In this document: one piece after another, positions 1 through 64,000 of the stretch
Layout: each line of letters opens with the position of its first letter
Numbering within the stretch: the stretch's first letter is position 1
Source of the DNA: an uncultured Bacteroidota bacterium
GTDB lineage: Bacteria > Bacteroidota > Bacteroidia > Bacteroidales > P3
Direction of reading: 5' to 3'
DNA length: 64,000 nt
NCBI GenBank assembly: GCA_902791695.1
Contig: CADAWR010000009.1
Coordinates: 62,001-126,000, forward strand
Made by a program: the position numbers and the translations under genes
The notes under the pieces: model-generated
The model's database searches: none
What the model was told of the DNA's origin: nothing
Seen by the model: only the letters and a program-made list of their open reading frames with translations

Positions 1-1187
1 AGGGCGTCCACGTCCATCTCCGGAGTCAAATCCTTGCGGTTCTTGCTGATGATATACTCGGGGTAGGTCTTGCGCAGTTCACTGACTTTCATGCTCTTCT
101 TGGCCAAAAGCGTAAGGAAGATGGCCACACCCACCAGTGCGTCGCGACCATAATGCAGCGCTGGATAGATAACACCTCCGTTGCCCTCGCCACCAATGAC
201 AGCACCGGTCTCGCGCATCAACGTGGTGACGTTCACCTCGCCCACTGCTGCGGCGTTGTACTCGCAACCGGCATAGCGGCGTGTGACGTCACGCAGTGCA
301 CGGCTACTGCTGAGGTTGCTCACAGTGTTGCCGGGCGTGTGCTGCAGGATATAGTCGGCCACGCTGACCAGCGTGTACTCCTCGCCGAACATCTCGCCGG
401 TCTCGCACACCAGCGCCAGACGGTCAACATCGGGGTCTACCACGATGCCGAGGTCGCAGTGGTTCTCACGCACGCAGTCGCTTATCTGCGTCAAGTTCTG
501 CGGTATAGGCTCGGGGTTGTGGGCAAAATGACCCGTGGGCTCGCAGTTGAGCTCCACCACCTCCTTGACACCCAGGCGGCGCAGCAGGCGCGGGATGGCC
601 AAGCCGCCGGTCGAGTTCACAGCATCGACGGCAACCTTGAAGCCAGCCTTCTTGATAGCTTCGACGTCAACCAGTTCCAGCCCAAGCACGCGCTCTATGT
701 GGCGGTCAATCCAGTCCTCCTCGACGGTAACCTGGCCCAGGTTGTCGACCTCGGCGTAGTTCACCTCGCCGCTCTCTGCAAGGCGCAACACCTCTTTGCC
801 CTCGGCATCATTGATGAACTCACCCTTGGCATTCAGAAGCTTGAGGGCGTTCCAATGCTTGGGGTTATGGCTGGCGGTGATAATGATACCGCCGTCGCAG
901 TGTGCGTCGATGACGGTCATCTCCGTTGTCGGCGTGGTGCTCAGACCGGTCTCGAGCACATCGATGCCCATGCCCTGCAAGGTTCCTACCACGAGGCGGT
1001 CAACCATGGCGCCGCTCAGGCGTGCGTCGCGGCCCACAGCCAGACGCAGACGCTTGCCGCCATTCTGCTTCTGCAGGAAGGTGGCGAAAGCCGATGTGAA
1101 CTTCACTACATCAATGGGGGTAAGTCCCTCGCCGGCAGGGCCTCCGATGGTGCCGCGGATGCCGGAAATGCTTTTAATAAGGCTCAT
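1..1187 (-). CDS. glmM: Phosphoglucosamine mutase (partial, C-terminus outside window)
   Basis: Alpha-D-phosphohexomutase family protein that interconverts glucosamine-6-phosphate and glucosamine-1-phosphate on the way to UDP-GlcNAc. The reading frame starts MSLIKSISGIRGTIGG and contains the phosphoserine loop GIIITASHNPKHWNALK near residue 100 and the metal-binding DPDVDRLALV loop further on. About 395 residues are visible; the C-terminal domain lies beyond position 1. Start chosen at 1187 because the family N-terminus (SISGIRG) begins there. It lies 11 nt downstream of the porX stop, so it is probably cotranscribed with porX. In Bacteroidota this branch is often annotated as phosphoglucosamine mutase; a phosphomannomutase specificity cannot be excluded from sequence alone. 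Confidence 0.9.
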   Translation of the reverse strand, partial: MSLIKSISGIRGTIGGPAGEGLTPIDVVKFTSAFATFLQKQNGGKRLRLAVGRDARLSGAMVDRLVVGTLQGMGIDVLETGLSTTPTTEMTVIDAHCDGGIIITASHNPKHWNALKLLNAKGEFINDAEGKEVLRLAESGEVNYAEVDNLGQVTVEEDWIDRHIERVLGLELVDVEAIKKAGFKVAVDAVNSTGGLAIPRLLRRLGVKEVVELNCEPTGHFAHNPEPIPQNLTQISDCVRENHCDLGIVVDPDVDRLALVCETGEMFGEEYTLVSVADYILQHTPGNTVSNLSSSRALRDVTRRYAGCEYNAAAVGEVNVTTLMRETGAVIGGEGNGGVIYPALHYGRDALVGVAIFLTLLAKKSMKVSELRKTYPEYIISKNRKDLTPEMDVDA

Positions 1188-1198
1188 ATTCTTAATGT

Positions 1199-2752
1199 TT
1201 ATTGATTTTTCGGATGCATGATTATGAATGGCACAAGGGTCTCTTCCATCGAGATGCCGCCGTGCTGGAACGTTGAGGTATAATATTTTACGTATTCATT
1301 ATAATTGTTCGGATAGGCAAAGAAGTCATTCTCGTGGCAGAAAATGTACGGCGAGGTGACATGGCGGCGCGGCAGGAATATCGTCGCGGGGTCTTTCACC
1401 TCGAATACATCCTTAGGGTTATAGTCGAGCAGACGCCCCTGCTTGTAGCGCAGGTTGACGCTCACGCCGCGGTCGCCCTTCACTCGCACGGGGCGGTCGA
1501 TGCGCACCGAGCCGTGGTCGGTAGTGATAATGACGTTGACATCCTTCTCTGCAAGGGCCTGCAGCATCTCCATCAGCGGCGAATGCTCCAACCACGAGAG
1601 CGTCAGCGAGCGGTAGGCTTTCTCATCCTCAGCCAGCTCACGCACTATATCGCTGTCGGTGCGCGCATGACTCAGCATGTCTATAAAATTGTAAATGATT
1701 ACGTTCAGCGGCGATTGCATCATTTCCGGAAGGCGGTCCACCAACCGTTTGCCGTACTGCGCATTGAGCACCTTGTTGTAAGTGTGCTTGATGTTGAAGC
1801 CATGGCGGCGCAGGTTCTCGTCAAGCAACTCGTTCTCGTACTGGTTCTTGTAGCCATCCTCATCCTCATTCACCCAATACTGGGGGTATTTCCGCTCTAT
1901 CTCGCTTGGCATCAAGCCCGCGAACATAGCGTTGCGCGCAAACTGAGTGGTGGTGGGCAGTATGGTGTAGTACATGTCGTCGCGCTCCACGCGGAAATGC
2001 TGCTCCACCAGCGGCTGCACAAACTTCCACTGGTCGTAGCGGAAATTGTCGATGACTATCAGAAATGTCGGCCTGCCGCCCTTGAGCAACGGGAACAGCC
2101 TCTCCTTCAGCACGGTAGTACTCATAGTCGGCTTCTCCTGCGCACCGCTGAGCCAGTCACGGTAGTGTTCCTCATAGAAACGGCAGTACTGGCGGTTGGC
2201 GTCATCCTTTTGGGAGAGGAATATGTCATGTATCGACGGGTCGTCGGTACCAGCAAGCTCCAATTCCCAGTACACCAGCTTCTTGTACATCTCCACCCAC
2301 TCCTCGTTGCTCATCCTGCCGCCCAGCTGCATGCCAATCTCGCGGAATTGCTGCTGGTAGTTCATCGTCGAGTGCTCGCTCTGCAAGCGCCGCATCTCCG
2401 TGTGCTTCTTCACCGTCAGCAGTATCTGGCTGGGATTCACCGGCTTGATGAGGTAGTCCGATATCTTGCCGCCGAGGGCATCTTCCATGATGTGCTCCTC
2501 CTCACTCTTGGTGATCATCACCACCGGCAGCTGCGGCCAGCGCTCTTTTATAATCTTCAGCGTATCAATGCCGCTGAGACCCGGCATCTGCTCGTCGAGG
2601 AACACCAAATCCGGCACCGACGCCTCAATCTCGTCCAGCGCGTCGCGTCCCGAACATACAGGCACCACGTCGTAACCCTTCTCCTTAAGAAACAGTATAT
2701 GAGGCTTCAGCAGTTCAATCTCATCGTCGGCCCAAAGAATGGTGATGTTCAT
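1199..2752 (-). CDS. porX: PorX-type response regulator with PglZ (alkaline phosphatase superfamily) domain
   Basis: A 517-residue two-domain protein. Residues 1-120 are a CheY-like receiver with the acidic pair D9/D10, phosphoacceptor D53 (FLDEQMPG), T81 and K103 (LIKP). The rest is a PglZ/alkaline-phosphatase-superfamily domain with FLIVIDNFRYDQW, LPTTTQFARNAMFAG, NFIDMLSHARTDSD and ITTDHGSVRIDRP, which carry the expected metal and nucleophile ligands. This architecture is that of PorX, which with the PorY histidine kinase regulates type IX secretion genes in Bacteroidota. PorP/SprF- and PorE-like genes and a T9SS cargo elsewhere in the window agree with this. It is followed at once by glmM. 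An intergenic hairpin lies 80 nt upstream of its start. Confidence 0.93.
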   Translation of the reverse strand: MNITILWADDEIELLKPHILFLKEKGYDVVPVCSGRDALDEIEASVPDLVFLDEQMPGLSGIDTLKIIKERWPQLPVVMITKSEEEHIMEDALGGKISDYLIKPVNPSQILLTVKKHTEMRRLQSEHSTMNYQQQFREIGMQLGGRMSNEEWVEMYKKLVYWELELAGTDDPSIHDIFLSQKDDANRQYCRFYEEHYRDWLSGAQEKPTMSTTVLKERLFPLLKGGRPTFLIVIDNFRYDQWKFVQPLVEQHFRVERDDMYYTILPTTTQFARNAMFAGLMPSEIERKYPQYWVNEDEDGYKNQYENELLDENLRRHGFNIKHTYNKVLNAQYGKRLVDRLPEMMQSPLNVIIYNFIDMLSHARTDSDIVRELAEDEKAYRSLTLSWLEHSPLMEMLQALAEKDVNVIITTDHGSVRIDRPVRVKGDRGVSVNLRYKQGRLLDYNPKDVFEVKDPATIFLPRRHVTSPYIFCHENDFFAYPNNYNEYVKYYTSTFQHGGISMEETLVPFIIMHPKNQ

Positions 2753-2834
2753 GGTTCAATAGTTTTTTCCATTCCTTAACGCCGCTATACATATTTTATT
2801 GTGCCGCCATCCAAAAGTCTTCCCCCCGCCTCCC

Positions 2835-2919
2835 CTCCGTACCCGCTCCGTACCCCCTCCGACAAAAAACCGTTAAACAACCGGTGAACAGTCGGAGCGG
2901 GTACGGAGCGGGTACGGAG
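2835..2919. repeat. Intergenic long hairpin, copy A
   Basis: The left arm 2835-2863 and right arm 2891-2919 are 29-nt inverted repeats with one mismatch, each made of iterated CTCCGTACCCG units. The 27-nt loop carries the inner module of the other copies only on its right side (TTAAACAACCGGTGAACA), while its left side is an A-run, so this copy looks partially deleted. It lies between the GT9 gene end and the porX start. It shares its sequence with the copies near 23.4, 33.0, 45.7 and 62.5 kb. Confidence 0.9.
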
Positions 2920-2968
2920 AGAGTACAGAGAGGAATACCCCTCTATGGCTTCCTTTCAAGAGAAAAAA

Positions 2969-3952
2969 TTATTTTTCAGGAGTATGCTCAAGCAGCAGGG
3001 CTTCAACCCTGGCGAACACCTGCTCGGGCGTGATGGCCAGCAGGCAGCGGCGGTCGCCGTAGCGGCAGAGCTTGTTGCCGTAGGCTGAGCAGGGCTGGCA
3101 TGGCAGGTTGGCGCAGAGAGCATTACGGCGGTCCTGGCCGTAGCCGTAGAAGCCGAAGTCGGGATGCGTGGCCCCCCAGACGCTGACCACCGGCGTGCCC
3201 ACGGCGCTGGCGAAGTGCATGTTGGCGCTGTCCATGCTGACCATCACCGCGAGACCTCGTATAATCTTCAGCTCCTCGGCGAATGGCAGCCGTCCGGCCA
3301 CAGAGGTGACCCCAGTGTAATGGCGCGCCCATTTCTCAAGCACCGGTGCCTCGCTCTTGCTGCCGAAGAGCACCACCTCGTGTCCACGCCCGCTGAGCAT
3401 GTGCACCAGCGCCTCGGTGCGATCCAGCGGCCATATCTTGCCTTCGTGCTGGGCAAAAGGAGCAACGCCGATACGATTCGACGACGGTACGGACATTTCT
3501 CGAAACGCCTCTACAGCAGCAAATCCCGCATGGCGGAACACATCGTCGTAGCGCACATACTGCGGCTTGCGCGGCTGGCGGCGCCAATGATGCAGGAACA
3601 GCCATCGCGAGAGCTTGCCTTTACGCAAGGCGAAAATACGGTAGTGAGGGTCAAGCAGATGGCGCAAATGCAGCAGGATGACGGCGAAGCCCACACGGTT
3701 CACCTTATGCAAGTCAATAACCGTATCGGCGCCAACGGCATTCAGCGCACGGTATATCTTAATGAAACTCTGCTTCTTCTTAAGGCCGAGGTAACCGACA
3801 TTGGGCATATCCGCGAAGAGCGGCTGCAGCATCGGCGGCCCGGCTACTGTGAAACGCACGTCGGGGTTGGCATCGGCATAGGCCTTCACCACGGGCACCA
3901 TGATGGCCACGTCGCCCAGGGCCGACAGCCGTATGACCAAAACGTGCTTCAC
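2969..3952 (-). CDS. Glycosyltransferase family 9 (heptosyltransferase-like)
   Basis: A 327-residue GT-B glycosyltransferase of the ADP-heptose:LPS heptosyltransferase superfamily. The N-terminus MKHVLVIRLSALGDVAIMVP is the hallmark of this family. The C-terminal half has VSMDSANMHFASAVGTPVVSVWG, the conserved nucleotide-sugar site. A Cys-rich tail (CANLPCQPCSAYGNKLCRYGDRRC) is common in Bacteroidota members. It likely acts at the inner membrane on lipooligosaccharide or surface glycan core. The start codon is GTG at 3952, overlapping the upstream stop as GTGA, which indicates translational coupling to the DUF4254 gene. Acceptor and donor are not predictable. Confidence 0.88.
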   Translation of the reverse strand: MKHVLVIRLSALGDVAIMVPVVKAYADANPDVRFTVAGPPMLQPLFADMPNVGYLGLKKKQSFIKIYRALNAVGADTVIDLHKVNRVGFAVILLHLRHLLDPHYRIFALRKGKLSRWLFLHHWRRQPRKPQYVRYDDVFRHAGFAAVEAFREMSVPSSNRIGVAPFAQHEGKIWPLDRTEALVHMLSGRGHEVVLFGSKSEAPVLEKWARHYTGVTSVAGRLPFAEELKIIRGLAVMVSMDSANMHFASAVGTPVVSVWGATHPDFGFYGYGQDRRNALCANLPCQPCSAYGNKLCRYGDRRCLLAITPEQVFARVEALLLEHTPEK

Positions 3953-4542
3953 TTCTTGTAAAGCATCGGGTTAAGGCTGGGATCGTTGTACATCTTCATC
4001 TGGCGGTAGAGCTTCATCACGCGGCGTCCGGCGGCGAGGTCATCCAGCAGCTGGTCGATAGCGGTGGTGAGGTCGGCGCGCTGGGTGAGCAGCGTGTCGA
4101 GCTTGGCCTGGCATTTAGCGCGGTGCTCAGCGTCTCCCCTACCCGCCTCGATTGCGAAGTGGTATATCTTGAGCGCCAGTATCGACAGTCGGTCGACAGC
4201 CCATGCCGGCGTCTCGGTGTTGAGCTTGGCGTCAGCCATTGGCTTGACATCCTTGAACATAACCATATAGTGGTCATCGATACGCTCCACGAGGTCGGTG
4301 CGGTGCTGGTTCGAGCGGTCGATGCGGCGCTTGATCTGGAGGCCGTAGACGGGGTCAACATCTTCGGGACGCACCACGTCTTCAAGGTGCCACTGCACGG
4401 TATCCACCCACGATTTCTCCCACAGCAATGCCTCGAAGGTGCCTTCGGCATAGGGGTTTGCCAAAGTGGCATCTATCGAGTCAATCTTGTGATATTCCGC
4501 GACTTGCTTTTCAAACAAGCCATACATTTCCATTGCTTTCAT
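3949..4542 (-). CDS. DUF4254 domain protein
   Basis: A 197-residue, mostly alpha-helical soluble protein that matches the DUF4254 family typical of Bacteroidota: a central block around residues 60-95 with HLEDVVRPEDVDP, KRRIDRSNQHRTDLVE and the RIDDHY motif, then a leucine-rich helical C-terminus. No signal peptide or membrane segment is present. DUF4254 genes are commonly neighbours of GT9 genes, as here with a 4-nt overlap, which suggests a role tied to glycan or LOS assembly. No biochemical function is established. An internal Met at residue 5 is an alternative start. Confidence 0.8.
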   Translation of the reverse strand: MKAMEMYGLFEKQVAEYHKIDSIDATLANPYAEGTFEALLWEKSWVDTVQWHLEDVVRPEDVDPVYGLQIKRRIDRSNQHRTDLVERIDDHYMVMFKDVKPMADAKLNTETPAWAVDRLSILALKIYHFAIEAGRGDAEHRAKCQAKLDTLLTQRADLTTAIDQLLDDLAAGRRVMKLYRQMKMYNDPSLNPMLYKK

Positions 4543-4647
4543 ACCCTACATAACGCTCATATTCAATATTTATTGCCCCGGCCGGAAAAACAAAGTCAGT
4601 TCACTTAGAATCGAACGTGATATATAATGTGAATAGTGAGATTTTTT

Positions 4648-4678
4648 TTTGCCTATAATCTTATTTTTAGTATCTTTG
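4648..4678 (+). promoter_or_regulatory. Bacteroidota-type promoter
   Basis: TTTG at 4648-4651, a 19-nt spacer, and TATCTTTG at 4671-4678 exactly match the Bacteroidota -33/-7 consensus TTTG-N19-TAnnTTTG. It would drive the DUF2798-like gene and the coiled-coil gene. Confidence 0.8.
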
Positions 4679-4789
4679 CATCAGTTTATCGTATAATCTA
4701 CCAAGACGTATAATACTCTGAAATGGGGTCAGTTAGAGGTTCCAGATAAACGCTGACAATTGACTGGAATATTAACCAATAAACAGGGT

Positions 4790-4840
4790 ATGATACGCAA
4801 GAAAACGTCCATTCTTGTCGCCCTACTGGTGACATTTTAA
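4790..4840 (+). CDS. Possible 16-residue leader peptide or decayed gene start
   Basis: ATG to TAA in 17 codons, encoding two Lys/Arg-containing residues groups followed by a hydrophobic run (ILVALLV), i.e. the beginning of a signal peptide that stops abruptly. Either a translated leader ORF within the 5' leader of the next gene, or the 5' stump of a lost secreted-protein gene. The evidence is the coding pattern alone. Confidence 0.2.
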   Translation: MIRKKTSILVALLVTF

Positions 4841-4930
4841 CCGCAAAAGCAGGGTAGAGCAATCTTTCATTGGATGTTGCTTATGCTCAAAGCCAATAAA
4901 CGTAATGTATTATATTAAAAAACTAAACCT

Positions 4931-5578
4931 ATGTCACGTAATAGGATTCAGCATTTAGTCTATGCTTTGATTACAGTATTTATAACCGTTCATCTGTTTG
5001 TGCTTTACAGCCTGTATGTTATCGAAGGCGACAACCTAATGCAAGCGACCGGAACAACTTCTGTTTGGCACGCCATCGACAGTCAGGATGGTGTTTACAT
5101 GTTCGGCTGTTATCTTCCTGTATGGCTGATGATTCTCATTGAGACGGTTTGCGCCTTTGTGCTTGCTGTGGCAATGGGCAGTCCTCTGGCGTTCCGGTTG
5201 GCCAGCCGCAAGTTTGACCCACGCCGCAACCACCCGATGATATTCGAGTCGGCCATCATCACGGCCACCGTATGCCTTATGTGTCCGTCAATGAGCCTGC
5301 TGGCAGCCATCTTTTATTATCCCTACTATGCCGGGTTTGACATCATCTACTTTCTGTGCCGTTGGTTCCGTCTGGTGTGCTACAACCTGCCGTTTGCCTA
5401 TTTCTCGCAGATGTTTTTTGTCCAGCCTTTTGTACGGTTTGCCATCCGTCATCTTTTCGCCGATAATATATCACAGCGAAACGAACAGAACATCACCAAG
5501 ACCGTCAAGCCGTCAAATGAGTCGGAGGCCATTGCCGATGTAATTATCCGCGAAGACGAGATTGCCGCCACGGATTAG
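4931..5578 (+). CDS. DUF2798-like integral membrane protein
   Basis: A 215-residue protein with about four hydrophobic helices (roughly residues 10-30, 55-85, 100-130, 145-175) and a hydrophilic tail of about 40 residues. The paired pattern of a basic segment (LAFRLASRKFDP) followed by CLMCPSMSLLAAI, and later FAYFSQMFFVQPFVRFAIRHLF, resembles the two-repeat DUF2798 family of small membrane proteins of unknown function. The acidic C-terminal tail (residues 180-215) is an extra. It is preceded by a long leader and a consensus promoter. The coiled-coil gene 36 nt downstream is probably cotranscribed. Confidence 0.6.
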   Translation: MSRNRIQHLVYALITVFITVHLFVLYSLYVIEGDNLMQATGTTSVWHAIDSQDGVYMFGCYLPVWLMILIETVCAFVLAVAMGSPLAFRLASRKFDPRRNHPMIFESAIITATVCLMCPSMSLLAAIFYYPYYAGFDIIYFLCRWFRLVCYNLPFAYFSQMFFVQPFVRFAIRHLFADNISQRNEQNITKTVKPSNESEAIADVIIREDEIAATD

Positions 5579-5614
5579 GCGGCAATAATCAATTATTCAC
5601 CAAAACTTATCATT

Positions 5615-5926
5615 ATGTCAGTAACAAACTTGAACGAAATCGACAAGGCAGATGTGCTTGTAGCAGGTCTGCGGAAACACCTCAAAGAGGTACAGGAAAT
5701 CGGCATCACTACCGATGCCCTCAACCGCCTGGAAGAAGCTGCCAAAGCACTGCGGCAAAAGGATACCGAGGTTGACGAACTGCGTCGCCAGGCCACCCTA
5801 AAGGCGCACGAGAACATGGAATTGATTGCCGACCTCAAGGCACAGATGCTTACCATGCGCAAAGCCGTCAAAGCCCGCTATCCGCAATACGAGTGGATTA
5901 GGTACGGTGTGCAGGACAAGCGGTAA
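5615..5926 (+). CDS. Small coiled-coil protein of unknown function
   Basis: A 103-residue soluble protein with near-continuous predicted helix. Heptad-like spacing of hydrophobic residues runs from about residue 20 to 80 (ALNRLEEAAKALRQKDTEVD onward), followed by a basic end with KARYPQYEWIRYGVQDK. No catalytic motif, signal peptide or metal site is seen. I do not recognise a named family. It follows the DUF2798-like gene by 36 nt, and a strong terminator follows at once, so the two form a transcription unit. Confidence 0.7.
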   Translation: MSVTNLNEIDKADVLVAGLRKHLKEVQEIGITTDALNRLEEAAKALRQKDTEVDELRRQATLKAHENMELIADLKAQMLTMRKAVKARYPQYEWIRYGVQDKR

Positions 5927-5944
5927 TTCTCTCCAGCAAGGTGA

Positions 5945-5986
5945 TACGGGGCTGCAAGCATGCTCGCAGCCCCGTACTATTTTTAG
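5945..5986 (+). terminator. Rho-independent terminator
   Basis: An 11-bp perfect stem (5945-5955 with 5966-5976, TACGGGGCTGC) and a 10-nt loop, itself containing the palindrome AGCATGCT, followed by a T-rich run. It ends the 4.9-5.9 kb unit and faces the convergent sirtuin gene. Confidence 0.8.
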
Positions 5987-5991
5987 GAGAA

Positions 5992-6834
5992 TCACAAAGT
6001 GCTGATGATGGCGGAAATGTCTTCGGTGAAGGCGGCGAAGCGAGGAAGGTCTTCTATGTAAGGCTCGGGGTTGTCGCGGTTGAAACGGATGAGGGTGGTG
6101 TGTGGAAAGCGTTGTGCCATCTGCTCGAAGGGAAAACGGATGATGCCGGGAGTGTTGTAGCCGATGCCAAACTCCAACAACAACAAGTTCCCTTGCGAGG
6201 CATTTTGGACAAAATCGGTGTAGCGTCGCGCCTGCTGGTGCCAACGGATGTCCTCGACGAAGGTGTCGTCAACGCGCAGGTTCATTGCGGCGGGGCTGCC
6301 GTCGGGCATGGCGGGAATCATCTCCGTGGGAATACGGCAATCCACGATGAGCGGCAGCACCTTCATCACCCAGTCACGGTTATCAATCAGCGTCTTCGGT
6401 GTACCCGACGCTGGCTGGAACCATCGGTAATCGCCCTGCGTGGCGAAGATGCGCTCTGTAGGGAAACCCGCCAACTCGAACTGACCGTCGACGTTGGTCG
6501 TCACCACAAACGCCTCGGGGAAAAGCCGTAACAGCATCTTGTACAGTTCGGTGGACCCTGTGCGGTAGCGGCTGAACCAGATATGCTTGGCCCAATAGGC
6601 CCAGTATTCCTCTCTGGACTCGAAGGGGTGGAACGACGAGGTGTAGAGGTCGGTGAAGCCATAACGCTCAATCCACGGGGTAAACTCGCGGCGGAACTCC
6701 TCGCCAGCATAGTCGATACCCGCCGCAGTACTCAATCCACAGCCCGCCCCGATGATGATACTATCGGCCTCACCAATTGCCTGGCGGAGGAAGTCTAGTC
6801 TGTTTGCATTGCTCTCAACATCCGTATTGTTCAT
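5992..6834 (-). CDS. Atypical SIR2-family protein (sirtuin lacking the catalytic His)
   Basis: A 280-residue Rossmann-fold protein with sirtuin NAD-binding signatures: GAGCGLSTAAGIDY (residues 29-42) and TTNVDGQFELAG (112-123; N114 and D116 match the TQN-x-D motif). At the position of the catalytic HG, this protein has ATQGD (Q133). The zinc Cys pairs are absent; only two cysteines are seen, at C32 and in VDCRIP. Gln for His is reported for the class M (SirTM) ADP-ribosylating sirtuins, but neither a macrodomain nor a GcvH-like gene is next to it here. Start at 6834 chosen over upstream codons because the family homology begins there; it overlaps the HxlR gene by 20 nt. Confidence 0.8.
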   Translation of the reverse strand: MNNTDVESNANRLDFLRQAIGEADSIIIGAGCGLSTAAGIDYAGEEFRREFTPWIERYGFTDLYTSSFHPFESREEYWAYWAKHIWFSRYRTGSTELYKMLLRLFPEAFVVTTNVDGQFELAGFPTERIFATQGDYRWFQPASGTPKTLIDNRDWVMKVLPLIVDCRIPTEMIPAMPDGSPAAMNLRVDDTFVEDIRWHQQARRYTDFVQNASQGNLLLLEFGIGYNTPGIIRFPFEQMAQRFPHTTLIRFNRDNPEPYIEDLPRFAAFTEDISAIISTL

Positions 6835-7153
6835 GGTATTTCTCTCGGTCGTGGATGATGTCGTGCAGGTTGTTGTAGGCCCAATCCATGAGCTGACGCA
6901 TAACGGGGAGGAACGAACGGCCACGGTCGGTGAGGGCGTACTCCACGCGCGGCGGCATCTCGGCATAGACAGTGCGGCTCACCAGCCCGTCGGCCTCGAG
7001 GCCGCGGAGGGTCTGCGTCAGCATCTTCTGCGAGCAGTCGGGGTTCTTCTGTTCTATGTCGCGGAATCGCATTGGGCTGTCGCTGCCACCGAGGGTGTAG
7101 AGCACCGCCAGCGTCTCATTGTTTCCGGTTTTAGTAGCTGTATTTCTCGCCAC
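6815..7153 (-). pseudogene. HxlR-family winged-helix regulator, N-terminally truncated
   Basis: The region encodes most of an HxlR winged helix: LAVLYTLGG, SQKMLTQTLRGLEADGLVSR and PPRVEYALTDRGRSFLPVM. The usual first helix (CPVxxxLxxIGxKWxxL) is missing. Homology starts a few codons after the stop of the upstream PPOX gene, as if a deletion joined them. The end chosen (7153) is a GTG within the PPOX gene; an ATG at 7201 would need a 71-nt overlap, and an internal ATG at 7072 would lose more. It may still be translated by coupling, so pseudogene status is tentative. HxlR proteins often sense electrophiles or redox stress. Confidence 0.6.
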
Positions 7154-7586
7154 GGAAGCCTTCGTGCATGGTGCCGTCGAGGAGGTTGAGGTGCGCTGCA
7201 ATGGGCGGCGTGGGGTTCAGGTCGAAGTACTCGAGGTGCACGACGGGCAGGCGGAAGTAGACGAGCTGGCCATAGCTGCTGTAGAGGCGCGGCAGCACGG
7301 GGTTGTTGTCGTAGATCCAGCGTTGGGTCGGCTCCGGCACATCGAAGCTGACGCTGCCAGCGCAGCGCACGCTCACCCCCTCGTGCAGCACGAGGAACTC
7401 CACGTTTGGGTTGGCCCGAAGCTGGCCGTAGACGGCTTTCTTGGCCGATGTGGCGAAGAAGAGCGTAGTGCCTTCAGCACGCATGACTTGAAACACACGC
7501 GTCTGCGGCTTGCCGTCGGCCACGGTGGCCAGCACGCCCTCGTTGTGGTCGCGGAGGAATTGGAATGCTTGTCCGATATAATTCAT
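7131..7586 (-). CDS. Pyridoxamine 5'-phosphate oxidase-fold (PPOX) flavin-binding protein
   Basis: A 151-residue split-barrel protein: FLRDHNEGVLATVADGKPQ (residues 11-29), RVFQVM, LFFATSAKKAVYGQL and NPNVEFLVL are the standard PPOX order, and the length is typical of general-stress FMN-binding members. Substrate and cofactor (FMN or F420-like) are not predictable. Start at 7586 chosen because upstream codons are out of family. A TATTTTTG box sits 5 nt before the ATG, so the mRNA is probably leaderless. The C-terminus abuts the truncated HxlR gene; such pairs often form a regulator-target unit. Confidence 0.85.
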   Translation of the reverse strand: MNYIGQAFQFLRDHNEGVLATVADGKPQTRVFQVMRAEGTTLFFATSAKKAVYGQLRANPNVEFLVLHEGVSVRCAGSVSFDVPEPTQRWIYDNNPVLPRLYSSYGQLVYFRLPVVHLEYFDLNPTPPIAAHLNLLDGTMHEGFRGEKYSY

Positions 7587-7590
7587 GCTG

Positions 7591-7598
7591 CAAAAATA
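7591..7598 (-). promoter_or_regulatory. Promoter -7 box for the PPOX gene
   Basis: TATTTTTG on the minus strand, matching TAnnTTTG, only 5 nt upstream of the ATG. No clear -33 TTTG. Suggests a leaderless or near-leaderless transcript. Confidence 0.5.
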
Positions 7599-7671
7599 CA
7601 ACTTTTTCCGAGAACGGGCGGAACATTTTTTTGTCCCGCCCGTCGTGCTTATGATGGTGAAGAAAGTTTTC

Positions 7672-8550
7672 TTATTTGTAGAGTGCTTCAGCCAGCGGGG
7701 CGATGTCGCCCGGCATGTCGGGATAGGCGGCCTTGAGGGCTTCGGCAAAAGCGTTGGCGTCCTTCTTCTCGGCACGGAGTTTCTTCAGGCATTCCAAGTA
7801 GGCAATACGGGCTTCGACAGCAGGCTTCTCGACCAGACCGCCGTGACCGCCGATGAAGTATTTGGCACCCGTGGCCAACTCAGCCTTGGTGGCTACCAAC
7901 TCGGCGTCGATAGCCTCTTTGCTGCCCAGCTGCAGGGGGCTCATGTGCATCTGATAGGGAGCCCAGTGGGTGTAGCACACCTGGCTGCCGATGAGGATCA
8001 TCGAGCCGGGGAAGTCGCTGGCGGCACCGCGATCGAAGCGGAAGTCGACACCGGCATACTGCTGAGTGCTGCCGAAGGGCACTTCGGTGGCCTGCTGTGT
8101 GGGCAGGTCGACCATCGTCTCGCCAAACTGCTCGGCGAAACCTTTCATCATGCCGCCATAGATGGGGCCTTCGATGAACTTAGGCATGCCCTCGGGCATC
8201 ACAATGGGCAGTTGGTCGCTGCCACCCAGGTGGTAGTCGGTGATGTCGGTCACTACGGGCTTGCCAAGGGACTTGATGTATTCGGCAAACTCGGCGGCAT
8301 TTACCTTGAAGAGGGGGTACTCCATCACCACGAGGCCGTCGCGGCCTTCGATGATGTAGCTGGCGTCGAACATGACATCGTTCGAGTTGTAGACGTGCAG
8401 CTTGAATCCGTCAAGCTCGTAGGCTTGGAACTGGCCAACGGTTTCTTTCTGTGTGCTCATAGCGGTATCGTTTTGGTTTTCGTTATTGTTGTTTTTGCAG
8501 CCTACGGCAAAGATGGCAGCTGCGGCCATCAGGATGATTGATTTTTTCAT
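7672..8550 (-). CDS. Lipoprotein with degenerate metallo-beta-lactamase fold
   Basis: A 292-residue protein with a lipobox (AVGC, lipidated C18) and an Asn-rich spacer. The body resembles an MBL-fold hydrolase: YIIEGRDGLVVMEYPLF, then VTDITDYHLGGSDQLP where HxHxDH is expected, SMILIGSQVCYTHWAPYQMH, and KYFIGGHGG near residue 230. Only H107 of the canonical metal motif remains, so a classical di-zinc site is unlikely; the fold assignment is inference. It lies 23 nt after the cupin gene on the same strand, so the two are likely cotranscribed. It probably resides in the periplasm or at the inner face of the outer membrane. Confidence 0.6.
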   Translation of the reverse strand: MKKSIILMAAAAIFAVGCKNNNNENQNDTAMSTQKETVGQFQAYELDGFKLHVYNSNDVMFDASYIIEGRDGLVVMEYPLFKVNAAEFAEYIKSLGKPVVTDITDYHLGGSDQLPIVMPEGMPKFIEGPIYGGMMKGFAEQFGETMVDLPTQQATEVPFGSTQQYAGVDFRFDRGAASDFPGSMILIGSQVCYTHWAPYQMHMSPLQLGSKEAIDAELVATKAELATGAKYFIGGHGGLVEKPAVEARIAYLECLKKLRAEKKDANAFAEALKAAYPDMPGDIAPLAEALYK

Positions 8551-8573
8551 TTCTATATCGTTATTTTAATTGT

Positions 8574-9029
8574 TTACCAATTCAGCGGATCGCCAAGTAT
8601 GTTGCCGTCGGTCATAGGGCTGTCGGCCTCGGTGAAGTTGTTGGCGCGGTACTGGATGCAGAGCATGGTGAGGTTCTCGCGGCCGGTGTTCTTGAGGGCG
8701 CGACGGCCGTCGGGGCTGACGCGTACCACGCTGCCTTCGCTGACGGGGAACTTCTCGCTGTCGACCTGGTAAGTACCCTCGCCACGCAGGATGATGTAGA
8801 GTTCCTCGTGGGTCTTGTGGGTGTGCAGGAAGCCGCTGTCCTGACCGGGGACGAGCGTCTGAAACGACAGCTCGCTGCCAGTGGCACCTACAGCCTGTCC
8901 GACAAACACCTTCCCCTTGATGGTGACATCGGGGCCCATCGGGAGCTCGTGCTCGATAATCTCATTCATCTTACCAACGTTCACTGCGGCATAGTTCTTG
9001 CCGGTCTTGATTTTCTCAATCTGTTTCAT
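8574..9029 (-). CDS. Cupin domain protein
   Basis: A 151-residue single-domain cupin. Motif 1 is seen as LHTHKTHEELYIILRGEG (residues about 70-87) with metal ligands H-x-H and E, and motif 2 as EGSVVRVSPDGRRALKN, in which the second His is replaced by an Arg-rich segment. The family includes sugar isomerases, dioxygenases and sensors; no substrate can be inferred. It is the first gene of a minus-strand run that ends with the sirtuin, and a TACTTTTG box lies 30 nt upstream. Confidence 0.85.
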   Translation of the reverse strand: MKQIEKIKTGKNYAAVNVGKMNEIIEHELPMGPDVTIKGKVFVGQAVGATGSELSFQTLVPGQDSGFLHTHKTHEELYIILRGEGTYQVDSEKFPVSEGSVVRVSPDGRRALKNTGRENLTMLCIQYRANNFTEADSPMTDGNILGDPLNW

Positions 9030-9058
9030 GATTTCTGTTGTTTATTTGTTTGACGCTG

Positions 9059-9066
9059 CAAAAGTA
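9059..9066 (-). promoter_or_regulatory. Promoter -7 box for the cupin operon
   Basis: TACTTTTG on the minus strand, with a weak CTTG 20 nt upstream, 30 nt before the cupin ATG. Confidence 0.55.
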
Positions 9067-9223
9067 CAATGCTTTCCTAAACCCGGCAAGAAGGTACCCG
9101 AAGGTTAGCCACGAACCTCGGGGTAAGTAATACGGTGAACAAAAGAAAGCCACAAACCATATTTAACAATCTTTAACCTCACAGGTAATCACCGGGACTC
9201 CCGCAAAATCATCACTATTGGTT

Positions 9224-9255
9224 ATTGCCCGTGAGAAAATGCGTGTGTACTTTTG
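9224..9255 (+). promoter_or_regulatory. Promoter for the S-component/permease genes
   Basis: TACTTTTG at 9248-9255 with a near-consensus ATTG 20 nt upstream (9224-9227). It precedes the gene at 9302. Confidence 0.55.
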
Positions 9256-9301
9256 CTGCAGAATTCAAAACAACACATCTGCTAACAAAAAACTGATTGT
9301 C

Positions 9302-9856
9302 ATGAAAAAAGCATTCATCCTCCTGCTGATGGCGATAGCCTATCTCGCCACTTTCATCCTTGGTGCCGCAAGCGGTACCATCCACCCGGCCTGCTATGCC
9401 TATGCCGGCGCTGTGCTGCCACTGCTGACCGCACTCATTTATCTCTACACAACCACCCTCCTGCGCGGCTTCGGCGCCGCGACACTGCTCAACGGCTTCA
9501 TCCTTGTGCTGTTCTTGATTGCCGGCGAGGCCGACCTGGCATTTGTCATTGGCATCGTCGTCCTTACGGCTCTTGCCGAGTTCATCCGTTGGCGTTGCGG
9601 CTATGGCACCCGGAATGGTGTCCGCTGGAGTTTCCTGCCCTTCGCCTACTCGTTTTTCGCCTACACGGCCCACTGGTGGACCGACACTGAAGGTTCGCTC
9701 GAGGCGGCTCGCGAGGAGATGCCCGCAGGCTACGACCTGATGATGCAGCCCGTCATCGACAACATCCCCATGCTTGTCATCGTGTTGGTGCTCACTTTCC
9801 CGATCGCCATCCTCGCCATGCGGCTAGCCGAACGGCTGCTGAAGAAAAGACTCTAA
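9302..9856 (+). CDS. MptD/Trep_Strep-type ECF transporter S component-like membrane protein
   Basis: A 184-residue, very hydrophobic protein with about six transmembrane helices. The ATG at 9302 is preceded by an A-rich leader. The pattern of a helical hairpin, a soluble segment with TAHWWTDTEGSLEAAREEMP around residues 125-145, and a final helix ending LAERLLKKRL resembles the Trep_Strep/MptD group of ECF-transporter substrate-binding (S) components. No ATPase or T component lies nearby, so it would have to share a distant ECF module. The substrate is unknown. The assignment is by overall pattern only. Confidence 0.5.
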   Translation: MKKAFILLLMAIAYLATFILGAASGTIHPACYAYAGAVLPLLTALIYLYTTTLLRGFGAATLLNGFILVLFLIAGEADLAFVIGIVVLTALAEFIRWRCGYGTRNGVRWSFLPFAYSFFAYTAHWWTDTEGSLEAAREEMPAGYDLMMQPVIDNIPMLVIVLVLTFPIAILAMRLAERLLKKRL

Positions 9857-9911
9857 TTCCGCACCTGCAGCACCCAAGCAATAAAACAAGAAGTAATCCG
9901 TTTCATAGTTT

Positions 9912-11174
9912 ATGATGACTATAAATGAATTCATCAATGCGCTGCTTGCAGTGACTGGTGCAATGAGTCCCTATCTGCTGCTGGGCTTCCTCATTGCCGG
10001 GGTGTTGCATGTCTTTGTGCCCAAGACTTTCTACGCACGTTACCTTTCGCGCGACAACAAGCTATCCGTGCTTTGGGCTGCCCTGCTGGGTGTGCCTCTG
10101 CCACTCTGCTCGTGCGGCGTCATACCCACCGCCGTGGGCCTGAAGAACGAGGGAGCCTCGAAGGGAGCCGTAGCCTCGTTCCTTATCGCCACACCTCAGA
10201 CGGGCATCGATTCCATCCTCGCCACCTTCTCGCTGATGGGCCTGGGCTTCGCCGTGGTGCGTCCTGTGGCTGCGCTGGTCACGGGCATCTGCGGAGGCCT
10301 GCTGGTCAACCGATTCGCTGAACGCAATGACTTTGGCGGGCAGTCAGCATCGGCCGCTTGCCAATGCCAGAGCCACGGGCAAGGGCTGAAGCTCTGGCGC
10401 GTGCTCAAATACGCCTACTTCGACATGATCCAGGACATAGGCCTACGGCTGGTCATCGGCCTACTGGTGGCTGCGCTGATCAACGTGGCGGTGCCCGACG
10501 AATTCTTCCTCTCATTCGGCAAGCAGCCCTTGCTGCAGATGCTGGTAATCCTTGCTGTGGCGGTGCCTATGTATATCTGCTCCACCGGCAGCATCCCCGT
10601 GGCGGCGGCGCTGATGATGAAAGGCCTGTCGCCCGGAGCGGCGTTGGTGATGCTGATGGCAGGCCCGGCGGTCAACATCGCCTCCATCCTCGTGGTGCGC
10701 AAGTCGATGGGGGCGCGCTTCACATGGCTATACCTACTCACCATCGTGGGCTTCTCAGTACTTTTCGGCATGCTTGTCAACGCACTTGACGGACTGATCC
10801 CCTTCACCGCCCAGCTGTCGACCTCGGAGCACGGTGCATGCTGCCACGCCGAGGCCGCCGCGCCGAGCCTGTTCCAAACCATCTGCTCTGCACTGCTAAC
10901 GTTATTCATCATAAATGCTCTGACCATGAAACTCTTCAGCAAATTCAAGAAACAGGAAACCGCCGCAGGAACGGTGGTCTACACCGTCGAAGGCATGCAT
11001 TGCAACCACTGCAAGGCCGCCGTAGAGAAGTCCGTCGGCCAACTGAAAGGTGTCGACTCCTGCGAGGCCACTCCTGCCGCCAACACCCTCGTCGTAACCG
11101 GTACCGCCACAGAGTCGGCTGTCCGCGCAGCCGTTGAGAAGGCAGGCTTCGAGTTCAAGGGCGTGAAAGAATAA
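9912..11174 (+). CDS. Metal permease of the SO_0444/DUF318 family with C-terminal HMA domain
   Basis: A 420-residue inner-membrane protein. Two repeated permease halves carry PLPLCSCGVIPTAVGLKNEG (residues 62-81) and PMYICSTGSIPVAAALMMKG, the signature of SO_0444-type Cu/Zn efflux and ArsP-like permeases. A cytosolic loop holds CQCQSHG and another HGACCHAEA, both plausible metal ligands. Residues 357-420 are a heavy-metal-associated domain with GMHCNHC (C364, C367) and the usual beta-alpha-beta layout. The likely role is export of copper, zinc or a related thiophilic metal; the HMA tail could deliver or sense it. It follows the S-component gene by 55 nt. Confidence 0.85.
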   Translation: MMTINEFINALLAVTGAMSPYLLLGFLIAGVLHVFVPKTFYARYLSRDNKLSVLWAALLGVPLPLCSCGVIPTAVGLKNEGASKGAVASFLIATPQTGIDSILATFSLMGLGFAVVRPVAALVTGICGGLLVNRFAERNDFGGQSASAACQCQSHGQGLKLWRVLKYAYFDMIQDIGLRLVIGLLVAALINVAVPDEFFLSFGKQPLLQMLVILAVAVPMYICSTGSIPVAAALMMKGLSPGAALVMLMAGPAVNIASILVVRKSMGARFTWLYLLTIVGFSVLFGMLVNALDGLIPFTAQLSTSEHGACCHAEAAAPSLFQTICSALLTLFIINALTMKLFSKFKKQETAAGTVVYTVEGMHCNHCKAAVEKSVGQLKGVDSCEATPAANTLVVTGTATESAVRAAVEKAGFEFKGVKE

Positions 11175-11196
11175 ACCGTCCCGTCAAAAGAACCAC

Positions 11197-11213
11197 CTCG
11201 GCGCCAAGCCGAG
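11197..11213. other. Short hairpin between convergent genes
   Basis: A 6-bp stem (CTCGGC/GCCGAG) with a 5-nt loop between the permease and methyltransferase stops. There is no T-run directly after it, so terminator function is doubtful. Confidence 0.3.
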
Positions 11214-11222
11214 TATCTAGTG

Positions 11223-12017
11223 CTATTTTGTTAATTCGTAGAAGGCCACGGCGGCGGCAGCGGCGACGTTGAGTGAGTCGACGCCGCGGTGCATAGGTAT
11301 GCGGGCCACATGGTCGCACTGACGCAACACACTGTCGCTCAAGCCGTCGCCCTCGGTGCCCATGACTATGGCCATGCGGTCGATGCCCTTGAGCGAGGGG
11401 TCGTCGACGGGCACGCTACGGTCGGTGAGGGCCATGGCCACGGTGGTGAAGCCACAGCCGGCAAGCTGACGGTAGTGGTCTAGATAAGTCCAAGGGAGCT
11501 GGAACACCGTGCCCATGCTGACGCGGCAGGCGCGGCGGTTCAGCGGGTCGCAGCAGGTGCGCGTGAGCAGCACGGCGTCGATGCCCAATGCCGCGGCGGC
11601 ACGGAAGATGGCGCCGGTGTTCTCGCTATTGACAACAGAGTCGAGCACAACGACACGGCGAGCGCCATCAAGCACCTCACCCACCCTGCGCTCGGCAGGA
11701 CGGCGCATGCAGCACAGCACACCACGGCTGAGCTCATAGCCAGTGAGGCCTTTGAGCACCTCGCGCGTGCCCGTGTATACCGGCACGTCTCCCCCGCATT
11801 CACCCATCAACTCAACGACGCTTTCAATGAATTTCTCCTCGCAGAGGAACGACACAGGCTCGACGCCCGCCGCCAGCGCCACGCGGATGACCTTTGCGCT
11901 CTCGCATATGAAGAGCCCCTCGGAGGCGTGCAGGCGGTTGCGCAGCTGCGCCTCGGTGAGGCGGGCGTAAGGCTCAAGCTCCGGCAGCGCCAGACTGTCA
12001 ATCTTAATAACATTCAT
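11223..12017 (-). CDS. TrmH/SpoU-family RNA methyltransferase
   Basis: A 264-residue SPOUT methyltransferase. The N-terminus (residues 1-95) is a substrate-binding region with HASEGLFICESAKVIRVAL. The SPOUT knot follows with LDSVVNSENTGAIFRAAAALG (motif 1; N and E conserved), IVMGTEGDGLSDSVL (motif 2) and IPMHRGVDSLNVAAAAAVAFYEL (motif 3), which together bind SAM and methylate a ribose 2'-OH of tRNA or rRNA. The target is not predictable. Start at 12017 selected because homology begins at MNVIKIDSL; a TATCTTTG box ends 5 nt upstream, so the transcript is probably leaderless. Confidence 0.88.
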   Translation of the reverse strand: MNVIKIDSLALPELEPYARLTEAQLRNRLHASEGLFICESAKVIRVALAAGVEPVSFLCEEKFIESVVELMGECGGDVPVYTGTREVLKGLTGYELSRGVLCCMRRPAERRVGEVLDGARRVVVLDSVVNSENTGAIFRAAAALGIDAVLLTRTCCDPLNRRACRVSMGTVFQLPWTYLDHYRQLAGCGFTTVAMALTDRSVPVDDPSLKGIDRMAIVMGTEGDGLSDSVLRQCDHVARIPMHRGVDSLNVAAAAAVAFYELTK

Positions 12018-12022
12018 GGCTG

Positions 12023-12030
12023 CAAAGATA
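12023..12030 (-). promoter_or_regulatory. Promoter -7 box for the TrmH-family gene
   Basis: TATCTTTG on the minus strand 5 nt from the ATG; no strong -33 TTTG. Predicts transcription starting at or beside the start codon. Confidence 0.5.
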
Positions 12031-12089
12031 GCGAAAAAGGGATTAACGGAGACTAGTGTCGCGCACGACCATTTTCCTGCCCCTACCCG

Positions 12090-12209
12090 CGACGGCACGA
12101 TGCCGGTACGTAGCCGGTACGTCGTTTGTTCGTTCATTCTACGACATTTGTCTATCATCCGATCGGAGGAAGAACGGAGAGGGGTCGGAGCGGGTACGGA
12201 GGGGGTCCA
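12090..12209. repeat. Decayed copy of the intergenic hairpin element, copy G
   Basis: The right side (12185-12209) carries TCGGAGCGGGTACGGAGGG, the outer-arm unit of the other copies. The left side (from about 12080) has only related pieces (CCCCTACCCGCGACGG, CCGGTACG), and the arms no longer pair well. It lies in a 508-nt divergent spacer, upstream of the 12333 promoter. I see no gene in 12018-12525. Confidence 0.5.
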
Positions 12210-12332
12210 TACAAAAACCACGTTTTCAGCCTATTGACAAAACACCTGACAGGTGGCACCTCCGAAGGGTTAAGATACAGAATGACAAGCGATAGCGGAA
12301 TAACGACATTTTTTTGAGAAAAATGATGTTTT

Positions 12333-12363
12333 TTTGCCAGAATTAAAAAAAGTTGTATATTTG
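12333..12363 (+). promoter_or_regulatory. Bacteroidota-type promoter for the flavodoxin/radical SAM operon
   Basis: TTTG at 12333-12336, 19-nt spacer, TATATTTG at 12356-12363: an exact consensus match. A leader of about 155 nt to the ATG at 12526. Confidence 0.8.
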
Positions 12364-12525
12364 CATCGTGTACGATATAATTCAACAATTGATTAAAGCG
12401 TACAAATAATGCGATTTACGTCGACCTGACAGGCGGCAAGAATGGGCGCAAAAGCAATCGTGGAGGTGAGAAAAGCCGGAATCGCAGGACAAAAAGAGGT
12501 GAGATAAACAAAAACTATATATAAT

Positions 12526-12936
12526 ATGAATACAATAAGATATTACAGCAAATTTGGCCACACGAAAAGCATGGTCGAGGCTGTCAAGGACCTCATGGAC
12601 AGCGAGCCACGCACGGTCGATGTGCCGCTCGAGGGCAAGGTGGACTTGCTTTATATCGGAGCCGGCGTGATGATGGGCAAGGTGGACAAGCAGGTCATGG
12701 ACTTCATCGGGAGCCTGAGGCCCGAGATGGTGGGCCGCGTGGTATGCTTCGGCTCGTGCGCCATCATCAAGTCGCCTGTGCCGCAGATGCGCAAGGCCCT
12801 TGAGGCCCGCGGAATCACGGTGGACGAACGCGAGTTTACCTGTCCGGGAGCCATGGGCCCCGTGAAAGCTGGCCACCCCGACGCCAACGATATCAAGAAC
12901 TTCAGGGTCTTTGTCTCGCAAACGCTGAAACAATGA
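12526..12936 (+). CDS. Flavodoxin-fold protein
   Basis: A 136-residue single-domain flavodoxin-like protein. The N-terminal strand-loop MNTIRYYSKFGHTKSMVEAV carries the FMN phosphate-binding loop (S-K-F-G-H-T), followed by LLYIGAGVMMGKVDKQV and VVCFGSCAIIKSP for the isoalloxazine loops. It probably donates electrons. The stop overlaps the start of the radical SAM gene (ATGA at 12933), so it is a good candidate reductant for that enzyme. Confidence 0.82.
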   Translation: MNTIRYYSKFGHTKSMVEAVKDLMDSEPRTVDVPLEGKVDLLYIGAGVMMGKVDKQVMDFIGSLRPEMVGRVVCFGSCAIIKSPVPQMRKALEARGITVDEREFTCPGAMGPVKAGHPDANDIKNFRVFVSQTLKQ

Positions 12937-14024
12937 TAGACCTACAGTCTTATATGGCCGAGAGCATACGCCGCATCATGGGCAACGCCTATCGCAGCGT
13001 GCTCGGCAATCCGCGCGAGGCGCGTTTCGTCATGCGCATGCAGCGCGCCGTGCACCGTTCGGAGCGCCGTCGCCGCACGCTGATGGAGGGCGAAGGGCTG
13101 CAGGTGCCGCCGTTCCTTATAGCCAGCATTGCCACTGCCTGCAACCTGCAATGCAAGGGCTGCTACGCCCGCAAGAACGGCAACGCCAGCGAGCGCCCGA
13201 CGAAGCCCACCCTCACGGCTGAGCAGTGGGGCCGCATCTTTGCCGAGGCCGAGGGGCTGGGCGTGAACTTCTGCCTGCTGGCAGGGGGCGAGCCGCTGAC
13301 GCGACGCGACATACTGGAGCAGGCCGCAGCCGTCAAGGATATCATCTTCCCCGTCTTCACCAACGGCACGATGATTGGCGCCACATATACGGAGTTCTTC
13401 CGCAAGCACCTGAACATGGTGCCGGTGATAAGCCTCGAGGGAGACGCCGCCGACACCGACACGCGGCGCGGCGAAGGCATATACCGCCGTGTGATGGCGG
13501 CTATGGATACGCTGCAAAACGAGAAGCTCTTTTTCGGCACCAGCATTACGGTGACCACCGAGAACTACCGCCGCGTGACGTCGGAAGAATACTTGCGCGA
13601 GCTGCACGGCAAAGGCTGCCGGCTGGTGTTCTACGTGGAGTATGTGCCTTTCGACGAGAGCACGCGCCACCTGGCCTTCGGCGACGACGAGATGGCCGCG
13701 ATGGAGGAACGTGTGGAGCTGATGCGGACTCGGTTCGACGACATAGTCTTCCTATCCTTCCCGGGCGACGAAAAGGCCCTCGACGGATGCATGGCCGCCG
13801 GACGCGGATTCTTCCACATAGGTCCCGACGGGGCGGCAGAGCCCTGCCCTTTCTCGCCCTACAGCGACACCAACGTGGCCCGCGACGGTCTGCGTGCCGC
13901 GCTGCAGTCGCCCCTCTTCGCACGGCTTCGCGAGGCCAACAACGGCAGCTGGCAGCACACGGGCGGCTGCACGCTCTACGAGCACCGCGAGGAAGTGGAG
14001 CAGATGCTCAACAACAAAGAATAA
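12933..14024 (+). CDS. Radical SAM protein
   Basis: A 363-residue radical SAM enzyme. The CxxxCxxC cluster motif is C70-NLQ-C74-KG-C77-Y; LAGGEPLTRRDIL is the GGEP SAM-binding motif; ISLEGDAADTDTRRGEGIYR follows, as in SPASM-type enzymes. Three more cysteines at the C-terminus (DGCMAAG, AEPCPFSPY, GGCTLYEH) could form a partial SPASM/Twitch auxiliary cluster. The basic N-terminal 60 residues lack homology I recognise. There is no precursor peptide gene beside it; the partner genes are the flavodoxin and, further on, glutathione peroxidase. Substrate unknown. Confidence 0.85.
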   Translation: MIDLQSYMAESIRRIMGNAYRSVLGNPREARFVMRMQRAVHRSERRRRTLMEGEGLQVPPFLIASIATACNLQCKGCYARKNGNASERPTKPTLTAEQWGRIFAEAEGLGVNFCLLAGGEPLTRRDILEQAAAVKDIIFPVFTNGTMIGATYTEFFRKHLNMVPVISLEGDAADTDTRRGEGIYRRVMAAMDTLQNEKLFFGTSITVTTENYRRVTSEEYLRELHGKGCRLVFYVEYVPFDESTRHLAFGDDEMAAMEERVELMRTRFDDIVFLSFPGDEKALDGCMAAGRGFFHIGPDGAAEPCPFSPYSDTNVARDGLRAALQSPLFARLREANNGSWQHTGGCTLYEHREEVEQMLNNKE

Positions 14025-14049
14025 TAACAAAACAATAAAAAACAGTATT

Positions 14050-14592
14050 ATGGCAACAATTTACGATTACAAGGCCGTTGCCAGCAACGGCAAAGAGATT
14101 GACTTCAAGCAGTTTGAGGGCAAAGTGCTGCTCATCATCAACACCGCCAGCAAGTGCGGCTTCACGCCCCAGTTCGACGGCCTCGAGGCCCTGAACGAGA
14201 AGTACCGCGACCGCGGCTTGGTATGCATCGGCTTCCCCTGCAACCAGTTCGCCAACCAGGACCCCGGCAGCGACAGCGAGATAGAGGGCTTCTGCCGCAT
14301 GAACTACGGTGTCACCTTCCAGATAATGAAGAAGGTGGACGTCAACGGCAAGGACGAGCACCCCATTTTCACCTACCTCAAGGAGCAGGCTCCCACGGAA
14401 GAGTACAAGGGGCTGAAGGCCAAAGCTACGCACACAATGCTGAAAGGCATAAGCAAGAGTGTGGAGAAGAGTAGCGACATACTGTGGAATTTCACGAAGT
14501 TCCTCATCTCGCGCGACGGCAGCGTGGTGAAGCGCTACGCCCCCACCACTGAGCCAAAGGACTTCGAGAAGGACATAGAAGCGATGCTGTAA
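14050..14592 (+). CDS. Glutathione peroxidase family protein (thiol peroxidase)
   Basis: A 180-residue Cys-type glutathione peroxidase homologue. The active site is NTASKCGFTPQF (peroxidatic C36), FPCNQFANQDPG with the resolving-type Cys and catalytic Gln region, and a WNFTKFLI block with the conserved Trp and Asn. It probably reduces hydroperoxides with thioredoxin in this cytoplasmic context, since GPx homologues with the second Cys are usually thioredoxin-dependent. ATG at 14050 chosen; codons upstream are the tail of the radical SAM spacer. Its stop overlaps the next ATG by 1 nt. Confidence 0.92.
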   Translation: MATIYDYKAVASNGKEIDFKQFEGKVLLIINTASKCGFTPQFDGLEALNEKYRDRGLVCIGFPCNQFANQDPGSDSEIEGFCRMNYGVTFQIMKKVDVNGKDEHPIFTYLKEQAPTEEYKGLKAKATHTMLKGISKSVEKSSDILWNFTKFLISRDGSVVKRYAPTTEPKDFEKDIEAML

Positions 14593-15047
14593 TGTACGAG
14601 CAGCTAAGACTTGACAACCAGCTGTGCTTCCGTATCTACACAGCATCGCGCCTACTGACGCAGGCCTACCGGCCGCTGCTTGAACCGCTGGGACTCACTT
14701 ACCCGCAGTATCTGGTGATGATGGTACTGTGGGAGAAGGACAACCAGCTTGTGGGTGACATCTGCCAGCGCCTCAGGCTCGACACCAACACGTTGACCCC
14801 AATGCTGCAACGCATGGAAAAAGAGGGGCTGGTGATACGCACACGCGGTATCGCCGACGGACGGCAGACGTTGGTGAGCCTCACACGCAAAGGACACCAT
14901 CTAGAAGAACAGGCCAAAGAGGTGCCTTCATGCCTGACTCGCGGCATGCAGGACACTGGCGTGGGCCCGGAGGACCTGCAGCGGTTGGCGGCGACACTCG
15001 ATACCCTGACGGGTATACTAGAGACAAAAAAAGAAGGGCAACACTAG
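14592..15047 (+). CDS. OhrR-like MarR-family regulator
   Basis: A 151-residue MarR winged-helix protein. The N-terminus has LDNQLCFRIYTASR with C12 at the place of the OhrR peroxide-sensing cysteine, then LTYPQYLVMMVLWEKD, the recognition region RLRLDTNTLTPMLQRMEKEG and the wing RTRGIADGRQTLVSLT. OhrR repressors are derepressed by organic hydroperoxides and usually control ohr; here the cotranscribed target would be the glutathione peroxidase gene, overlapping by 1 nt. A second Cys (C133) lies near the C-terminus, suggesting possibly a 2-Cys mechanism. Confidence 0.88.
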   Translation: MYEQLRLDNQLCFRIYTASRLLTQAYRPLLEPLGLTYPQYLVMMVLWEKDNQLVGDICQRLRLDTNTLTPMLQRMEKEGLVIRTRGIADGRQTLVSLTRKGHHLEEQAKEVPSCLTRGMQDTGVGPEDLQRLAATLDTLTGILETKKEGQH

Positions 15048-15064
15048 TGTTGCCCTTCTTTTTT
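15027..15064. terminator. Bidirectional terminator
   Basis: A near-perfect palindrome centred at 15045/15046: AAGAAGGGCAACACTA-GTGTTGCCCTTCTT, flanked by A-run on the left and T-run on the right, thus functional on both strands. It separates the OhrR-like gene from rplY. Confidence 0.88.
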
Positions 15065-15079
15065 GGGGTGTCGTTGCTA

Positions 15080-15667
15080 TTACTCGGCAGCGGCCTCGCC
15101 CTCGCCTTCGCCGGAGGTGGCGCTGGCACGGGTGCTGAGGACGTTGACGACCTCGGCGCTCTTGGGGTTGAGGATGGCATAGTTCTCGCAAGCGATGTCC
15201 TGGACGCGGATGCGCTGGTTGACATCGAGGTTGGTGATGTCGAGGAGAACCTCGCTGGGCATGTTGGCGGGCAGAGCCTTGACGTTGAGGCGTTTCTGCT
15301 TGTAAGCCAGCTTGCCGCCCTTCATGACGCCCTTGCTGGTGCCGGTGGTGTGCACGGGGATGGACATGACAACGGGCTTGTCGTCGGTCAGCTCGTAGAA
15401 GTCAGCGTGATAGACAATCTCGGTCACAGGATGGAACTCGATGTCCTTCAGCATAGCCATGTGGTCGGTGCCGTTGATAGTGATCTTCACAAAGCAGGGC
15501 TCAGGGTTGAACAGCACGCGCTGGAAGGCAGTCTGATCGACGCTGAACAGCATCTGCTCGCCCTTGCCGTACATGACGCAAGGAACCTTGGCGTCGCGAC
15601 GCAGAGCCTTAGCATCCTTTTTCCCTACGTTCTCGCGGAGAGAACCGCTCATTGATACTACTCTCAT
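15080..15667 (-). CDS. rplY: 50S ribosomal protein L25, CTC-type
   Basis: A 195-residue L25 of the long general-stress (CTC/TL5) type, binding 5S rRNA. The N-terminal L25 domain has KDAKALRRDAKVPCVMYGK; the C-terminal domain ends in an acidic Glu/Ala tail. A second Met at residue 6 (MSGSLREN) is an alternative start and fits the family better. It follows prs by 42 nt on the same strand, an arrangement common in Bacteroidota, and ends at the bidirectional terminator. Confidence 0.95.
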   Translation of the reverse strand: MRVVSMSGSLRENVGKKDAKALRRDAKVPCVMYGKGEQMLFSVDQTAFQRVLFNPEPCFVKITINGTDHMAMLKDIEFHPVTEIVYHADFYELTDDKPVVMSIPVHTTGTSKGVMKGGKLAYKQKRLNVKALPANMPSEVLLDITNLDVNQRIRVQDIACENYAILNPKSAEVVNVLSTRASATSGEGEGEAAAE

Positions 15668-15709
15668 TGTTGTTTGTTTTTGTTGGTTAATAAAATATGT
15701 TTAATAAAA

Positions 15710-16696
15710 CTATTCGTTCATACGATGTATGACGCCCTTGCGGTGCAGGGTGGTCTCGTAGAGGTTATCGAGACTCTCGTAGTTGACTACGCGGCGGATG
15801 GCTTCGGCCAGCAGCCAGTCGCAGCTAAGGACGTGAATCTTGCTGCTCTCGCGCTTCAGCGGAATGGTGTCGGTGGTGACAAGCTCCTCGAGCTCAGAGG
15901 CCTCGACCTTCTCGATAGCGTTGCCACTAAGCACGGGGTGGGTAATCATGGCACGGACGCTGAGGGCGCCGCTCTCCTTGATGATGCCAGCAGCCTTGCA
16001 GATGGTGGTGCCGGTATCAATGATGTCGTCAAGAAGGATAACATGCTTGCCCTTCACATCGCCTATGAGGCGCATCTCGCCAATCTCATTGGGCTTGTTG
16101 CGGTGCTTGTAGCAGATGACGAAGCTGTTGTTGAGCGTCTTGGCATACATTCCGGCGCGCTTGCTGCCGCCCATGTCCGGGCTAGCGAACATAACGTCCT
16201 CGATATTGAACTTCTCGCGGATGTAAGGCATGAAAAGCGAGGAGCCGTAGAGGTGGTCAACGGGCAGCGTGAAGAAGCCCTGTATCTGGTCGGCATGGAG
16301 ATCCATGGTGATAACACGGTCGACGCCCGCGGTGGTAATCATATCGGCAATAAGGCGTGACGCAATAGGCACATGGGGCTTATCCTTACGGTCCTGACGG
16401 GCGAAGCCATAGTAAGGTATCACGGCGACAATCTTCTGTGCGGAGGCGCGCTTGGCGGCGTCAATCATCATCAACAACTCGAACAGGTTATCCGTAGGCG
16501 GAATGGTCGACTGGATGATGAACACTATACCACCGCGGATAGTCTCCTCGTAGGAAGGCTGAAATTCGCCATCGGCATACTGAAAAACGGTGGAATTGCC
16601 GAGCGGAATGCCATAGATTTCCGCCACACGGCTTGCCAAATCCTTGGTAGCGCGGCCGGCAAAAATGAATACCTTATCAGAACGTGTATCGCTCAT
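15710..16696 (-). CDS. prs: Ribose-phosphate pyrophosphokinase
   Basis: A 328-residue PRPP synthetase. Visible motifs are YADGEFQPSYEETIRGG, the catalytic VIPYYGFARQDRKDKP flexible loop, the DLHADQIQGFF metal-binding segment and the PRPP loop VILLDDIIDTGTTICKAA near residue 225. It makes PRPP from ribose-5-phosphate and ATP in the cytoplasm for nucleotide, His and NAD synthesis. It has a perfect consensus promoter and is probably cotranscribed with rplY. Confidence 0.97.
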   Translation of the reverse strand: MSDTRSDKVFIFAGRATKDLASRVAEIYGIPLGNSTVFQYADGEFQPSYEETIRGGIVFIIQSTIPPTDNLFELLMMIDAAKRASAQKIVAVIPYYGFARQDRKDKPHVPIASRLIADMITTAGVDRVITMDLHADQIQGFFTLPVDHLYGSSLFMPYIREKFNIEDVMFASPDMGGSKRAGMYAKTLNNSFVICYKHRNKPNEIGEMRLIGDVKGKHVILLDDIIDTGTTICKAAGIIKESGALSVRAMITHPVLSGNAIEKVEASELEELVTTDTIPLKRESSKIHVLSCDWLLAEAIRRVVNYESLDNLYETTLHRKGVIHRMNE

Positions 16697-16761
16697 TATT
16701 ATGTTGATTTAGGGTTCTTTACAACGATTTATCGGGTTCAACGCCCCATCTTTTTCGTGTG

Positions 16762-16792
16762 CAAAGATACACATTTTTAGGCACTCGGCAAA
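16762..16792 (-). promoter_or_regulatory. Bacteroidota-type promoter for prs-rplY
   Basis: On the minus strand TTTG (16792-16789), 19-nt spacer, TATCTTTG (16769-16762). It is back to back with the tRNA-Leu promoter. Confidence 0.85.
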
Positions 16793-16822
16793 AAAATATT
16801 TTACCATATCGAAAAAAGTGTG

Positions 16823-16830
16823 TACTTTTG
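16823..16830 (+). promoter_or_regulatory. Promoter -7 box for tRNA-Leu
   Basis: TACTTTTG, 16 nt before the tRNA 5' end. A T-rich -33 region at about 16799-16802 is not a strict TTTG. Confidence 0.6.
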
Positions 16831-16846
16831 CACCCGATTTCAAAAG

Positions 16847-16929
16847 GCCCTGGTGGTGGAATGGTAGACACGGTAGACTCAAAATCTGCTGCTCGCAAGG
16901 GCGTGAGGGTTCAAGTCCCTCCCGGGGTA
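16847..16929 (+). tRNA. tRNA-Leu (CAA)
   Basis: An 83-nt class II tRNA. The acceptor stem GCCCTGG pairs with CCGGGGT. The anticodon stem GTAGA/TCTGC encloses the loop CTCAAAA, so the anticodon is CAA (reads UUG). The long variable arm is TGCTCGCAAGGGCG-like, and the T arm GAGGG-TTCAAGT-CCCTC is canonical. Discriminator A. The 3' CCA is not encoded. Confidence 0.95.
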
Positions 16930-17146
16930 CAAAAGGATTTTGCAAAATGGTTTAAAATGAACGAAAAAAGCAAAATCCTTCTTCTTTTATTACTCATTTG
17001 TGGTCATAATTTGGTCAGCATATTATTAAAGAATCAAAAATATCTGTGTCCATTGACGCACCATAATGATACAATCAAAACTCCTGTTTTTTAGAACAGC
17101 CTGTCCCTAGAATACTAATAACACTGATATTCAACGACATTTCCCC

Positions 17147-17956
17147 TCAGCCAAGCAGCACGTCCATCACCATCATCAGCACGAAGCCCACAGCGAAGCC
17201 GATGGTGGAAAGGTTCGTGTGGCGCCCCTGCGCCGTCTCGGGGATAAGCTCCTCCACCACCACGTACATCATAGCTCCCGCAGCAAAAGCCAATAGATAT
17301 GGTAGAGCAACGCCTAACGTCGACGCCAGCAGCAATATAGCCACCGACCCTATCGGCTCCACCACGCCGCTCAGCGTACCTATCAGGAACGACCTTCCTC
17401 GCGAGTTGCCCTCCGCATGCATCGGCATCGAGATAATTGCCCCTTCGGGGATATTCTGTATTGCAATACCTATGCTTACCGCCAGCGCGGCACTTACCGA
17501 CAATCCCTGCGACTCGCCTGCAAACACCACCCCCACGGCCATGCCTTCAGGCAAGTTGTGGATGGTGACGGCCAGCGCCAGCATCATGGTGCGCGATAGG
17601 CGCGACTTTGGTCCCTCGGCATTCTGTGCACCGACGTGCAGGTGGGGCGTCAGCTCGTCAATCAGCAGCAGGAAGGCAATGCCGGCCAGAAAACCCACGA
17701 CAGCTGGCACAACGCCGCCCACCTCTCCACCTATAATGGGGGAAGCACCCCGAAAAAGGGAGGGAGTATGCAATCCCATCTCTATCGACGGTATCAACAG
17801 CGACCACACGCTCGCCGCCACCATCACGCCACTGGCGAAACCCAGCAGCGTCTTCTGCAGTCGGTCGGGAATATCTTTCTTCATGAAGAAGACAAACGCC
17901 GCCCCCAGCATGGTGCCCACCAAGGGTAGCAGTATTCCTATAATCAAAGCGCTCAT
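17147..17956 (-). CDS. ZIP-family metal transporter
   Basis: A 269-residue inner-membrane transporter with about eight helices. The two ZIP signature helices are HNLPEGMAVGVVFAGE (TM4) and QNIPEGAIISMPMHAEG (TM5), holding the HNxPEG and QNxPEG binuclear metal site; VVEPIGS and VVVEELIPE agree. A His-containing loop (ELTPHLHVGAQNAEG) sits between TM3 and TM4. It imports zinc or another divalent metal. It overlaps the upstream DUF4491 gene by 4 nt (17953-17956), so they are translated together. Confidence 0.92.
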   Translation of the reverse strand: MSALIIGILLPLVGTMLGAAFVFFMKKDIPDRLQKTLLGFASGVMVAASVWSLLIPSIEMGLHTPSLFRGASPIIGGEVGGVVPAVVGFLAGIAFLLLIDELTPHLHVGAQNAEGPKSRLSRTMMLALAVTIHNLPEGMAVGVVFAGESQGLSVSAALAVSIGIAIQNIPEGAIISMPMHAEGNSRGRSFLIGTLSGVVEPIGSVAILLLASTLGVALPYLLAFAAGAMMYVVVEELIPETAQGRHTNLSTIGFAVGFVLMMVMDVLLG

Positions 17957-18243
17957 TTGTCGTTTCGTTTTGGGTTCTTCGGAAACCAGCCCTTCGCCAC
18001 CCGCTTACGCTGCTTGAAGAGCTCGAGTATCGACCAAAGGCTGGAGAATGCCACCACGCCAAGGATGGTAGACGGAATCATGGCCTTCGTGAGGAGCGAC
18101 CCCACGATACAGGCCACAGCAATCAGCAGGAACACCCACCAACAACGCACACCGAAGTAATACTCCGCCTTGATGACGATGGGATGGAAGAAACCTATGC
18201 AGAGGAAGGCCGACATTCCGATTATTATGCCAGTAATGTTCAT
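17953..18243 (-). CDS. DUF4491 small membrane protein
   Basis: A 96-residue protein with three hydrophobic helices and a basic tail (ELFKQRKRVAKGWFPKNPKR) that matches the DUF4491 family of Bacteroidota and Clostridia; the conserved motif FHPIVIKAEYYFG near residues 19-31 and the W-rich VRCWWVFLL are typical. Function unknown. Translationally coupled to the ZIP transporter. Confidence 0.8.
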   Translation of the reverse strand: MNITGIIIGMSAFLCIGFFHPIVIKAEYYFGVRCWWVFLLIAVACIVGSLLTKAMIPSTILGVVAFSSLWSILELFKQRKRVAKGWFPKNPKRNDK

Positions 18244-18287
18244 TGGCTCAAATTCTTGTCTTTAATTATATTTCATATTTCATGCTG

Positions 18288-18319
18288 CAAAGATACGTAT
18301 TTGTCGCAAACTGCGCAAT
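18288..18319 (-). promoter_or_regulatory. Promoter for the DUF4491-ZIP operon
   Basis: TATCTTTG on the minus strand (18295-18288) with ATTG 20 nt upstream (18319-18316), 44 nt before the ATG. Confidence 0.6.
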
Positions 18320-18338
18320 ACCTACAAACAATAATTGC

Positions 18339-20411
18339 TCAGATGGTTAGTTTTGCTCCGAAGAGTAAGGTTCGCGGCAGCGCAGGACCGTAGATATAGG
18401 CGGCATCTCGCTCTGGGCCGCTGTCGAGGTCACGCTGGTAGCTGTTTAGCAGGTTCTGGACGCCGATGCACAACTCCAGTTCTATGCTCTCGCCAAAGGG
18501 AATTCTGTAAGCAGCTTTAAGCGAGAGGTCAAGGAAGGCGTCGGTAATAACCTTCTCCACCTCGGTACCACCGCCGTGTTTGGCTCCATCTTCGTCAGCC
18601 ACATGGTGGTACACCAGCATCGGTCCTGTAAAGATTCCCGTGGCGGTAATTTGTAGGCGCTTCACAGGGGTGTATACGCCCGAGAGGTAAGCATAGAGGT
18701 CGGGCGTGCGCTCCATGCGGCGCTCATATTGACCCTCTTCCCATTCTTTCCCATTCCCTGTATAGAGGCTACGCTGCCAGGTGCCGCCTATCTGGAGACG
18801 CATCTGCTCGATTGGCGAGAGGGTCATCTCGACATTCATACCCATAACCTCGGCTCCGTCGGCATTCCTCCGCTCGTAGTGCATATATCCGCTTATGGTG
18901 TCGCCTAAAAGCAATTCGTTGACGAAGGCGTCGTTGATGCGGGTATAGAATCCCTCCACAAGCAGGTCAGCCTCGAGGCTTCCGAGATGGAAGCAGAGGT
19001 CTGCCGAACCGGTGAGCGAGTGCGACCGTTCCATGCGCAGGTCGGCGGCATTGGTGATCTTGTACAGCTCGCCGTTCACAGCACCTACATGCAGATCTTC
19101 GTCATACACCTGCGGAGCACGGAAGCCCGAAGAATAGCCGACGCGGAGGGCGAGGTGGTCGCTGGGGGCGTAGCGCAGGTTGAGGCGCGGGCTCACCACA
19201 GGCACCTCAATCATCGTGTGCTTGTCCATGCGGCCACCAACGAGGATACTCCAGCGGCTGCTCTTCCACTCGTTCTGCAGGTAGGCACTCACAATGCCGA
19301 TGTCCTGATGCAGGGTGTCGGGGCTCCCGAAAGTGCGGTCGTTCAGGCGGTCTAAGGTGTGCTCCACTCCGACAGTCAGCTCGGCAGGCATGAACCACAG
19401 GGTATCGAAGTGTCGACTGTAGAGTGCGCCGTAGTTGAGCGTCAGGTCCCGCGTGTAGCCGTAGGCTGTGCCGATCGGTTCGTCGTCTTCTCGCTCGCCG
19501 TAGTAGCTCTGGCGGTCGACATGCTGCATCGATGCAAACAGCGATGCGTGACGCAACCCACTGGCGGGCAGCCAGTCCCACTTGAGGCTTGCGCTGTGGA
19601 TGTCGTGCTCGCCTCCTTCGCTGATATGCGCCATGGGCGACGGTAAGTCGAAACGGTCGCCGCCGCGGCGGAAGTCGTGTATGTTGTGGTATTCGAGGTT
19701 CAGCTTCGTGAAGTCGGTGGTACGCAGGTAACCGCGGAATCCCACCATTCGAGCCTTGAGCAACCCCACTTCCGAATAGCCGTCGCCGTTGTGGTCGTAA
19801 GGGTTGCGGTGGCGGTTGTGGCCGAAGACGGCGATACCCGCCCGACGGTCGTCGCTCACCACCGAGGCGTTGAACGAGTTGCTGAAATCCCAGCTCCGTC
19901 CGCCTATGAGGCTAGTGGTGTTGCCAACACTGGCACCGTTCGAGCGGGGCTCGCGGGTGATGACATTGATTACGCCGGCAATAGCATTGCTGCCATATAG
20001 TGCCGAGCCGCCGCCGCGCAGCACCTCGATGCGGTCTATCAAAGCCGTGGGCAACTGGTCAAGCAGGTAGATGCCCGCCAACGCGCTGTTCACCGGGCGA
20101 CTGTCGATGAGTATCTGCGAGTAGGCCTGTCCGAGGCCGTTGATGCGCACCTCGTTGGCTCCGCAGTTCTGGCAGGTGTTTTCCACACGCAGACCTGTGC
20201 TGAAGTTCAAGGCCTGGCCGAGGTTCACAGCGCTCACGGCTTCCATTTGTCTGCCATCTACCACACCCACGGCAGTTGGTGCCTCGCTGCGTGTGGTGGC
20301 GTGCTGCGTGGCAGTCACCACCACCTGGCGCAAACGTATCGTGTCGTGATGGCCCTGCGCCGAAGCCATCATCGGCAATAATGATATTATTATGACGATT
20401 ATCTTCTTCAT
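18339..20411 (-). CDS. TonB-dependent outer-membrane receptor
   Basis: A 690-residue receptor. A signal peptide (cleavage after ASAQ), a TonB-box-like RLRQVVVTATQ, the plug domain (NGLGQAYSQILIDSRPV, RIEVLRGGGSALYGSNAIAG, INVITREP), and a beta-barrel ending in an aromatic LLFGAKLTI strand. No N-terminal carboxypeptidase-like domain and no SusD follows, so it is an iron/cobalamin/metal-type receptor rather than a SusC. The plug has the unusual ENTCQNCGANEVR with two cysteines. The small His/Cys-rich gene upstream is likely cotranscribed and hints at a metal or metal-complex ligand; that is inference. Confidence 0.9.
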   Translation of the reverse strand: MKKIIVIIISLLPMMASAQGHHDTIRLRQVVVTATQHATTRSEAPTAVGVVDGRQMEAVSAVNLGQALNFSTGLRVENTCQNCGANEVRINGLGQAYSQILIDSRPVNSALAGIYLLDQLPTALIDRIEVLRGGGSALYGSNAIAGVINVITREPRSNGASVGNTTSLIGGRSWDFSNSFNASVVSDDRRAGIAVFGHNRHRNPYDHNGDGYSEVGLLKARMVGFRGYLRTTDFTKLNLEYHNIHDFRRGGDRFDLPSPMAHISEGGEHDIHSASLKWDWLPASGLRHASLFASMQHVDRQSYYGEREDDEPIGTAYGYTRDLTLNYGALYSRHFDTLWFMPAELTVGVEHTLDRLNDRTFGSPDTLHQDIGIVSAYLQNEWKSSRWSILVGGRMDKHTMIEVPVVSPRLNLRYAPSDHLALRVGYSSGFRAPQVYDEDLHVGAVNGELYKITNAADLRMERSHSLTGSADLCFHLGSLEADLLVEGFYTRINDAFVNELLLGDTISGYMHYERRNADGAEVMGMNVEMTLSPIEQMRLQIGGTWQRSLYTGNGKEWEEGQYERRMERTPDLYAYLSGVYTPVKRLQITATGIFTGPMLVYHHVADEDGAKHGGGTEVEKVITDAFLDLSLKAAYRIPFGESIELELCIGVQNLLNSYQRDLDSGPERDAAYIYGPALPRTLLFGAKLTI

Positions 20412-20437
20412 TTCTGTATTGCTAAATTATAAACACT

Positions 20438-20475
20438 CTAGCAATTCTAGAAAAACTAGAAATACTAGAAAACTA
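20438..20475. repeat. 9-bp tandem repeat of CTAGAAANN
   Basis: CTAG occurs at 20438, 20447, 20456 and 20465, i.e. exactly every 9 nt, with A-rich spacers, and a degenerate CTA follows. It lies in the 88-nt gap between the His/Cys-rich gene and the TonB receptor. Confidence 0.8.
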
Positions 20476-20499
20476 TGTAATGCTAAAAAGAGGGGGGGG

Positions 20500-20826
20500 C
20501 TACTCCACCGGCGGAGCCCGCAGCTGGGCGACCCCATAGCGGAATTGCTGCACCATGGTCGGTGTCGGCAGGGAGATGCGTTCCGCAGCGGGGAGAATGG
20601 TTAATGCTTGGCCTCCATCCTCTACAAGATAACCCTGACTAATGAAGTTGCAAAGCGGGCAATCGTGGTCGTGATGATGGGGCATTTCGATGTGTCCGAC
20701 ACATTGCTGGCAGTCGTCGTAAGCATCAATTGTCTCGTAATGCACATGCAACGACGAAAGCGTTATCATTGGCAAATAGCTAGCCAATAATATTATAGGA
20801 GCAATATGACGCAACAATGAGTTCAT
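20500..20826 (-). CDS. Small secreted His/Cys-rich protein, DUF2946-like
   Basis: A 108-residue protein with an N-terminal hydrophobic helix (residues 6-25) and then a His/Cys-rich region: LHVHYE, DDCQQCVGH, HHHDHDCPLCNF. This resembles small periplasmic DUF2946-type proteins found next to TonB receptors and linked to copper or other metal handling. ATG at 20826 chosen because the upstream 29 codons are not family-like and a consensus promoter sits just before it (box 20838-20845). Metal binding is inferred from residues, not shown. Confidence 0.65.
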   Translation of the reverse strand: MNSLLRHIAPIILLASYLPMITLSSLHVHYETIDAYDDCQQCVGHIEMPHHHDHDCPLCNFISQGYLVEDGGQALTILPAAERISLPTPTMVQQFRYGVAQLRAPPVE

Positions 20827-20837
20827 CTTTCGGGTTG

Positions 20838-20869
20838 CAAAAGTACATAAAACATTCCGACTGGACAAA
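20838..20869 (-). promoter_or_regulatory. Bacteroidota-type promoter
   Basis: On the minus strand TTTG (20869-20866), 20-nt spacer, TACTTTTG (20845-20838), 12 nt from the ATG of the His/Cys-rich gene. It should drive that gene and the TonB receptor. Confidence 0.75.
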
Positions 20870-21000
20870 TACCCATAAATGATGATTTCGCACAAGGGTA
20901 TCGTTTGCGCCATATAATAAAATCACGTCTGCGGCGTTATTAAACTAAAGCACAATAAAATCAATACACCCGAAGAAAGAACTATAAACACTCAAGAATT

Positions 21001-22104
21001 ATGGATCGTCATACACAAATAATCCGCACCAGTTGGATTGGCATTGGCGCCAATGTGCTGCTGGCCGCATTCAAGGCCGTTGTTGGCCTGATTGCCGGTA
21101 GCGTGGCCATCGTAATGGATGCCGTCAACAACCTCAGCGACGCCCTCTCCAGCGTCATCACCATCGTAGGCACAAAGCTCTCGCAGCGTCCGCCCGACCG
21201 CGAACACCCCTTCGGCTTCGGCCGCGTGGAATATTTCAGCGCCATCATCATAGCCCTCATCGTGCTGGCGGCAGGCGTCACGTCGCTCGTCGAGTCGGTG
21301 AAGAAGATTATCACCCCCACCGAGCCGAGCTATACCACCGTCACGCTGGTGGTCATCATCGTGGCCATTGTCGTCAAGATAGTTCTGGGCCTATTTGTGA
21401 AACGCAAGGGCCAGCAGCTGAAGAGCGACGCACTTGTGGCCTCGGGCTCCGACGCCCTGTTCGACGCCATTATCACCCTCGCCACCCTCGTTTCGGCAGC
21501 CATCATGCTGCTGTGGGGCTTTTCCGTCGACGGCTGGCTTGGCGCCCTCATCTCGCTGCTCATCATCAAGGCTGGCTTCGAGATGCTGGCATCGCCCATC
21601 AACGAGCTGTTGGGCAAGAAGGTATCGCCCGAGCTTGTACGCCAGGTCAAGCACGACGTGGCCGCCGTGGATGGCGTGCACGGTGTCTTCGACATCATAC
21701 TCCACAACTACGGCCCCGACGTGATGATTGGCTCGCTGCACATAGGTGTCGACGATACGATGAGCGCCCACGACATCCACGGCCTCACACGCCGCATTTC
21801 CACCCTTATGTACGAGCGCCACGGTATCATCATGACCGTAGGCATCTACGCCAACGCCACTGGCAGCGGCCCTGTGGCCGAGCTGCAGAGCGCTGTGATG
21901 AAGCGCCTCGCCGAGCACAAGGAGCTTGTACAGGTGCACGGATTCTACTGCTCCGAGCGCGACCGCATGCTCTCCGTCGACGTGGTGCCCGACATCGCCG
22001 TCCACGACGACGCTGCCCTCATCGGCACCCTCACTGCCGAGCTCCAGCCGTTAGCGCCCGACATGCAGATAGTGGTGGTTGTCGACCACAACTACAGCGA
22101 ATAA
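21001..22104 (+). CDS. Cation diffusion facilitator transporter
   Basis: A 367-residue CDF/ZnT exporter. Six TM helices include the metal site motifs DAVNNLSDALSS (TM2, residues 39-50) and SGSDALFDAI (TM5), where Asn replaces one Asp in TM2, a variant seen in part of the family. The cytosolic C-terminal domain (about residues 205-290) has DVMIGSLHIGVDD, then an additional 70 residues with a second ferredoxin-like fold (HGFYCSERDRMLSVDVV). Likely exports Zn, Mn or Fe by proton antiport. It overlaps the convergent YdeI-like gene by 13 nt. Confidence 0.92.
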   Translation: MDRHTQIIRTSWIGIGANVLLAAFKAVVGLIAGSVAIVMDAVNNLSDALSSVITIVGTKLSQRPPDREHPFGFGRVEYFSAIIIALIVLAAGVTSLVESVKKIITPTEPSYTTVTLVVIIVAIVVKIVLGLFVKRKGQQLKSDALVASGSDALFDAIITLATLVSAAIMLLWGFSVDGWLGALISLLIIKAGFEMLASPINELLGKKVSPELVRQVKHDVAAVDGVHGVFDIILHNYGPDVMIGSLHIGVDDTMSAHDIHGLTRRISTLMYERHGIIMTVGIYANATGSGPVAELQSAVMKRLAEHKELVQVHGFYCSERDRMLSVDVVPDIAVHDDAALIGTLTAELQPLAPDMQIVVVVDHNYSE

Positions 22105-22439
22105 GAACACAACAATACCATCCTGCCAGCCTCCGTCATCAATCCTCGCTGCTCCAGCTCACGGCACCGCTCCCGGTTGCGCTCCGTCCAATGACTGCTC
22201 TTCTTTCGCGGCGAGAGGCGCTGTGCCAGCCGTCCGTCGGGCAGCCGCTTGCAGGTGGAGTCGATCCATCCGAAACAGAGCGCCTCCTCCACGACCTCCA
22301 CATACGGCAGCGCGCCGGCCATCGGCAGTTTGCCCCTATATGTAGCCACCCACACCTCGCGCTCTTTCTGGTGATGCCTCATCAGCCATCGCCGTAATGC
22401 CTTGCGGTCGTCCGTTTCCAAGAGGGTCGTTATATCCAT
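22092..22439 (-). CDS. YdeI-family protein, C-terminally shortened
   Basis: A 115-residue protein with the YdeI/OmpD-associated signature: residues 1-35 REVWVATYRG, then YVEVVEEALCFGWIDSTCKR, RLSPRKKSSHWTERNRER and LEQRGLMTEAG. Family members continue for roughly 60-80 residues after MTxAG; this one stops within ten residues, where the convergent CDF gene ends. It may be functional or a 3'-truncated relic. The family has no firmly established role. Its start lies directly next to the stop of the ferredoxin protein (22440), so it is part of that operon. Confidence 0.7.
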   Translation of the reverse strand: MDITTLLETDDRKALRRWLMRHHQKEREVWVATYRGKLPMAGALPYVEVVEEALCFGWIDSTCKRLPDGRLAQRLSPRKKSSHWTERNRERCRELEQRGLMTEAGRMVLLCSYSL

Positions 22440-23288
22440 CTACCTGCTGTGTGTCGTTCCTGCAACATAGAACTCCGCCCGCTTTGGAGCTGCGAATGTG
22501 CGCTCAATCATAGCCACGTGGGAGAGATATTCGGGGTCGGTAAAGGCAATGGCGCCAGTCGGGCAACGGCGACGGCAAGCCTGACACTTGATGCAGATGC
22601 CGTCGAAGGTCGGCATCCCGTCTTTCTCGCCGATGCTCCCCATAGGGCATACATCCAGGCACTTGCCGCAACGTGTGCACAACGCGCTGTTGCATGCGGG
22701 CTTTGCCTCCAGGAAGCCCGCAGGGGCGTTGCCCACCTTGAGCGGGGTGTAGTATTTCTCGGGGTGAGCCTCGCCGGGAACCGACACAGTCAAGAGTTGA
22801 GCGTTAAAAGTTGAAAGTCTCTCTGCCACCTGTGCGGCGAAGTGGTCGAGGGCCGCGATGTCTTCCGCACTGGGACGTCCTGCACCCAGGGTGTCGCTGA
22901 AAGCGTGGCGCGTCACCATAGCGGCAGCGCCGACGGGCTTCATGCCGCCCTCCTTCATCAGGCCCACCAACTCGGCCAGCGCGTTGTCGTAGGCGCGGTT
23001 GCCGAATGTCACCAAAGCGATAGACGGATTACCGTTGGCATGGATGGCCGCGCGCACATAGTCGAGCGTCTTGTTGGGTATGCGCCCCGCATAGACCGGT
23101 GTCGCCCATAGAACTATGTCCCCCGCATCGAACACCGGCAGCACCTCGCGCCCGGTCGGCAAGGTGTAGGAGTGGTATTCCACCCCGACATGCAGCATTC
23201 TGTCCAACGCCTCGGCCATCAGCCGTACCACTTGCAACGTCCCGCCTGTGGGACTGAAATAGTGCACTTTTATCTTTGCCATCGTCAC
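22440..23288 (-). CDS. EFR1-type flavodoxin/ferredoxin protein
   Basis: A 282-residue fusion of a flavodoxin-like domain (residues 1-180: VHYFSPTGGTLQVVRLMAEA, ATPVYAGRIPNKT, VTFGNRAYDNAL) and a C-terminal 2[4Fe-4S] ferredoxin (CTRCGKCLDVCP and CIKCQACRRRCP). This is the architecture of EFR1 electron carriers. The linker (about residues 157-168) is encoded by a low-complexity tract of AGTTGA/GTTAAA-type repeats that normally occurs between genes. The two ATGs at the start are 6 nt apart. The hairpin copy B separates it from korA on the other strand. Confidence 0.88.
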   Translation of the reverse strand: MTMAKIKVHYFSPTGGTLQVVRLMAEALDRMLHVGVEYHSYTLPTGREVLPVFDAGDIVLWATPVYAGRIPNKTLDYVRAAIHANGNPSIALVTFGNRAYDNALAELVGLMKEGGMKPVGAAAMVTRHAFSDTLGAGRPSAEDIAALDHFAAQVAERLSTFNAQLLTVSVPGEAHPEKYYTPLKVGNAPAGFLEAKPACNSALCTRCGKCLDVCPMGSIGEKDGMPTFDGICIKCQACRRRCPTGAIAFTDPEYLSHVAMIERTFAAPKRAEFYVAGTTHSR

Positions 23289-23420
23289 AAATCCTTATTG
23301 GGCCATAATTTAACATCAGCAGCCGGAAGACCGGTCTTTATATAAAATGAACGGCAAAGCTCTGTTTTTATTATAATGTAATACACCGGAACGATATTTT
23401 GCCGCCGCCACGCCGTTGCC

Positions 23421-23528
23421 GCTCCGTACCCTCTCCGTCTGTTCACCGGTTGTTCACCGATTGTTTAACGGTTTAAACCGGTGAACAACCGGTGAACAAC
23501 AGTAGAACAGATGGAGGGGAGGCGGAGG
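23421..23528. repeat. Intergenic long hairpin, copy B
   Basis: A long imperfect hairpin centred at 23474/23475 on CGGTTTAAACCG. Flanking it on the left are GTTCACCGGTTGTTCACCG units and on the right CGGTGAACAACCGGTGAAC; outer parts carry CTCCGTACCC-type units (left) and weaker copies on the right. It is in the divergent spacer between the EFR1 gene and korA; the 3' edge is 65 nt upstream of the korA -33 box. Nothing else is visible in 23289-23592. Confidence 0.88.
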
Positions 23529-23592
23529 GGAGACGGACAAGGTAGCGGGAGGAGGCGGAGGGAGGGATGTTGAAAGCGGTTGAAAAATAATT

Positions 23593-23623
23593 TTTGCGGG
23601 ATTGTTTTTATTTTGTATATTTG
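23593..23623 (+). promoter_or_regulatory. Bacteroidota-type promoter for korAB
   Basis: TTTG at 23593-23596, 19-nt spacer, TATATTTG at 23616-23623: exact consensus, 43 nt before the korA ATG. Confidence 0.85.
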
Positions 23624-23666
23624 CACTTTCAAAAACAAATAATAATAAATTAAACATATAAATAAC

Positions 23667-25508
23667 ATGTCAGAGAATCAGATAGTTAATAAAGAGGACC
23701 TTGTGGTCCGATTTGCTGGCGACTCGGGTGACGGCATGCAGCTCAGCGGTACGCTCTTCAGCGATGCCTCTGCACTGACCGGAAACGACATTGCCACGTT
23801 CCCCGATTATCCCGCCGAAATCCGTGCCCCGCACAACACCATTGCCGGCGTGAGCGGCTATCAGGTGCATGTGGGTAACCACATCTACTCGAGCGGCGAC
23901 AAATGCGACATACTGGTGGCCATGAACCCCGCCGCCTTCAAGTCGCAGCTGAAGTGGGCCAAGAAGGGTGCCACCGTCATCGTCGACATCGACACCTTCA
24001 CCGAGGAGGCTATGGAGAAGGCCGGCTACAAGGAGAACCCCTTCACCGACGAGCTGGAGCGCGCCTACACCATCATCAAGGCCCCCATCACCTCGTTCAC
24101 GGAGAAAATCGGCGACGCTCAGGGCGTCGACAAGAAGACCGCCGACAAGAGCCGCAACATGTTCGCCCTCGGCATCATCTTCTATGCCACCCACAAGACC
24201 TTAGACCATACTTTTGCATATCTGGAGCGCAAGTTCGCCAAGAAGCCCGCTGTCATCACGCTGAACAAGGCTGTGCTGACCGAGGGTTACGAATATGCCG
24301 ACAAGCTTGAGGTGATGCATTCGCACATCTTTGAGGTTGCCCACGCCGACAAGATGGAGAAGGGCCGCTACCGCAACATCACCGGTAACGTGGCCACTGC
24401 CTGGGGTCTGCTGGCAGCCAGCGAGAAGAGCGGCCGCCGCCTCTTCCTGGGCTCCTACCCCATCACCCCCGCCACCGACGTCATGGTCGAGCTGGCCAAG
24501 CACAAGAGCCTCGGCGCCCGCGTGTTCCAGGCCGAAGACGAGATTGCCGGTATCTGCTCCGCCATCGGCGCCAGCTATGCCGGTGCACTGGCCTGCACCA
24601 GCACCTCCGGCCCCGGCCTGTCGCTGAAGAGCGAGGCCCTGGGTCTTGCCGTGATGACCGAGCTGCCGCTCGTGGTCGTCGACGTGCAGCGTGGCGGCCC
24701 CTCGACGGGTCTGCCCACCAAGACTGAGCAGAGCGACCTCGACCAGGCCCTCTACGGCCGCAACGGCGAGGCTCCCCTGGTGGTTGTTGCCGCCTCGAGC
24801 TCGGCCAACTGCTTCTACTGGGCCTTCAACGCCGCCAAGATAGCCCTTGAGCACATGACGCCCGTCATCCTGCTCACCGACGGCTACCTGGGCAACGGCA
24901 GCCAGCTGTTCAAGATACCGAGCATGAAGGACATGCCTGAAATCAAGCCGCGCCTGGCCAAGGAGAACGACCCGAACTACCGTCCGTTCCGCCGCGACGA
25001 GGAGAAGTTCGCACGCGAATGGGCCCTGCCCGGCATGGCCGGCCTGAGCCACCGCGTCGGCGGCCTCGAGAAGTGCCCCGATGGTCCTCTGAGCACCGAC
25101 CCGGAGAACCACGCCCTGATGACCAAGAACCGTCAGGAGAAGGTGAACCGCGTGGCCAACTACATTCCCGACCAGGAGGTCATGGGCAACCCCGACGCCG
25201 ACCTGCTCGTGGTTGGTTGGGGCGGCACCAGCGGTGCACTGACCCTCGCCGTCGAGGAGATGAACAACGAAGGCAAGAAGGTGGCCTACACCCACTTCAA
25301 CTACATCTGCCCGCTGCCTAAGAACACCGGCGACATACTGCGCAAGTACAAGAAGATTGTGGTCTGCGAGCTGAACAACGGTCAGTTCTGCGGCTACCTG
25401 CGCACCCAGTTCCCGGAGTGCACCATGACCAAATACAACAAGGTGATGGGCCTGCCTTTCGAGGTTGGCGAGCTGAAAGCTGAATTTAACAGATTGTTGG
25501 AGAAATAA
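23667..25508 (+). CDS. korA: 2-oxoacid:ferredoxin oxidoreductase, alpha (gamma-alpha fused) subunit
   Basis: A 613-residue protein fusing the gamma domain (residues 1-190: VRFAGDSGDGMQLSGTLFSD, APHNTIAGVSGYQVH) to the alpha pyrimidine-binding domain (about 240-500: RLFLGSYPITPATDVMVEL, QAEDEIAGICSAIGASYAGA, STSGPGLSLKSEALGLAV) and a domain II/III segment. In Bacteroidota this fused subunit with the adjacent beta subunit oxidises 2-oxoglutarate to succinyl-CoA, reducing ferredoxin. Substrate specificity (2-oxoglutarate against other 2-oxoacids) is by family analogy. The beta gene starts 12 nt after its stop. Confidence 0.93.
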   Translation: MSENQIVNKEDLVVRFAGDSGDGMQLSGTLFSDASALTGNDIATFPDYPAEIRAPHNTIAGVSGYQVHVGNHIYSSGDKCDILVAMNPAAFKSQLKWAKKGATVIVDIDTFTEEAMEKAGYKENPFTDELERAYTIIKAPITSFTEKIGDAQGVDKKTADKSRNMFALGIIFYATHKTLDHTFAYLERKFAKKPAVITLNKAVLTEGYEYADKLEVMHSHIFEVAHADKMEKGRYRNITGNVATAWGLLAASEKSGRRLFLGSYPITPATDVMVELAKHKSLGARVFQAEDEIAGICSAIGASYAGALACTSTSGPGLSLKSEALGLAVMTELPLVVVDVQRGGPSTGLPTKTEQSDLDQALYGRNGEAPLVVVAASSSANCFYWAFNAAKIALEHMTPVILLTDGYLGNGSQLFKIPSMKDMPEIKPRLAKENDPNYRPFRRDEEKFAREWALPGMAGLSHRVGGLEKCPDGPLSTDPENHALMTKNRQEKVNRVANYIPDQEVMGNPDADLLVVGWGGTSGALTLAVEEMNNEGKKVAYTHFNYICPLPKNTGDILRKYKKIVVCELNNGQFCGYLRTQFPECTMTKYNKVMGLPFEVGELKAEFNRLLEK

Positions 25509-25520
25509 AAAAGCACAAAT

Positions 25521-26549
25521 ATGGAAAAGCATTTTGTTCCCAAAGCGGATAAAGAATATACCAAGGCTGATTTCCAGAGCGACCAGATGGTGAAGTGGTG
25601 CCCGGGCTGCGGCGACCACGCCATCCTCGCCGCCCTGCTGGCCACCTTCCCCAAGACAGGCTACAAGAAAGAGAACGTCTGCATGGTCTCCGGTATCGGC
25701 TGCTCGAGCCGTATCCCCTACTATGTGGATACCTACGGCTTCCACAGCATCCACGGACGCGCCTGCGCCATAGCCACGGGTGTGAAACTCGCCAACCCCG
25801 CACTGAGCGTGTGGGTGAACATGGGCGACGGCGACTCGATGGCCATCGGCGGCAACCACCTCATCCACGCTGTGCGCCGCAACCAGGACCTGAACATCAC
25901 CATCTTCAACAACGAGATCTACGGCTTGACGAAGGGTCAGTACAGCCCCACCACCAAGTTCGGCCAGATAACGAAGACCTCTCCCTACGGCACCATCGAC
26001 TACCCGTTCAATCCGGGCGAGCTGGTGATGGGCGCCCAGGGCACCTTCTTCGCCCGCACCCTCGACTGCGTACCGCAGCTGAGCACCGACTGCATGACCC
26101 GCGCCGCCAAACACGACGGTTGCTCGGTGGTTGAGGTGCTGCAGAACTGCGTCATCTTCAACGACAAGACCCACGCCGCCATCACCGACCGCGCTGTCCG
26201 CGACGACCGCACCATAGTGCTCGAGCACGGCAAGCCCATGCTCTTCGGCAAGAACAAGGAGAAAGGTCTGCGCTTCAACGGCCGCCAGCTCGAGGTTGTC
26301 ACCCTCGGCGAGAACGGCATCACCATCGACGACATCATGGTGCACGACGAGACCACCGAGGACACCGGCATCCACATGATGCTAGCACACATGGGCGGCG
26401 ACCTGCCCGTGGCCCTCGGCGTCATCCGCAACGTCAAGAAAGTCAGCTACACCCAGCTCTACGAAGAGCAGATGGACGAGCAGATGGCCAACGGCAAATA
26501 CAAATGCATGGACGACCTGCTCAACAGTGGCGACACTTGGGAGGTGTGA
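25521..26549 (+). CDS. korB: 2-oxoacid:ferredoxin oxidoreductase, beta subunit
   Basis: A 342-residue TPP-binding subunit. CPGCGDHAILAALLATFP (cluster/TPP loop), GIGCSSRIPYYVDTYGFHSI, and the TPP-Mg motif VNMGDGDSMAIGGNHLIHA...NNEIYGLTKGQ are all present. It pairs with KorA to decarboxylate 2-oxoacids using a [4Fe-4S] ferredoxin acceptor. The three cysteines for a cluster (CxxC near the N-terminus and C in GIGCSS) are retained. A terminator follows 32 nt later. Confidence 0.95.
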   Translation: MEKHFVPKADKEYTKADFQSDQMVKWCPGCGDHAILAALLATFPKTGYKKENVCMVSGIGCSSRIPYYVDTYGFHSIHGRACAIATGVKLANPALSVWVNMGDGDSMAIGGNHLIHAVRRNQDLNITIFNNEIYGLTKGQYSPTTKFGQITKTSPYGTIDYPFNPGELVMGAQGTFFARTLDCVPQLSTDCMTRAAKHDGCSVVEVLQNCVIFNDKTHAAITDRAVRDDRTIVLEHGKPMLFGKNKEKGLRFNGRQLEVVTLGENGITIDDIMVHDETTEDTGIHMMLAHMGGDLPVALGVIRNVKKVSYTQLYEEQMDEQMANGKYKCMDDLLNSGDTWEV

Positions 26550-26580
26550 GTTTAGCGAAGAGCTAATAGTTAACAACTTG

Positions 26581-26613
26581 AGAGGCTGTCAGTATTGGCA
26601 GCCTCTTTTTTTA
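26581..26613 (+). terminator. Terminator downstream of korAB
   Basis: AGAGGCTG (26581-26588) pairs with CAGCCTCT (26599-26606), 10-nt loop, then a T-run to 26612. Confidence 0.85.
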
Positions 26614-26635
26614 TTATCATATCCGAAAATATTCG

Positions 26636-26643
26636 TATATTTG
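26636..26643 (+). promoter_or_regulatory. Promoter -7 box for the T9SS subtilase operon
   Basis: TATATTTG at 26636-26643, 24 nt before the ATG at 26668. The -33 region is only T-rich. Confidence 0.6.
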
Positions 26644-26667
26644 CACTTTGTATATAATACCTAATTT

Positions 26668-28797
26668 ATGAAAAAAATAATCCTTACGCTGTTAGCAGTG
26701 AGTGTATTAGCCACGGTATCGGCCCAGTCGGCGAAATGTGGCATAGACACCAAAGCCCTTGTACGCGAAGAGGTGGCCGCCGGTGCGGAGACCATCAGCT
26801 TCCTAGTGAAGATGGTCCCTAACTTCGACCGCGGACCTTTCGAGAAAGCCGGAGTGGTCATTGGAGGCCAGAGCGGTCCGATAGTCACCATGCGTGTGCC
26901 TGTGGCAAGCCTTGGACTGCTGGAGAGCAGCAAGGAGGTATTGCAGTACAGCATATCGCACCGCGTCGGCGGGATAGACTGCGACATGGCCCGTGCCGAC
27001 ACCCGCGCCGACAGCGTGCAGAACGGCCTCGGCACCCTTGATGGGATATCAATTGACGGAAACGGAGTGCTGATAGGCATCACCGACTGGGGCTTCGACT
27101 ATTCGCACCCCAACTACAACGGTCAGGTATCGAGCAACTGGCGCATGGAACGTGCGTGGGACCACTTCAAGAAGAGCGGTCCTGCACCTGCGGGCTACAA
27201 CTACGGCACCGAGGTTGTTGGCGCATATAACCTTGCCGATGCCCACGGCGACACGTCGAACCTCTACGGCTACGGCACCCACGGCACCCATGTGGCTGGC
27301 ATCGCAGCAGGCAAGGGCAAAGCTGGCAAATACCGCGGCATGGCACCGGGAGCACGTCTGCTGTTCTGCTCATTCGGCCTCGGCGAGGCAGAGTGGATGG
27401 ACGCCGTGGACTGGATGTATCGCGTAGCCAAAGAGCAGGGTAAGCGCCTGGTCATCAACAGCAGCTGGGGCATGTATACCTTCAGCACAATAGACGGAAC
27501 ATCGCTGCTGAGCCAGCACATCAACAGCATGTCAGACTCGGGTGTTGTGTTCTGCACCAGCGCTGGCAACAACGGCGACGTACAGTTCCATGTCAGCAAA
27601 GCCTTCGGCGACAATGTGGCCGACACGTTGCGCACCATTGTCGTGGCTGCAAGCGATATTTATGCCATCGAGGAGACTGGACAGGCCCTTATCATGTGGG
27701 GCGAGGTAGGACACGACTTCGAGGCCACCGTACGCATCAAGAACGGCAACAATATCTGGACAGGCCCATTCTACAGCACCAGCACCGACACCGTGATATA
27801 CGACACACTGTTTTGCGGCGAGGACACTGTCACGTGGCGCGTAATGATGGAGCACAGCAACCCTTATGACAATAGGTCACACATGCAGATTGACCTCGAC
27901 AAGACACCGCTGGAGAAGCAGCTGCTCATCACCGCCGAGAGCGGCACCGTGCACGCCTGGAATGTCGACAACCTCGATAACCATGCTGGCAACCACGGCT
28001 GCCACTTCAAGAGCGAATGGCGCGACGGCTTCACCGAGGGCGACAGCTACTACGGCATCGGTGAACCGGCCTGCGCGGAGAAATGCATCAGCGTCGCTGC
28101 ACATCATTCCGACACATGGAACAACGTAACGCATGAATGCCACACCGGCGACCACGCCAGCTTCACCAGCTATGGCCCAATCATCGACGGGAGACAGAAG
28201 CCGGAGATTTCCGCCCCAGGCCATGAGATAGTTTCATCAATCAGCGTATGGTCGACCGACAGCCGTAACACCGCCAGCGAAAGCATGATGGACCTCAAGA
28301 TAGGCAACCTCACATACCGTTGGGCAAAAATGAGCGGCACCTCGATGTCGTGTCCGGTGGTGACCGGTATCACTGCCTTGATACTGCAGGCTAATCCCGA
28401 CCTTAGCGTCGACAACATACGCAATATCATCACCAGCACCGCCCGCAACGACGACAAGACAGGGCCCTTGGTGGCAAACGACAGTGCCGACATACGCTGG
28501 GGATGGGGCAAGATTGATGCATTGGATGCCGTCAATGCCGCCATGGGCTATGTAAGCATCCAGCAGGCCGAGAAATACCGCCTGCCACTGCATGTGTATC
28601 CCAACCCTGCCACTGACAAGCTGATAATAAACACAGGCTGCGGCGAGAAGCAGACGGCCGAAATAATGAGCATCGACGGCAGAAAAGTGTTGGAGATGCC
28701 CGTGACACTTGAGACCTCGGTAGACGTCAGCGGATTGCCTCAGGGTGTGTATATACTGCGCGTCGGGTCGAGAACCGAGAAGATAATAGTCAAATAA
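26668..28797 (+). CDS. Secreted subtilisin-like serine protease with T9SS sorting domain
   Basis: A 709-residue peptidase S8. Signal peptide (VSAQ/SAK, cleavage near residue 20); a propeptide-like stretch; catalytic D140 in GITDWGFDYSHPNY, H205 in YGTHGTHVAGIAAG, and S559 in SGTSMSCPVVTG. Between the His and the Ser is a large insertion (about residues 300-500) with beta-strand-rich sequence, likely a PA-like or jelly-roll module. Residues 635-709 (HVYPNPATDKLIIN ... DVSGLPQGVYILRVG) are a type A T9SS C-terminal domain, so it is exported and anchored or released through T9SS. Immediate downstream neighbour: DUF6427-like protein. Confidence 0.92.
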   Translation: MKKIILTLLAVSVLATVSAQSAKCGIDTKALVREEVAAGAETISFLVKMVPNFDRGPFEKAGVVIGGQSGPIVTMRVPVASLGLLESSKEVLQYSISHRVGGIDCDMARADTRADSVQNGLGTLDGISIDGNGVLIGITDWGFDYSHPNYNGQVSSNWRMERAWDHFKKSGPAPAGYNYGTEVVGAYNLADAHGDTSNLYGYGTHGTHVAGIAAGKGKAGKYRGMAPGARLLFCSFGLGEAEWMDAVDWMYRVAKEQGKRLVINSSWGMYTFSTIDGTSLLSQHINSMSDSGVVFCTSAGNNGDVQFHVSKAFGDNVADTLRTIVVAASDIYAIEETGQALIMWGEVGHDFEATVRIKNGNNIWTGPFYSTSTDTVIYDTLFCGEDTVTWRVMMEHSNPYDNRSHMQIDLDKTPLEKQLLITAESGTVHAWNVDNLDNHAGNHGCHFKSEWRDGFTEGDSYYGIGEPACAEKCISVAAHHSDTWNNVTHECHTGDHASFTSYGPIIDGRQKPEISAPGHEIVSSISVWSTDSRNTASESMMDLKIGNLTYRWAKMSGTSMSCPVVTGITALILQANPDLSVDNIRNIITSTARNDDKTGPLVANDSADIRWGWGKIDALDAVNAAMGYVSIQQAEKYRLPLHVYPNPATDKLIINTGCGEKQTAEIMSIDGRKVLEMPVTLETSVDVSGLPQGVYILRVGSRTEKIIVK

Positions 28798-28799
28798 CA

Positions 28800-29792
28800 A
28801 TGCTCAATCTGTTCCGCAAAAACATGGCCGTGCAGGTGCTGCTGATCATAGTGGCGCTGGTGCTACTTTGGCTGCGGCCTCTGATGACACCTACGCTAAT
28901 GACAGCGGAGCCCAGCACTGACGGTGTGCTCTACGCGCTGCTGGTTAACTGGCTCTCCGGTGTCCCACGGCTGGCTGTTATCATAGCCATGATACTTGTG
29001 CTTGCGGAAGGCATAATGCTCAACATACTGCTGTCGGACATGGGCCTTGTGCCGCAGACGACGCTGCTGCCGACGCTGCTCTACATAACCATGATGAGCG
29101 CACCGGCCACCACCCTGACCCCCATGGTGCCTGTCTCGGCAGCACTCATCGGCTGTGCCTACCTGCTAATGCTGCGCGGCACCCTGCTGACCATTCCCAC
29201 CAGCCGTATCTGCAGCGCCACCGCGCTGATAGGTCTCTGCTCTCTTTTCTACCTGCCGGCACTGGCCATCATCGTTAGCTACCTGTTTGTGGCTATCAGC
29301 TTCCGACTCTACAACTGGCGCGACATAGTGGCGCTCCTGCTGGGCCTCCTTGCTCCCTACATGTTGCTTGTCACGGTGCTCTTCATGACCGACGGACTGG
29401 CTGAATGGTGGAGCGCAACGGCAGCCGCCATAGGCGGCTTCTCATTCCATATTGCCGAAACAGAGCCGCTGCCGCTCATCGCCAATATCATACTGGCACT
29501 TATCGCGGCAGCCGCCATATTCATGATGTGGGGCAAACTCGGCGAACACCCGGTGCTGTGGCAAAAAAACGCCTCCACCGTGATGCTGCTCGCCATTGGT
29601 GGCATCATCATGCTCTTCTATTCGCACCTGCTGCCCGTAAACCTTTCATTTTTTGCCATCCCCTTCGCCTTCTGCGGCACCCATATTCTGCTGCCCAAAC
29701 GCAACGGCAGTACCATAGGACGCCGCAAACAGCACTTATGGATATATGACGTGATACTGATCCTGACCTTTGTTGCCGCCCTCGTATGCTGA
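28800..29792 (+). CDS. DUF6427-like polytopic membrane protein
   Basis: A 330-residue protein with roughly nine transmembrane helices, starting 2 nt after the subtilase stop. It resembles the DUF6427 family of Bacteroidota, with the conserved N-terminal MLNLFRKN and a mid segment LYNWRDIVALLLGLLAPYMLL. Function unknown. The C-terminus overlaps rnhB by 7 nt. It belongs to a dense plus-strand operon running from 28.8 to 33.0 kb. Confidence 0.65.
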   Translation: MLNLFRKNMAVQVLLIIVALVLLWLRPLMTPTLMTAEPSTDGVLYALLVNWLSGVPRLAVIIAMILVLAEGIMLNILLSDMGLVPQTTLLPTLLYITMMSAPATTLTPMVPVSAALIGCAYLLMLRGTLLTIPTSRICSATALIGLCSLFYLPALAIIVSYLFVAISFRLYNWRDIVALLLGLLAPYMLLVTVLFMTDGLAEWWSATAAAIGGFSFHIAETEPLPLIANIILALIAAAAIFMMWGKLGEHPVLWQKNASTVMLLAIGGIIMLFYSHLLPVNLSFFAIPFAFCGTHILLPKRNGSTIGRRKQHLWIYDVILILTFVAALVC

Positions 29793-30385
29793 AGCCTTGG
29801 CTCATAGAAGGCCGCCGCGAGGCGGGATGCGACGAGGCCGGACGCGGACCCTTGGCCGGGCCTGTGGTGGCCGCTGCCGTAGTGCTGCCGCCGGACTACC
29901 GCAACGACATCCTCAACGACTCAAAGCAGCTCACCGAACGTCAGCGCAACCTGATGCGTGCCGACATCGAGGCTAACGCCCTCGCATGGGCCGTGGCTGT
30001 GGTAAGCCCCGAAGAGATCGACCGTCTAAACATCCTTCACGCGTCGACCCACGCCATGTGCCTCGCCGTGCAACAGCTTCAGGGACCCAAGCCCGATTTC
30101 CTGCTTATTGACGGCAACCGCTTCTACAACGAGACCGATATCCCATACCAGACCTTCGTCAAGGGCGACGCTACCTTCATGAGCATCGCCGCCGCCAGTG
30201 TGCTGGCCAAGACCCACCGCGACGAGATAATGGTCAAGCTCCACGAAGAATATCCTGCCTACGGATGGGACCGCAACAAAGGCTATCCCACCGCCGCACA
30301 CTACGAAGCAATAGAAAAACACGGGGTGACGCCACACCACCGCCGCTCCTTTAACCTATACAGACAACATTCATTATTCGAATAG
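29786..30385 (+). CDS. rnhB: Ribonuclease HII
   Basis: A 199-residue RNase HII. The catalytic carboxylates are D16 and E17 in GCDEAGRGPLAGP, a third in LLIDGNRFYNETDIP, and a fourth in ASVLAKTHRDEIM. It removes ribonucleotides and RNA primers from RNA/DNA hybrids in the cytoplasm. Length and motif order are standard. It overlaps the upstream membrane-protein gene by 7 nt. Confidence 0.96.
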   Translation: MLKPWLIEGRREAGCDEAGRGPLAGPVVAAAVVLPPDYRNDILNDSKQLTERQRNLMRADIEANALAWAVAVVSPEEIDRLNILHASTHAMCLAVQQLQGPKPDFLLIDGNRFYNETDIPYQTFVKGDATFMSIAAASVLAKTHRDEIMVKLHEEYPAYGWDRNKGYPTAAHYEAIEKHGVTPHHRRSFNLYRQHSLFE

Positions 30386-30388
30386 ATT

Positions 30389-30934
30389 ATGCTTGAATTC
30401 ATCAAAAACGTCCGCCGCAATAAAATCATACGCGACTTGAAGGCGGCGCCTCGGGAGAAGAAGATAGACAACCTCGAGGAGGTGCGCACCATCGGCCTCA
30501 TCTGCCGCCTCGGCGACGAGGGTTCTTGGAACATCCTGCACCACTTCACCAAGGTGATGGAGAGCCAAGGCAAGAGCGTCCACATCATGGGCATGCTTCC
30601 CAAAGACCAGGAGCTCAGCTTTGTGGTGACACATAAAAACACCTACATCTGCCGTGCCAAGAGCGACATCAACTTCTGGGGCCTCCCGTCGGACGAGAGC
30701 ATACGTCCCTTCACCGAGCGCCACTACGACCTGCTCATTGACACCATAGGCGACGAGAACTTCTTTGCCCAGTACATAGCCCTGCGCACCGATGCCAGCC
30801 TCAAGGTGGTCTATGCCACACCGTCCGAGGACCCCTCGGAGGTCTTCGACCTCATCATCCGTGGCGACGGCCAGGTGGAACTCAAGGACTTCTTCAACAA
30901 CATTGTCAAATACCTCAGCAAGATACAGAAATGA
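30389..30934 (+). CDS. DUF6913 domain protein
   Basis: A 181-residue soluble protein recognised as the DUF6913 type in Bacteroidota, usually upstream of dapA, as here with a 4-nt overlap (ATGA at 30931). The visible landmarks are GLICRLGDEGSWNILHHFTK and the C-terminal FDLIIRGDGQVELKDFFNNI. It has no motif I can tie to an activity; the pattern of alternating beta and helix suggests a Rossmann-like fold, which is inference. Confidence 0.75.
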   Translation: MLEFIKNVRRNKIIRDLKAAPREKKIDNLEEVRTIGLICRLGDEGSWNILHHFTKVMESQGKSVHIMGMLPKDQELSFVVTHKNTYICRAKSDINFWGLPSDESIRPFTERHYDLLIDTIGDENFFAQYIALRTDASLKVVYATPSEDPSEVFDLIIRGDGQVELKDFFNNIVKYLSKIQK

Positions 30935-31821
30935 AACAACCCATCTTCACCGGTACCGGCGTAGCCCTCATCACGCCGTTCCGCCGCGGCCAGGAGACCG
31001 TCGATTTCACCAAACTCGAGGCCCTCATTGAGCACATCATCGCTTCCGGCGTCGACTATATAGTGGCCCTTGGCACCACCAGCGAGGCCGCCACCCTCAC
31101 CGACAGCGAGCGCGCCGCCGTGCAGGAGTTCATCGTGGAGACTGTCAACGGTCGCATACCCATTATGCTTGGCCTTGGCGGCAACAACACCATAGCCCTC
31201 ACCGAAGCCATCGCACGCACCAACTTCGAGGGCATCAGCGGCGTGCTCTCCGTGACGCCCTACTATAACAAGCCCAACCAGCGCGGCATCATGGCCCACT
31301 ACCGCATTGTGTCCGAGACCTCGCCCGTGCCCGTCATCATGTACAACGTGCCCGGTCGCACCGGCGTCAACATCAGCGCCGAAACGGCTCTGGCCATCGC
31401 CGCCGAATGCCCCAACATCATTGGCATCAAAGAGGCCTCCGGCAATATGGCCCAGATCATGGAGCTTCTGCGCAACCGTCCGGCAGGCTTCCGCGTCATC
31501 AGCGGCGACGACGCCCTCACCTACCCCATGATGGCCCTCGGCGCCGACGGCGTCATATCGGTCATCGCCAACGCCCTGCCCAAGGAGACCTCCGACATGG
31601 TTCACTTCGCCCTCAAAGGCGACTACAAGCATGCCCTGCCGCTGCACAACCGGATGCTGCCCCTGATGCACGCCATCTTCGACGAGGGCAACCCCACCGG
31701 CATCAAGGCCCTCCTCGAGACCCAGGGACGCATCACCAACGCCCTGCGCCTGCCGCTGGTCAAAGCCTCCAAGCAGCTCACCAACAAGATAGCCACCCTC
31801 TACAATGAATTTGGAGCCTAA
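30931..31821 (+). CDS. dapA: 4-hydroxy-tetrahydrodipicolinate synthase
   Basis: A 296-residue (beta/alpha)8 aldolase. Schiff-base Lys K167 is in GIKEASGN, and the proton-relay Tyr Y138 in YNVPGRTG. N-terminal GTGVALITPF and LGTTSEAATLTDSER are standard. It condenses pyruvate with aspartate semialdehyde in lysine/diaminopimelate synthesis for peptidoglycan. It overlaps the DUF6913 gene by 4 nt at its start and the next gene by 17 nt at its end. Confidence 0.96.
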   Translation: MKQPIFTGTGVALITPFRRGQETVDFTKLEALIEHIIASGVDYIVALGTTSEAATLTDSERAAVQEFIVETVNGRIPIMLGLGGNNTIALTEAIARTNFEGISGVLSVTPYYNKPNQRGIMAHYRIVSETSPVPVIMYNVPGRTGVNISAETALAIAAECPNIIGIKEASGNMAQIMELLRNRPAGFRVISGDDALTYPMMALGADGVISVIANALPKETSDMVHFALKGDYKHALPLHNRMLPLMHAIFDEGNPTGIKALLETQGRITNALRLPLVKASKQLTNKIATLYNEFGA

Positions 31822-32524
31822 ACTGGAGCAGGTGCGGCAGGAGTATCTGCGACGCCTTGTCGACACCGTCGATGCCGAGTCGTTTCACGAAACGGCTCTA
31901 CCGTCGGTTATAGACCACATCACTTCCCGCAGGGGCAAGATGTTGCGTCCTCGGCTCACCCTCATCGCCGCCACCACCCTCGGCGAAGAGCACCTCGACG
32001 AGCGCCGCACATTGCTGCTCGCCACCGCCGTCGAGATGCTCCACAACGCCTCGCTGCTGCACGACGACGTCATCGACACCGCCGACACGCGCCGCGGACA
32101 GCCTTCGGTCAACGCCCGTTGGGGCAACGCCACCGCCGTCCTCGTGGGCGACTGGCTACTGGCACAGATCATGCGGCTGCTCGACGAAGTCGACGACCGC
32201 TCGGCCACACGCCTCGTCAACAGCACCGTCATCGAGATGGTCGAAGCCGAACTGCTGCAACAACAAGTACAGACGACTCATGAAACGCCTATGCCGTTAA
32301 CACCTGCCACTTACCTAAAGATCGTCGACGGCAAAACCGCCCGTCTCTTCGCCACCGCCTGCGCCCTAGGCAACCCGCTGTACGAGGACTTCGGCCTCCA
32401 CTACGGCCGCCTCTTCCAGATGCGCGACGACATAGCCGACGGCGAGGCGCCCGACTTCATCGACGAACTAATCGAACGTGAAACGCAAGAAATCAACAAC
32501 CTGAAATACATATTATCGATATGA
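31805..32524 (+). CDS. Short polyprenyl synthetase family protein
   Basis: A 239-residue trans-isoprenyl diphosphate synthase homologue. Both Asp-rich motifs are there: LLHDDVIDTADTRRG (FARM) and FQMRDDIADGE (SARM), with the Lys/Arg region KMLRPRLTLI and YLKIVDGKTARLF. Family proteins are about 320 residues; here the segment between SARM and the C-terminus is missing (about 80 residues), along with the GK loop. It may make a shortened product site or be a degenerate paralogue with a separate function. It overlaps dapA by 17 nt and the thioredoxin by 4 nt. Confidence 0.8.
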   Translation: MNLEPKLEQVRQEYLRRLVDTVDAESFHETALPSVIDHITSRRGKMLRPRLTLIAATTLGEEHLDERRTLLLATAVEMLHNASLLHDDVIDTADTRRGQPSVNARWGNATAVLVGDWLLAQIMRLLDEVDDRSATRLVNSTVIEMVEAELLQQQVQTTHETPMPLTPATYLKIVDGKTARLFATACALGNPLYEDFGLHYGRLFQMRDDIADGEAPDFIDELIERETQEINNLKYILSI

Positions 32525-33015
32525 AGAAGCTTATCCTTACCCTCGTCGGTCTCCTAATGGCCGCCGGCCTCATGGCCCAGAACGCCAAGATGCCGCAGAA
32601 CATCACCCTCAAAAGCATTGACGGCCAAAGCGTACAGTCGTCCGTCATCCAGAACGACGGCAAGCCCGTCATCATCAGCTTCTGGGCCACATGGTGCAAA
32701 CCCTGCAACCGCGAGCTCAACAACATCAAGGAGGTCTACGAAGAGTGGCAGGAGGAGACCGGCGTCAAGCTGGTGGCCATCAGTATCGATGACGCCCGCA
32801 GCGCCGCACGCGTAAAACCCCACGTCGACGGCAACGACTGGCCCTACGAGGTCTACCTCGACCAGAACTCCGACCTCAAACGCGCCATGGGTGTCGTCAA
32901 CGTGCCCCACACTTTCATCCTCAACGGCGACGGCGAGATAGTATGGCAACATGCTGGTTACCAAGACGGTGCCGAGGAAGAAACCATCGAAGAAGTACGT
33001 AAGTTGCTGAAATAA
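32521..33015 (+). CDS. Secreted thioredoxin-like protein (TlpA/ResA type)
   Basis: A 164-residue protein with a signal peptide (cleavage after LMAQ, residue 20) and a thioredoxin fold with active site WCKPC (C59, C62). The fold continues with ISIDDARSAARV and the cis-Pro region VPHTFILNGDG. A periplasmic location suggests a role in reducing disulfides or in cytochrome or other redox maturation; no partner is obvious. Its start overlaps the polyprenyl synthetase stop (ATGA at 32521). The hairpin copy C begins 17 nt after its stop. Confidence 0.9.
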   Translation: MKKLILTLVGLLMAAGLMAQNAKMPQNITLKSIDGQSVQSSVIQNDGKPVIISFWATWCKPCNRELNNIKEVYEEWQEETGVKLVAISIDDARSAARVKPHVDGNDWPYEVYLDQNSDLKRAMGVVNVPHTFILNGDGEIVWQHAGYQDGAEEETIEEVRKLLK

Positions 33016-33031
33016 GGCTTTTTCAGCGTAG

Positions 33032-33140
33032 CCGCTCCGTACCCGCTCCGTACCCGCTCCGACTGTTCTACGGTTGTTCTACGGTTTTTTGTCGTAGAAC
33101 AGTCGGAGCGGGTACGGAGCAAGTACGGACCGGATACGGT
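33032..33140. repeat. Intergenic long hairpin, copy C
   Basis: A perfect 27-bp inverted repeat (33046-33072 with 33093-33119) reads CTCCGTACCCG-CTCCGAC-TGTTCTACG and its complement; outside it further CTCCGTACCC units extend on both sides. The inner unit here is GTTCTACGG, not the GTTCACCGG of copies B, D and E, and the opposite arm changes to match. It fills the gap between the thioredoxin and tsaD. Confidence 0.92.
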
Positions 33141-33164
33141 GAGAAAAACAGACTGATTGTAACA

Positions 33165-34163
33165 ATGACAACAATATTGGCCATAGAGTCGAGTTGCGAC
33201 GACACGTCGGCGGCAGTGCTGCGCGACCGCGTGGTGCTTAGCAACGTAATCGCAAGCCAGAAGGTCCACGAGCAGTACGGCGGCGTGGTGCCTGAGCTGG
33301 CCAGCCGCGCCCACCAGCAGAACATCATACCGGTGGTCGACGCCGCCATCAAGCAGGCCGGCATCGCCAAGGAGGAGATTGACGCCGTGGGCTTCACACG
33401 CGGCCCGGGACTGCTGGGCTCGCTGCTCGTGGGCGTCAGCTTTGCCAAGAGCTTCGCCACAGCCATCGACCGCCCCCTGATAGAGGTCAACCATCTGCAG
33501 GCCCATGTGCTGAGCCACTTCATCGACCGCGGCGAGCCGATGCCGCAGTTCCCCTTCATATGCCTGCTCGTCTCAGGCGGACACACGCAGATACTGCTGC
33601 TCAAAGATTACTTCGACATCGAGTGCCTCGGCACCACCATCGACGATGCCGCAGGCGAAGCCATCGACAAGGCTGCCAAGATCATGGACCTCGGCTACCC
33701 CGGCGGTCCCGTCATCGACCGGATGGCCAAGGAGGGCGACGCCGACGCCTACCGCTTCGCCACGCCGCACATCGCAGGATACGACTACTCCTTCTCGGGC
33801 ATCAAGACCTCGTTCCTCTACTTCCTGCGCGACCGGTTGAAGGAAGATCCCGATTTCATCGAGAAGCACAAGGCCGACCTCTGCGCCAGCATCCAGAAGA
33901 CCATCGTGGACTTCCTGCTGAAGAAGGTGGAGCGCGCCGCAATAGACCACCATGTGCGCCAGTTGGCCATAGCCGGAGGCGTGAGCGCCAACAGCCTGCT
34001 GCGCAGCGAACTGCAGCGCGTCTGCCAGAAGCACCACTGGCAGGCCTTCATTCCGCCATTCTCCTTCTGCACCGACAACGCCGCCATGGTGGCCATAGCA
34101 GCCCACTTCAAGTACCAGCGCGGCGATTACGCCGACATAAGCCTGCCACCATACACAAGGTAG
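33165..34163 (+). CDS. tsaD: tRNA N6-adenosine threonylcarbamoyltransferase
   Basis: A 332-residue TsaD/Gcp (ASKHA fold). The iron ligands H110 and H114 are in NHLQAHVLSH, nucleotide contacts in LLVSGGHTQILLL and AIAGGVSANSLLR, and the N-terminal LAIESSCDDTSAAVL is diagnostic. With TsaB, TsaC and TsaE it makes t6A37 on ANN-decoding tRNAs, an essential function in the cytoplasm. The start is 25 nt after hairpin copy C. Confidence 0.97.
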   Translation: MTTILAIESSCDDTSAAVLRDRVVLSNVIASQKVHEQYGGVVPELASRAHQQNIIPVVDAAIKQAGIAKEEIDAVGFTRGPGLLGSLLVGVSFAKSFATAIDRPLIEVNHLQAHVLSHFIDRGEPMPQFPFICLLVSGGHTQILLLKDYFDIECLGTTIDDAAGEAIDKAAKIMDLGYPGGPVIDRMAKEGDADAYRFATPHIAGYDYSFSGIKTSFLYFLRDRLKEDPDFIEKHKADLCASIQKTIVDFLLKKVERAAIDHHVRQLAIAGGVSANSLLRSELQRVCQKHHWQAFIPPFSFCTDNAAMVAIAAHFKYQRGDYADISLPPYTR

Positions 34164-34182
34164 AAGACAATGCATCTTTACC

Positions 34183-35193
34183 ATGAAGACAAGAATGACA
34201 AGAAAGACATATTGGACGAAAGGTGTTTTCCTTTTGTCTTTCTTTTCTTTCTTTTCATTTGACATAAAAGCGCAGGACATACATTTCTCGATGTTCGACC
34301 TTGACCCGCTGCTCTTCAACCCCGCCTACAGCGGCTTCTTCGACGCAACGGCACGCTTCGGGGCGGTGTACCGCAACCAGTGGGCCTCGGTGAGCACACC
34401 GTTCCAGACAGTCAGCGCCACCGCCGAGGTGGCCTTCCTGCGCAGCCAGCGCAACCGCAACGGCCTCAACGGCGGCCTGTGGGTGAGCAACGACCGCGCC
34501 GGCACCCTCGGCTACGGCTCCACCACAGCGTCGGCCATCGTCAGCTACTTCCAGGGGCTGGGCGACGGCAGAAACATCGTATCCGTAGGCCTCGAAGGTG
34601 GCATCGGACAGGTGGGCTTCAGCACCGACGGCATCGAGATGGCCGACGGCACAGAGAGCTTCAACCGCACCAAGGTGTTCTACCCCACCCTCGGCGCCGG
34701 TGTGGCATGGTACTGTCAGGTGAGCGACATGCTATACACCAAGCTGGGCCTCTCGATGCGCAACATCAACGAGCCGGACATCAGCTATACAGGCATGAAC
34801 GCCGACACGCGGCTGAGCCGCCGCTTCAACATCTATGGGCGCGCCGAGTGGCGCTTCGCCGACAGCTGGGGAGTGCTGCCCGTGGTGGGCTACCAGCGGC
34901 AGCGCAACTTCAACGAGCTGGTCTACGGCGGCGACGTGCGCTGGTACCTCAACGAAGAGCCGCACAACTATCTGGCCTTCAGCGCCGGTATCATAGGGCG
35001 CCACGCAGATGCGGCGGCCATAAATCTCGCCGTCATGTGGCGTGAGTGGACCTTCGCCTTCTGCTACGACGCCAATGTGTCGCGGCTCGCCTCCGCCAGC
35101 CATACCATAGGCGCCTTCGAGGTGGGCATAGTATACCTGATGAGCAAAAACAACAAGCGGCAACGCAAAGCAATACAATGCCCCATCTTTTGA
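34183..35193 (+). CDS. PorP/SprF-family T9SS membrane protein
   Basis: A 336-residue outer-membrane beta-barrel protein of the PorP/SprF family. Signal peptide (hydrophobic LSFFSFFSF, cleavage near KAQ), then the diagnostic FNPAYSGFFDATARFGAVYRNQW and many alternating amphipathic strands. PorP-type proteins associate with T9SS assemblies, and many PorP/SprF paralogues help secrete or attach particular cargo. Start choice: another Met four residues downstream is possible. It is followed by an overlapping OmpA/PD40 gene, an arrangement like other porP-porE or sprF-type loci. Confidence 0.88.
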   Translation: MKTRMTRKTYWTKGVFLLSFFSFFSFDIKAQDIHFSMFDLDPLLFNPAYSGFFDATARFGAVYRNQWASVSTPFQTVSATAEVAFLRSQRNRNGLNGGLWVSNDRAGTLGYGSTTASAIVSYFQGLGDGRNIVSVGLEGGIGQVGFSTDGIEMADGTESFNRTKVFYPTLGAGVAWYCQVSDMLYTKLGLSMRNINEPDISYTGMNADTRLSRRFNIYGRAEWRFADSWGVLPVVGYQRQRNFNELVYGGDVRWYLNEEPHNYLAFSAGIIGRHADAAAINLAVMWREWTFAFCYDANVSRLASASHTIGAFEVGIVYLMSKNNKRQRKAIQCPIF

Positions 35194-36719
35194 CCATACT
35201 GCTGCTATTGTTACTGCCGCTCTCCCTACAGGGGCAATATAAAGTGACGCATCTCGAGAAGCCCATCAACACCACGGGCAGCGAGACAGGGGCTGTGCGC
35301 GTAGGCGACACGGTGCTTGCCTACAGCACCATGCCGCCGGAAGTCGGGGGCAACAGGATGTTCGGCTACAGCAGTGCACAGATGCAGGTGTGGCAGGCCC
35401 GCATAGCACGCAGCGGCAAGCTGGCGCGGCCCAAACCCAGCCGCTGGAATCTCAACACCCGGCGCGAGCACACCGGCAACCTTGCCCTCGACCCCTACAC
35501 CAATGACCTCTATTTCACGCGCTGCCGCGTGGGTGACCCCGACCTGCGGTGCGAGATATTTTGGGCAAAGAAACAGCGACGCGGCTGGAGCAAACCGCAG
35601 CCCTTGCGCGGCAAGGCGAACACAGACAACTACACGGCCACCCACCCCGCCGTGGGACGGCTGGCTGACAGTACGGTGATACTCTACTTCGTCAGCGACC
35701 GCGAAGGGGGCATGGGCGGCATGGATATATGGTACACACTGGTGAAGAACGGCGTGGCGGGCGAGTGCGTAAACCTCGGTCCGCAGGTCAACAGCCCTGC
35801 CGACGAGATAACCCCCTACTACGACCAAGTGAACGGCGTGCTATACTTCAGCAGCGACCGCACGGGCGGAAAAGGCGGCTACGACATCTACTGCGCCGTG
35901 GGGCAGCGCAACACCTGGCAGAAAGCCGAAGCCGTGTGCCAATGTCTCAACAGCGAGCAGAACGACATCTACTTCACCATCAGCCAGCGCGACTCCGCCA
36001 CCGGCATACCCGTCAGCGGATACCTCAGCAGCAACCGCGCCGACAGCTACTTCCTCAACGACTCCATGTGCTGCAACGACATCTACCAGTGGACACTCGA
36101 CAGTTCAATGTTCGCAAGCCGTGATTCTGTGATGGCTGACGCCGTTGATACCACGACCGATATCATTACCCGCCCCTCCAAACCGAGGTTCATGTTCCCC
36201 CTCTTCCTCTACTTCCACAACGACGAGCCTGACCCCATGAGCCGGCAGGCAACAACGACGACGAGCTATCAGGAGTGCCAGCGGCGCTATGCACAGCTGC
36301 GCGGCGAGTACCTAAGCCATCAGACCTCGGCCATCGACTCGGCCATGATGCAGTTGTTCTTCGACACCTGCGTAGTGGGCAACTACGAACGCGTGGAGGC
36401 ACTGTTCGACTATGTCGAGGAGCAGCTCGACGAAGGCCACCGCGTGGTGCTGACCATCGCAGGCTACGCCTCGCCGGTGTTCCAGAGCGAATACAACCAG
36501 CTGCTTTCGGAGCGAAGGATAGCCTCCTTTGTCAACATGCTGCGTGCCTGGCGCGGCGGCATGTTCGCCGACGCCATGGACGACGGCCGCCTCACCCTCG
36601 TGCAACGCCCCCACGGAGCCGTGGAGCCCACCACAGAAAGCCTCTCCAAGGACCCCGTCTACGGCCTCCCAGCCGCCATCGCCCGCCGCATCGAGATACT
36701 CTCCTGCGAGGTGCGGTAG
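35178..36719 (+). CDS. PorE-like protein: PD40 repeats and OmpA-type peptidoglycan-binding domain
   Basis: A 513-residue exported protein. Signal peptide (LLLLLLPLSLQG); residues about 100-320 are a PD40-like propeller with repeated DLYFTRC, LYFVSDREGGMGGMDIWY and LYFSSDRTGGKGGYDIYC; the last about 120 residues match an OmpA-like domain (LFFDTC, VVLTIAGYASP, NQLLSERRIASFVNML). This layout resembles PorE, which links T9SS components to peptidoglycan. It overlaps the PorP-like gene by 16 nt. No Cys lipobox is present, unlike some PorE members. Confidence 0.82.
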   Translation: MPHLLTILLLLLLPLSLQGQYKVTHLEKPINTTGSETGAVRVGDTVLAYSTMPPEVGGNRMFGYSSAQMQVWQARIARSGKLARPKPSRWNLNTRREHTGNLALDPYTNDLYFTRCRVGDPDLRCEIFWAKKQRRGWSKPQPLRGKANTDNYTATHPAVGRLADSTVILYFVSDREGGMGGMDIWYTLVKNGVAGECVNLGPQVNSPADEITPYYDQVNGVLYFSSDRTGGKGGYDIYCAVGQRNTWQKAEAVCQCLNSEQNDIYFTISQRDSATGIPVSGYLSSNRADSYFLNDSMCCNDIYQWTLDSSMFASRDSVMADAVDTTTDIITRPSKPRFMFPLFLYFHNDEPDPMSRQATTTTSYQECQRRYAQLRGEYLSHQTSAIDSAMMQLFFDTCVVGNYERVEALFDYVEEQLDEGHRVVLTIAGYASPVFQSEYNQLLSERRIASFVNMLRAWRGGMFADAMDDGRLTLVQRPHGAVEPTTESLSKDPVYGLPAAIARRIEILSCEVR

Positions 36720-36789
36720 ACCTGACATCCATAGACACAATTAAAGACAGACACAACCCTTGCCGTCGCAAGGGCATAACAAGCACTTT

Positions 36790-36898
36790 CCTTCGGTATT
36801 TCGACCATCGTTCAACCATACTTTAACCATCGTTTAACCATATATAATGGTAGAACAAAGGTTAAACGATAGTCGAACAATAGTAGGAAATCCGAAGG
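36790..36898. repeat. Intergenic long hairpin, AT-rich variant, copy F
   Basis: Left arm 36790-36841 and right arm 36847-36898 are 52-nt inverted repeats with mismatches around the apex ATATA. The arms are tandem GTTYAACCAT-type units; the ends are CCTTCGG / CCGAAGG. Layout and size match the GC-rich copies but the sequence of the units differs. It lies in the 559-nt spacer before the EcoRI-family methyltransferase, 45 nt upstream of its -33 box. Nothing else but the promoter and leader is seen in 36720-37278. Confidence 0.8.
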
Positions 36899-36942
36899 TA
36901 CGACGAACAAAAAGGGGGCTGGAGAGGCGCCATATAAAATAT

Positions 36943-36974
36943 TTTGCCCATATAAAAAAAACTTTGTATCTTTG
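36943..36974 (+). promoter_or_regulatory. Bacteroidota-type promoter for the methyltransferase/DUF262-HNH operon
   Basis: TTTG at 36943-36946, 20-nt spacer, TATCTTTG at 36967-36974. The ensuing leader is about 300 nt to the ATG at 37279. Confidence 0.8.
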
Positions 36975-36990
36975 CACTCCGAAAGACACT

Positions 36991-37013
36991 GGCTTATCGA
37001 GAGAGGATAAGCC
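36991..37013 (+). promoter_or_regulatory. Leader hairpin upstream of the methyltransferase gene
   Basis: An 8-bp perfect stem GGCTTATC/GATAAGCC with a 7-nt GAGAGAG loop, in the predicted 5' leader of the operon, about 10 nt after the expected transcription start. No T-run follows, so it is not a terminator; it might be a protein site or an RNA structure. Confidence 0.5.
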
Positions 37014-37278
37014 ATATAATATTAACAAAGCATTACTATTATTTCGCGTTTAGCCAAGAGCCTCGGAAACTTATTGGATATAAATAGCTGAAATAATCAG
37101 TATGGTGTTATGGATGAACGCCATATGCAAGGAAATAAGTATGCCACACTTAGGTGTAGGCTCTTATTCTTGCATAGAGGTATCCATCCGAGGCCGCCTC
37201 GCTAAACGCAGTAAGAAAACCGCACCTTTTCTTATTGCCTCTTGCCGATTGATAGCAATGCGTAAAAGCTATCAAACA

Positions 37279-38310
37279 ATGGCAGGAAACAAAAGTCTCA
37301 ACGCGGCCATCAAGGCCAAACAAGATGAATTCTACACACAGATAAACGATATCAGTAACGAACTGAAACACTACCGCAACCACTTCTGCGGCAAAGTGGT
37401 ATTCTGTAACTGCGATGACCCTTACGAAAGTAATTTTTTCAAATACTTTGCCCTTAACTTTAACAGTCTTGGGTTAAAGAAGCTAATTGCCACTTGCTAT
37501 GACGGCTCACCAGTAATGGGTAATGAGTTACTACTGCAATTCGATACGCCTAATTGTGAACCTAAAAAAATTGCTTACAAGGTGGAGATAACCGAAGTTG
37601 ACGATTACAACGGTGACGGAGCAGTAAATCTCGCAGATGTAGCTTATTTATTACAAAACGATAAGAATGTTCTATCTCGCCTTAAAGGAAATGGAGACTT
37701 CCGAAGTCCCGAATGCGTGGAACTGCTTAAACAAACAGATATTGTTTGCACTAACCCACCATTCTCACTATTCCGCGAGTATGTGGCGCAACTGATGAAA
37801 TATGAAAAGAAGTTCCTGATAATAGGAAATCAAAACGCTCTTAAATACAAAGAGATTTTTCCCTTGATAATGCGTAATCAACTATGGCTCGGCAACAAAT
37901 CTGGGGACATGAGCTTCCAAGTACCAGATTCTTATGAAGCACGCGAAACAAGATACTGGCAAGATAATAGTGGGCAAAAATGGCGTAGCCTTGGGAACAT
38001 TTGCTGGTATACAAATCTTGATCACAAAAAAAGACATGAGTTATTAGACCTTATTAGAGAGTATTCTCCGAAAGAATACCCCACATATGATAATTATCCA
38101 GCAATAAATGTAAATAAATTTGCAGATATTCCTTGTGACTATGATGGAATAATGGGAGTACCAATAACCTTTATTGATAAATATAATCCAGACCAATTTG
38201 AGATTTTGGGTGTGCTTAATCATGGCTGTGATTCTGAGTTCGACCTTGCAAAGCCTACAATCAATGGGAAAGACCTTTATTCAAGAATATTAATCCGTAA
38301 AAAGAAATGA
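37279..38310 (+). CDS. EcoRI-family adenine-specific DNA methyltransferase
   Basis: A 343-residue DNA methyltransferase in the EcoRI methylase family. The catalytic motif IV is TNPPF (N159-F162); motif-like KVVFCNCDDPYESNFFKYF near residue 39 is the SAM-binding neighbourhood. Between them residues 109-120 form a full EF-hand/dockerin-type loop (D-x-N-x-D-G-x-V-x-x-x-D), unusual in a methyltransferase. The ATG at 37279 is chosen; upstream in-frame codons from 37102 are not family-like. The last codon overlaps the downstream DUF262-HNH gene (ATGA at 38307). The operon is clearly more AT-rich than its neighbours, consistent with transfer. Confidence 0.88.
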   Translation: MAGNKSLNAAIKAKQDEFYTQINDISNELKHYRNHFCGKVVFCNCDDPYESNFFKYFALNFNSLGLKKLIATCYDGSPVMGNELLLQFDTPNCEPKKIAYKVEITEVDDYNGDGAVNLADVAYLLQNDKNVLSRLKGNGDFRSPECVELLKQTDIVCTNPPFSLFREYVAQLMKYEKKFLIIGNQNALKYKEIFPLIMRNQLWLGNKSGDMSFQVPDSYEARETRYWQDNSGQKWRSLGNICWYTNLDHKKRHELLDLIREYSPKEYPTYDNYPAINVNKFADIPCDYDGIMGVPITFIDKYNPDQFEILGVLNHGCDSEFDLAKPTINGKDLYSRILIRKKK

Positions 38311-39404
38311 AAATAGATCTAACACAAGTAACCATCGGCGAGTTGGTGGAAGGCTACGCCGACAATAGTGCCACAGAAGAAGGCATTGTGGGATATGGCG
38401 GACGTCTGAACATTCGCCCCAAGTATCAGCGCGAGTTCGTATATGACGAAAAAAAACGCAACGCCGTGATAGATACGGTATGGAAAGGTTTTCCCCTCAA
38501 CGTGATGTACTGGGTGCGCAACGAAGATGGTAACTACGAGTTGCTTGACGGACAACAGCGCACAATCAGCATCTGTCAATTTGTTTGGGGCGAGTACCTA
38601 ATGGAACTGGATGGCAAGCTAACCAATTTTGATGGTCTGCGGGGGTTACAGAAGCGTATAACAGACTACAAACTACAGGTATACATCTGTGAAGGCACTC
38701 CAGAGGAACAAGTCGACTGGTTCCAAATAATCAACATCGCAGGTGAGAAATTAACTACACAGGAAATGTATAATGCCATATACAACGGTCCGTGGATTAA
38801 CCATGCCAAACGACGCTTCAGCAAGACAAATTGTGTTGCACAACAACTAGGCAAAGACTACATGAGCGGTTCGCCAATACGGCAGGATTACCTCGAAACC
38901 GTGCTTGGGTGGATATCAAAGGGAAAAATAAGAGAGTATATGGTTGAACACCGATTCGACGAAAACTGCGATGAACTGTGGCAATACTATCAGGATGTAA
39001 TCCATTGGGTTGGGACTCATTTCACCGATAATCGTAAAGAAATGAAAGGTGTACAGTGGGGCGATATGTACAACATGCACAAGGACGATCCATTCAAAGA
39101 GAGTGAATTACGAGAGAAGGTAGATAAGCTAATGAAAGACAGTGACATTAAAAAGAAAAGCGGCATATACTGGTATGTGATGGACGGCGACGAGCGGCAC
39201 CTTGACCTTCGAGCCTTCGACGACAACACGAAAAGAGAGGTCTATGAACGACAGCTTGGCATTTGCCCTGTTTGTGGAAAACATTTCGCCATCGAGCAAA
39301 TGGAAGCCGACCACATCACCCCATGGTGCCAAGGTGGCCGCACAACTGCCGACAACTGCCAGATGCTTTGCAAAGAGTGCAATAGACGCAAATCGGGCAA
39401 ATAA
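38307..39404 (+). CDS. DUF262 domain protein with C-terminal HNH nuclease
   Basis: A 365-residue protein. Residues 1-95 are a DUF262 (ParB-like) domain with RPKYQREFVYDEKKRNAVID and the LLDGQQR motif (residues 81-85), as in GmrSD-type type IV enzymes. A helical middle region follows. The C-terminus is an HNH nuclease: C320-x2-C323, catalytic H336 in ADHI, N350, C355-x2-C358. It is translationally coupled to the methyltransferase. The likely role is a restriction-like nuclease whose own DNA is protected by the methylase; specificity and nucleotide dependence are inference. Confidence 0.87.
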   Translation: MKIDLTQVTIGELVEGYADNSATEEGIVGYGGRLNIRPKYQREFVYDEKKRNAVIDTVWKGFPLNVMYWVRNEDGNYELLDGQQRTISICQFVWGEYLMELDGKLTNFDGLRGLQKRITDYKLQVYICEGTPEEQVDWFQIINIAGEKLTTQEMYNAIYNGPWINHAKRRFSKTNCVAQQLGKDYMSGSPIRQDYLETVLGWISKGKIREYMVEHRFDENCDELWQYYQDVIHWVGTHFTDNRKEMKGVQWGDMYNMHKDDPFKESELREKVDKLMKDSDIKKKSGIYWYVMDGDERHLDLRAFDDNTKREVYERQLGICPVCGKHFAIEQMEADHITPWCQGGRTTADNCQMLCKECNRRKSGK

Positions 39405-39437
39405 AGGCTTGCCAGGAGTGTTAAAGTTTAGTTAAAA

Positions 39438-39470
39438 AAGGCCCTGTCCGACGACAGGGCCTTATATTAT
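39438..39470 (+). terminator. Terminator after the DUF262-HNH gene
   Basis: An 11-bp perfect stem AAGGCCCTGTC/GACAGGGCCTT (39438-39448 with 39453-39463), CGAC loop, then an AT-rich tail. Confidence 0.8.
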
Positions 39471-39530
39471 ATATGCGCTTTCTAGAACGAGGGTTCTTTG
39501 AAATGTTGAGAAGATTGGTCAAATAAGTTA

Positions 39531-40388
39531 TTAAGCACCGAAATGGGCTTTGAGCTGGTCGAGCTTGCGCTGCTTCATGCCGTCCCATATCTCGGTGATG
39601 AGCTTCTTGGTGCTGAGGGGGAAGTCGGACTTCATCATCCAGTCGTAGTAGGAGGGCTCCTGCTCAAAGACTTCGACGACGGTCTTGCCCTTGTGCTTGC
39701 CGAAATTGAAGACCTCGCGGTGCTTGGCGTCGTAGCCTATATGTCCCACAAGGTCGGCCCACTGGCTGTTGGCGGTGAAGCGGCTGAGGGCGTCGATGTC
39801 GTTGACGACGGGCTGGCTCACCTTGCCGGAGCGGTCCTTGTAGTCGACACCCTGGTAGCGGTCGAGCTGCGCCTTGAGGACCTCATAGGTGGCTATGGTG
39901 TCGGCGGCAGCGGAATGGGCATTCTCGAGATCTTTCTGGCAGTAGAACTTATAGGCGGCCACGAGGGTGCGCTGCTCCATCTGGTGGAAGATGTTCTGCA
40001 CGTCGACGAGGCGGCGGCAGCGCAGGTCGAAGTCGATGCCTGCGCGCAGGAACTCCTCGACGAGCAGCGGCACGTCGAACTTGTTGCTGTTATATCCGGC
40101 AAGGTCGGCGTCGCCGATGTACTCCAGCAGGCTGGGGGCCAGCTCGCGGAATGTGGGCTTGTCGGCCACGTCGGCGTCGGTGATGCCGTGCACGGCGGTG
40201 GTCACCTCGGGGATGTGGATGGTCTTGCCCTCGGCGTCGGCGGGGCGCACGCGCTCCACGCGGGTGTCGGTGGTGCCGTCTGGCATCACCTTGTGGAGGC
40301 ATATCTCAACTATATGGTCGTGACCTACCTGCACGCCGGTGGTCTCAAGGTCAAAGAAGATTATGGGTTTGGTGAGGTTGAGCTCCAT
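39531..40388 (-). CDS. DnaQ-like 3'-5' exonuclease (DEDD)
   Basis: A 285-residue exonuclease. The DEDDh pattern is visible: FFDLETTGVQVG (Exo I, D13, E15), AGYNSNKFDVPLLVEEF (Exo II) and ENAHSAAADTIATYEV (Exo III, H and D). The C-terminal ~70 residues include FNFGKHKGKTVVEVFEQEP and WMMKSDFP, matching a DUF3820-type 'putative quorum-sensing-regulated' extension often fused to Bacteroidota epsilon-like exonucleases. It could be a proofreading-like or RNA/DNA-processing exonuclease. It is the last gene of a minus-strand run after kdsA. Confidence 0.85.
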   Translation of the reverse strand: MELNLTKPIIFFDLETTGVQVGHDHIVEICLHKVMPDGTTDTRVERVRPADAEGKTIHIPEVTTAVHGITDADVADKPTFRELAPSLLEYIGDADLAGYNSNKFDVPLLVEEFLRAGIDFDLRCRRLVDVQNIFHQMEQRTLVAAYKFYCQKDLENAHSAAADTIATYEVLKAQLDRYQGVDYKDRSGKVSQPVVNDIDALSRFTANSQWADLVGHIGYDAKHREVFNFGKHKGKTVVEVFEQEPSYYDWMMKSDFPLSTKKLITEIWDGMKQRKLDQLKAHFGA

Positions 40389-40395
40389 TGGGTGT

Positions 40396-41217
40396 TCAGT
40401 TTAGTTTGTTTATCGTCTGGCGGATGGCCACAAGGTGTTCCAGCAGTCCTTCGGCAAGGTCGAGGCGTAGCATGTTGGCGCCGTCGCTTTTGGCGCGAGC
40501 CGGGTCGGGGTGTGTCTCCATAAAGATGCCGTCGGCACCCACGGCGATAGCGGCACGGGCGATGGTCTCTATCATGTCGGGGCGGCCGCCGGTGACGCCG
40601 CAGCCTTGGTTGGGTTGCTGCAGTGAGTGGGTGATGTCGACAACCACAGGTACAGAGTTCTTCTGCATAGTGGGCACACCGCGGAAGTCAACCACAAGGT
40701 CCTGATAGCCGAAGGTGGTGCCGCGCTCGGTGAGCATGAAGTTGTTGCTGCCGAAAGCGCGCATCTTGCCAGCCACCTGCTCCATAGCCTCGGGCGAGAG
40801 GAACTGCCCCTTCTTGACGTTGACGCAACGTCCGGTCTCGGCGGCGGCTTTCAGAAGCTCCGTTTGACGACAGAGGAAAGCGGGTATCTGCAGCACATCG
40901 GCATAGTCGGCCGCCAGGCGAGACTCTTCGTTGGTATGTATGTCGGTCACCACTGGCACGCCGTATTTCTCCCCCACCTCGCGCAGCACACGCAGCGCCT
41001 CAAGGTCGCCGATGCCAGTGAAAGAGTTTACGGATGAGCGGTTGGCCTTGCGGTAGCTGGCCTTGAATAGGAACGGTATCTGTAGGCGGTCGGTTATTTC
41101 CTTAAGCCGCTGGCACACCACGAAGGGGTTCTCGTGGTCCTCTACAACACAAGGACCGGCAATCAGGAAGAAATTGCCGGTCTCTGTGTGGTTTATGTTC
41201 TTTATTTGTGGGTACAT
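40396..41217 (-). CDS. kdsA: 3-deoxy-8-phosphooctulonate synthase
   Basis: A 273-residue KdsA. LIAGPCVVED, FKASYRKANRSSVNSFTG, VVTDIHTNEE, LQIPAFLCRQTELL and DITHSLQQPN are the family's active-site segments. It condenses PEP with arabinose-5-phosphate to Kdo-8-phosphate for lipid A/LOS core. The Cys in GPCVVED and in other positions fits a metal-dependent class. It overlaps the upstream four-helix bundle gene by 1 nt (41217). Confidence 0.95.
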   Translation of the reverse strand: MYPQIKNINHTETGNFFLIAGPCVVEDHENPFVVCQRLKEITDRLQIPFLFKASYRKANRSSVNSFTGIGDLEALRVLREVGEKYGVPVVTDIHTNEESRLAADYADVLQIPAFLCRQTELLKAAAETGRCVNVKKGQFLSPEAMEQVAGKMRAFGSNNFMLTERGTTFGYQDLVVDFRGVPTMQKNSVPVVVDITHSLQQPNQGCGVTGGRPDMIETIARAAIAVGADGIFMETHPDPARAKSDGANMLRLDLAEGLLEHLVAIRQTINKLN

Positions 41218-41669
41218 TAGTATGACATTTCGTCGTTGCTGCTGTAGTCGTCGGGTTCGCCGTCACCATCGCCACGCATGGAGCGGCGTTCGGCGGAGCG
41301 CTGCAGACTGATGATTAGGGCGCCGAGCATGCGGGTGAGTTCCATGAGGAGTTCGCGCGACTGCTCTTTCTGCTCGGGGGTAAACATGCCCAGATTGGCT
41401 GCCACCTCGGTGTAGACGACGCACTCGCGGATGGCGGTCTTGGAGATCTTGAGGTAGTGGTCGAACTGGCTCTTGCTGCGGCTGGAGCCCTCGGCAATGT
41501 TGAGGGCGATGTCGTAGGCCGAGTGGCAGAAAGCGCCCACGAGGGACTTGTGCTTCTCGTCGCCAGCGACATTGGCGGTCACCCAAGTGGCATAGTCGGT
41601 AGCTTTGGCATAGACGCGCAGGTCTTCGAAGCGGAAAAAGCTGACGGTCTTTTCTTCTTGCTGTTCCAT
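41217..41669 (-). CDS. Four helix bundle protein (IVS-type)
   Basis: A 150-residue protein of the four-helix-bundle 'intervening-sequence' family: FRFEDLRVYAKATDYA, ALNIAEGSSRSKSQFDHYLKIS and AIRECVVYTEVA with four amphipathic helices. The tail (residues 130-150) is acidic and disordered. Members occur in rRNA intervening sequences and as chromosomal genes; function unknown. Its stop overlaps the kdsA start. The start is preceded by a short tandem tract (TGGTTTA repeats, 41675-41700). Confidence 0.82.
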   Translation of the reverse strand: MEQQEEKTVSFFRFEDLRVYAKATDYATWVTANVAGDEKHKSLVGAFCHSAYDIALNIAEGSSRSKSQFDHYLKISKTAIRECVVYTEVAANLGMFTPEQKEQSRELLMELTRMLGALIISLQRSAERRSMRGDGDGEPDDYSSNDEMSY

Positions 41670-41709
41670 TGTAAGTAATGTTTAATGGTTTATGGTTTAT
41701 GAATTAGAC

Positions 41710-42693
41710 TTATGATATTTCGGCGAAATACTTCATGAACTGGGTACGCATGGCGACGGAGGCTTTGTCGGTGGGTAGGACGGCAAGCTTGCCACGGAAG
41801 GCATCGATACTGTCGTAGCCCTTCTTCTGCATCCATGACTGGAGACCTGCGTTGAGCTCCTTGAGGGTGTCTATGCCATTCTTGTAGAGACAGCTGACCA
41901 CCTGGACGCTGTTCGCACCGGCAAGGAGCATCTTCACCACGTCGTCGGCGGTGTAGACGCCGGTAGAGGCGGAGATATCGCAGCGCATCTTCTTGCTCAT
42001 GAGGGCCACCCAGCGCAGTGTCTTGAACATATCCTCGTGTGTGGAAAGGTTGCTGGCATTCTTCATCGACTCGTTCTCTATATCGATATCCACCTCAACG
42101 CTCTTGTTGAACATAGTGACACCTTGTATACCCATCCAGCTAATCTGCTGCAGCGACTTGGCCATATCGGTGAAATAGGTGCCCAGCTTGATACTGATAG
42201 GTATTGTGATGGATTTACGTAGCGTGTTGATAATCTGCGTATACGTGCGCTCTATGTCATCGGCCGAGAGGTTGGTCTCATATGGCAGGATGGCCATATT
42301 GAGTTCCAGCGCGTCACAACCGGATTCCTGGAAACGCTTGGCGTAGGTGAGCCAGTTCTCGTAGGAGAAGCAGTTGATGCTGCCTATCACGGGAATAGTG
42401 AGGCGCTTCTTGGCCTCGCTAATCATGCTGAAGTGTTTTTCAAGCGAATCGTCGGCCACATGGGCTGCAATGTACTCATAACTTACACCGTAGTTGTCAA
42501 TGGGTGCAAACATGTGGGTGTTGCGCTTGATGTCGTGGATAATCTGCTCCTCGAAGACCGACTTCAATACCACGGCGCCGGCACCAGCCTGTTCCATCTG
42601 CACCATTTTGTCTACATCAGCGGTCAGGCCGCAGCTTCCCACCACGATGGGGCTCTTCAATTCAAGACCCAAATATTTGGTTTTTGTATCCAT
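41710..42693 (-). CDS. Dihydroorotate dehydrogenase-like protein
   Basis: A 327-residue (beta/alpha)8 FMN-type protein. It begins TKYLGLELKSPIVVGSCGLTAD and has GAVVLKSVFEEQI, ALELNMAILP and SIKLGTYFTDMAKS (FMN and substrate positions), a set typical of the 'dihydroorotate dehydrogenase-like' proteins of Bacteroidota. Some expected active-site residues of PyrD (the N-x-S-x-P and Lys loops) are not clearly conserved, so the reaction may differ. A -7 box at 42728-42735 (minus) precedes it. Confidence 0.82.
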   Translation of the reverse strand: MDTKTKYLGLELKSPIVVGSCGLTADVDKMVQMEQAGAGAVVLKSVFEEQIIHDIKRNTHMFAPIDNYGVSYEYIAAHVADDSLEKHFSMISEAKKRLTIPVIGSINCFSYENWLTYAKRFQESGCDALELNMAILPYETNLSADDIERTYTQIINTLRKSITIPISIKLGTYFTDMAKSLQQISWMGIQGVTMFNKSVEVDIDIENESMKNASNLSTHEDMFKTLRWVALMSKKMRCDISASTGVYTADDVVKMLLAGANSVQVVSCLYKNGIDTLKELNAGLQSWMQKKGYDSIDAFRGKLAVLPTDKASVAMRTQFMKYFAEIS

Positions 42694-42727
42694 ATTTGTT
42701 CGTTTTTTTTCCTGTCAATATTCTTTG

Positions 42728-42735
42728 CAAAAGTA
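42728..42735 (-). promoter_or_regulatory. Promoter -7 box for the dihydroorotate dehydrogenase-like gene
   Basis: TACTTTTG on the minus strand, 35 nt before the ATG at 42693. The nearest TTTG is only 15 nt upstream, so spacing is non-standard. Confidence 0.5.
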
Positions 42736-42895
42736 TGCAAAATATATTTACAAAAAAAATATTTCTTACTTTTTTTAACATAATAATTCATACACCATTG
42801 ATAATCAACAACACCCAAAACCACCACAAACCACTGCCTCCCACCAGTGACCACTAACCTTTTACTTTTTTCCATTCCATTTCACAAAAAAGTTG

Positions 42896-42903
42896 TATTT
42901 TTG
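42896..42903 (+). promoter_or_regulatory. Promoter -7 box for the TPR gene
   Basis: TATTTTTG with a T/C-rich -33 region; about 70 nt before the ATG at 42973. Confidence 0.55.
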
Positions 42904-42972
42904 CACCCGATTTTAACGGACCAATCCGCAAGTAGATCGACCCGTACAAAGAGGAAAAATAAAGATAAAGAT

Positions 42973-43647
42973 ATGGAAAAACAGATTGAAGAAAAGAACA
43001 CCGAGATGGGCAGCGTGATTACCCGTTCGGAAGAATTCATCCAGAAAAATCAAAAAACCATCATCATCTGCGTGGCCGCCGTTTTGGTCGTCGTACTCGC
43101 CGTCTTCGGCCTCCGCAAGTGGTACTTCCAGCCCCGCGAGGTACGCGCCGCCGAGGAGATGTTCGCCGCTGAGCAGTGGTTCGCCCAAGGCGACTATGAG
43201 AAAGCACTCAACGGTGACGACACCTTCCGTGGTTTCCTTGGTGTCATCGACAGTTACGGATGCACTAAGGCTGGCAAACTGGCAAAGTACTATGCTGGTA
43301 TCGCCAACCTGCGCATGGGCAACTATGACGAGGCCGCCAAATGGCTCGGCAAATACAGCGGCAAGGATCTCTTCACCGCTCCTCTCGCCGTGATGGCCGA
43401 GGGTGACGCCGAGATGGAACTTGGCAACACCGACAAGGCTGTCAGCCTCTACGTCAAAGCCGCAAAAATGAACGACAACTACATCACTTCACCCTCTGCA
43501 TGGTTTAAGGCCGGTCTCGGCTACATGGTGATGGGCGACAATGGCAAAGCCCTCGAGTGCTTCGAGACCGTGAAGCAGAACTACCCCGAGAGTACCGAAT
43601 GGCAGGAGATGGACAAATACATAGGACTTGTCGAAACAGCTGAATAA
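42973..43647 (+). CDS. Membrane-anchored TPR protein
   Basis: A 224-residue protein: an N-terminal cytosolic tail (about 35 residues, MEKQIEEKNTEMGS), a single transmembrane helix (TIIICVAAVLVVVLAVFGL), then tetratricopeptide-like repeats (FAQGDYEKALNGD, LRMGNYDEAAKWLGKYSGKD, LGNTDKAVSLYVKAAKMN, MGDNGKALECFETVKQNYP). It likely serves as a scaffold or assembly factor at the inner membrane. This is a general Bacteroidota type; no partner is indicated. A bidirectional terminator follows. Confidence 0.85.
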   Translation: MEKQIEEKNTEMGSVITRSEEFIQKNQKTIIICVAAVLVVVLAVFGLRKWYFQPREVRAAEEMFAAEQWFAQGDYEKALNGDDTFRGFLGVIDSYGCTKAGKLAKYYAGIANLRMGNYDEAAKWLGKYSGKDLFTAPLAVMAEGDAEMELGNTDKAVSLYVKAAKMNDNYITSPSAWFKAGLGYMVMGDNGKALECFETVKQNYPESTEWQEMDKYIGLVETAE

Positions 43648-43661
43648 ACATCGCAACAATC

Positions 43662-43695
43662 AAAAAAAAGACGCCTCGATGGGGCGTCTTTTTTT
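43662..43695. terminator. Bidirectional terminator
   Basis: AGACGCC/GGCGTCT stem with flanking A- and T-runs, 7-nt loop, between the TPR gene (plus) and elbB (minus). Confidence 0.85.
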
Positions 43696-43709
43696 GCACA
43701 TATGCTGGT

Positions 43710-44390
43710 CTACCCCAACATTCTCTCAAGCTCGGCAACCATATTCTCAGCACCGGCGAAAATCTCGCTGATGCGTGAAGCTGCCATGTAGGCTGGGGTG
43801 GTGAGTACCTTGCGTTCATCGTCGACACAGACGTCAACTGGCCCACATGCCTTCACCTTGCAGCCGAAACCTCTGGCCACCTGCGATGCCTGGTTATCGT
43901 CTGGGCCGAGAGTAAGTTCCACCTCGTAGCGCCCCAGCACTTTAGCCAGCACCATTGGGGCAATGCACATGGCAAGCACCGGCTTCTCAGCTCGGTAGGT
44001 GGCGAGTATGGCATCCTGAACACTGTCGACGACCTCCATCCGGGAACCGTCGAAGGCAAAGGTGCTCAGGTTGCGGGCTGCGCCCATACCGCCAGGCAAC
44101 GCCAACGCGTCATAGTCAGCTGGACTGTACTGCTCCAACGGCAACAGGTTGCCACGAGCTATGCGCGCACTTTCCACGAAAATGTCGCGCTGCTCCATGT
44201 CCAGTACCGTTCCCTCCTCCTCGTCGTCCTGCACGTCGATGTGGGGAACCACCTCGAACATGCCTTCCGGCGCGAAGCACTGGTACTGCCAACCACGGCG
44301 GTCGATAGCGAGCAGCAGGGATAGACTCTCCTGCAACTCGCTACCGTCGCGGTTTCCGCAGCCACTTAAGATAACTGCTATTTTCTTCAT
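43710..44390 (-). CDS. elbB: ElbB-like DJ-1/PfpI superfamily protein
   Basis: A 226-residue class I glutamine-amidotransferase-like protein. MKKIAVILSGCGNRDGSELQE, LALPGGMGAARNL, and VLAMCIAPMVLAKVLG with the nucleophile-elbow Cys match the ElbB 'isoprenoid biosynthesis glyoxalase' family, which has glyoxalase III-type activity. The cytoplasmic role is not settled. ATG at 44390 chosen where family homology begins; the previous gene stops 1 nt upstream (44392). Both face left and are probably cotranscribed. Confidence 0.88.
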   Translation of the reverse strand: MKKIAVILSGCGNRDGSELQESLSLLLAIDRRGWQYQCFAPEGMFEVVPHIDVQDDEEEGTVLDMEQRDIFVESARIARGNLLPLEQYSPADYDALALPGGMGAARNLSTFAFDGSRMEVVDSVQDAILATYRAEKPVLAMCIAPMVLAKVLGRYEVELTLGPDDNQASQVARGFGCKVKACGPVDVCVDDERKVLTTPAYMAASRISEIFAGAENMVAELERMLG

Positions 44391-44391
44391 A

Positions 44392-45597
44392 TTACTTGTT
44401 GAAAGCGTCCACGCTCTCCTTGATGAGCTGGAAGGTGGCTTCGATGTCGTTGTCAAGACCCATGCTGAAGCGGATGAGACCTTCGCTCATACCCATCTCC
44501 TTCTGGATGTCTTCAGGAACCTCGCTCGAGGTGCTCTTGCCACTGTTGCTGAAGAGAGTCTTGAAGTAGCCAAGGCTGACGGCCAGATAACCGACACCCT
44601 TCTGCTGCATGAGCTCCATAATCTTGCTGGCACGGTCGGCAGTACCCATGTCGATGCTGATCATGCCGCCAAAGCCGTAACCCTCGTTCATCATGCTGCA
44701 GAACAGCTCGTAGTCGGGATGCTCGGGCAGACCGGGGTAGTTGTATTTGAAGCCCACCTCTTTGAAGCGCTTGGCCAGGTACATGGCGTTCTCGCCGTGT
44801 TTCTTCATGCGGATATGCAGAGTGTGGAGGTTCTTGTTGATGGAGGCGCTGCGCATCGGGTCGAGCACGGGGCCGAGGAGCATGCAGGTACCATTGTTCA
44901 CGTCAATCAGGCTGTTGATGTACTCGGCGCTGCCGCAGATGGCACCGGCCACGCAGTCGTTCGTACCGTTGATGTACTTGGTCATCGAATAGACGGTGAC
45001 GTCGGCACCCAGACGGCAGGGGCTGAAAATCATGGGGGTGAAGGTGTTGTCGACAATGAGCTTGGCACCGGCGGCATGAGCCATCTTGCTCAGCTCGGGA
45101 ATGTTGGCGATGCGGAGCAGGGGGTTGTTCATGGTCTCAGTGTAGACCACCTTGGTGTTGGGGTGCTCGGCGAGGGCTTTCTTCACGGCGTCGAGGTTCT
45201 GCATGTTGACGAACGTGCAGTTGACGTTGAACTTCTTGAGGTAGTTGGCCATGAAGGCGAAGGTGCCGCCGTAGGTGGTCATGCTGGCAACGATGTGGTC
45301 GCCGGCGTTGACCTCGTGCAACAGGGCACTGGTGATGGCGGCCAGACCGGAACCAGTGACCCATGCCATCTCGGTGCCTTCCATAGCGGCGAGGCGCTGG
45401 CAAAGGGCGAGGTTCGAGGGGTTCCAGTGACGGCTGTAGAGGAAATAGCCCTCGGTTTCGCCGTGGAAGGTCTCGGTCATGAGGTGAGCCTCGGGGAAGG
45501 TGAAGGTTGCGGAGTCGCAGATTGCGGGGTTAACGCCACGGTTTGCATCGCGGCCATCGATACGCTGAATAGCGGTTGCGGGATCAAATTTGCTCAT
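44392..45597 (-). CDS. Cys/Met metabolism PLP-dependent enzyme (methionine gamma-lyase/cystathionine lyase type)
   Basis: A 401-residue fold-type I PLP enzyme. The PLP lysine is in the SMTKYINGTND motif (residue near 207); LYSRHWNPSNLAL, VTGSGLAAITSALL, and VVYTETMNNPLLRIANI are the aldehyde-binding and substrate segments. It probably cleaves or transfers sulfur amino-acid side chains. The exact reaction (gamma-lyase, gamma-synthase, sulfhydrylase) cannot be read from sequence. A perfect consensus promoter (45642-45672) is upstream, and hairpin copy D is further upstream. Confidence 0.86.
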   Translation of the reverse strand: MSKFDPATAIQRIDGRDANRGVNPAICDSATFTFPEAHLMTETFHGETEGYFLYSRHWNPSNLALCQRLAAMEGTEMAWVTGSGLAAITSALLHEVNAGDHIVASMTTYGGTFAFMANYLKKFNVNCTFVNMQNLDAVKKALAEHPNTKVVYTETMNNPLLRIANIPELSKMAHAAGAKLIVDNTFTPMIFSPCRLGADVTVYSMTKYINGTNDCVAGAICGSAEYINSLIDVNNGTCMLLGPVLDPMRSASINKNLHTLHIRMKKHGENAMYLAKRFKEVGFKYNYPGLPEHPDYELFCSMMNEGYGFGGMISIDMGTADRASKIMELMQQKGVGYLAVSLGYFKTLFSNSGKSTSSEVPEDIQKEMGMSEGLIRFSMGLDNDIEATFQLIKESVDAFNK

Positions 45598-45641
45598 GTT
45601 TGTCTGTTATTTAAATTTGTACTTATTAAAATTTGGAACTG

Positions 45642-45672
45642 CAAAAATACAACATATTTTCGACATGACAAA
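45642..45672 (-). promoter_or_regulatory. Bacteroidota-type promoter for the PLP lyase gene
   Basis: On the minus strand TTTG (45672-45669), 19-nt spacer, TATTTTTG (45649-45642), 45 nt before the ATG. Confidence 0.8.
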
Positions 45673-45698
45673 AAAAATGTTTCACTACCTCAACTCAG

Positions 45699-45810
45699 CC
45701 GCTCCGTACCCTCTCCGTACCCTCTCCGACTGTTCACCGGTTGTTCACCGGTTGTTTAACGGTTTAAACCGTCGAACAATCGGAGAACAACCGGTGAACA
45801 GTCGGAGAAG
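45699..45810. repeat. Intergenic long hairpin, copy D
   Basis: A perfect 23-bp inverted repeat (45724-45746 with 45785-45807) of CTCCGACTGTTCACCGG units; within it a second imperfect repeat pairs CCGGTTGTTTAACGG with CCGTCGAACAATCGG around GGTTTAAACC. Left-side CTCCGTACC units continue outward. It is in a divergent spacer (45598-45925) between the PLP lyase gene and the RND operon, which otherwise holds only the two promoters. Confidence 0.92.
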
Positions 45811-45879
45811 AGTCGCATGGGGTACGGCGTGGCAATGGCACTTTTATTCTCTTTTTATGTATAATGCGAAAATAATTTG

Positions 45880-45887
45880 TATATTTG
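45880..45887 (+). promoter_or_regulatory. Promoter -7 box for the RND efflux operon
   Basis: TATATTTG, 39 nt before the start. The -33 position is not a clean TTTG. Confidence 0.6.
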
Positions 45888-45925
45888 CATTTTAAATTGG
45901 AAACAATAATTTATTGCATAACGCT

Positions 45926-46948
45926 ATGAGACAACTCATTACCATGATAGCTGCAGCACTGCTGCTTTTCTGCTCCTGCGGAAATAGACAGTCGTCTGCC
46001 AATGGTTGGAGCGACACGATACCTGTGACAGTGATGGTGGTGGACGGTTCGGACGCGCCGAACGAGCGAAACTATGTTGGCGACATTTCGTCGGAGAAGG
46101 TGATAGACCTGAGCTTCCCGCTGGGCGGCACCTTGACGAAGGTTGGCGTGAAGAACGGCCAAAAGGTCAAGAGCGGCCAACTGATTGCCGCCATTGACAG
46201 CACGACGGCCACAAGCCTGCACGCCACAGCGCTGGCGACGTTACGCCAGGCCGAGGATGCCCACCACAGGTTGGAGGCTGTGCACAAGGAAGGCGGCATA
46301 AGCGATGTACGCTGGATGCAGATGGTGACGGACTTGGAGAAAGCGCGCCAAGCAGAGGTGAGCGCACGCAAGCACTTAGAAAACTGCATGCTGAGGGCGC
46401 CGTTCAGCGGCGTGGTGTCGTGTATAGACCGCCATGTGGGGCAGGAGTTGCGCCCGGCGGAGGTTTTCGCAAGGGTGCTCGATATGGAGAAGTTGCGCAT
46501 AACCTTCTCGGTGCCCGAACAGGAGATACACAACATCAACATAGGCGACGAAGCCAAAGCTACGATACCGGCGCTCGGCAACCGCGAGGTGAAGCTGCGC
46601 ATCAGCGACAAGAGCCTGATAGCAAACCCTCTGGGCCATACCTACAGGGTTCATGCGACCATAGAGGATAAGGACTTGCGTGAGCTGCTGCCCGACATGG
46701 TGGCAAAGGTTCATACAGAGTACGCGTCGAGTGTAGGCACAGTGGTGCCGTCGGACTGCGTGCACACGATGCCCGAGGGGCAGATGGTGTGGGTGATTGA
46801 AGACGGGGTGGCACAGCAGCGCAAGATTACTGTTGGTGACTTTGTGAAATGCGGTGTGATGGTGACCGCCGGTCTGACAGCTGGCGACACTGTAGTGACG
46901 AAGGGTTACCAGAAGCTGTACACCGGCGCGAAAGTGATTGTCAGGTAA
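45926..46948 (+). CDS. RND efflux periplasmic adaptor (membrane fusion) lipoprotein
   Basis: A 340-residue MFP. N-terminal signal with a lipobox (FCSC, C18); barrel-sandwich/lipoyl hybrid LTKVGVKNGQKVKSGQLIAAI, an alpha-helical hairpin (DAHHRLEAVHKEGG...), LRAPFSGVVSCIDRHVGQ, and beta-barrel DGQ-like IGDEAKATIPALGN. It bridges the RND pump to a TolC-type porin. First gene of a three-gene operon. The first ATG (45914) is an alternative start. Confidence 0.92.
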   Translation: MRQLITMIAAALLLFCSCGNRQSSANGWSDTIPVTVMVVDGSDAPNERNYVGDISSEKVIDLSFPLGGTLTKVGVKNGQKVKSGQLIAAIDSTTATSLHATALATLRQAEDAHHRLEAVHKEGGISDVRWMQMVTDLEKARQAEVSARKHLENCMLRAPFSGVVSCIDRHVGQELRPAEVFARVLDMEKLRITFSVPEQEIHNINIGDEAKATIPALGNREVKLRISDKSLIANPLGHTYRVHATIEDKDLRELLPDMVAKVHTEYASSVGTVVPSDCVHTMPEGQMVWVIEDGVAQQRKITVGDFVKCGVMVTAGLTAGDTVVTKGYQKLYTGAKVIVR

Positions 46949-46994
46949 AGGGTAACGGTTACGGGTTAAAGGTTACGGGTTATAAGGATACAGC
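46949..46994. repeat. Short tandem AC/GGTTA repeat tract
   Basis: GGTAACGGTTACGGGTTAAAGGTTACGGGTTATAAGG: imperfect units of GGTTACGGGTTA filling the gap between the adaptor stop and the RND pump ATG. It resembles other short tracts directly upstream of starts in this window (41675-41700, 61608-61640). Confidence 0.7.
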
Positions 46995-46995
46995 T

Positions 46996-49900
46996 ATGGC
47001 GAGAAGGACAAATATGATAGAGGGCGCGATGCGGAGCTTCCCGATGATTATGTTCACAATCATCGTTGTGATAGCAATAGGCATCTGGGCGCTACCCAAC
47101 CTTAACAAAAACGAGTTTCCGAATGTGAGCATCAGCCAGGGTGTTGTAGCCGTGGTGTACCCTGGAGCAACTGCCGAGGAGATTGAGGAACAGGTGGCCG
47201 GCAAAGTGGAGGATTTTTTGTTCACGTTCACCGACGTGGACAAGACGAAAACCTACTCGTACAGCAAGAACGGCATGCTGTACATATTCGTGACGCTCGT
47301 ACATTCGGACAGCGACATGAAGGTGACGTGGTCGCGCATCCGCGAGGGGCTGACGCTGTTCAGGCTTACTGACTTGCCGCAGGGTGTGGTGGCGACGGCT
47401 GTGATTGATGATTTCGGCAATGCGTCGAGCCTGTTGCTGGCCATTGAGAGCAACGAGCGGAGCCCACGCGAGCTCGAGGCGTTGGCCAAAGGGCTGTCGG
47501 ACAAGCTACGCAACATACCGGAGATGGGCAAGATAAGCATTGTCGGTGCCCAGAGGGAGGAAGTGGCGGTGCATATGGACCCGATGAAGTTGACGCAGTA
47601 CGCGATATCGCCGGCGATGGTGAGCGCCGAACTGGCAGCCCACGGATTCCGTACCATCTCGGGCAAGATAAACAGCAACGAGGGCAACGCGATGGTGCAT
47701 GTGTCGATACCGTTCGGCAGTATCTATGACCTAAACGAGTTGGTCATCTTCGCCGACCCACTGACGGGTCAGACACTGAGGCTGAGGGATGTGGCTCGCG
47801 TGGAGAGCAGATACGAAAAGAACGCGCCACACATAAGCTACAGCGACAAGAATGTAACCGACAACAGAACACTTATGCTGTCAATAGAGATGCGACCCGG
47901 CAACAACGTGGTTGAGTTCGGCAGCAAAGTAGACAAAGTAATGGATGAATACGCGAAGAATATTTCGCCCGACATCCACATACACCGCATCACCGACCAG
48001 CCGCAGGTGGTGGACCGCTCGGTACGGTCCTTCCTGAAGGACCTGATAGAGGCCATTCTTGTGGTCATCATAGTGATGCTTATACTGTTCCCGTTGAGGA
48101 CCGCACTGGTGAGTTCAACGTCGGTGCCAATATGCATAGCGGCAACGCTGGGCATCATGTACTTCCTCGGCTTCGAGATGAACACTGTGACACTGGCTGC
48201 ACTGATAGCAGTTCTGGGCATGATAGTGGACGACTCGGTGGTGGTTATAGACGGCTATTCGGACATGTTGAACGAAGGCCATTCGCGATGGTATTCGGCG
48301 GCGGTGTCGACTACAAAGCTGTCGGGCTCTATGCTCTTCGCAACGGCGTCAATAGCCATGATGTTCTTCCCTGCGCTGGGCATTTTCAAGGGCAACATGA
48401 TGGGTGACTTTGTCAAGTTGTTCCCCTGGACGATACTGATAGCACTGGCCTGCAGCTACCTGTACGCAGTACTGGTAATACCATTTATGGCGTCGCACAT
48501 CATAAAGCGCAAGCCTGCCGACACGAAGCCGACCCGCTTCGAGAAGATACAGGCGGGCTTCTTCGACGGACTGCAGAACGCCTACAAGTGGCTGTTAGAT
48601 CGATGCTTCCGCCACAAAAAACTGACGCTGGCCATAGGAGCGGCGAGTGTGGTTCTGGGCGGCGTGTTCTTCACACTCATCAACATACAGGTGCTGCCGA
48701 AAGCGGAACGCAACAGCTTCGCGGTGGAGATACATCTGGCGGCAGGCTCGAACATCGATGAAAGCGAGCGTGTGGCCGACTCACTGGCGACCATACTGCA
48801 GAGTGACAAGAGGGTGGAGAGCGTGACATCGTTTGTCGGCATGTCGTCGCCGAGGTTCCACATGATGTACGCCCCGCAGCTGGCGAGTGACAACTACGCG
48901 CAGTTCATAGTGAACACCGTGAGCGACGACGCCACGAAAGAACTTATAGCGGAATATTCGCAGAAGTACGAAAATATCTTCCCCAACGCACAGGTACGCT
49001 TCAAACAGATGGACTACCAGTTCGCCCCGTCGCCTGTGGAATTCTACATCAAGGCCGACGACTATGCAAAGATTGAACCCGTACGCGACACCTTGATAAG
49101 GCTCATGAAGGAGAACCCCAACCTGTTCTACGTACACTCGGATTACGACGAGACGGAAGAGATGCTGGATGTTGTACTGAAGACCGACGAAGCTAACCGC
49201 CTCGGCATCAGCCAGGCGACACTGTCGATGTACCTGAGCGGAGCGCTAAGCGGCACAAGGCTGTCGTCACTATGGGAAGGAGACTACAACATACCGATAT
49301 CCATCTACTCCGACGGACAGGAGACAATGAGCTACGGAGACATTGGCGACCTGCTGGTGCCGTGTGCCCAGCCAGGTGTGTGGGTGCCGCTACGCCAGGT
49401 GGCAGACATCACGCCGAAGTTCCACCACAACAACATGCCGCACCGCAACGGAGTGCGCTGTGTGACAGTGAGCGCAGACGTTGTGGCCGGAGCCGGACAG
49501 ATAAAAGAATACCAGAAGATAGCCGACAAACTGGACAAGAAAGATATGCCAGAAGGTATTACCATTGAACCTGGCGGCACCGTGCAATTCTCAGCCGAGA
49601 TATTCCCACTGCTGGTGCTAGTCATCTTTGCCGCCATAGCGGTCATGTTCATCGTGCTCATAATCCACTATGGCAAGATAGGCATCTCGCTGCTCTCCAT
49701 CTCAATGGCGGTGCTGTGCCTGTTCGGAGCCAACTTCGGATTGTGGATGTTCGGACTTGACTTCTCGATAACGGCCACACTGGGTATGATATCGCTGGTG
49801 GGAATTATCGTGAGAAACGCCATCATCATGTACGACTACGTGGCCGAACTGCGCAGCAAGCAGTTGCTGTCGGTCGAGGAGGCCGCCTACCAGGCAGGCC

Positions 49901-50124
49901 TGCGAAGGATGAGGCCAATCTTCTTAACCTCAGCCACAACGGCCTTGGGTGTGATACCAATGATAATGGCCGGCACACTGCTATGGATGCCTATGGGAGT
50001 GGTGATTTGCTTTGGAACAGTGTTCACGTTGCCATTGGTAATCACCATACTGCCGGTAGCCTACTGCGTAGCCTTCGATGGCAAGAAACGCAAGAACTTC
50101 CGGCCGATAAAAATACAACGCTAA
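46996..50124 (+). CDS. RND-superfamily efflux pump, inner-membrane permease
   Basis: A 1042-residue AcrB-type RND transporter with twelve predicted helices and two large periplasmic loops. GIWALPNLNKNEFPN, YPGATAEEIEEQVAGKVEDFL, the TM4 block LAALIAVLGMIVDDSVVVIDGYSD (Asp proton relay) and the TM10 region are visible, as is DFSITATLGMISLVGIIVRNAIIMYDYV. It uses proton motive force to export lipophilic compounds, drugs or metabolites. ATG at 46996, after the AC-rich tract, is chosen because family homology begins there. Substrate unknown. Confidence 0.95.
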   Translation: MARRTNMIEGAMRSFPMIMFTIIVVIAIGIWALPNLNKNEFPNVSISQGVVAVVYPGATAEEIEEQVAGKVEDFLFTFTDVDKTKTYSYSKNGMLYIFVTLVHSDSDMKVTWSRIREGLTLFRLTDLPQGVVATAVIDDFGNASSLLLAIESNERSPRELEALAKGLSDKLRNIPEMGKISIVGAQREEVAVHMDPMKLTQYAISPAMVSAELAAHGFRTISGKINSNEGNAMVHVSIPFGSIYDLNELVIFADPLTGQTLRLRDVARVESRYEKNAPHISYSDKNVTDNRTLMLSIEMRPGNNVVEFGSKVDKVMDEYAKNISPDIHIHRITDQPQVVDRSVRSFLKDLIEAILVVIIVMLILFPLRTALVSSTSVPICIAATLGIMYFLGFEMNTVTLAALIAVLGMIVDDSVVVIDGYSDMLNEGHSRWYSAAVSTTKLSGSMLFATASIAMMFFPALGIFKGNMMGDFVKLFPWTILIALACSYLYAVLVIPFMASHIIKRKPADTKPTRFEKIQAGFFDGLQNAYKWLLDRCFRHKKLTLAIGAASVVLGGVFFTLINIQVLPKAERNSFAVEIHLAAGSNIDESERVADSLATILQSDKRVESVTSFVGMSSPRFHMMYAPQLASDNYAQFIVNTVSDDATKELIAEYSQKYENIFPNAQVRFKQMDYQFAPSPVEFYIKADDYAKIEPVRDTLIRLMKENPNLFYVHSDYDETEEMLDVVLKTDEANRLGISQATLSMYLSGALSGTRLSSLWEGDYNIPISIYSDGQETMSYGDIGDLLVPCAQPGVWVPLRQVADITPKFHHNNMPHRNGVRCVTVSADVVAGAGQIKEYQKIADKLDKKDMPEGITIEPGGTVQFSAEIFPLLVLVIFAAIAVMFIVLIIHYGKIGISLLSISMAVLCLFGANFGLWMFGLDFSITATLGMISLVGIIVRNAIIMYDYVAELRSKQLLSVEEAAYQAGLRRMRPIFLTSATTALGVIPMIMAGTLLWMPMGVVICFGTVFTLPLVITILPVAYCVAFDGKKRKNFRPIKIQR

Positions 50125-50137
50125 GACTGCAAAGAGG

Positions 50138-51472
50138 ATGAAACGCATAGCACTAATAATAGCAATGGTCGTCGCAACTGCACCGGCAATAGGTCAGACA
50201 CTGACCTTGGACAGCTGTCTGGCGCTGGCGCGCAAGAACAACACCGACTTACGTACCTCCCAACTCGAGGTAATAAAGGCACAAGAGGTGAAGCGGCAGG
50301 TGTTTACCAAGTACTTCCCTCAAGTGCAAATAAGCGCATTCACCTACTATGCAGTAGACCCACTGGTGAGGTTCGGTATAGACGACATTCAATCGAACGA
50401 CATGCGCGAGCTGGTTGCCGACCTATACGAACTGGTGGCCACCGAAACAGACTTCAAGAGCGAAATGACGCTGATGAAGAAAGGTTCCAGCATTTCGGGA
50501 AGCTTTGCCCAGCCCATCTTCGCCGGAGGACGCATCATCAACGGCAACAGGTTGGCCAGCCTCGGTGTTGATGCCGCAGAACTGCAGGCACAGGCCAAGA
50601 TGCGCGACGTACTGGAGAACATCGAGTCTAGTTACTATCTCGTCACCGGACTTCAGCAGAAAGTGGCCACATTGGAAGCGGCATTAGCCCTGATTGACTC
50701 ACTTGATCGTACCGTTCAAGTAGCCCTTGCCAACGGTCTGGTCACCAACGCCGATGCACTGCAGGTGCAACTGAAACGCAACGAGATGCTCGCCAACAAA
50801 CAGCAGTTGACCAGTGGTATACGTCTCTCCAAGCGACTGCTCTGCCGCCAGATAGGCATAGACTATAGCGACGGTATAATGTTCGAAGAGCCCACAGGAG
50901 CAACACCACCTCCTGCCCTATTCTCATACAAGACTGTGGCCGACAGCCTGCGTCCAGAGATGCAGTTGCTGGAGCTCAACGTAAAGGCTGAGAAACTTAA
51001 GAAACTGATGACCATTGGTGAAAGTTTGCCACAGATAGCCCTCGTTGGCATCACCTACTACGGCAACATCATAAAAAAGGACGCAAGTTCTAACGGTATT
51101 GTGTTGCTTTCATTACAGGTGCCACTGACAAGCTGGTGGGAGACCTCTCACAAGATACACCAGCATAATATTGCCATCGAGGAAGCACAGATAAAACAAG
51201 ATAACCTAAGCAAGATGATGTCCCTTGAGGAGGAAAAAGCCTACAGCGACATGATGGATGCATACATGCTCATGAAGTCGGATAGTTCGGCTCTGGAGGT
51301 GGCTCAGGAAAATTACCGTCTGGCCAACCTCAACTACGAAGCTGGCAACGCCACTGTCTCGGACGTGCTGCAGGCTCACGCACTGCTGTTGCAAGCACAG
51401 AACGCCATAACAGAACGCAAGACCACATACACTGTGGCTCGCCGTCGACTGCTTGACATTAGAGAAAACTAA
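50138..51472 (+). CDS. TolC-family outer-membrane efflux protein
   Basis: A 444-residue protein with a signal peptide (cleavage after AIGQ, residue 20) and two TolC repeats of long helices: LTLDSCLALARKNNTDLRTSQ and ARQ-rich coiled coils around residues 150-220, then 330-440. It forms the trimeric exit duct for the preceding RND pump, starting 13 nt after the pump's stop. WG-repeat gene follows 23 nt later. Confidence 0.92.
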   Translation: MKRIALIIAMVVATAPAIGQTLTLDSCLALARKNNTDLRTSQLEVIKAQEVKRQVFTKYFPQVQISAFTYYAVDPLVRFGIDDIQSNDMRELVADLYELVATETDFKSEMTLMKKGSSISGSFAQPIFAGGRIINGNRLASLGVDAAELQAQAKMRDVLENIESSYYLVTGLQQKVATLEAALALIDSLDRTVQVALANGLVTNADALQVQLKRNEMLANKQQLTSGIRLSKRLLCRQIGIDYSDGIMFEEPTGATPPPALFSYKTVADSLRPEMQLLELNVKAEKLKKLMTIGESLPQIALVGITYYGNIIKKDASSNGIVLLSLQVPLTSWWETSHKIHQHNIAIEEAQIKQDNLSKMMSLEEEKAYSDMMDAYMLMKSDSSALEVAQENYRLANLNYEAGNATVSDVLQAHALLLQAQNAITERKTTYTVARRRLLDIREN

Positions 51473-51495
51473 CAGAATAAAAATAACACACCATA

Positions 51496-52848
51496 ATGAA
51501 GAAAAGTATCTTTATCACAGCACTGACAGTGCTATTCGCATTCGGCACACAAGCACAAAAGCCGGTGTTTGAGAGCGCCACACAGTCTTTCGGCTACAAG
51601 AACGAGAACGGAACATGGAAACTGATGCCACAGTACCAGCGTGCCGGCGAGTTCGAGGGTAATGTCAGAAGATGGGCGCCGGTGAAAGTTGACGGGAAAT
51701 GGGGGTGCATAGATATTGACGGCAACATGGTGTGCCGCAACATGTTCCCCACAAAGGAGGTAGCTCAGGAGGCCGGACGTCAATGGGAAAATCTGGTTGA
51801 ACCCGGCAAGTGGGTGTATCCCGCCCGCAACGCCTCCGACGGCCGCTGGGGTTTTGTCGACTACTACGGTCGCTGGAAATACCAGCCGATTTATCAAGCC
51901 GCCAACCCCCACCAGGGGCGCGATCCGAAGAGTTACGCCTCGGTCAAGAAAGACGACCGCTGGGGCTGCATAGACGGACGCGGTGTGCTGGTTGTCAACA
52001 ATATCTTCCACAGCGCAGAACAGGCGGAAGAGGCCGGTGCACAGTGGGCCGTTGGCCGTAACTACTACACATGGCGCGTGCCTGTCACCAATCCCAAGAA
52101 TGGTCTTTGGGGATTTGTTGACTATCTGGGGCGCTGGGCGGTACAACCATTGTACGAAGAAGTCACCCCTATGGGTAGCGACAACAACTACCCATACACA
52201 CAGGTGAAGCAGGAAGGACGCTGGGGCAACATCGACCGCAACGGCAACATCGTCAGCACCCCCATATTCTTCACGCAGGAAGAGGCCGCTGACGCCCTGC
52301 TGCAGTATGAGCACGGACGCAGCCTCGAAGGATGGCGTTATCCGGTGAGCAACCCCGTGAGCGGCAAGTGGGGCTGGGTAGACTGGAGCGGCGAATGGCG
52401 TATCCAGCCTAAATATGAAGCTGCCACACGCTTCGCCAACGATACCGGACTCTTCGCCACAGCCAAACTGGATGGCAAATGGATGGTGGTGAGCGACACC
52501 GGCGACGACCTCTCTCGCAATGTATTCACACTTAGCAGCGAAGCCTGGTTGGCTGGCGATCAGTGGGACCGTGGCGAAGAGCTAGGCCACTGGCTATACC
52601 CCATCATGGATCCCGGCACACAAGCCTGGGGATACGTCGATTACAAAGGCGAATGGGTCATTAAGCCAACGCTCGAGGATGCTAAGCTTTTCACCTATGT
52701 ATGGAACGACCGTGTGGCCCCTGCCAAGATGGATGGCAAATGGGGCTGCATCGACCACACTGGACAATTCGTGGTAAAGAATCAATACAACACTTCAGCA
52801 GAAGCGCAGATTGCAGGTCGTCGTTGGGCTGAAGGCCGCAAATTCTAA
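51496..52848 (+). CDS. Secreted WG-repeat protein
   Basis: A 450-residue exported protein (signal peptide, cleavage near TQAQ, residue 20). It contains about eight WG repeats, e.g. GKWGCIDIDGNMV, GRWGFVDYYGRWKYQP, DRWGCIDGRGVLVV, GLWGFVDYLGRWAVQP, GRWGNIDRNGNIV, GKWGWVDWSGEWRIQP and GKWGCIDHTGQFVV. WG repeats form beta-rich units of unknown function. It probably resides in the periplasm or on the surface. Cotranscription with the efflux operon is likely; dihydroorotase follows after 3 nt. Confidence 0.88.
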   Translation: MKKSIFITALTVLFAFGTQAQKPVFESATQSFGYKNENGTWKLMPQYQRAGEFEGNVRRWAPVKVDGKWGCIDIDGNMVCRNMFPTKEVAQEAGRQWENLVEPGKWVYPARNASDGRWGFVDYYGRWKYQPIYQAANPHQGRDPKSYASVKKDDRWGCIDGRGVLVVNNIFHSAEQAEEAGAQWAVGRNYYTWRVPVTNPKNGLWGFVDYLGRWAVQPLYEEVTPMGSDNNYPYTQVKQEGRWGNIDRNGNIVSTPIFFTQEEAADALLQYEHGRSLEGWRYPVSNPVSGKWGWVDWSGEWRIQPKYEAATRFANDTGLFATAKLDGKWMVVSDTGDDLSRNVFTLSSEAWLAGDQWDRGEELGHWLYPIMDPGTQAWGYVDYKGEWVIKPTLEDAKLFTYVWNDRVAPAKMDGKWGCIDHTGQFVVKNQYNTSAEAQIAGRRWAEGRKF

Positions 52849-52851
52849 AAT

Positions 52852-54171
52852 ATGAAAACACTGATATACAATGCGACCATCGTCAACGAGGGTCGCATTT
52901 TCAATGGTTCGGTACTAATCGAGGATGACCATATTGCTGAGATATTTCATGAAACATCTCCAATATCTGAATATGACAAGATTGTAGAGGCCTACGGTAT
53001 GCTGCTTCTGCCAGGCGTGATTGACACACATGTACATTTTCGCGACGGCGGCATGAGCGATAACCCCGCAGGAAACTTCTATACCGAGAGCCGCGCAGCA
53101 CGTGCTGGAGGTGTGACATCAGTGATTGACATGCCTAATACCAAGCCACAGACAACCACAATGGAGGCACTGGAGACCAAGGAATCCCTCGCAGCTCGCG
53201 ATAGCGCTGTAAATTACGGGTTTATGCTCGGCGCCACTAACAACAACATAGACACGTTGCTGGCCATAGAACCCACACGCTATGCAGCCATCAAGCTTTT
53301 TCTTGGCTCATCAACTGGCAACATGCTTGTCAACGATCCAGAACAACTCGACCGACTTTTCCGTGATGCAAATAAACTAATAGTAGCACACTGCGAAGAT
53401 GAGCGTGTGATACAGGCCAATATGGCCAATGCAAAACTTCAATATCAAGGAACACCCAATGAGTCTGCTGCCCTGCACCCTAAAATACGTAACAGCGAAG
53501 CCTGCTTTCTAAGCACCTACCATGCCATCGAACGTGCCCGCAAATATGGCACTCACCTTCATGTAGCACATATCTCTACCGCCACGGAACTCAGCCTACT
53601 CAGCAACTTTGATTTGGAAAAGAAGCACATCACGGCAGAGGTAACCCCTAACCATCTGTGGTTCGACGACCGCGACTATGCAGAACTGGGTAACCTCATC
53701 AAGTGCAACCCAGCTATCAAGAGTAATGACGACCGGCTGGCGCTTTGGGCCGCCCTCGAGGATGACATCATTGACACCATCGCCACCGACCACGCTCCTC
53801 ACCCACTGGAGGCAAAGAGCAAACCTTACTTTGATGCCCCAAGCGGCATACCATCCATCCAGCACTCACTGCAGATGATGCTTGAGGCGGCCATAAGCAA
53901 TGATGACTTGCTTACAATGATTGTACAGAAGATGTGCCACAATCCTGCCACACTATTCGGCATAAAGGATCGCGGTTTTATCCGCAAAGGCTACAAGGCC
54001 GACCTAGTACTTGCGCGCACCGGTGTAGAAGAGACCGTCACCAAGGAATCACTACTGAGCAAATGTGGCTGGAGTCCTCTTGAAGGACAGACATTCCACA
54101 CACATATAGAGTCCGTATACGTGAATGGAGACACCGATGGCACCGCCGAACAACTGGTCTTCAGTAAATAG
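52852..54171 (+). CDS. pyrC: Dihydroorotase
   Basis: A 439-residue amidohydrolase. Metal ligands: DTHVHFRDGG (HxH), the carbamate-Lys candidate in AIKLFLGSSTGN, VAHCEDE, HVAHISTATEL, and the final Asp in ATDHAPHP. Type I-like dihydroorotase of pyrimidine synthesis. It is unusual in following efflux and WG-repeat genes, which may only reflect read-through. Its stop lies 2 nt from the stop of the convergent minus-strand gene. Confidence 0.93.
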   Translation: MKTLIYNATIVNEGRIFNGSVLIEDDHIAEIFHETSPISEYDKIVEAYGMLLLPGVIDTHVHFRDGGMSDNPAGNFYTESRAARAGGVTSVIDMPNTKPQTTTMEALETKESLAARDSAVNYGFMLGATNNNIDTLLAIEPTRYAAIKLFLGSSTGNMLVNDPEQLDRLFRDANKLIVAHCEDERVIQANMANAKLQYQGTPNESAALHPKIRNSEACFLSTYHAIERARKYGTHLHVAHISTATELSLLSNFDLEKKHITAEVTPNHLWFDDRDYAELGNLIKCNPAIKSNDDRLALWAALEDDIIDTIATDHAPHPLEAKSKPYFDAPSGIPSIQHSLQMMLEAAISNDDLLTMIVQKMCHNPATLFGIKDRGFIRKGYKADLVLARTGVEETVTKESLLSKCGWSPLEGQTFHTHIESVYVNGDTDGTAEQLVFSK

Positions 54172-54173
54172 TA

Positions 54174-56015
54174 TTACTTGATTCCAACGACAAGTTTAAT
54201 TTTGTCGATGGAAGTCTCACGCCTCAAACTGGTATCGATATCCTTAGCGGTGGGACTCTTCTGTACCTCAATGAACGTCTCCTGAAGGGTGATTATGCGA
54301 TCGCACTGGCGACTGTAGCGGCGTAGATCCTCAAGGTTAGTAATTTCACTGACATCACTGTAGGCCTTGTATATACGGTTGTATGCCTTCACGATATTGC
54401 GAAATGGGTTTTCCTTGAAGTCAATCATCGAATCATTGCGCTTAATCTGGTCAAGCTTTTTCTTAGTAATCAGACAAAGATTCTGCATATCAATATGAGC
54501 CGTCAGCATGTCGATAAAACTGCGGCCACGCTCCACGGTGGCAAAGTTAGGCTTAAGGTCAGTCTGTTTACGTAAAAGTTTGTAACCATTAGCAAGCGTG
54601 CGGTCGAGTTTCTTCACCGACGTGATGGTGTCGTCATTGCGGGCTATAGTAGTGCGCAACGCAAGCACATCCATGTAGCACTGCTGCACGTTACGCACCT
54701 CCTCGAGCTGTGTTTCATAAACTTTAGCGCCTTCCGGGTCACGGAATGTCGGCAGAGGTATAAGGTTTTCGTTTATCTCACGGTAAGCCACCACCACATC
54801 ATACAGCTGTCTGTTGTCTGTACCACGTTTCATGATGGAGTCGGACCGTTGTGTAATCTCCTCAAGCTGGCTGAAATAGTCAATATATAACTGCTGGGCT
54901 GCCACAAAGTCTTCAAGACTTTGTATGAACAACAAGCTCTCGGCGTTAGTGGTGAATGACGGAGTCTGATTCAACCCTTTCAAGACCTCCTTGTACGAAC
55001 CAACAACAGCACGGTATTTCTTACCATACTGGTTGTTGATGGCATCGGTGCCTGTAGCTATGGCTGCTCGCAAGTCGATAGTTTGCATGTAACGCTGCTG
55101 CACATTGATGACCGTTCGCATACGGTTGATATACTCCTCATATTCTCTAACGTCAGCAAATGACACTGGCACCGAGGTATGCTTGAAGACCTTGGTATAA
55201 CTGCGATACACATCGCTGTTCTCTTTCTCACAGCGCACCTTCAGAACATTCTTGAAGTTCTCTATCTGGAATGGCAGTGAGTTGTTGCCCAGAACATTCT
55301 CCAACATGTCGTTCTGGAATGCATTGAGCTCATCCAGTTTAGCTATACTCTCGTTTGTAGCATTGCCCATCGACAGGTCATACTTGTTGTACACCATCAG
55401 ATAACTGTAGTAAAGGTCTTTGAGTTCCTTGAGCTTCACCTTATCTGTTATGCCTGCACCGTCACATTTCTCTATGATTGCCCTATGGTGCAGCTCTATG
55501 TTCGAACGCAAATCCGATGCAATACGGTTTCGCTCATCCTGCTGGCGGCGGGCCTCTTCTATGGCACGCTGACGTGCAGCTTCCTTTTCGGCCTCTATGC
55601 GTTGCTGCTCCAAACGACTATAACGTATGCTCATCTTGCCCATGAGATCGGCTAATCGACGCAGCCTGAACTCAAATATTGGATAGTCGGCCAACACAGT
55701 ATTGCTGTCGAGCCATATCAGACTGTCGCGGAACTCATAGTCATTCTCTATGGAACTTATAGCTTTCTGAGCTTTAGTGCGGATGGAGACGCAGAGGTTG
55801 GTGAGCGCGACATAATCCTCCGGCTGCTCTGCAAGATAGGCCATGGCAGCGGATGTGTCGTTAACCCATGCCGAATCCAGTCCATAGTTACCAAGTATCT
55901 CACCCACACTGAGCACTGTAGGCGGCTGCACAGGCTTGGCTTTCACCTTCGGCTTCTGAGCCATAACCGCGCCACAAACCATGATAGCACTCAAGAGCAA
56001 TAGCAGACGTTTCAT
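54174..56015 (-). CDS. Secreted coiled-coil protein of unknown function
   Basis: A 613-residue protein (start at 56015 chosen for the signal peptide MKRLLLLLSAIMVCGAVMAQ). Residues 120-200 are a charged coiled coil (QQRIEAEKEAARQRAIEEAR), followed by a long helical region in which segments of about 80-90 residues each have a loosely repeating form: QRYMQTIDLRAAIATG, QLYIDYFSQLEEITQR, QCYMDVLALRTTIARN, QNLCLITKKKLDQIKR. It probably works in the periplasm. I do not recognise a named family; it is probably Bacteroidota-restricted. It is convergent with pyrC, separated by 2 nt. Confidence 0.75.
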   Translation of the reverse strand: MKRLLLLLSAIMVCGAVMAQKPKVKAKPVQPPTVLSVGEILGNYGLDSAWVNDTSAAMAYLAEQPEDYVALTNLCVSIRTKAQKAISSIENDYEFRDSLIWLDSNTVLADYPIFEFRLRRLADLMGKMSIRYSRLEQQRIEAEKEAARQRAIEEARRQQDERNRIASDLRSNIELHHRAIIEKCDGAGITDKVKLKELKDLYYSYLMVYNKYDLSMGNATNESIAKLDELNAFQNDMLENVLGNNSLPFQIENFKNVLKVRCEKENSDVYRSYTKVFKHTSVPVSFADVREYEEYINRMRTVINVQQRYMQTIDLRAAIATGTDAINNQYGKKYRAVVGSYKEVLKGLNQTPSFTTNAESLLFIQSLEDFVAAQQLYIDYFSQLEEITQRSDSIMKRGTDNRQLYDVVVAYREINENLIPLPTFRDPEGAKVYETQLEEVRNVQQCYMDVLALRTTIARNDDTITSVKKLDRTLANGYKLLRKQTDLKPNFATVERGRSFIDMLTAHIDMQNLCLITKKKLDQIKRNDSMIDFKENPFRNIVKAYNRIYKAYSDVSEITNLEDLRRYSRQCDRIITLQETFIEVQKSPTAKDIDTSLRRETSIDKIKLVVGIK

Positions 56016-56046
56016 ATTCGCTTTTGATATTATGTATTTCTTATTT

Positions 56047-57471
56047 TCAGTCCCCGTACGACGAGGCATCGAAGCAGTGCGTGCAGATGCTCTCCTTCGG
56101 CAGGCCTATGGCTTCGCAAACGTCATTCACGGTGTTGAACTTAAGAGTATCCACACCAATATGTTGACGTATAACCTCCACCATGTCGGCATACTGTTTA
56201 GTTTCAGCATTCTGATAGAGGGCGAGCTGCTCCTTTGGCAACTGCGCGGCAGGCACTCCTTCAAGTTCCTCTATCACTCGACGCGTGATAAGCTCACGGT
56301 CGGTTTTGCTCTCGCTGAAGTTGAGGAATGTGCAACCGTGTACCAGCGGTGGGCAGCTGATGCGGACATGCACCTTCTTGGCACCGTAGTCGTAGAGCAT
56401 CTTTACGTTGTCGCGAAGTTGGGTGCCACGTACAATAGAGTCGTCACAGAAGACCACCTCTTTACCCTGCAGTACGGCACGGCTAGGTATGAGCTTCATC
56501 TTAGCCACCAGGAATCTGTCGGCCTGGCTCACCGGCATAAAGCTGCGGCTCCATGTGGGTGTGTACTTAAGCAAGCCACGCTTGTAAGGTATCTGGCGGC
56601 CATTACTGTAACCTAAGGCCATACCTATACCACTGTCGGGTATCGGGCTCACAAAGTCAGGGGTTATGTCATCGCGCTGACCCATAATGCGACCCAGATT
56701 GTAGCGCACCTCCTCGGTATTGATACCTTCGTATTCCGTGCAAGGATAGCCGTAGTATATCCACAAGAACGAGCATATCTGGTTCTTCTCCTCAGCCTGA
56801 CGCAACACCTTGATGCCTCCATCAGTGGTCACCTTGACCACCTCGCCTGGGCCGATAAAACGGCAAGTCTCGTAGCCCAAGTTCACATACGAGTGGCTCT
56901 CGCTGGCGAGAGCGTAGTCATTGCCCCTGCGACCTATCACTATCGGCGTGCGGCCATATCGGTCGCGTGCGGCAATGATACCATCAGGTGTCAATATCAG
57001 CATCGTGCAGCTACCCTTCACCCTGTTATACACATTCTCAATACCGTCCACAAAGTCCTTGCCCTGCGAAATGAGCAGCGCCACAAGCTCTGTGGGGTTT
57101 GTTTTGCCACGGCTCAGGTCGGTGAACTGCTGATGACGTGCCAAACAGTCCTGTTCCAACTCGTCAATATTGTTAATCTTGCTTACCGTAGCAATGGCGA
57201 AACGACCCAAATGCGAGTTCACCATCACCGGCTGTGCCTCCGTGTCACTGATGACGCCAATACCCACGTTGCCAGTCATCTCACCCAAATCCTTGGAGAA
57301 TTTCGGGCGGAAGTGTGAATTCTGAATGTTGTGGATGTTCTGGTGCGCCTGACCGTTATCGAAGGTTGCCAGACCGGCACGCTTGGTGCCAAGATGCGAA
57401 TGATAATCTGTCCCGTAGAACAAATCGGAGATACAAGGACGTTCACTTACTACGCCGAAGAATCCGCTCAT
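56047..57471 (-). CDS. Amidophosphoribosyltransferase-like protein lacking the N-terminal cysteine
   Basis: A 474-residue PurF homologue: N-terminal class II glutaminase fold (FFGVVSERPCISDLFYGTDYHSHLGTKRAG), then a phosphoribosyltransferase domain with the PRPP loop VVFCDDSIVRGTQLRD. The glutaminase nucleophile of PurF is Cys2; here residue 2 is Ser (MSGFFG), and no alternative start restores a Cys. This looks like the second, atypical PurF paralogue of Bacteroidota, in which the glutaminase is likely impaired; it could use free ammonia or do something else. A -7 box lies at 57553-57560 (minus). Confidence 0.85.
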   Translation of the reverse strand: MSGFFGVVSERPCISDLFYGTDYHSHLGTKRAGLATFDNGQAHQNIHNIQNSHFRPKFSKDLGEMTGNVGIGVISDTEAQPVMVNSHLGRFAIATVSKINNIDELEQDCLARHQQFTDLSRGKTNPTELVALLISQGKDFVDGIENVYNRVKGSCTMLILTPDGIIAARDRYGRTPIVIGRRGNDYALASESHSYVNLGYETCRFIGPGEVVKVTTDGGIKVLRQAEEKNQICSFLWIYYGYPCTEYEGINTEEVRYNLGRIMGQRDDITPDFVSPIPDSGIGMALGYSNGRQIPYKRGLLKYTPTWSRSFMPVSQADRFLVAKMKLIPSRAVLQGKEVVFCDDSIVRGTQLRDNVKMLYDYGAKKVHVRISCPPLVHGCTFLNFSESKTDRELITRRVIEELEGVPAAQLPKEQLALYQNAETKQYADMVEVIRQHIGVDTLKFNTVNDVCEAIGLPKESICTHCFDASSYGD

Positions 57472-57552
57472 AATACCTTTTTGTTTTTAAATGATTTTTA
57501 AATATATTGATAACGTTTTCGTTATAAGTCCCAATTACAAAATATTAAAGTG

Positions 57553-57560
57553 CAAAGATA
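57553..57560 (-). promoter_or_regulatory. Promoter -7 box for the PurF-like gene
   Basis: TATCTTTG on the minus strand; the nearest TTTG is 22 nt upstream, slightly wide. About 80 nt leader to the ATG at 57471. Confidence 0.55.
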
Positions 57561-57621
57561 CACTTTTTCTTAGTAATCTTTACAAAAAGTTACCAACAAA
57601 ATGTTACCAAAACGCCTGCCA

Positions 57622-58512
57622 TCAGTCTTTCAAGAAATCAGCAATCTTTCGCTCACTGATGTTGCGGTAGTGATATGTTGCTTGTGGCTCGCCGTCGTCA
57701 AGCAGCATAATCAGCGGTCTGTTACCATAGGTGATACCCAGAAAAAGCTCATTGCCAATGTCGGCAGGCTCCAAATAGACAATATCCGTGGTGTCAAGCT
57801 CGTGACGTTTTGCTATCGAGCTTATCTTCTCTCGACTCATGCGGCAGTATGGACACCCAGGCGTAACGAATGCCACCATCTTGTGTCCTTTGTCAAGCTG
57901 CTGCTCTTCAAGGGTCTCTTTCAGCAACTCTTTGTCATAAAGCATCTCTTCGTTGCCAAACATCCAGCTGTCTGGCACCGAGATGGTGAATACAGCCACC
58001 AGTACTGCAACCGCCATTCCTGCAACCATACACCTTTTCCATTTTTTTCTCATGCATCCCCCACCCTCACCCTTGCGCGTCTGGCGCATATAAAACAGCA
58101 CCAGCACTATCAGCACGGCATTCTTCAACAACGATACTGTCGGCGGCATGTTGACCAGTCGGCCCATGCACTGGCACGAGTCCGTACGCCCCATCAGGGC
58201 AGCATAGCACAGAAACAAACAGAACATCAGCAGAATTACCACTGCGGCGAGGTTCACCCACCTCCGCCACCATCCCACAGCTATGAGCAGTCCCAACAGG
58301 AACTCTATCGCTATACACAGGCGTGTGGCAATATACGTAAGGGTAAGCGGCATGAAGCCGAAAGAGAAGACGTATAGTTCAAAGTCGTCTATGGCCACAA
58401 GCTTGGCCACAGCCGAGACAATAAAGATTGCGGCAAGCAACACACGCAGGCACAAAGCCACCCAGCCACACCGGCATTTTGCCACAGCCTCAACCTCATT
58501 TTCCATATTCAC
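57622..58512 (-). CDS. MauE/DoxX-type membrane protein with thioredoxin-like domain
   Basis: A 296-residue protein. About four to five helices at the N-terminus carry a MauE/DoxX pattern (RVLLAAIFIVSAVAKLVAID, IAIEFLLGLLIAVGWWRRWV) and a loop with SCQCMGRL; a second segment contains one more helix (CMVAGMAVAVLVAVFTISV) and then a thioredoxin fold with the active site CPYC in FVTPGCPYCRMS. MauE proteins move reducing or oxidising equivalents across the membrane and here are fused with a periplasmic thioredoxin. It overlaps the small lipoprotein gene upstream by 17 nt. Confidence 0.8.
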   Translation of the reverse strand: MNMENEVEAVAKCRCGWVALCLRVLLAAIFIVSAVAKLVAIDDFELYVFSFGFMPLTLTYIATRLCIAIEFLLGLLIAVGWWRRWVNLAAVVILLMFCLFLCYAALMGRTDSCQCMGRLVNMPPTVSLLKNAVLIVLVLFYMRQTRKGEGGGCMRKKWKRCMVAGMAVAVLVAVFTISVPDSWMFGNEEMLYDKELLKETLEEQQLDKGHKMVAFVTPGCPYCRMSREKISSIAKRHELDTTDIVYLEPADIGNELFLGITYGNRPLIMLLDDGEPQATYHYRNISERKIADFLKD

Positions 58513-58759
58513 GGCAGGATACCTTGTGAATCTCCACTCGCCTCAACGAGTGCCTCGGCGGTGTCGATGTACTGTCGGTTATATGCTCCTCCTCGGCCAG
58601 TTCTGTAATACTCTCACATTTTAAACCACCGTCGACATATATTAGACGTAGCGAATTGTCCTCTTCCACGTCCTTGTACACGCACTTGCACTGGCGCTCC
58701 TTGTTGCAGGCGGCAAGCGTCAGCATCGCGGCAGCAGCTATTATCATTATCTTTTTCAT
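58496..58759 (-). CDS. Small Cys-rich lipoprotein A
   Basis: An 87-residue lipoprotein with lipobox LAAC (C18). After it come QCKC, a beta-rich body, KCES and a final SCREYG: five cysteines in all. It is clearly related to the next gene upstream (58764-59024), with the same pattern C-x5-C-[KR]-C and a later C-x-S. ATG at 58759 chosen because the 14 codons upstream are not lipoprotein-like. It overlaps the MauE/DoxX gene by 17 nt. Confidence 0.75.
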   Translation of the reverse strand: MKKIMIIAAAAMLTLAACNKERQCKCVYKDVEEDNSLRLIYVDGGLKCESITELAEEEHITDSTSTPPRHSLRRVEIHKVSCREYGK

Positions 58760-58763
58760 GGCG

Positions 58764-59024
58764 TCACTTTTCTTCAAAGATGCTGTCAATTTTGAACTCA
58801 TAATCCGTGCAGAGCAGTGGCTCGAGCCACACCGAGTCTAGCTCGTCATGGGCTTCATAATACCTCAGCGACGTGCACTCACCTTTGTCTATCTTGACAA
58901 TGCGCACAAGCGATGAGCCTCCACCGCGCACGATACAGCGGCAGGTCTTTGCCTTCGAGCAACCCGCCACCACGAGCAGCACTGCCGCTGCTGCCAGTAC
59001 CATTATCTTCCGTTTCATAATCAT
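58764..59024 (-). CDS. Small Cys-rich lipoprotein B
   Basis: An 86-residue lipoprotein with lipobox VAGC (C22 or C20 from the second Met). Motifs TCRC, GECTS, and PLLCTDY mirror lipoprotein A, so the two are tandem paralogues. No known domain. It overlaps the ftsK stop by 4 nt, so the order of translation is ftsK, B, A, MauE/DoxX. A redox or metal role with the MauE-thioredoxin protein is plausible, from cysteine content and position only. Confidence 0.75.
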   Translation of the reverse strand: MIMKRKIMVLAAAAVLLVVAGCSKAKTCRCIVRGGGSSLVRIVKIDKGECTSLRYYEAHDELDSVWLEPLLCTDYEFKIDSIFEEK

Positions 59025-61606
59025 AGTGTTTTCAACAATTCTTCGAGGCTCACCTCGTCGTGTATCAGCACGTCGCGTGGCTTAGAGCCATTGCTGGGAC
59101 CCACAATTCCGGCGGCTTCCAGCTGGTCTATTATTCGTCCGGCACGGTTGTAGCCGAGCTGCAGCTTGCGCTGCAACAGGCTCGTGCTGCCAAACTGCGA
59201 GGCCACCACCAGCCGCGCGGCGTCGTTGAAGAATTCATCTTTGCTCTTTGCGTCGAACTCCTTGTTCGGCTCTTCGTTCTCGTCCAAGTATTCGGGCAGT
59301 TCGAAGCCGTCGGGATAGCCCCGCTGGTCTCCAATAAACTTGACCAGTTTGTCAATCTCTGGCGTGTCTATCAAGGCACACTGCAGACGTATCATATCCT
59401 TGCCAGCCAGTGAGATGAGCATGTCGCCACGTCCTATCAGCTGCTGGGCGCCACCGGTATCGAGGATAGTCTTGCTGTCTATGCCACTGGTGACGCGGAA
59501 AGCGACACGGGCAGGGAAGTTGGCCTTGATGGTACCAGTGATGATGTTCGTCGTCGGACGCTGGGTAGCAATGATGAGGTGTATACCAACGGCACGCGCC
59601 AGCTGCGCCAGTCGCGCTATCGGCAGCTCCACCTCCTTTCCGGCGGTCATAATCAGGTCACCGAACTCGTCTATCACCACCACTATGTACGGCAAGTAGC
59701 GGTGCCCGTTGGCGGGACTCAGCATCCGCTTGCAGAACTTATCGTTGTATTCCGTTATCTTGCGCACTTTGGCCTGTTTCAGCAGGTCGTAGCGCGAATC
59801 CATCTCTATGCAGAGACTGTTGAGCGTGCGCACCACCTTCTTGACATCAGTGATGACAGGCTCTTCGTCACCCGGCATCTTGGCCAGATAGTGACGCTCC
59901 AGCGCCGAGTATAGACTGAACTCCACCTTCTTCGGGTCCACAAGCACAAGCTTCAGCTCGCTGGGATGCTTGGTGTATAGCAAACTCGCCAGCACGGCGT
60001 TCAGGCCCACCGACTTACCGGTACCCGTGGCACCAGCCATCAGCAAATGCGGCATCTTGGCCAGATCGGTGACAAAGCACTCGTTGCTGATGGTTTTGCC
60101 GAAAGCCACCGGCAGTTCCATCTTCGCTTTTGCATTCTGGAAGGCTTCGCTGTCGAGCATGGTCTTCATAGCCACTATCTGAGGCTTGGCGTTGGGCACT
60201 TCTATGCCGACGTTGCTCTCGCCCGGTATCGGCGCTATGATACGTATGCCGAGTGCCGCCAGCGAGAGGGCTATGTCGTCCTCAAGGTTCTTAATCTTGC
60301 TGATACGTACACCTGGGGCAGGCTTAATCTTATAGAGGGTCACCGTGGGACCAGGAGTAGCTGTAATCTCGGTAATCTCAATACCATAGTCGCGCAACGT
60401 CTGCACAATACGGTCTTTGTTGGCCACCAGCTCCTCCTTGGAGACACGCACATTGGACACCTCCCAGTCTTCCAGCAGCGCCGTTTCCGGCATCACATAG
60501 TCGCTCAAGTCCAGATGCGGGTCGTATGGTTCGTCGACACCGTAGTGCCTGCGATAGTCATCGTCATCCAACTCTTCGTGGGCCTCTTCTTCCTGCGGTT
60601 CCGGCTCTTGCGGGGCCTCGCCGCCGGTGGGCTCTTCTATAGTGAAGCTCACATCGCCTGATGCGGGCTCGTCGGCCTCAGGGATGCTGACATCAGTGTC
60701 GAGGGCAATCTCTGTCCCCTGCGCTCTGGCGTTGATGCGGGCGAACTCATCGTCGATGCTGAAGGCAGGCTCTTCGTCCGCCGGAGCCCCCTCTTCGGGC
60801 TGATGTTGCACCGGCTGATGGAACAGCTTCAGAGCCTCCTCCTCGAAGTCGGCATCCACACCCTCGTCTTCCTCCTCTGGTTTCTCAACCTCCACCTTTC
60901 CCTCCACATCCGCAACTGGTGAAGCGTAACGGCTATCCTTTATCTCGTTAGTCTCTTTCTCGGTTGCCACCTCCTCAATCTCGTGCCCGACGGTCTTCAG
61001 GCCCTTCATCATTTCCTCTTTAAGCTTCTCTCCCGTTTCCTTCAACTTTTCGCCCTCCACCTTAGGCAGCTCCACCTTGTGCACCAGCACAAGGAACAGT
61101 ATAGCGATGAAGAGCAGCGCCACGAGCGTCCACCAGCTCATAAGCCTATGCAGCGGCTCGGCCATCTGCAGGCCTATGCCGGCGTAGCTCTCGAAGCCGG
61201 CGCTCTTGACCCACACGCCGCCGATGTAGCCCAAGGTGACAGAGCACCACAGCATCCAGAACACTGTGCTGCCGAATGTCTTCCACCAAGGCATCACCAC
61301 GACGTCCCACAGCCGCATGCCGTAGACGAAAAAGAGCAGCGAGAAGCCCAGACTGCCGATGCCGAAGAGGTTGACGGCGAAGAACTCCGCCACCCCTTTG
61401 CCCAGCGAGCCAGCCCATCCGCCGCGTGCGTCGGTAATATAGTAGCCCATCATGGCCACCACGAGGAATACGGAAAAGAGCACATAGAGCGCCCCGCGGA
61501 TATGCGCAAAACGCTTGCTACGCAGGAACGCTACGAAAGCCGCCGCACGGCTCTTGCCTGCGGCGCCCTTGCCTTTGGCTGTCGTTTTCTTTTTACCCTT
61601 GCTCAC
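59021..61606 (-). CDS. ftsK: DNA translocase FtsK/SpoIIIE
   Basis: An 861-residue translocase. Four N-terminal transmembrane helices (residues about 30-170), an acidic low-complexity linker (residues about 190-390, rich in E and P), then the motor: alpha domain, Walker A in AGATGTGKSVGLNAVL (near residue 525), Walker B in YIVVVIDEFGDLIMT, RecA-fold core, and the C-terminal gamma winged helix (LQRKLQLGYNRAGRIIDQLE, GPSNGSKPRDVL). It pumps chromosomal DNA at the division septum. Stop overlaps lipoprotein B. Confidence 0.95.
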   Translation of the reverse strand: MSKGKKKTTAKGKGAAGKSRAAAFVAFLRSKRFAHIRGALYVLFSVFLVVAMMGYYITDARGGWAGSLGKGVAEFFAVNLFGIGSLGFSLLFFVYGMRLWDVVVMPWWKTFGSTVFWMLWCSVTLGYIGGVWVKSAGFESYAGIGLQMAEPLHRLMSWWTLVALLFIAILFLVLVHKVELPKVEGEKLKETGEKLKEEMMKGLKTVGHEIEEVATEKETNEIKDSRYASPVADVEGKVEVEKPEEEDEGVDADFEEEALKLFHQPVQHQPEEGAPADEEPAFSIDDEFARINARAQGTEIALDTDVSIPEADEPASGDVSFTIEEPTGGEAPQEPEPQEEEAHEELDDDDYRRHYGVDEPYDPHLDLSDYVMPETALLEDWEVSNVRVSKEELVANKDRIVQTLRDYGIEITEITATPGPTVTLYKIKPAPGVRISKIKNLEDDIALSLAALGIRIIAPIPGESNVGIEVPNAKPQIVAMKTMLDSEAFQNAKAKMELPVAFGKTISNECFVTDLAKMPHLLMAGATGTGKSVGLNAVLASLLYTKHPSELKLVLVDPKKVEFSLYSALERHYLAKMPGDEEPVITDVKKVVRTLNSLCIEMDSRYDLLKQAKVRKITEYNDKFCKRMLSPANGHRYLPYIVVVIDEFGDLIMTAGKEVELPIARLAQLARAVGIHLIIATQRPTTNIITGTIKANFPARVAFRVTSGIDSKTILDTGGAQQLIGRGDMLISLAGKDMIRLQCALIDTPEIDKLVKFIGDQRGYPDGFELPEYLDENEEPNKEFDAKSKDEFFNDAARLVVASQFGSTSLLQRKLQLGYNRAGRIIDQLEAAGIVGPSNGSKPRDVLIHDEVSLEELLKTL

Positions 61607-61607
61607 T

Positions 61608-61640
61608 TAACGTATCACTTAACGCTTCACACTTAACTCT
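61608..61640. repeat. Short tandem CACTTAAC repeat tract
   Basis: CACTTAACGTAT, CACTTAACGCTT and CACACTTAACT: roughly 12-nt units filling the gap between the ftsK start and the preceding minus-strand gene. Confidence 0.65.
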
Positions 61641-61644
61641 CCCA

Positions 61645-62397
61645 CTACTCTTCCTGCAGCAGCTCAAGCTCTTCCTGGAGCTGGGTGCCGAGGGTCTCGA
61701 GTTCCTCTTCGCTGAGGGTGTCGTAGCCGTCGGGCAGCAGGAAGTCGGCCTCTTTCACCTTACCCTTCACCACCTCGGTGGCTGTGTAGGTGATGGCCTT
61801 GCCTTCGCCAGCCTCGACGGTGCACTCCAAGGGCATACCCTTGATGCCGTCGAACAGGATATTGATCTTCGGACCAATCTCCTCACAAATCCACATCACG
61901 CGCGGATGGTCGACACCCTCCTCGTCATACATGTGGCGCACCATCTTCTTGGCAGTCACACCGGCAATCTCCTTGGTCTCGCTGGTGTACTCATAGTAGA
62001 AATGGCCGGGCTCGGTGTCGACAATCTCGAGGCTGTCGAAGTCCGAAGACTTGGCGGTGTTCTTGATAATCAGTTTGCCTTCACCTTGGTAGTCGAACTC
62101 GGAACCCTGGCTGCGCAGGTAGCTCAGCAGCATGCCGTAGTTCTCACAGCGGGTGATGGTGAGGTTCTGCACGAGCACGCACTCCGAGAAGGGCGACTGG
62201 AAGAAGATGGCGCTCTTGGTGTACATGTCGTTGCCAGAGACCTTGATCTCGGCAGTGGCAGCCTCTTCGGGAATCTGCATAGCCACCTGACCGGTCGATT
62301 CCACCTTGTACTTCACGATGCCCTTGAAAGTGTTTTGGGCGCTCAACATGCTGGCAGTCATAAGCACTGCGGCAGCGATAGCAAAGATTTTCTTCAT
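61645..62397 (-). CDS. Secreted protein of unknown function upstream of ftsK
   Basis: A 250-residue exported protein (signal peptide, cleavage near LSAQ, residue 20), with a beta-rich body and an acidic Glu-rich C-terminus (SEEELETLGTQLQEELELLQEE). It has no clear domain; the beginning NTFKGIVKYKVES and the middle KMVRHMYDEEG resemble periplasmic outer-membrane-lipid or DUF4412-like proteins that often sit next to ftsK in Bacteroidota, but that is by context only. First gene of the run that continues with ftsK. Confidence 0.65.
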   Translation of the reverse strand: MKKIFAIAAAVLMTASMLSAQNTFKGIVKYKVESTGQVAMQIPEEAATAEIKVSGNDMYTKSAIFFQSPFSECVLVQNLTITRCENYGMLLSYLRSQGSEFDYQGEGKLIIKNTAKSSDFDSLEIVDTEPGHFYYEYTSETKEIAGVTAKKMVRHMYDEEGVDHPRVMWICEEIGPKINILFDGIKGMPLECTVEAGEGKAITYTATEVVKGKVKEADFLLPDGYDTLSEEELETLGTQLQEELELLQEE

Positions 62398-62487
62398 TTT
62401 TATTGTATATTTTTTATTATTATCAAATATTGGTATAACAGCACAACACCGTTTTTATTGTATGCGGAAGCATTTTTTTTATCATTT

Positions 62488-62615
62488 CTCCGACGCCGGT
62501 CCGTCCCTTCTCCGACTGTTCACCGGTTGTTCTACGATTGTTCGACGGTTTAAACCGTTAAACAACCGGTGAACAACCGGTGAACAGTCGGAGAGGGGAC
62601 GGAGAGAGGACGGAG
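62488..62615. repeat. Intergenic long hairpin, copy E
   Basis: Two arms of about 63 nt around GGTTTAAACC (62547-62556). The arms read CTCCG...CCGTCCCTTCTCCGACTGTTCACCGGTTGTTC and the complement, with few mismatches; inner units include TTCTACGATTGTTCGACGG on the left and CCGTTAAACAACCGGTGAAC on the right. It is the longest copy, in a divergent spacer (62398-62738) between the secreted-protein gene and the 7TM-HD gene, 72 nt upstream of the latter's -33 box. Nothing else is visible there. Confidence 0.92.
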
Positions 62616-62687
62616 AGGATGGGCTATAGGTTCCGGGGTAGAGATTGCGTGGTACGCGGCATGGGTGCAGGGGTAAAGGTTAAAAAT

Positions 62688-62718
62688 TTTGTACATTTTA
62701 TAAAAAGTCGTATCTTTG
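62688..62718 (+). promoter_or_regulatory. Bacteroidota-type promoter for the 7TM-HD gene
   Basis: TTTG at 62688-62691, 19-nt spacer, TATCTTTG at 62711-62718: exact consensus, 20 nt before the ATG at 62739. Confidence 0.8.
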
Positions 62719-62738
62719 CAGTTTGTAAAAGATAAAAG

Positions 62739-64000
62739 ATGAGCAGCATATTGACTTCGACGGTGAAACGTTTGCCGTTGCTATACAAGGTGTTGGCGAT
62801 GCTGGTGACGGCGTTGCTGATTGTTGTCATTTTCCCACATACACGTCATGGAGTGCACTACGACTACAAGGTGGGAGCCGTGTGGCGCGGAGCCGACCTG
62901 ACGGCGCCGTACGATTTCGCGGTGCTGAAGTCGGCGGACGAGATACGCGGCGAGGAGGAGGCCGAGAGGCAGCGGGCGATAGTGTACTACAGGGTCGACT
63001 CGACGGCTAGGGAGAGGGCAATGAAAAAGGTGGCCAGTGGACGGTGGACGACGAGCGGTGCAGAGCTGAGGCAGCTGAGAAAACAGGTGGACAGTGTATA
63101 CCGTATTGGCTACATTGCGTTGCCGGAGGGGGTGACTGACCTTGATGGTCGCGAGGTGGTGGTGCTGGAGGGCAACGTGGGCAGCATGCACAAAGGGAGC
63201 GACTATGTCAGTGCTGCCGACTTGGGAGCGGGATTGCTGAGAGACAGCATACTGGAGCCAAGCCTGGTGCCCGACGAGGCGCGTACGGCGCTGGAGCTTG
63301 AGAGCCGCCTGTCGCAGATAAGCTACAGCAGCCAGATGGTTATGGCTGGCGACCACATTGTGAGCAAGGGCGAGGAGGTGAGCGAGGAGAAGGCTCAGGT
63401 GATAAGGAGCCTTGAGGCGGAGAACGACCGGAGGTTCAGCGACGGCTTCAGTCTGGCGGGCCAGATGGGCGGCCAGCTGTTGCTGGCGGTGATAGCCTTT
63501 GTGACCCTGTATATGTTCCTGAAGAATACGCGCCACCCGATACTGGAGGACAACCGGAAGGTTACGTTCGTGATGCTGCTGATACTGCTGATGTCGGCAG
63601 TGGTGGCTCTGGTGACGAGGGTGAATCCCGACTGGGTGCTGCTGGTGCCACTGTGCATAGTGCCTATCCTGATGCGCGTCTTCTTCGACATGAGGGTAGC
63701 GCTGTATGTGCACCTGACGATGACGATAATACTGGCCAACCTGGTGCCCAACTCGTTCGAGTTCATATTCTACCAGCTGATTACGGGCATGATGAGCATC
63801 ATTGCGGTGCGCGACCTGGAGCGGAGAAGCCAGTTCTTTGTGCTGGCGCTGGTGATTTTCGCGAGCTACTCGTTCATATATACGGCCGGTGTGCTGAGCC
63901 AGGACACGAATCTGAACGCCATAACGCCGGAGCGCTACCTGATGTTCTTCCTGAACGCCATACTGACGCTGCTGGCGTACCCACTGATATACCTGTTTGA
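62739..64000 (+). CDS. 7TM receptor with HD hydrolase domain (PgpH/YqfF-like), partial
   Basis: The first 420 residues of a large protein cut by the window end. An N-terminal helix (LLYKVLAMLVTALLIVVIF), a periplasmic 7TMR-HD extracellular domain (residues about 45-230: PYDFAVLKSADEIRGEEEAERQ, SYSSQMVMAGDHIVSKGEEVSEEKA), then transmembrane segments with MLLILLMSAVVALVTRV and LVPNSFEFIFYQLITGMMSII. This is the YqfF/PgpH-type architecture, whose missing HD domain hydrolyses cyclic di-AMP in Firmicutes. The cytosolic catalytic part is not in view. Confidence 0.87.
   Translation, partial: MSSILTSTVKRLPLLYKVLAMLVTALLIVVIFPHTRHGVHYDYKVGAVWRGADLTAPYDFAVLKSADEIRGEEEAERQRAIVYYRVDSTARERAMKKVASGRWTTSGAELRQLRKQVDSVYRIGYIALPEGVTDLDGREVVVLEGNVGSMHKGSDYVSAADLGAGLLRDSILEPSLVPDEARTALELESRLSQISYSSQMVMAGDHIVSKGEEVSEEKAQVIRSLEAENDRRFSDGFSLAGQMGGQLLLAVIAFVTLYMFLKNTRHPILEDNRKVTFVMLLILLMSAVVALVTRVNPDWVLLVPLCIVPILMRVFFDMRVALYVHLTMTIILANLVPNSFEFIFYQLITGMMSIIAVRDLERRSQFFVLALVIFASYSFIYTAGVLSQDTNLNAITPERYLMFFLNAILTLLAYPLIYLF

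Follow-up and report, generated by a model that had tools for sequence, protein, structure and literature searches.

REP and BIME sequences have been linked to gyrase and supercoiling. The BOX elements of pneumococci are intergenic hairpins built from modules, the end modules being fixed and the inner ones varying in number. REP sequences are dispersed intergenic palindromes of 20-40 bp which carry GTAG or CGTC tags, fall into species-specific families, occur as foldable inverted pairs and mostly have unidirectional or convergent genes as neighbours (PMC3733652). The BrickBuilt MITE of Porphyromonas gingivalis consists of 23-nt direct repeats between a leader and a tail, has terminal inverted repeats and is present in 19 copies; of four intact copies, three have target duplications (PMC4596501). 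DNA uptake sequences (DUS/USS) are described as single short motifs that number in the thousands and frequently fall within genes; each species has one version, and the motifs occur as inverted pairs and at even spacing (PMC3630211, PMC1939737).

The window analysed here, a stretch of 64,000 nucleotides from the 2.17 Mb genome (G000) of an uncultured gut bacterium of the Bacteroidales, was reported in a preliminary description to hold one family of long intergenic hairpins at 2835, 23421, 33032, 45699 and 62488, with a variant at 36790 and a decayed copy at 12090. An inverted-repeat search found all five main hairpins, with arms of 29-68 nt, and the characterisation of the other two sites was also upheld; the seven sites are as follows.

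2835-2919, minus strand: loop-class element with 29-nt arms (97%); on that strand two direct units, then a T-run, lie between CTCCGAC and GTCGGAG
12090-12215, no strand given: decayed copy in which outer 11-nt units (outer-unit words) survive at 12180-12201
23412-23537, plus strand: full-class palindrome with GGTTTAAACC apex; inverted repeat 23413-23536 with 62-nt arms (77%)
33019-33146, plus strand: loop-class element with a longer stem and 54-nt arms (89%)
36790-36900, no strand given: variant, weaker hairpin (-43 kcal/mol) of other 11-nt units (TTTAACCATCG type)
45698-45833, plus strand: full-class palindrome with GGTTTAAACC apex and 68-nt arms (81%), divergent genes on either side
62487-62616, minus strand: full-class palindrome with GGTTTAAACC apex and 65-nt arms (83%), tandem genes on either side; the anchor copy

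Predicted folding energies for 160-161-nt pieces from the five main sites are -84 to -100 kcal/mol. All five lie between predicted genes, as had been claimed from the sequence; the element at 23412-23537 has divergent genes on either side and is upstream of a pyruvate-ferredoxin-oxidoreductase (PFOR)-like gene, and that at 33019-33146 is flanked by an AhpC/TSA-like and a TsaD-like gene. The shared apex, GGTTTAAACC, was found in three of the five good copies (23421, 45699 and 62488). The idea of a single family stood, with the amendment that the elements at 2835 and 33032 form a distinct loop class rather than simply being shorter hairpins. Above the gathering score the window has one match in Rfam, a tRNA, and no open-access paper was found whose title or abstract start describes this palindrome family.

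A covariance model built from 31 copies in G000 gave at least 150 matches over both strands, corresponding to 83 distinct places, and three more sites were recognised by pattern alone, so that the family, for which a genome-wide model search had been proposed at the outset, recurs well beyond the window at no fewer than 86 sites. Gene calls came from a home-made caller; the genomes are multi-contig drafts, and counts over a whole genome are lower bounds. The inner-unit pattern occurred at 65+59 places in the genome compared with 0+1 for a reversed-pattern control. Among the palindromes returned by a sequence-blind scan this family made up 8/8 and 7/8 on the G000 contigs C3 and C2, 4/4 in the window, and 27/27 and 12/13 on contigs C14 and C1 of a second genome of the genus, G029. 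The density initially put at about one per 10 kb was too high; 39 elements in 630 kb of G000 fully read give about one per 16 kb.

The elements consist of tandem 11-nt units in one 11-nt phase, arranged as mirror-image arms. In G000 there are three inner units of the form TGTTCNNCGGT per arm and outer units of the form CTCCGTACCCG, the commonest apex being that shared within the window. The second class, 10 of 35 elements in an arm scan of the same 630 kb, has an outer stem, and within it CTCCGAC and GTCGGAG enclose a loop of one or two direct units with a T-run. Per-position information for units 1-7 was 1.62, 1.65, 1.72, 1.55, 1.30, 0.80 and 0.31 bits in G000 (42 arms) and 1.91, 1.98, 1.86, 1.66, 1.23, 0.62 and 0.35 bits in G029 (58 arms); conservation thus declines stepwise from the apex, and neither terminal inverted repeats nor sharp ends were seen in the two genomes. 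The outer word CTCCGTACCCG is enriched outside arrays (44 vs 7, as 11-mers), and related outer words led to four further clusters in G000, of two or three words each, which are decayed or loop-class copies. A predicted gene was present on both sides of 72 of 74 arm-scan elements, and 71 of these 72 were intergenic; the neighbouring genes were divergent for 31 of the 72, tandem for 31 and convergent for 10. These observations support the view of the hairpins as one family, modular in build and dispersed between genes. Minor palindromes built from different short units occur at G000 C2:145458, window 36790 and G029 C1:258590.

Like REP/BIME sequences, the elements are dispersed intergenic palindromes with species-specific versions and folding inverted pairs. 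The earlier judgement that they are unlike REP nevertheless holds, since their arms are longer (29-68 nt as against 20-40 bp) and built from 11-nt units, divergent contexts are as frequent as tandem ones, and the richest genomes have no RAYT match. They resemble BrickBuilt in being dispersed hairpin-forming elements with tandem repeats in a Bacteroidales host, but their units are of 11 nt, their arms are mirror images and no terminal repeats or sharp ends were seen. The likeness to BOX lies in the modular intergenic hairpins, and the distinction, drawn from description only, in that no fixed end modules were seen here.

Elements of the family avoid one another. Among 102 elements from three species, taken from complete contigs in G000 and G029 and from stretches of a third genome, G019, only one of 88 gaps was shorter than 5 kb (4988 bp), compared with 27.8 expected under random placement in intergenic gaps of at least 30 bp (minimum 14 in 5000 draws); restricting placement to gaps of at least 100 or 150 bp gave means of 26.4 and 24.7. 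By species the counts were 0/36 vs 9.8 expected in G000, 1/37 vs 11.1 in G029 and 0/15 vs 6.8 in G019; since G000 and G019 have positions in common, their counts are not independent. The four extra decayed or loop-class copies in G000 were counted in the test and also respect the distance, and a G019 copy found later (C80, ~8640), outside the 102, lies ~5.8 kb from its neighbour. The smallest distance between any two of the 83 model matches in G000 is 5.9 kb. Taken contig by contig, the effect was strong in G029 C14 (0/20,000 draws equally low), weaker in G000 C3 (P 0.006) and C2 (P 0.03) for gaps <5 kb, and absent in G029 C1 alone (P 0.34). The rule does not extend to palindromes of other units: the variant hairpin at 36790 is only 3.7 kb from the element at 33019-33146, and the palindrome at G029 C1:258590 has an element only 112 bp away. 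Ten proteins from two of the four long element-free gaps had ordinary functions or no match, and none belonged to a mobile-element family.

Comparison between species has shown that positions are mostly stable between two of them, G019 and G000 (median nucleotide identity 84%). For 17 G019 elements at least one flank is syntenic with G000 DNA, and 16 of these have a G000 element at the same place, G019 C80:20415 being the sole testable element with no counterpart. At one place, C80:30760, G019 has a rearrangement junction, and each of the two partner places in G000 bears an element; at C126:10594 there is ~0.7 kb of extra DNA beside the element in G000. The window copies at 45698-45833 and 62487-62616 have counterparts at the same place in G019 (C88:36248 and C88:53140), the loop-class element at 33019-33146 corresponds to another of that class (C88:23557), that at 2835-2919 to a full-class element at the orthologous place (C88:308), and that at 23412-23537 to the place C88:13849 with one-sided synteny. 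The decayed copy at 12090 has no counterpart, the stretch 12.0-15.0 kb being missing in G019. Dispersal, if the word in the preliminary description is read as recent, is not borne out, since positions are largely common to species at 84% identity and conservation fades outward with no sharp end. Positions were not shared above chance between G000 and the more distant G029 (median protein identity 73%), with one gene end in common vs 1.7 expected and 0/2 conserved junctions. The region upstream of the PFOR-like gene has an element in G019 and none in two further genomes, G023 and G008, despite the same neighbouring gene. No target duplication was seen at the places examined, none of which offered a clean empty site. 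Synteny breakpoints between G000 and G019 coincide with elements at G000 C2 ~74.1 kb and ~114.3 kb and at G019 C80 ~30.7 kb, and another lies at the element at window 23421 relative to G019 C88:13849.

At the places common to G000 and G019 it is the sequence that changes. The apex and the units follow the species, and at the 16 shared places 11 elements are full class in both, two are loop class in both and three have swapped class. In the genome RUG12227 an element lies within a 3-kb block 94% identical to G000, yet its right arm differs, and in RGIG6226 an element at a place common to G000 is chimeric, its units being of TGTTCTACGGT type in one arm and of CTGAAGAACTA type in its partner. A one-sided tail motif was found in 28 of the 36 readable copies in G029 (vs 9.3% of random stretches). 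This tail is 50% identical between copies, compared with 32% for similarly aligned random stretches, whereas those 28 copies have 97% identity over the adjoining 44-nt arm; the opposite arm is 90% identical over all 36. A recent burst in G029 was rejected because the identities of tail and arm differ too much. The contrast between tail and arm, and the species-specific apex, units and class at shared places, support the conclusion that copies are homogenised in place into a species-specific version; recombination would be the agent. None of this, nor the spacing, is visible from one window.

The register of the two arms was examined in 19 of the 23 full-class G019 copies, selected from among the better palindromes; the four full copies omitted match less well. 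Two-sided changes numbered 13, with zero mismatches, at the column pairs 32/72, 33/71 and 34/70, and pair 15/89 had five changes with one mismatch. The covariation score in G019 was above that of shuffles (2/500 as high) but the count of pairs with two-sided change was not (499/500 as high). In G000 the paired cells amounted to 87.2% vs 85.7% in shuffled and at most 54.4% in slid alignments, and the count of pairs with two-sided change was again not above shuffles. The outcome of these whole-structure covariation tests is mixed.

Extension of the search to other Bacteroidales genomes, as had been suggested, was successful within the genus and not elsewhere in the order: the covariance model, which is bound to one unit version, had matches in 12 of the 37 genus genomes searched, G000 itself among them, and was negative in 24/24 same-order genomes. 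Palindromes of 11-nt units were found in seven of 32 genus genomes, each with its own units, and in none of the other 25 (14-40 kb each), and the elements are therefore not essential to the genus. Arrays with an 11-nt period were more widespread, with 27 in 15 of the 32 other genus genomes (samples of 14-40 kb); some are direct and non-palindromic. At control lags the same genomes had 0 arrays at 10, three at 12 and one at 13, and at other lags 35 at 7, 17 at 8, 11 at 9 and 17 at 14. A small search of other families of the order revealed no palindrome in 41 kb from five genomes and no array at lags 7-14 in four 10-kb stretches. Two pattern matches in IMG/VR, on contigs with no palindrome, were taken as chance. 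Tandem arrays of 7 and 8 nt (e.g. TTCATCAC.., AATTGAA.., GACTTTTA..) and palindromes of 7-nt units, all separate from the 11-nt family, were observed in stretches of G002, G010, G012, G014, G036 and G019.

The reading that we tentatively favour, with somewhat less than even confidence, is that the elements are old, mostly site-stable landmarks of 11-nt units which act at the level of DNA, are homogenised in place and are not transcripts. It is counted in favour of such landmarks that copies avoid one another over 5 kb, that 16/17 positions are kept, that versions change in concert, that arms are mirrored, that gene context is neutral, that one element in RGIG6226 is chimeric and that the three richest genomes gave no RAYT match. 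Against them are counted the absence of position sharing with G029 above chance, the 25 of 32 sampled genus genomes with no 11-nt palindrome, the differences in presence and absence, the spacing in G029 C1 and the mixed covariation. One arm may be copied from the other by hairpin or template-switch correction, so that the arms stay alike, while ectopic homologous recombination would homogenise copies genome-wide and give each species its own version. The arrays, or cruciforms formed by them, may be recognised by a putative DNA-binding factor covering about one helical turn per unit; they would then mark the chromosome every 5-20 kb, e.g. as topological or nucleoid anchor sites, and a nearby second copy might be redundant or harmful, which would produce the spacing. 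Of the two parts of this reading, homogenisation has support and the landmark function is inferred. That the arrays represent a new landmark class, self-excluding 11-nt palindromic arrays every ~5-20 kb which stay in place across species divergence and are rewritten in concert, arm by arm, into a species-specific version following a putative DNA-binding or DNA-processing factor, is a bolder and rather doubtful proposal. Long palindromes are generally regarded as unstable in bacteria; in these genomes they persist at shared places, avoid one another over 5 kb and are homogenised genome-wide. If they are landmarks a new chromosome-organising factor would be revealed, and if they are selfish DNA, strongly immune transposition that depends on a new enzyme. 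The series of species, with the same place in different versions, swaps of class and one chimera, makes rewriting testable by sequencing.

The possibility that the palindromes are selfish, non-autonomous mobile elements served by a putative enzyme is, though itself rather doubtful, a close rival and the most serious alternative. Target immunity, known for Tn3, Mu and Tn7, would space copies more than 5 kb apart, and places would stay while the sequence changes because new versions replace or home into old copies. It would suit such an element that exclusion operates within the family only, the other-unit palindromes at 36790 and G029 C1:258590 being tolerated nearby, that the one-sided tail in G029 points to common descent of a longer unit, that genomes differ in presence and absence and that G000 shares no positions with G029 above chance. 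The observations on ends and duplications are less favourable, sharp ends not having been seen, nor target duplication among places which provided no clean empty site. The same is true of the enzyme. The preliminary description had no RAYT or TnpA_REP-like gene in view, and a screen covering the Y1 family agreed with it genome-wide: Y1_Tnp (PF01797) had 0 matches in G000, G019 and G029, the three richest genomes, and was present in 28 of 41 genus genomes. Mobility by a RAYT is accordingly not supported, and the 5.9-kb separation of the nearest model matches means that no short transposase gene is framed by two copies. Repeat addition templated by a reverse transcriptase is disfavoured by the absence of RVT_1 in G000; there was one match below the cut-off in G019 and one above it in G029. 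Landmarks are preferred to a selfish element with immunity, by a small margin, because positions are mostly stable, no ends were seen and the Y1 screen found no enzyme.

An improbable alternative is that the elements are a by-product of replication with no function, in which slippage would lengthen arrays, template switching match the arms, recombination homogenise the copies and loss of SbcCD, the palindrome nuclease, allow long palindromes to be tolerated. SbcD was not found in G000, G019 or G029 and was above the cut-off in 18 of 41 genus genomes; the direct 11-nt arrays and the 7-8-nt arrays in genus mates, and the mirrored arms, also agree with such an origin. However, the association of palindrome density with SbcD in 35 genomes was not significant (p = 0.25; palindromes in 3/13 with and 10/22 without), and loss of SbcCD as a complete explanation was rejected for this reason. 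The 5-kb exclusion and the constancy of the 11-nt period among very different units would also be left unexplained.

Transcription terminators or RNA hairpins at gene ends are a very improbable interpretation: the predicted hairpins are stable and the loop class has a T-run within its loop, but the reading does not fit because in 31 of the 72 cases the element lies between divergent genes, neither of which ends there. Even less credible is a DNA uptake signal, by which the uptake bias of competent cells would drive evenly spaced sites to one species version; the species versions, inverted pairs and even spacing recall the published accounts of DUS/USS, and G000 and G019 have ComEC and DprA domains, but here the units are confined to almost entirely intergenic arrays, neither domain was matched in G029 (97% complete and with the most uniform copies), and outside arrays the 9-mers of the units were not enriched over reversed words, either in G029 (37 vs 40) or, as far as the inner units are concerned, in G000 (76 vs 107 and 67 vs 130), mild enrichment being seen in G029 for 7- and 8-mers (834 vs 597 and 208 vs 158).

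Some minor observations were made alongside. On both C3 and C9 of G000 the first model match begins at position 168, i.e. 167 bp precede it, and perhaps the assembly broke at the repeat. Very long predicted genes, of 12-19 kb, are present at G000 C3:29315-44858, 119439-138510 and 138810-151353. In the window, positions 1199-2752 on the minus strand encode a response-regulator domain fused to a PglZ domain, a combination known from PorX of type IX secretion.
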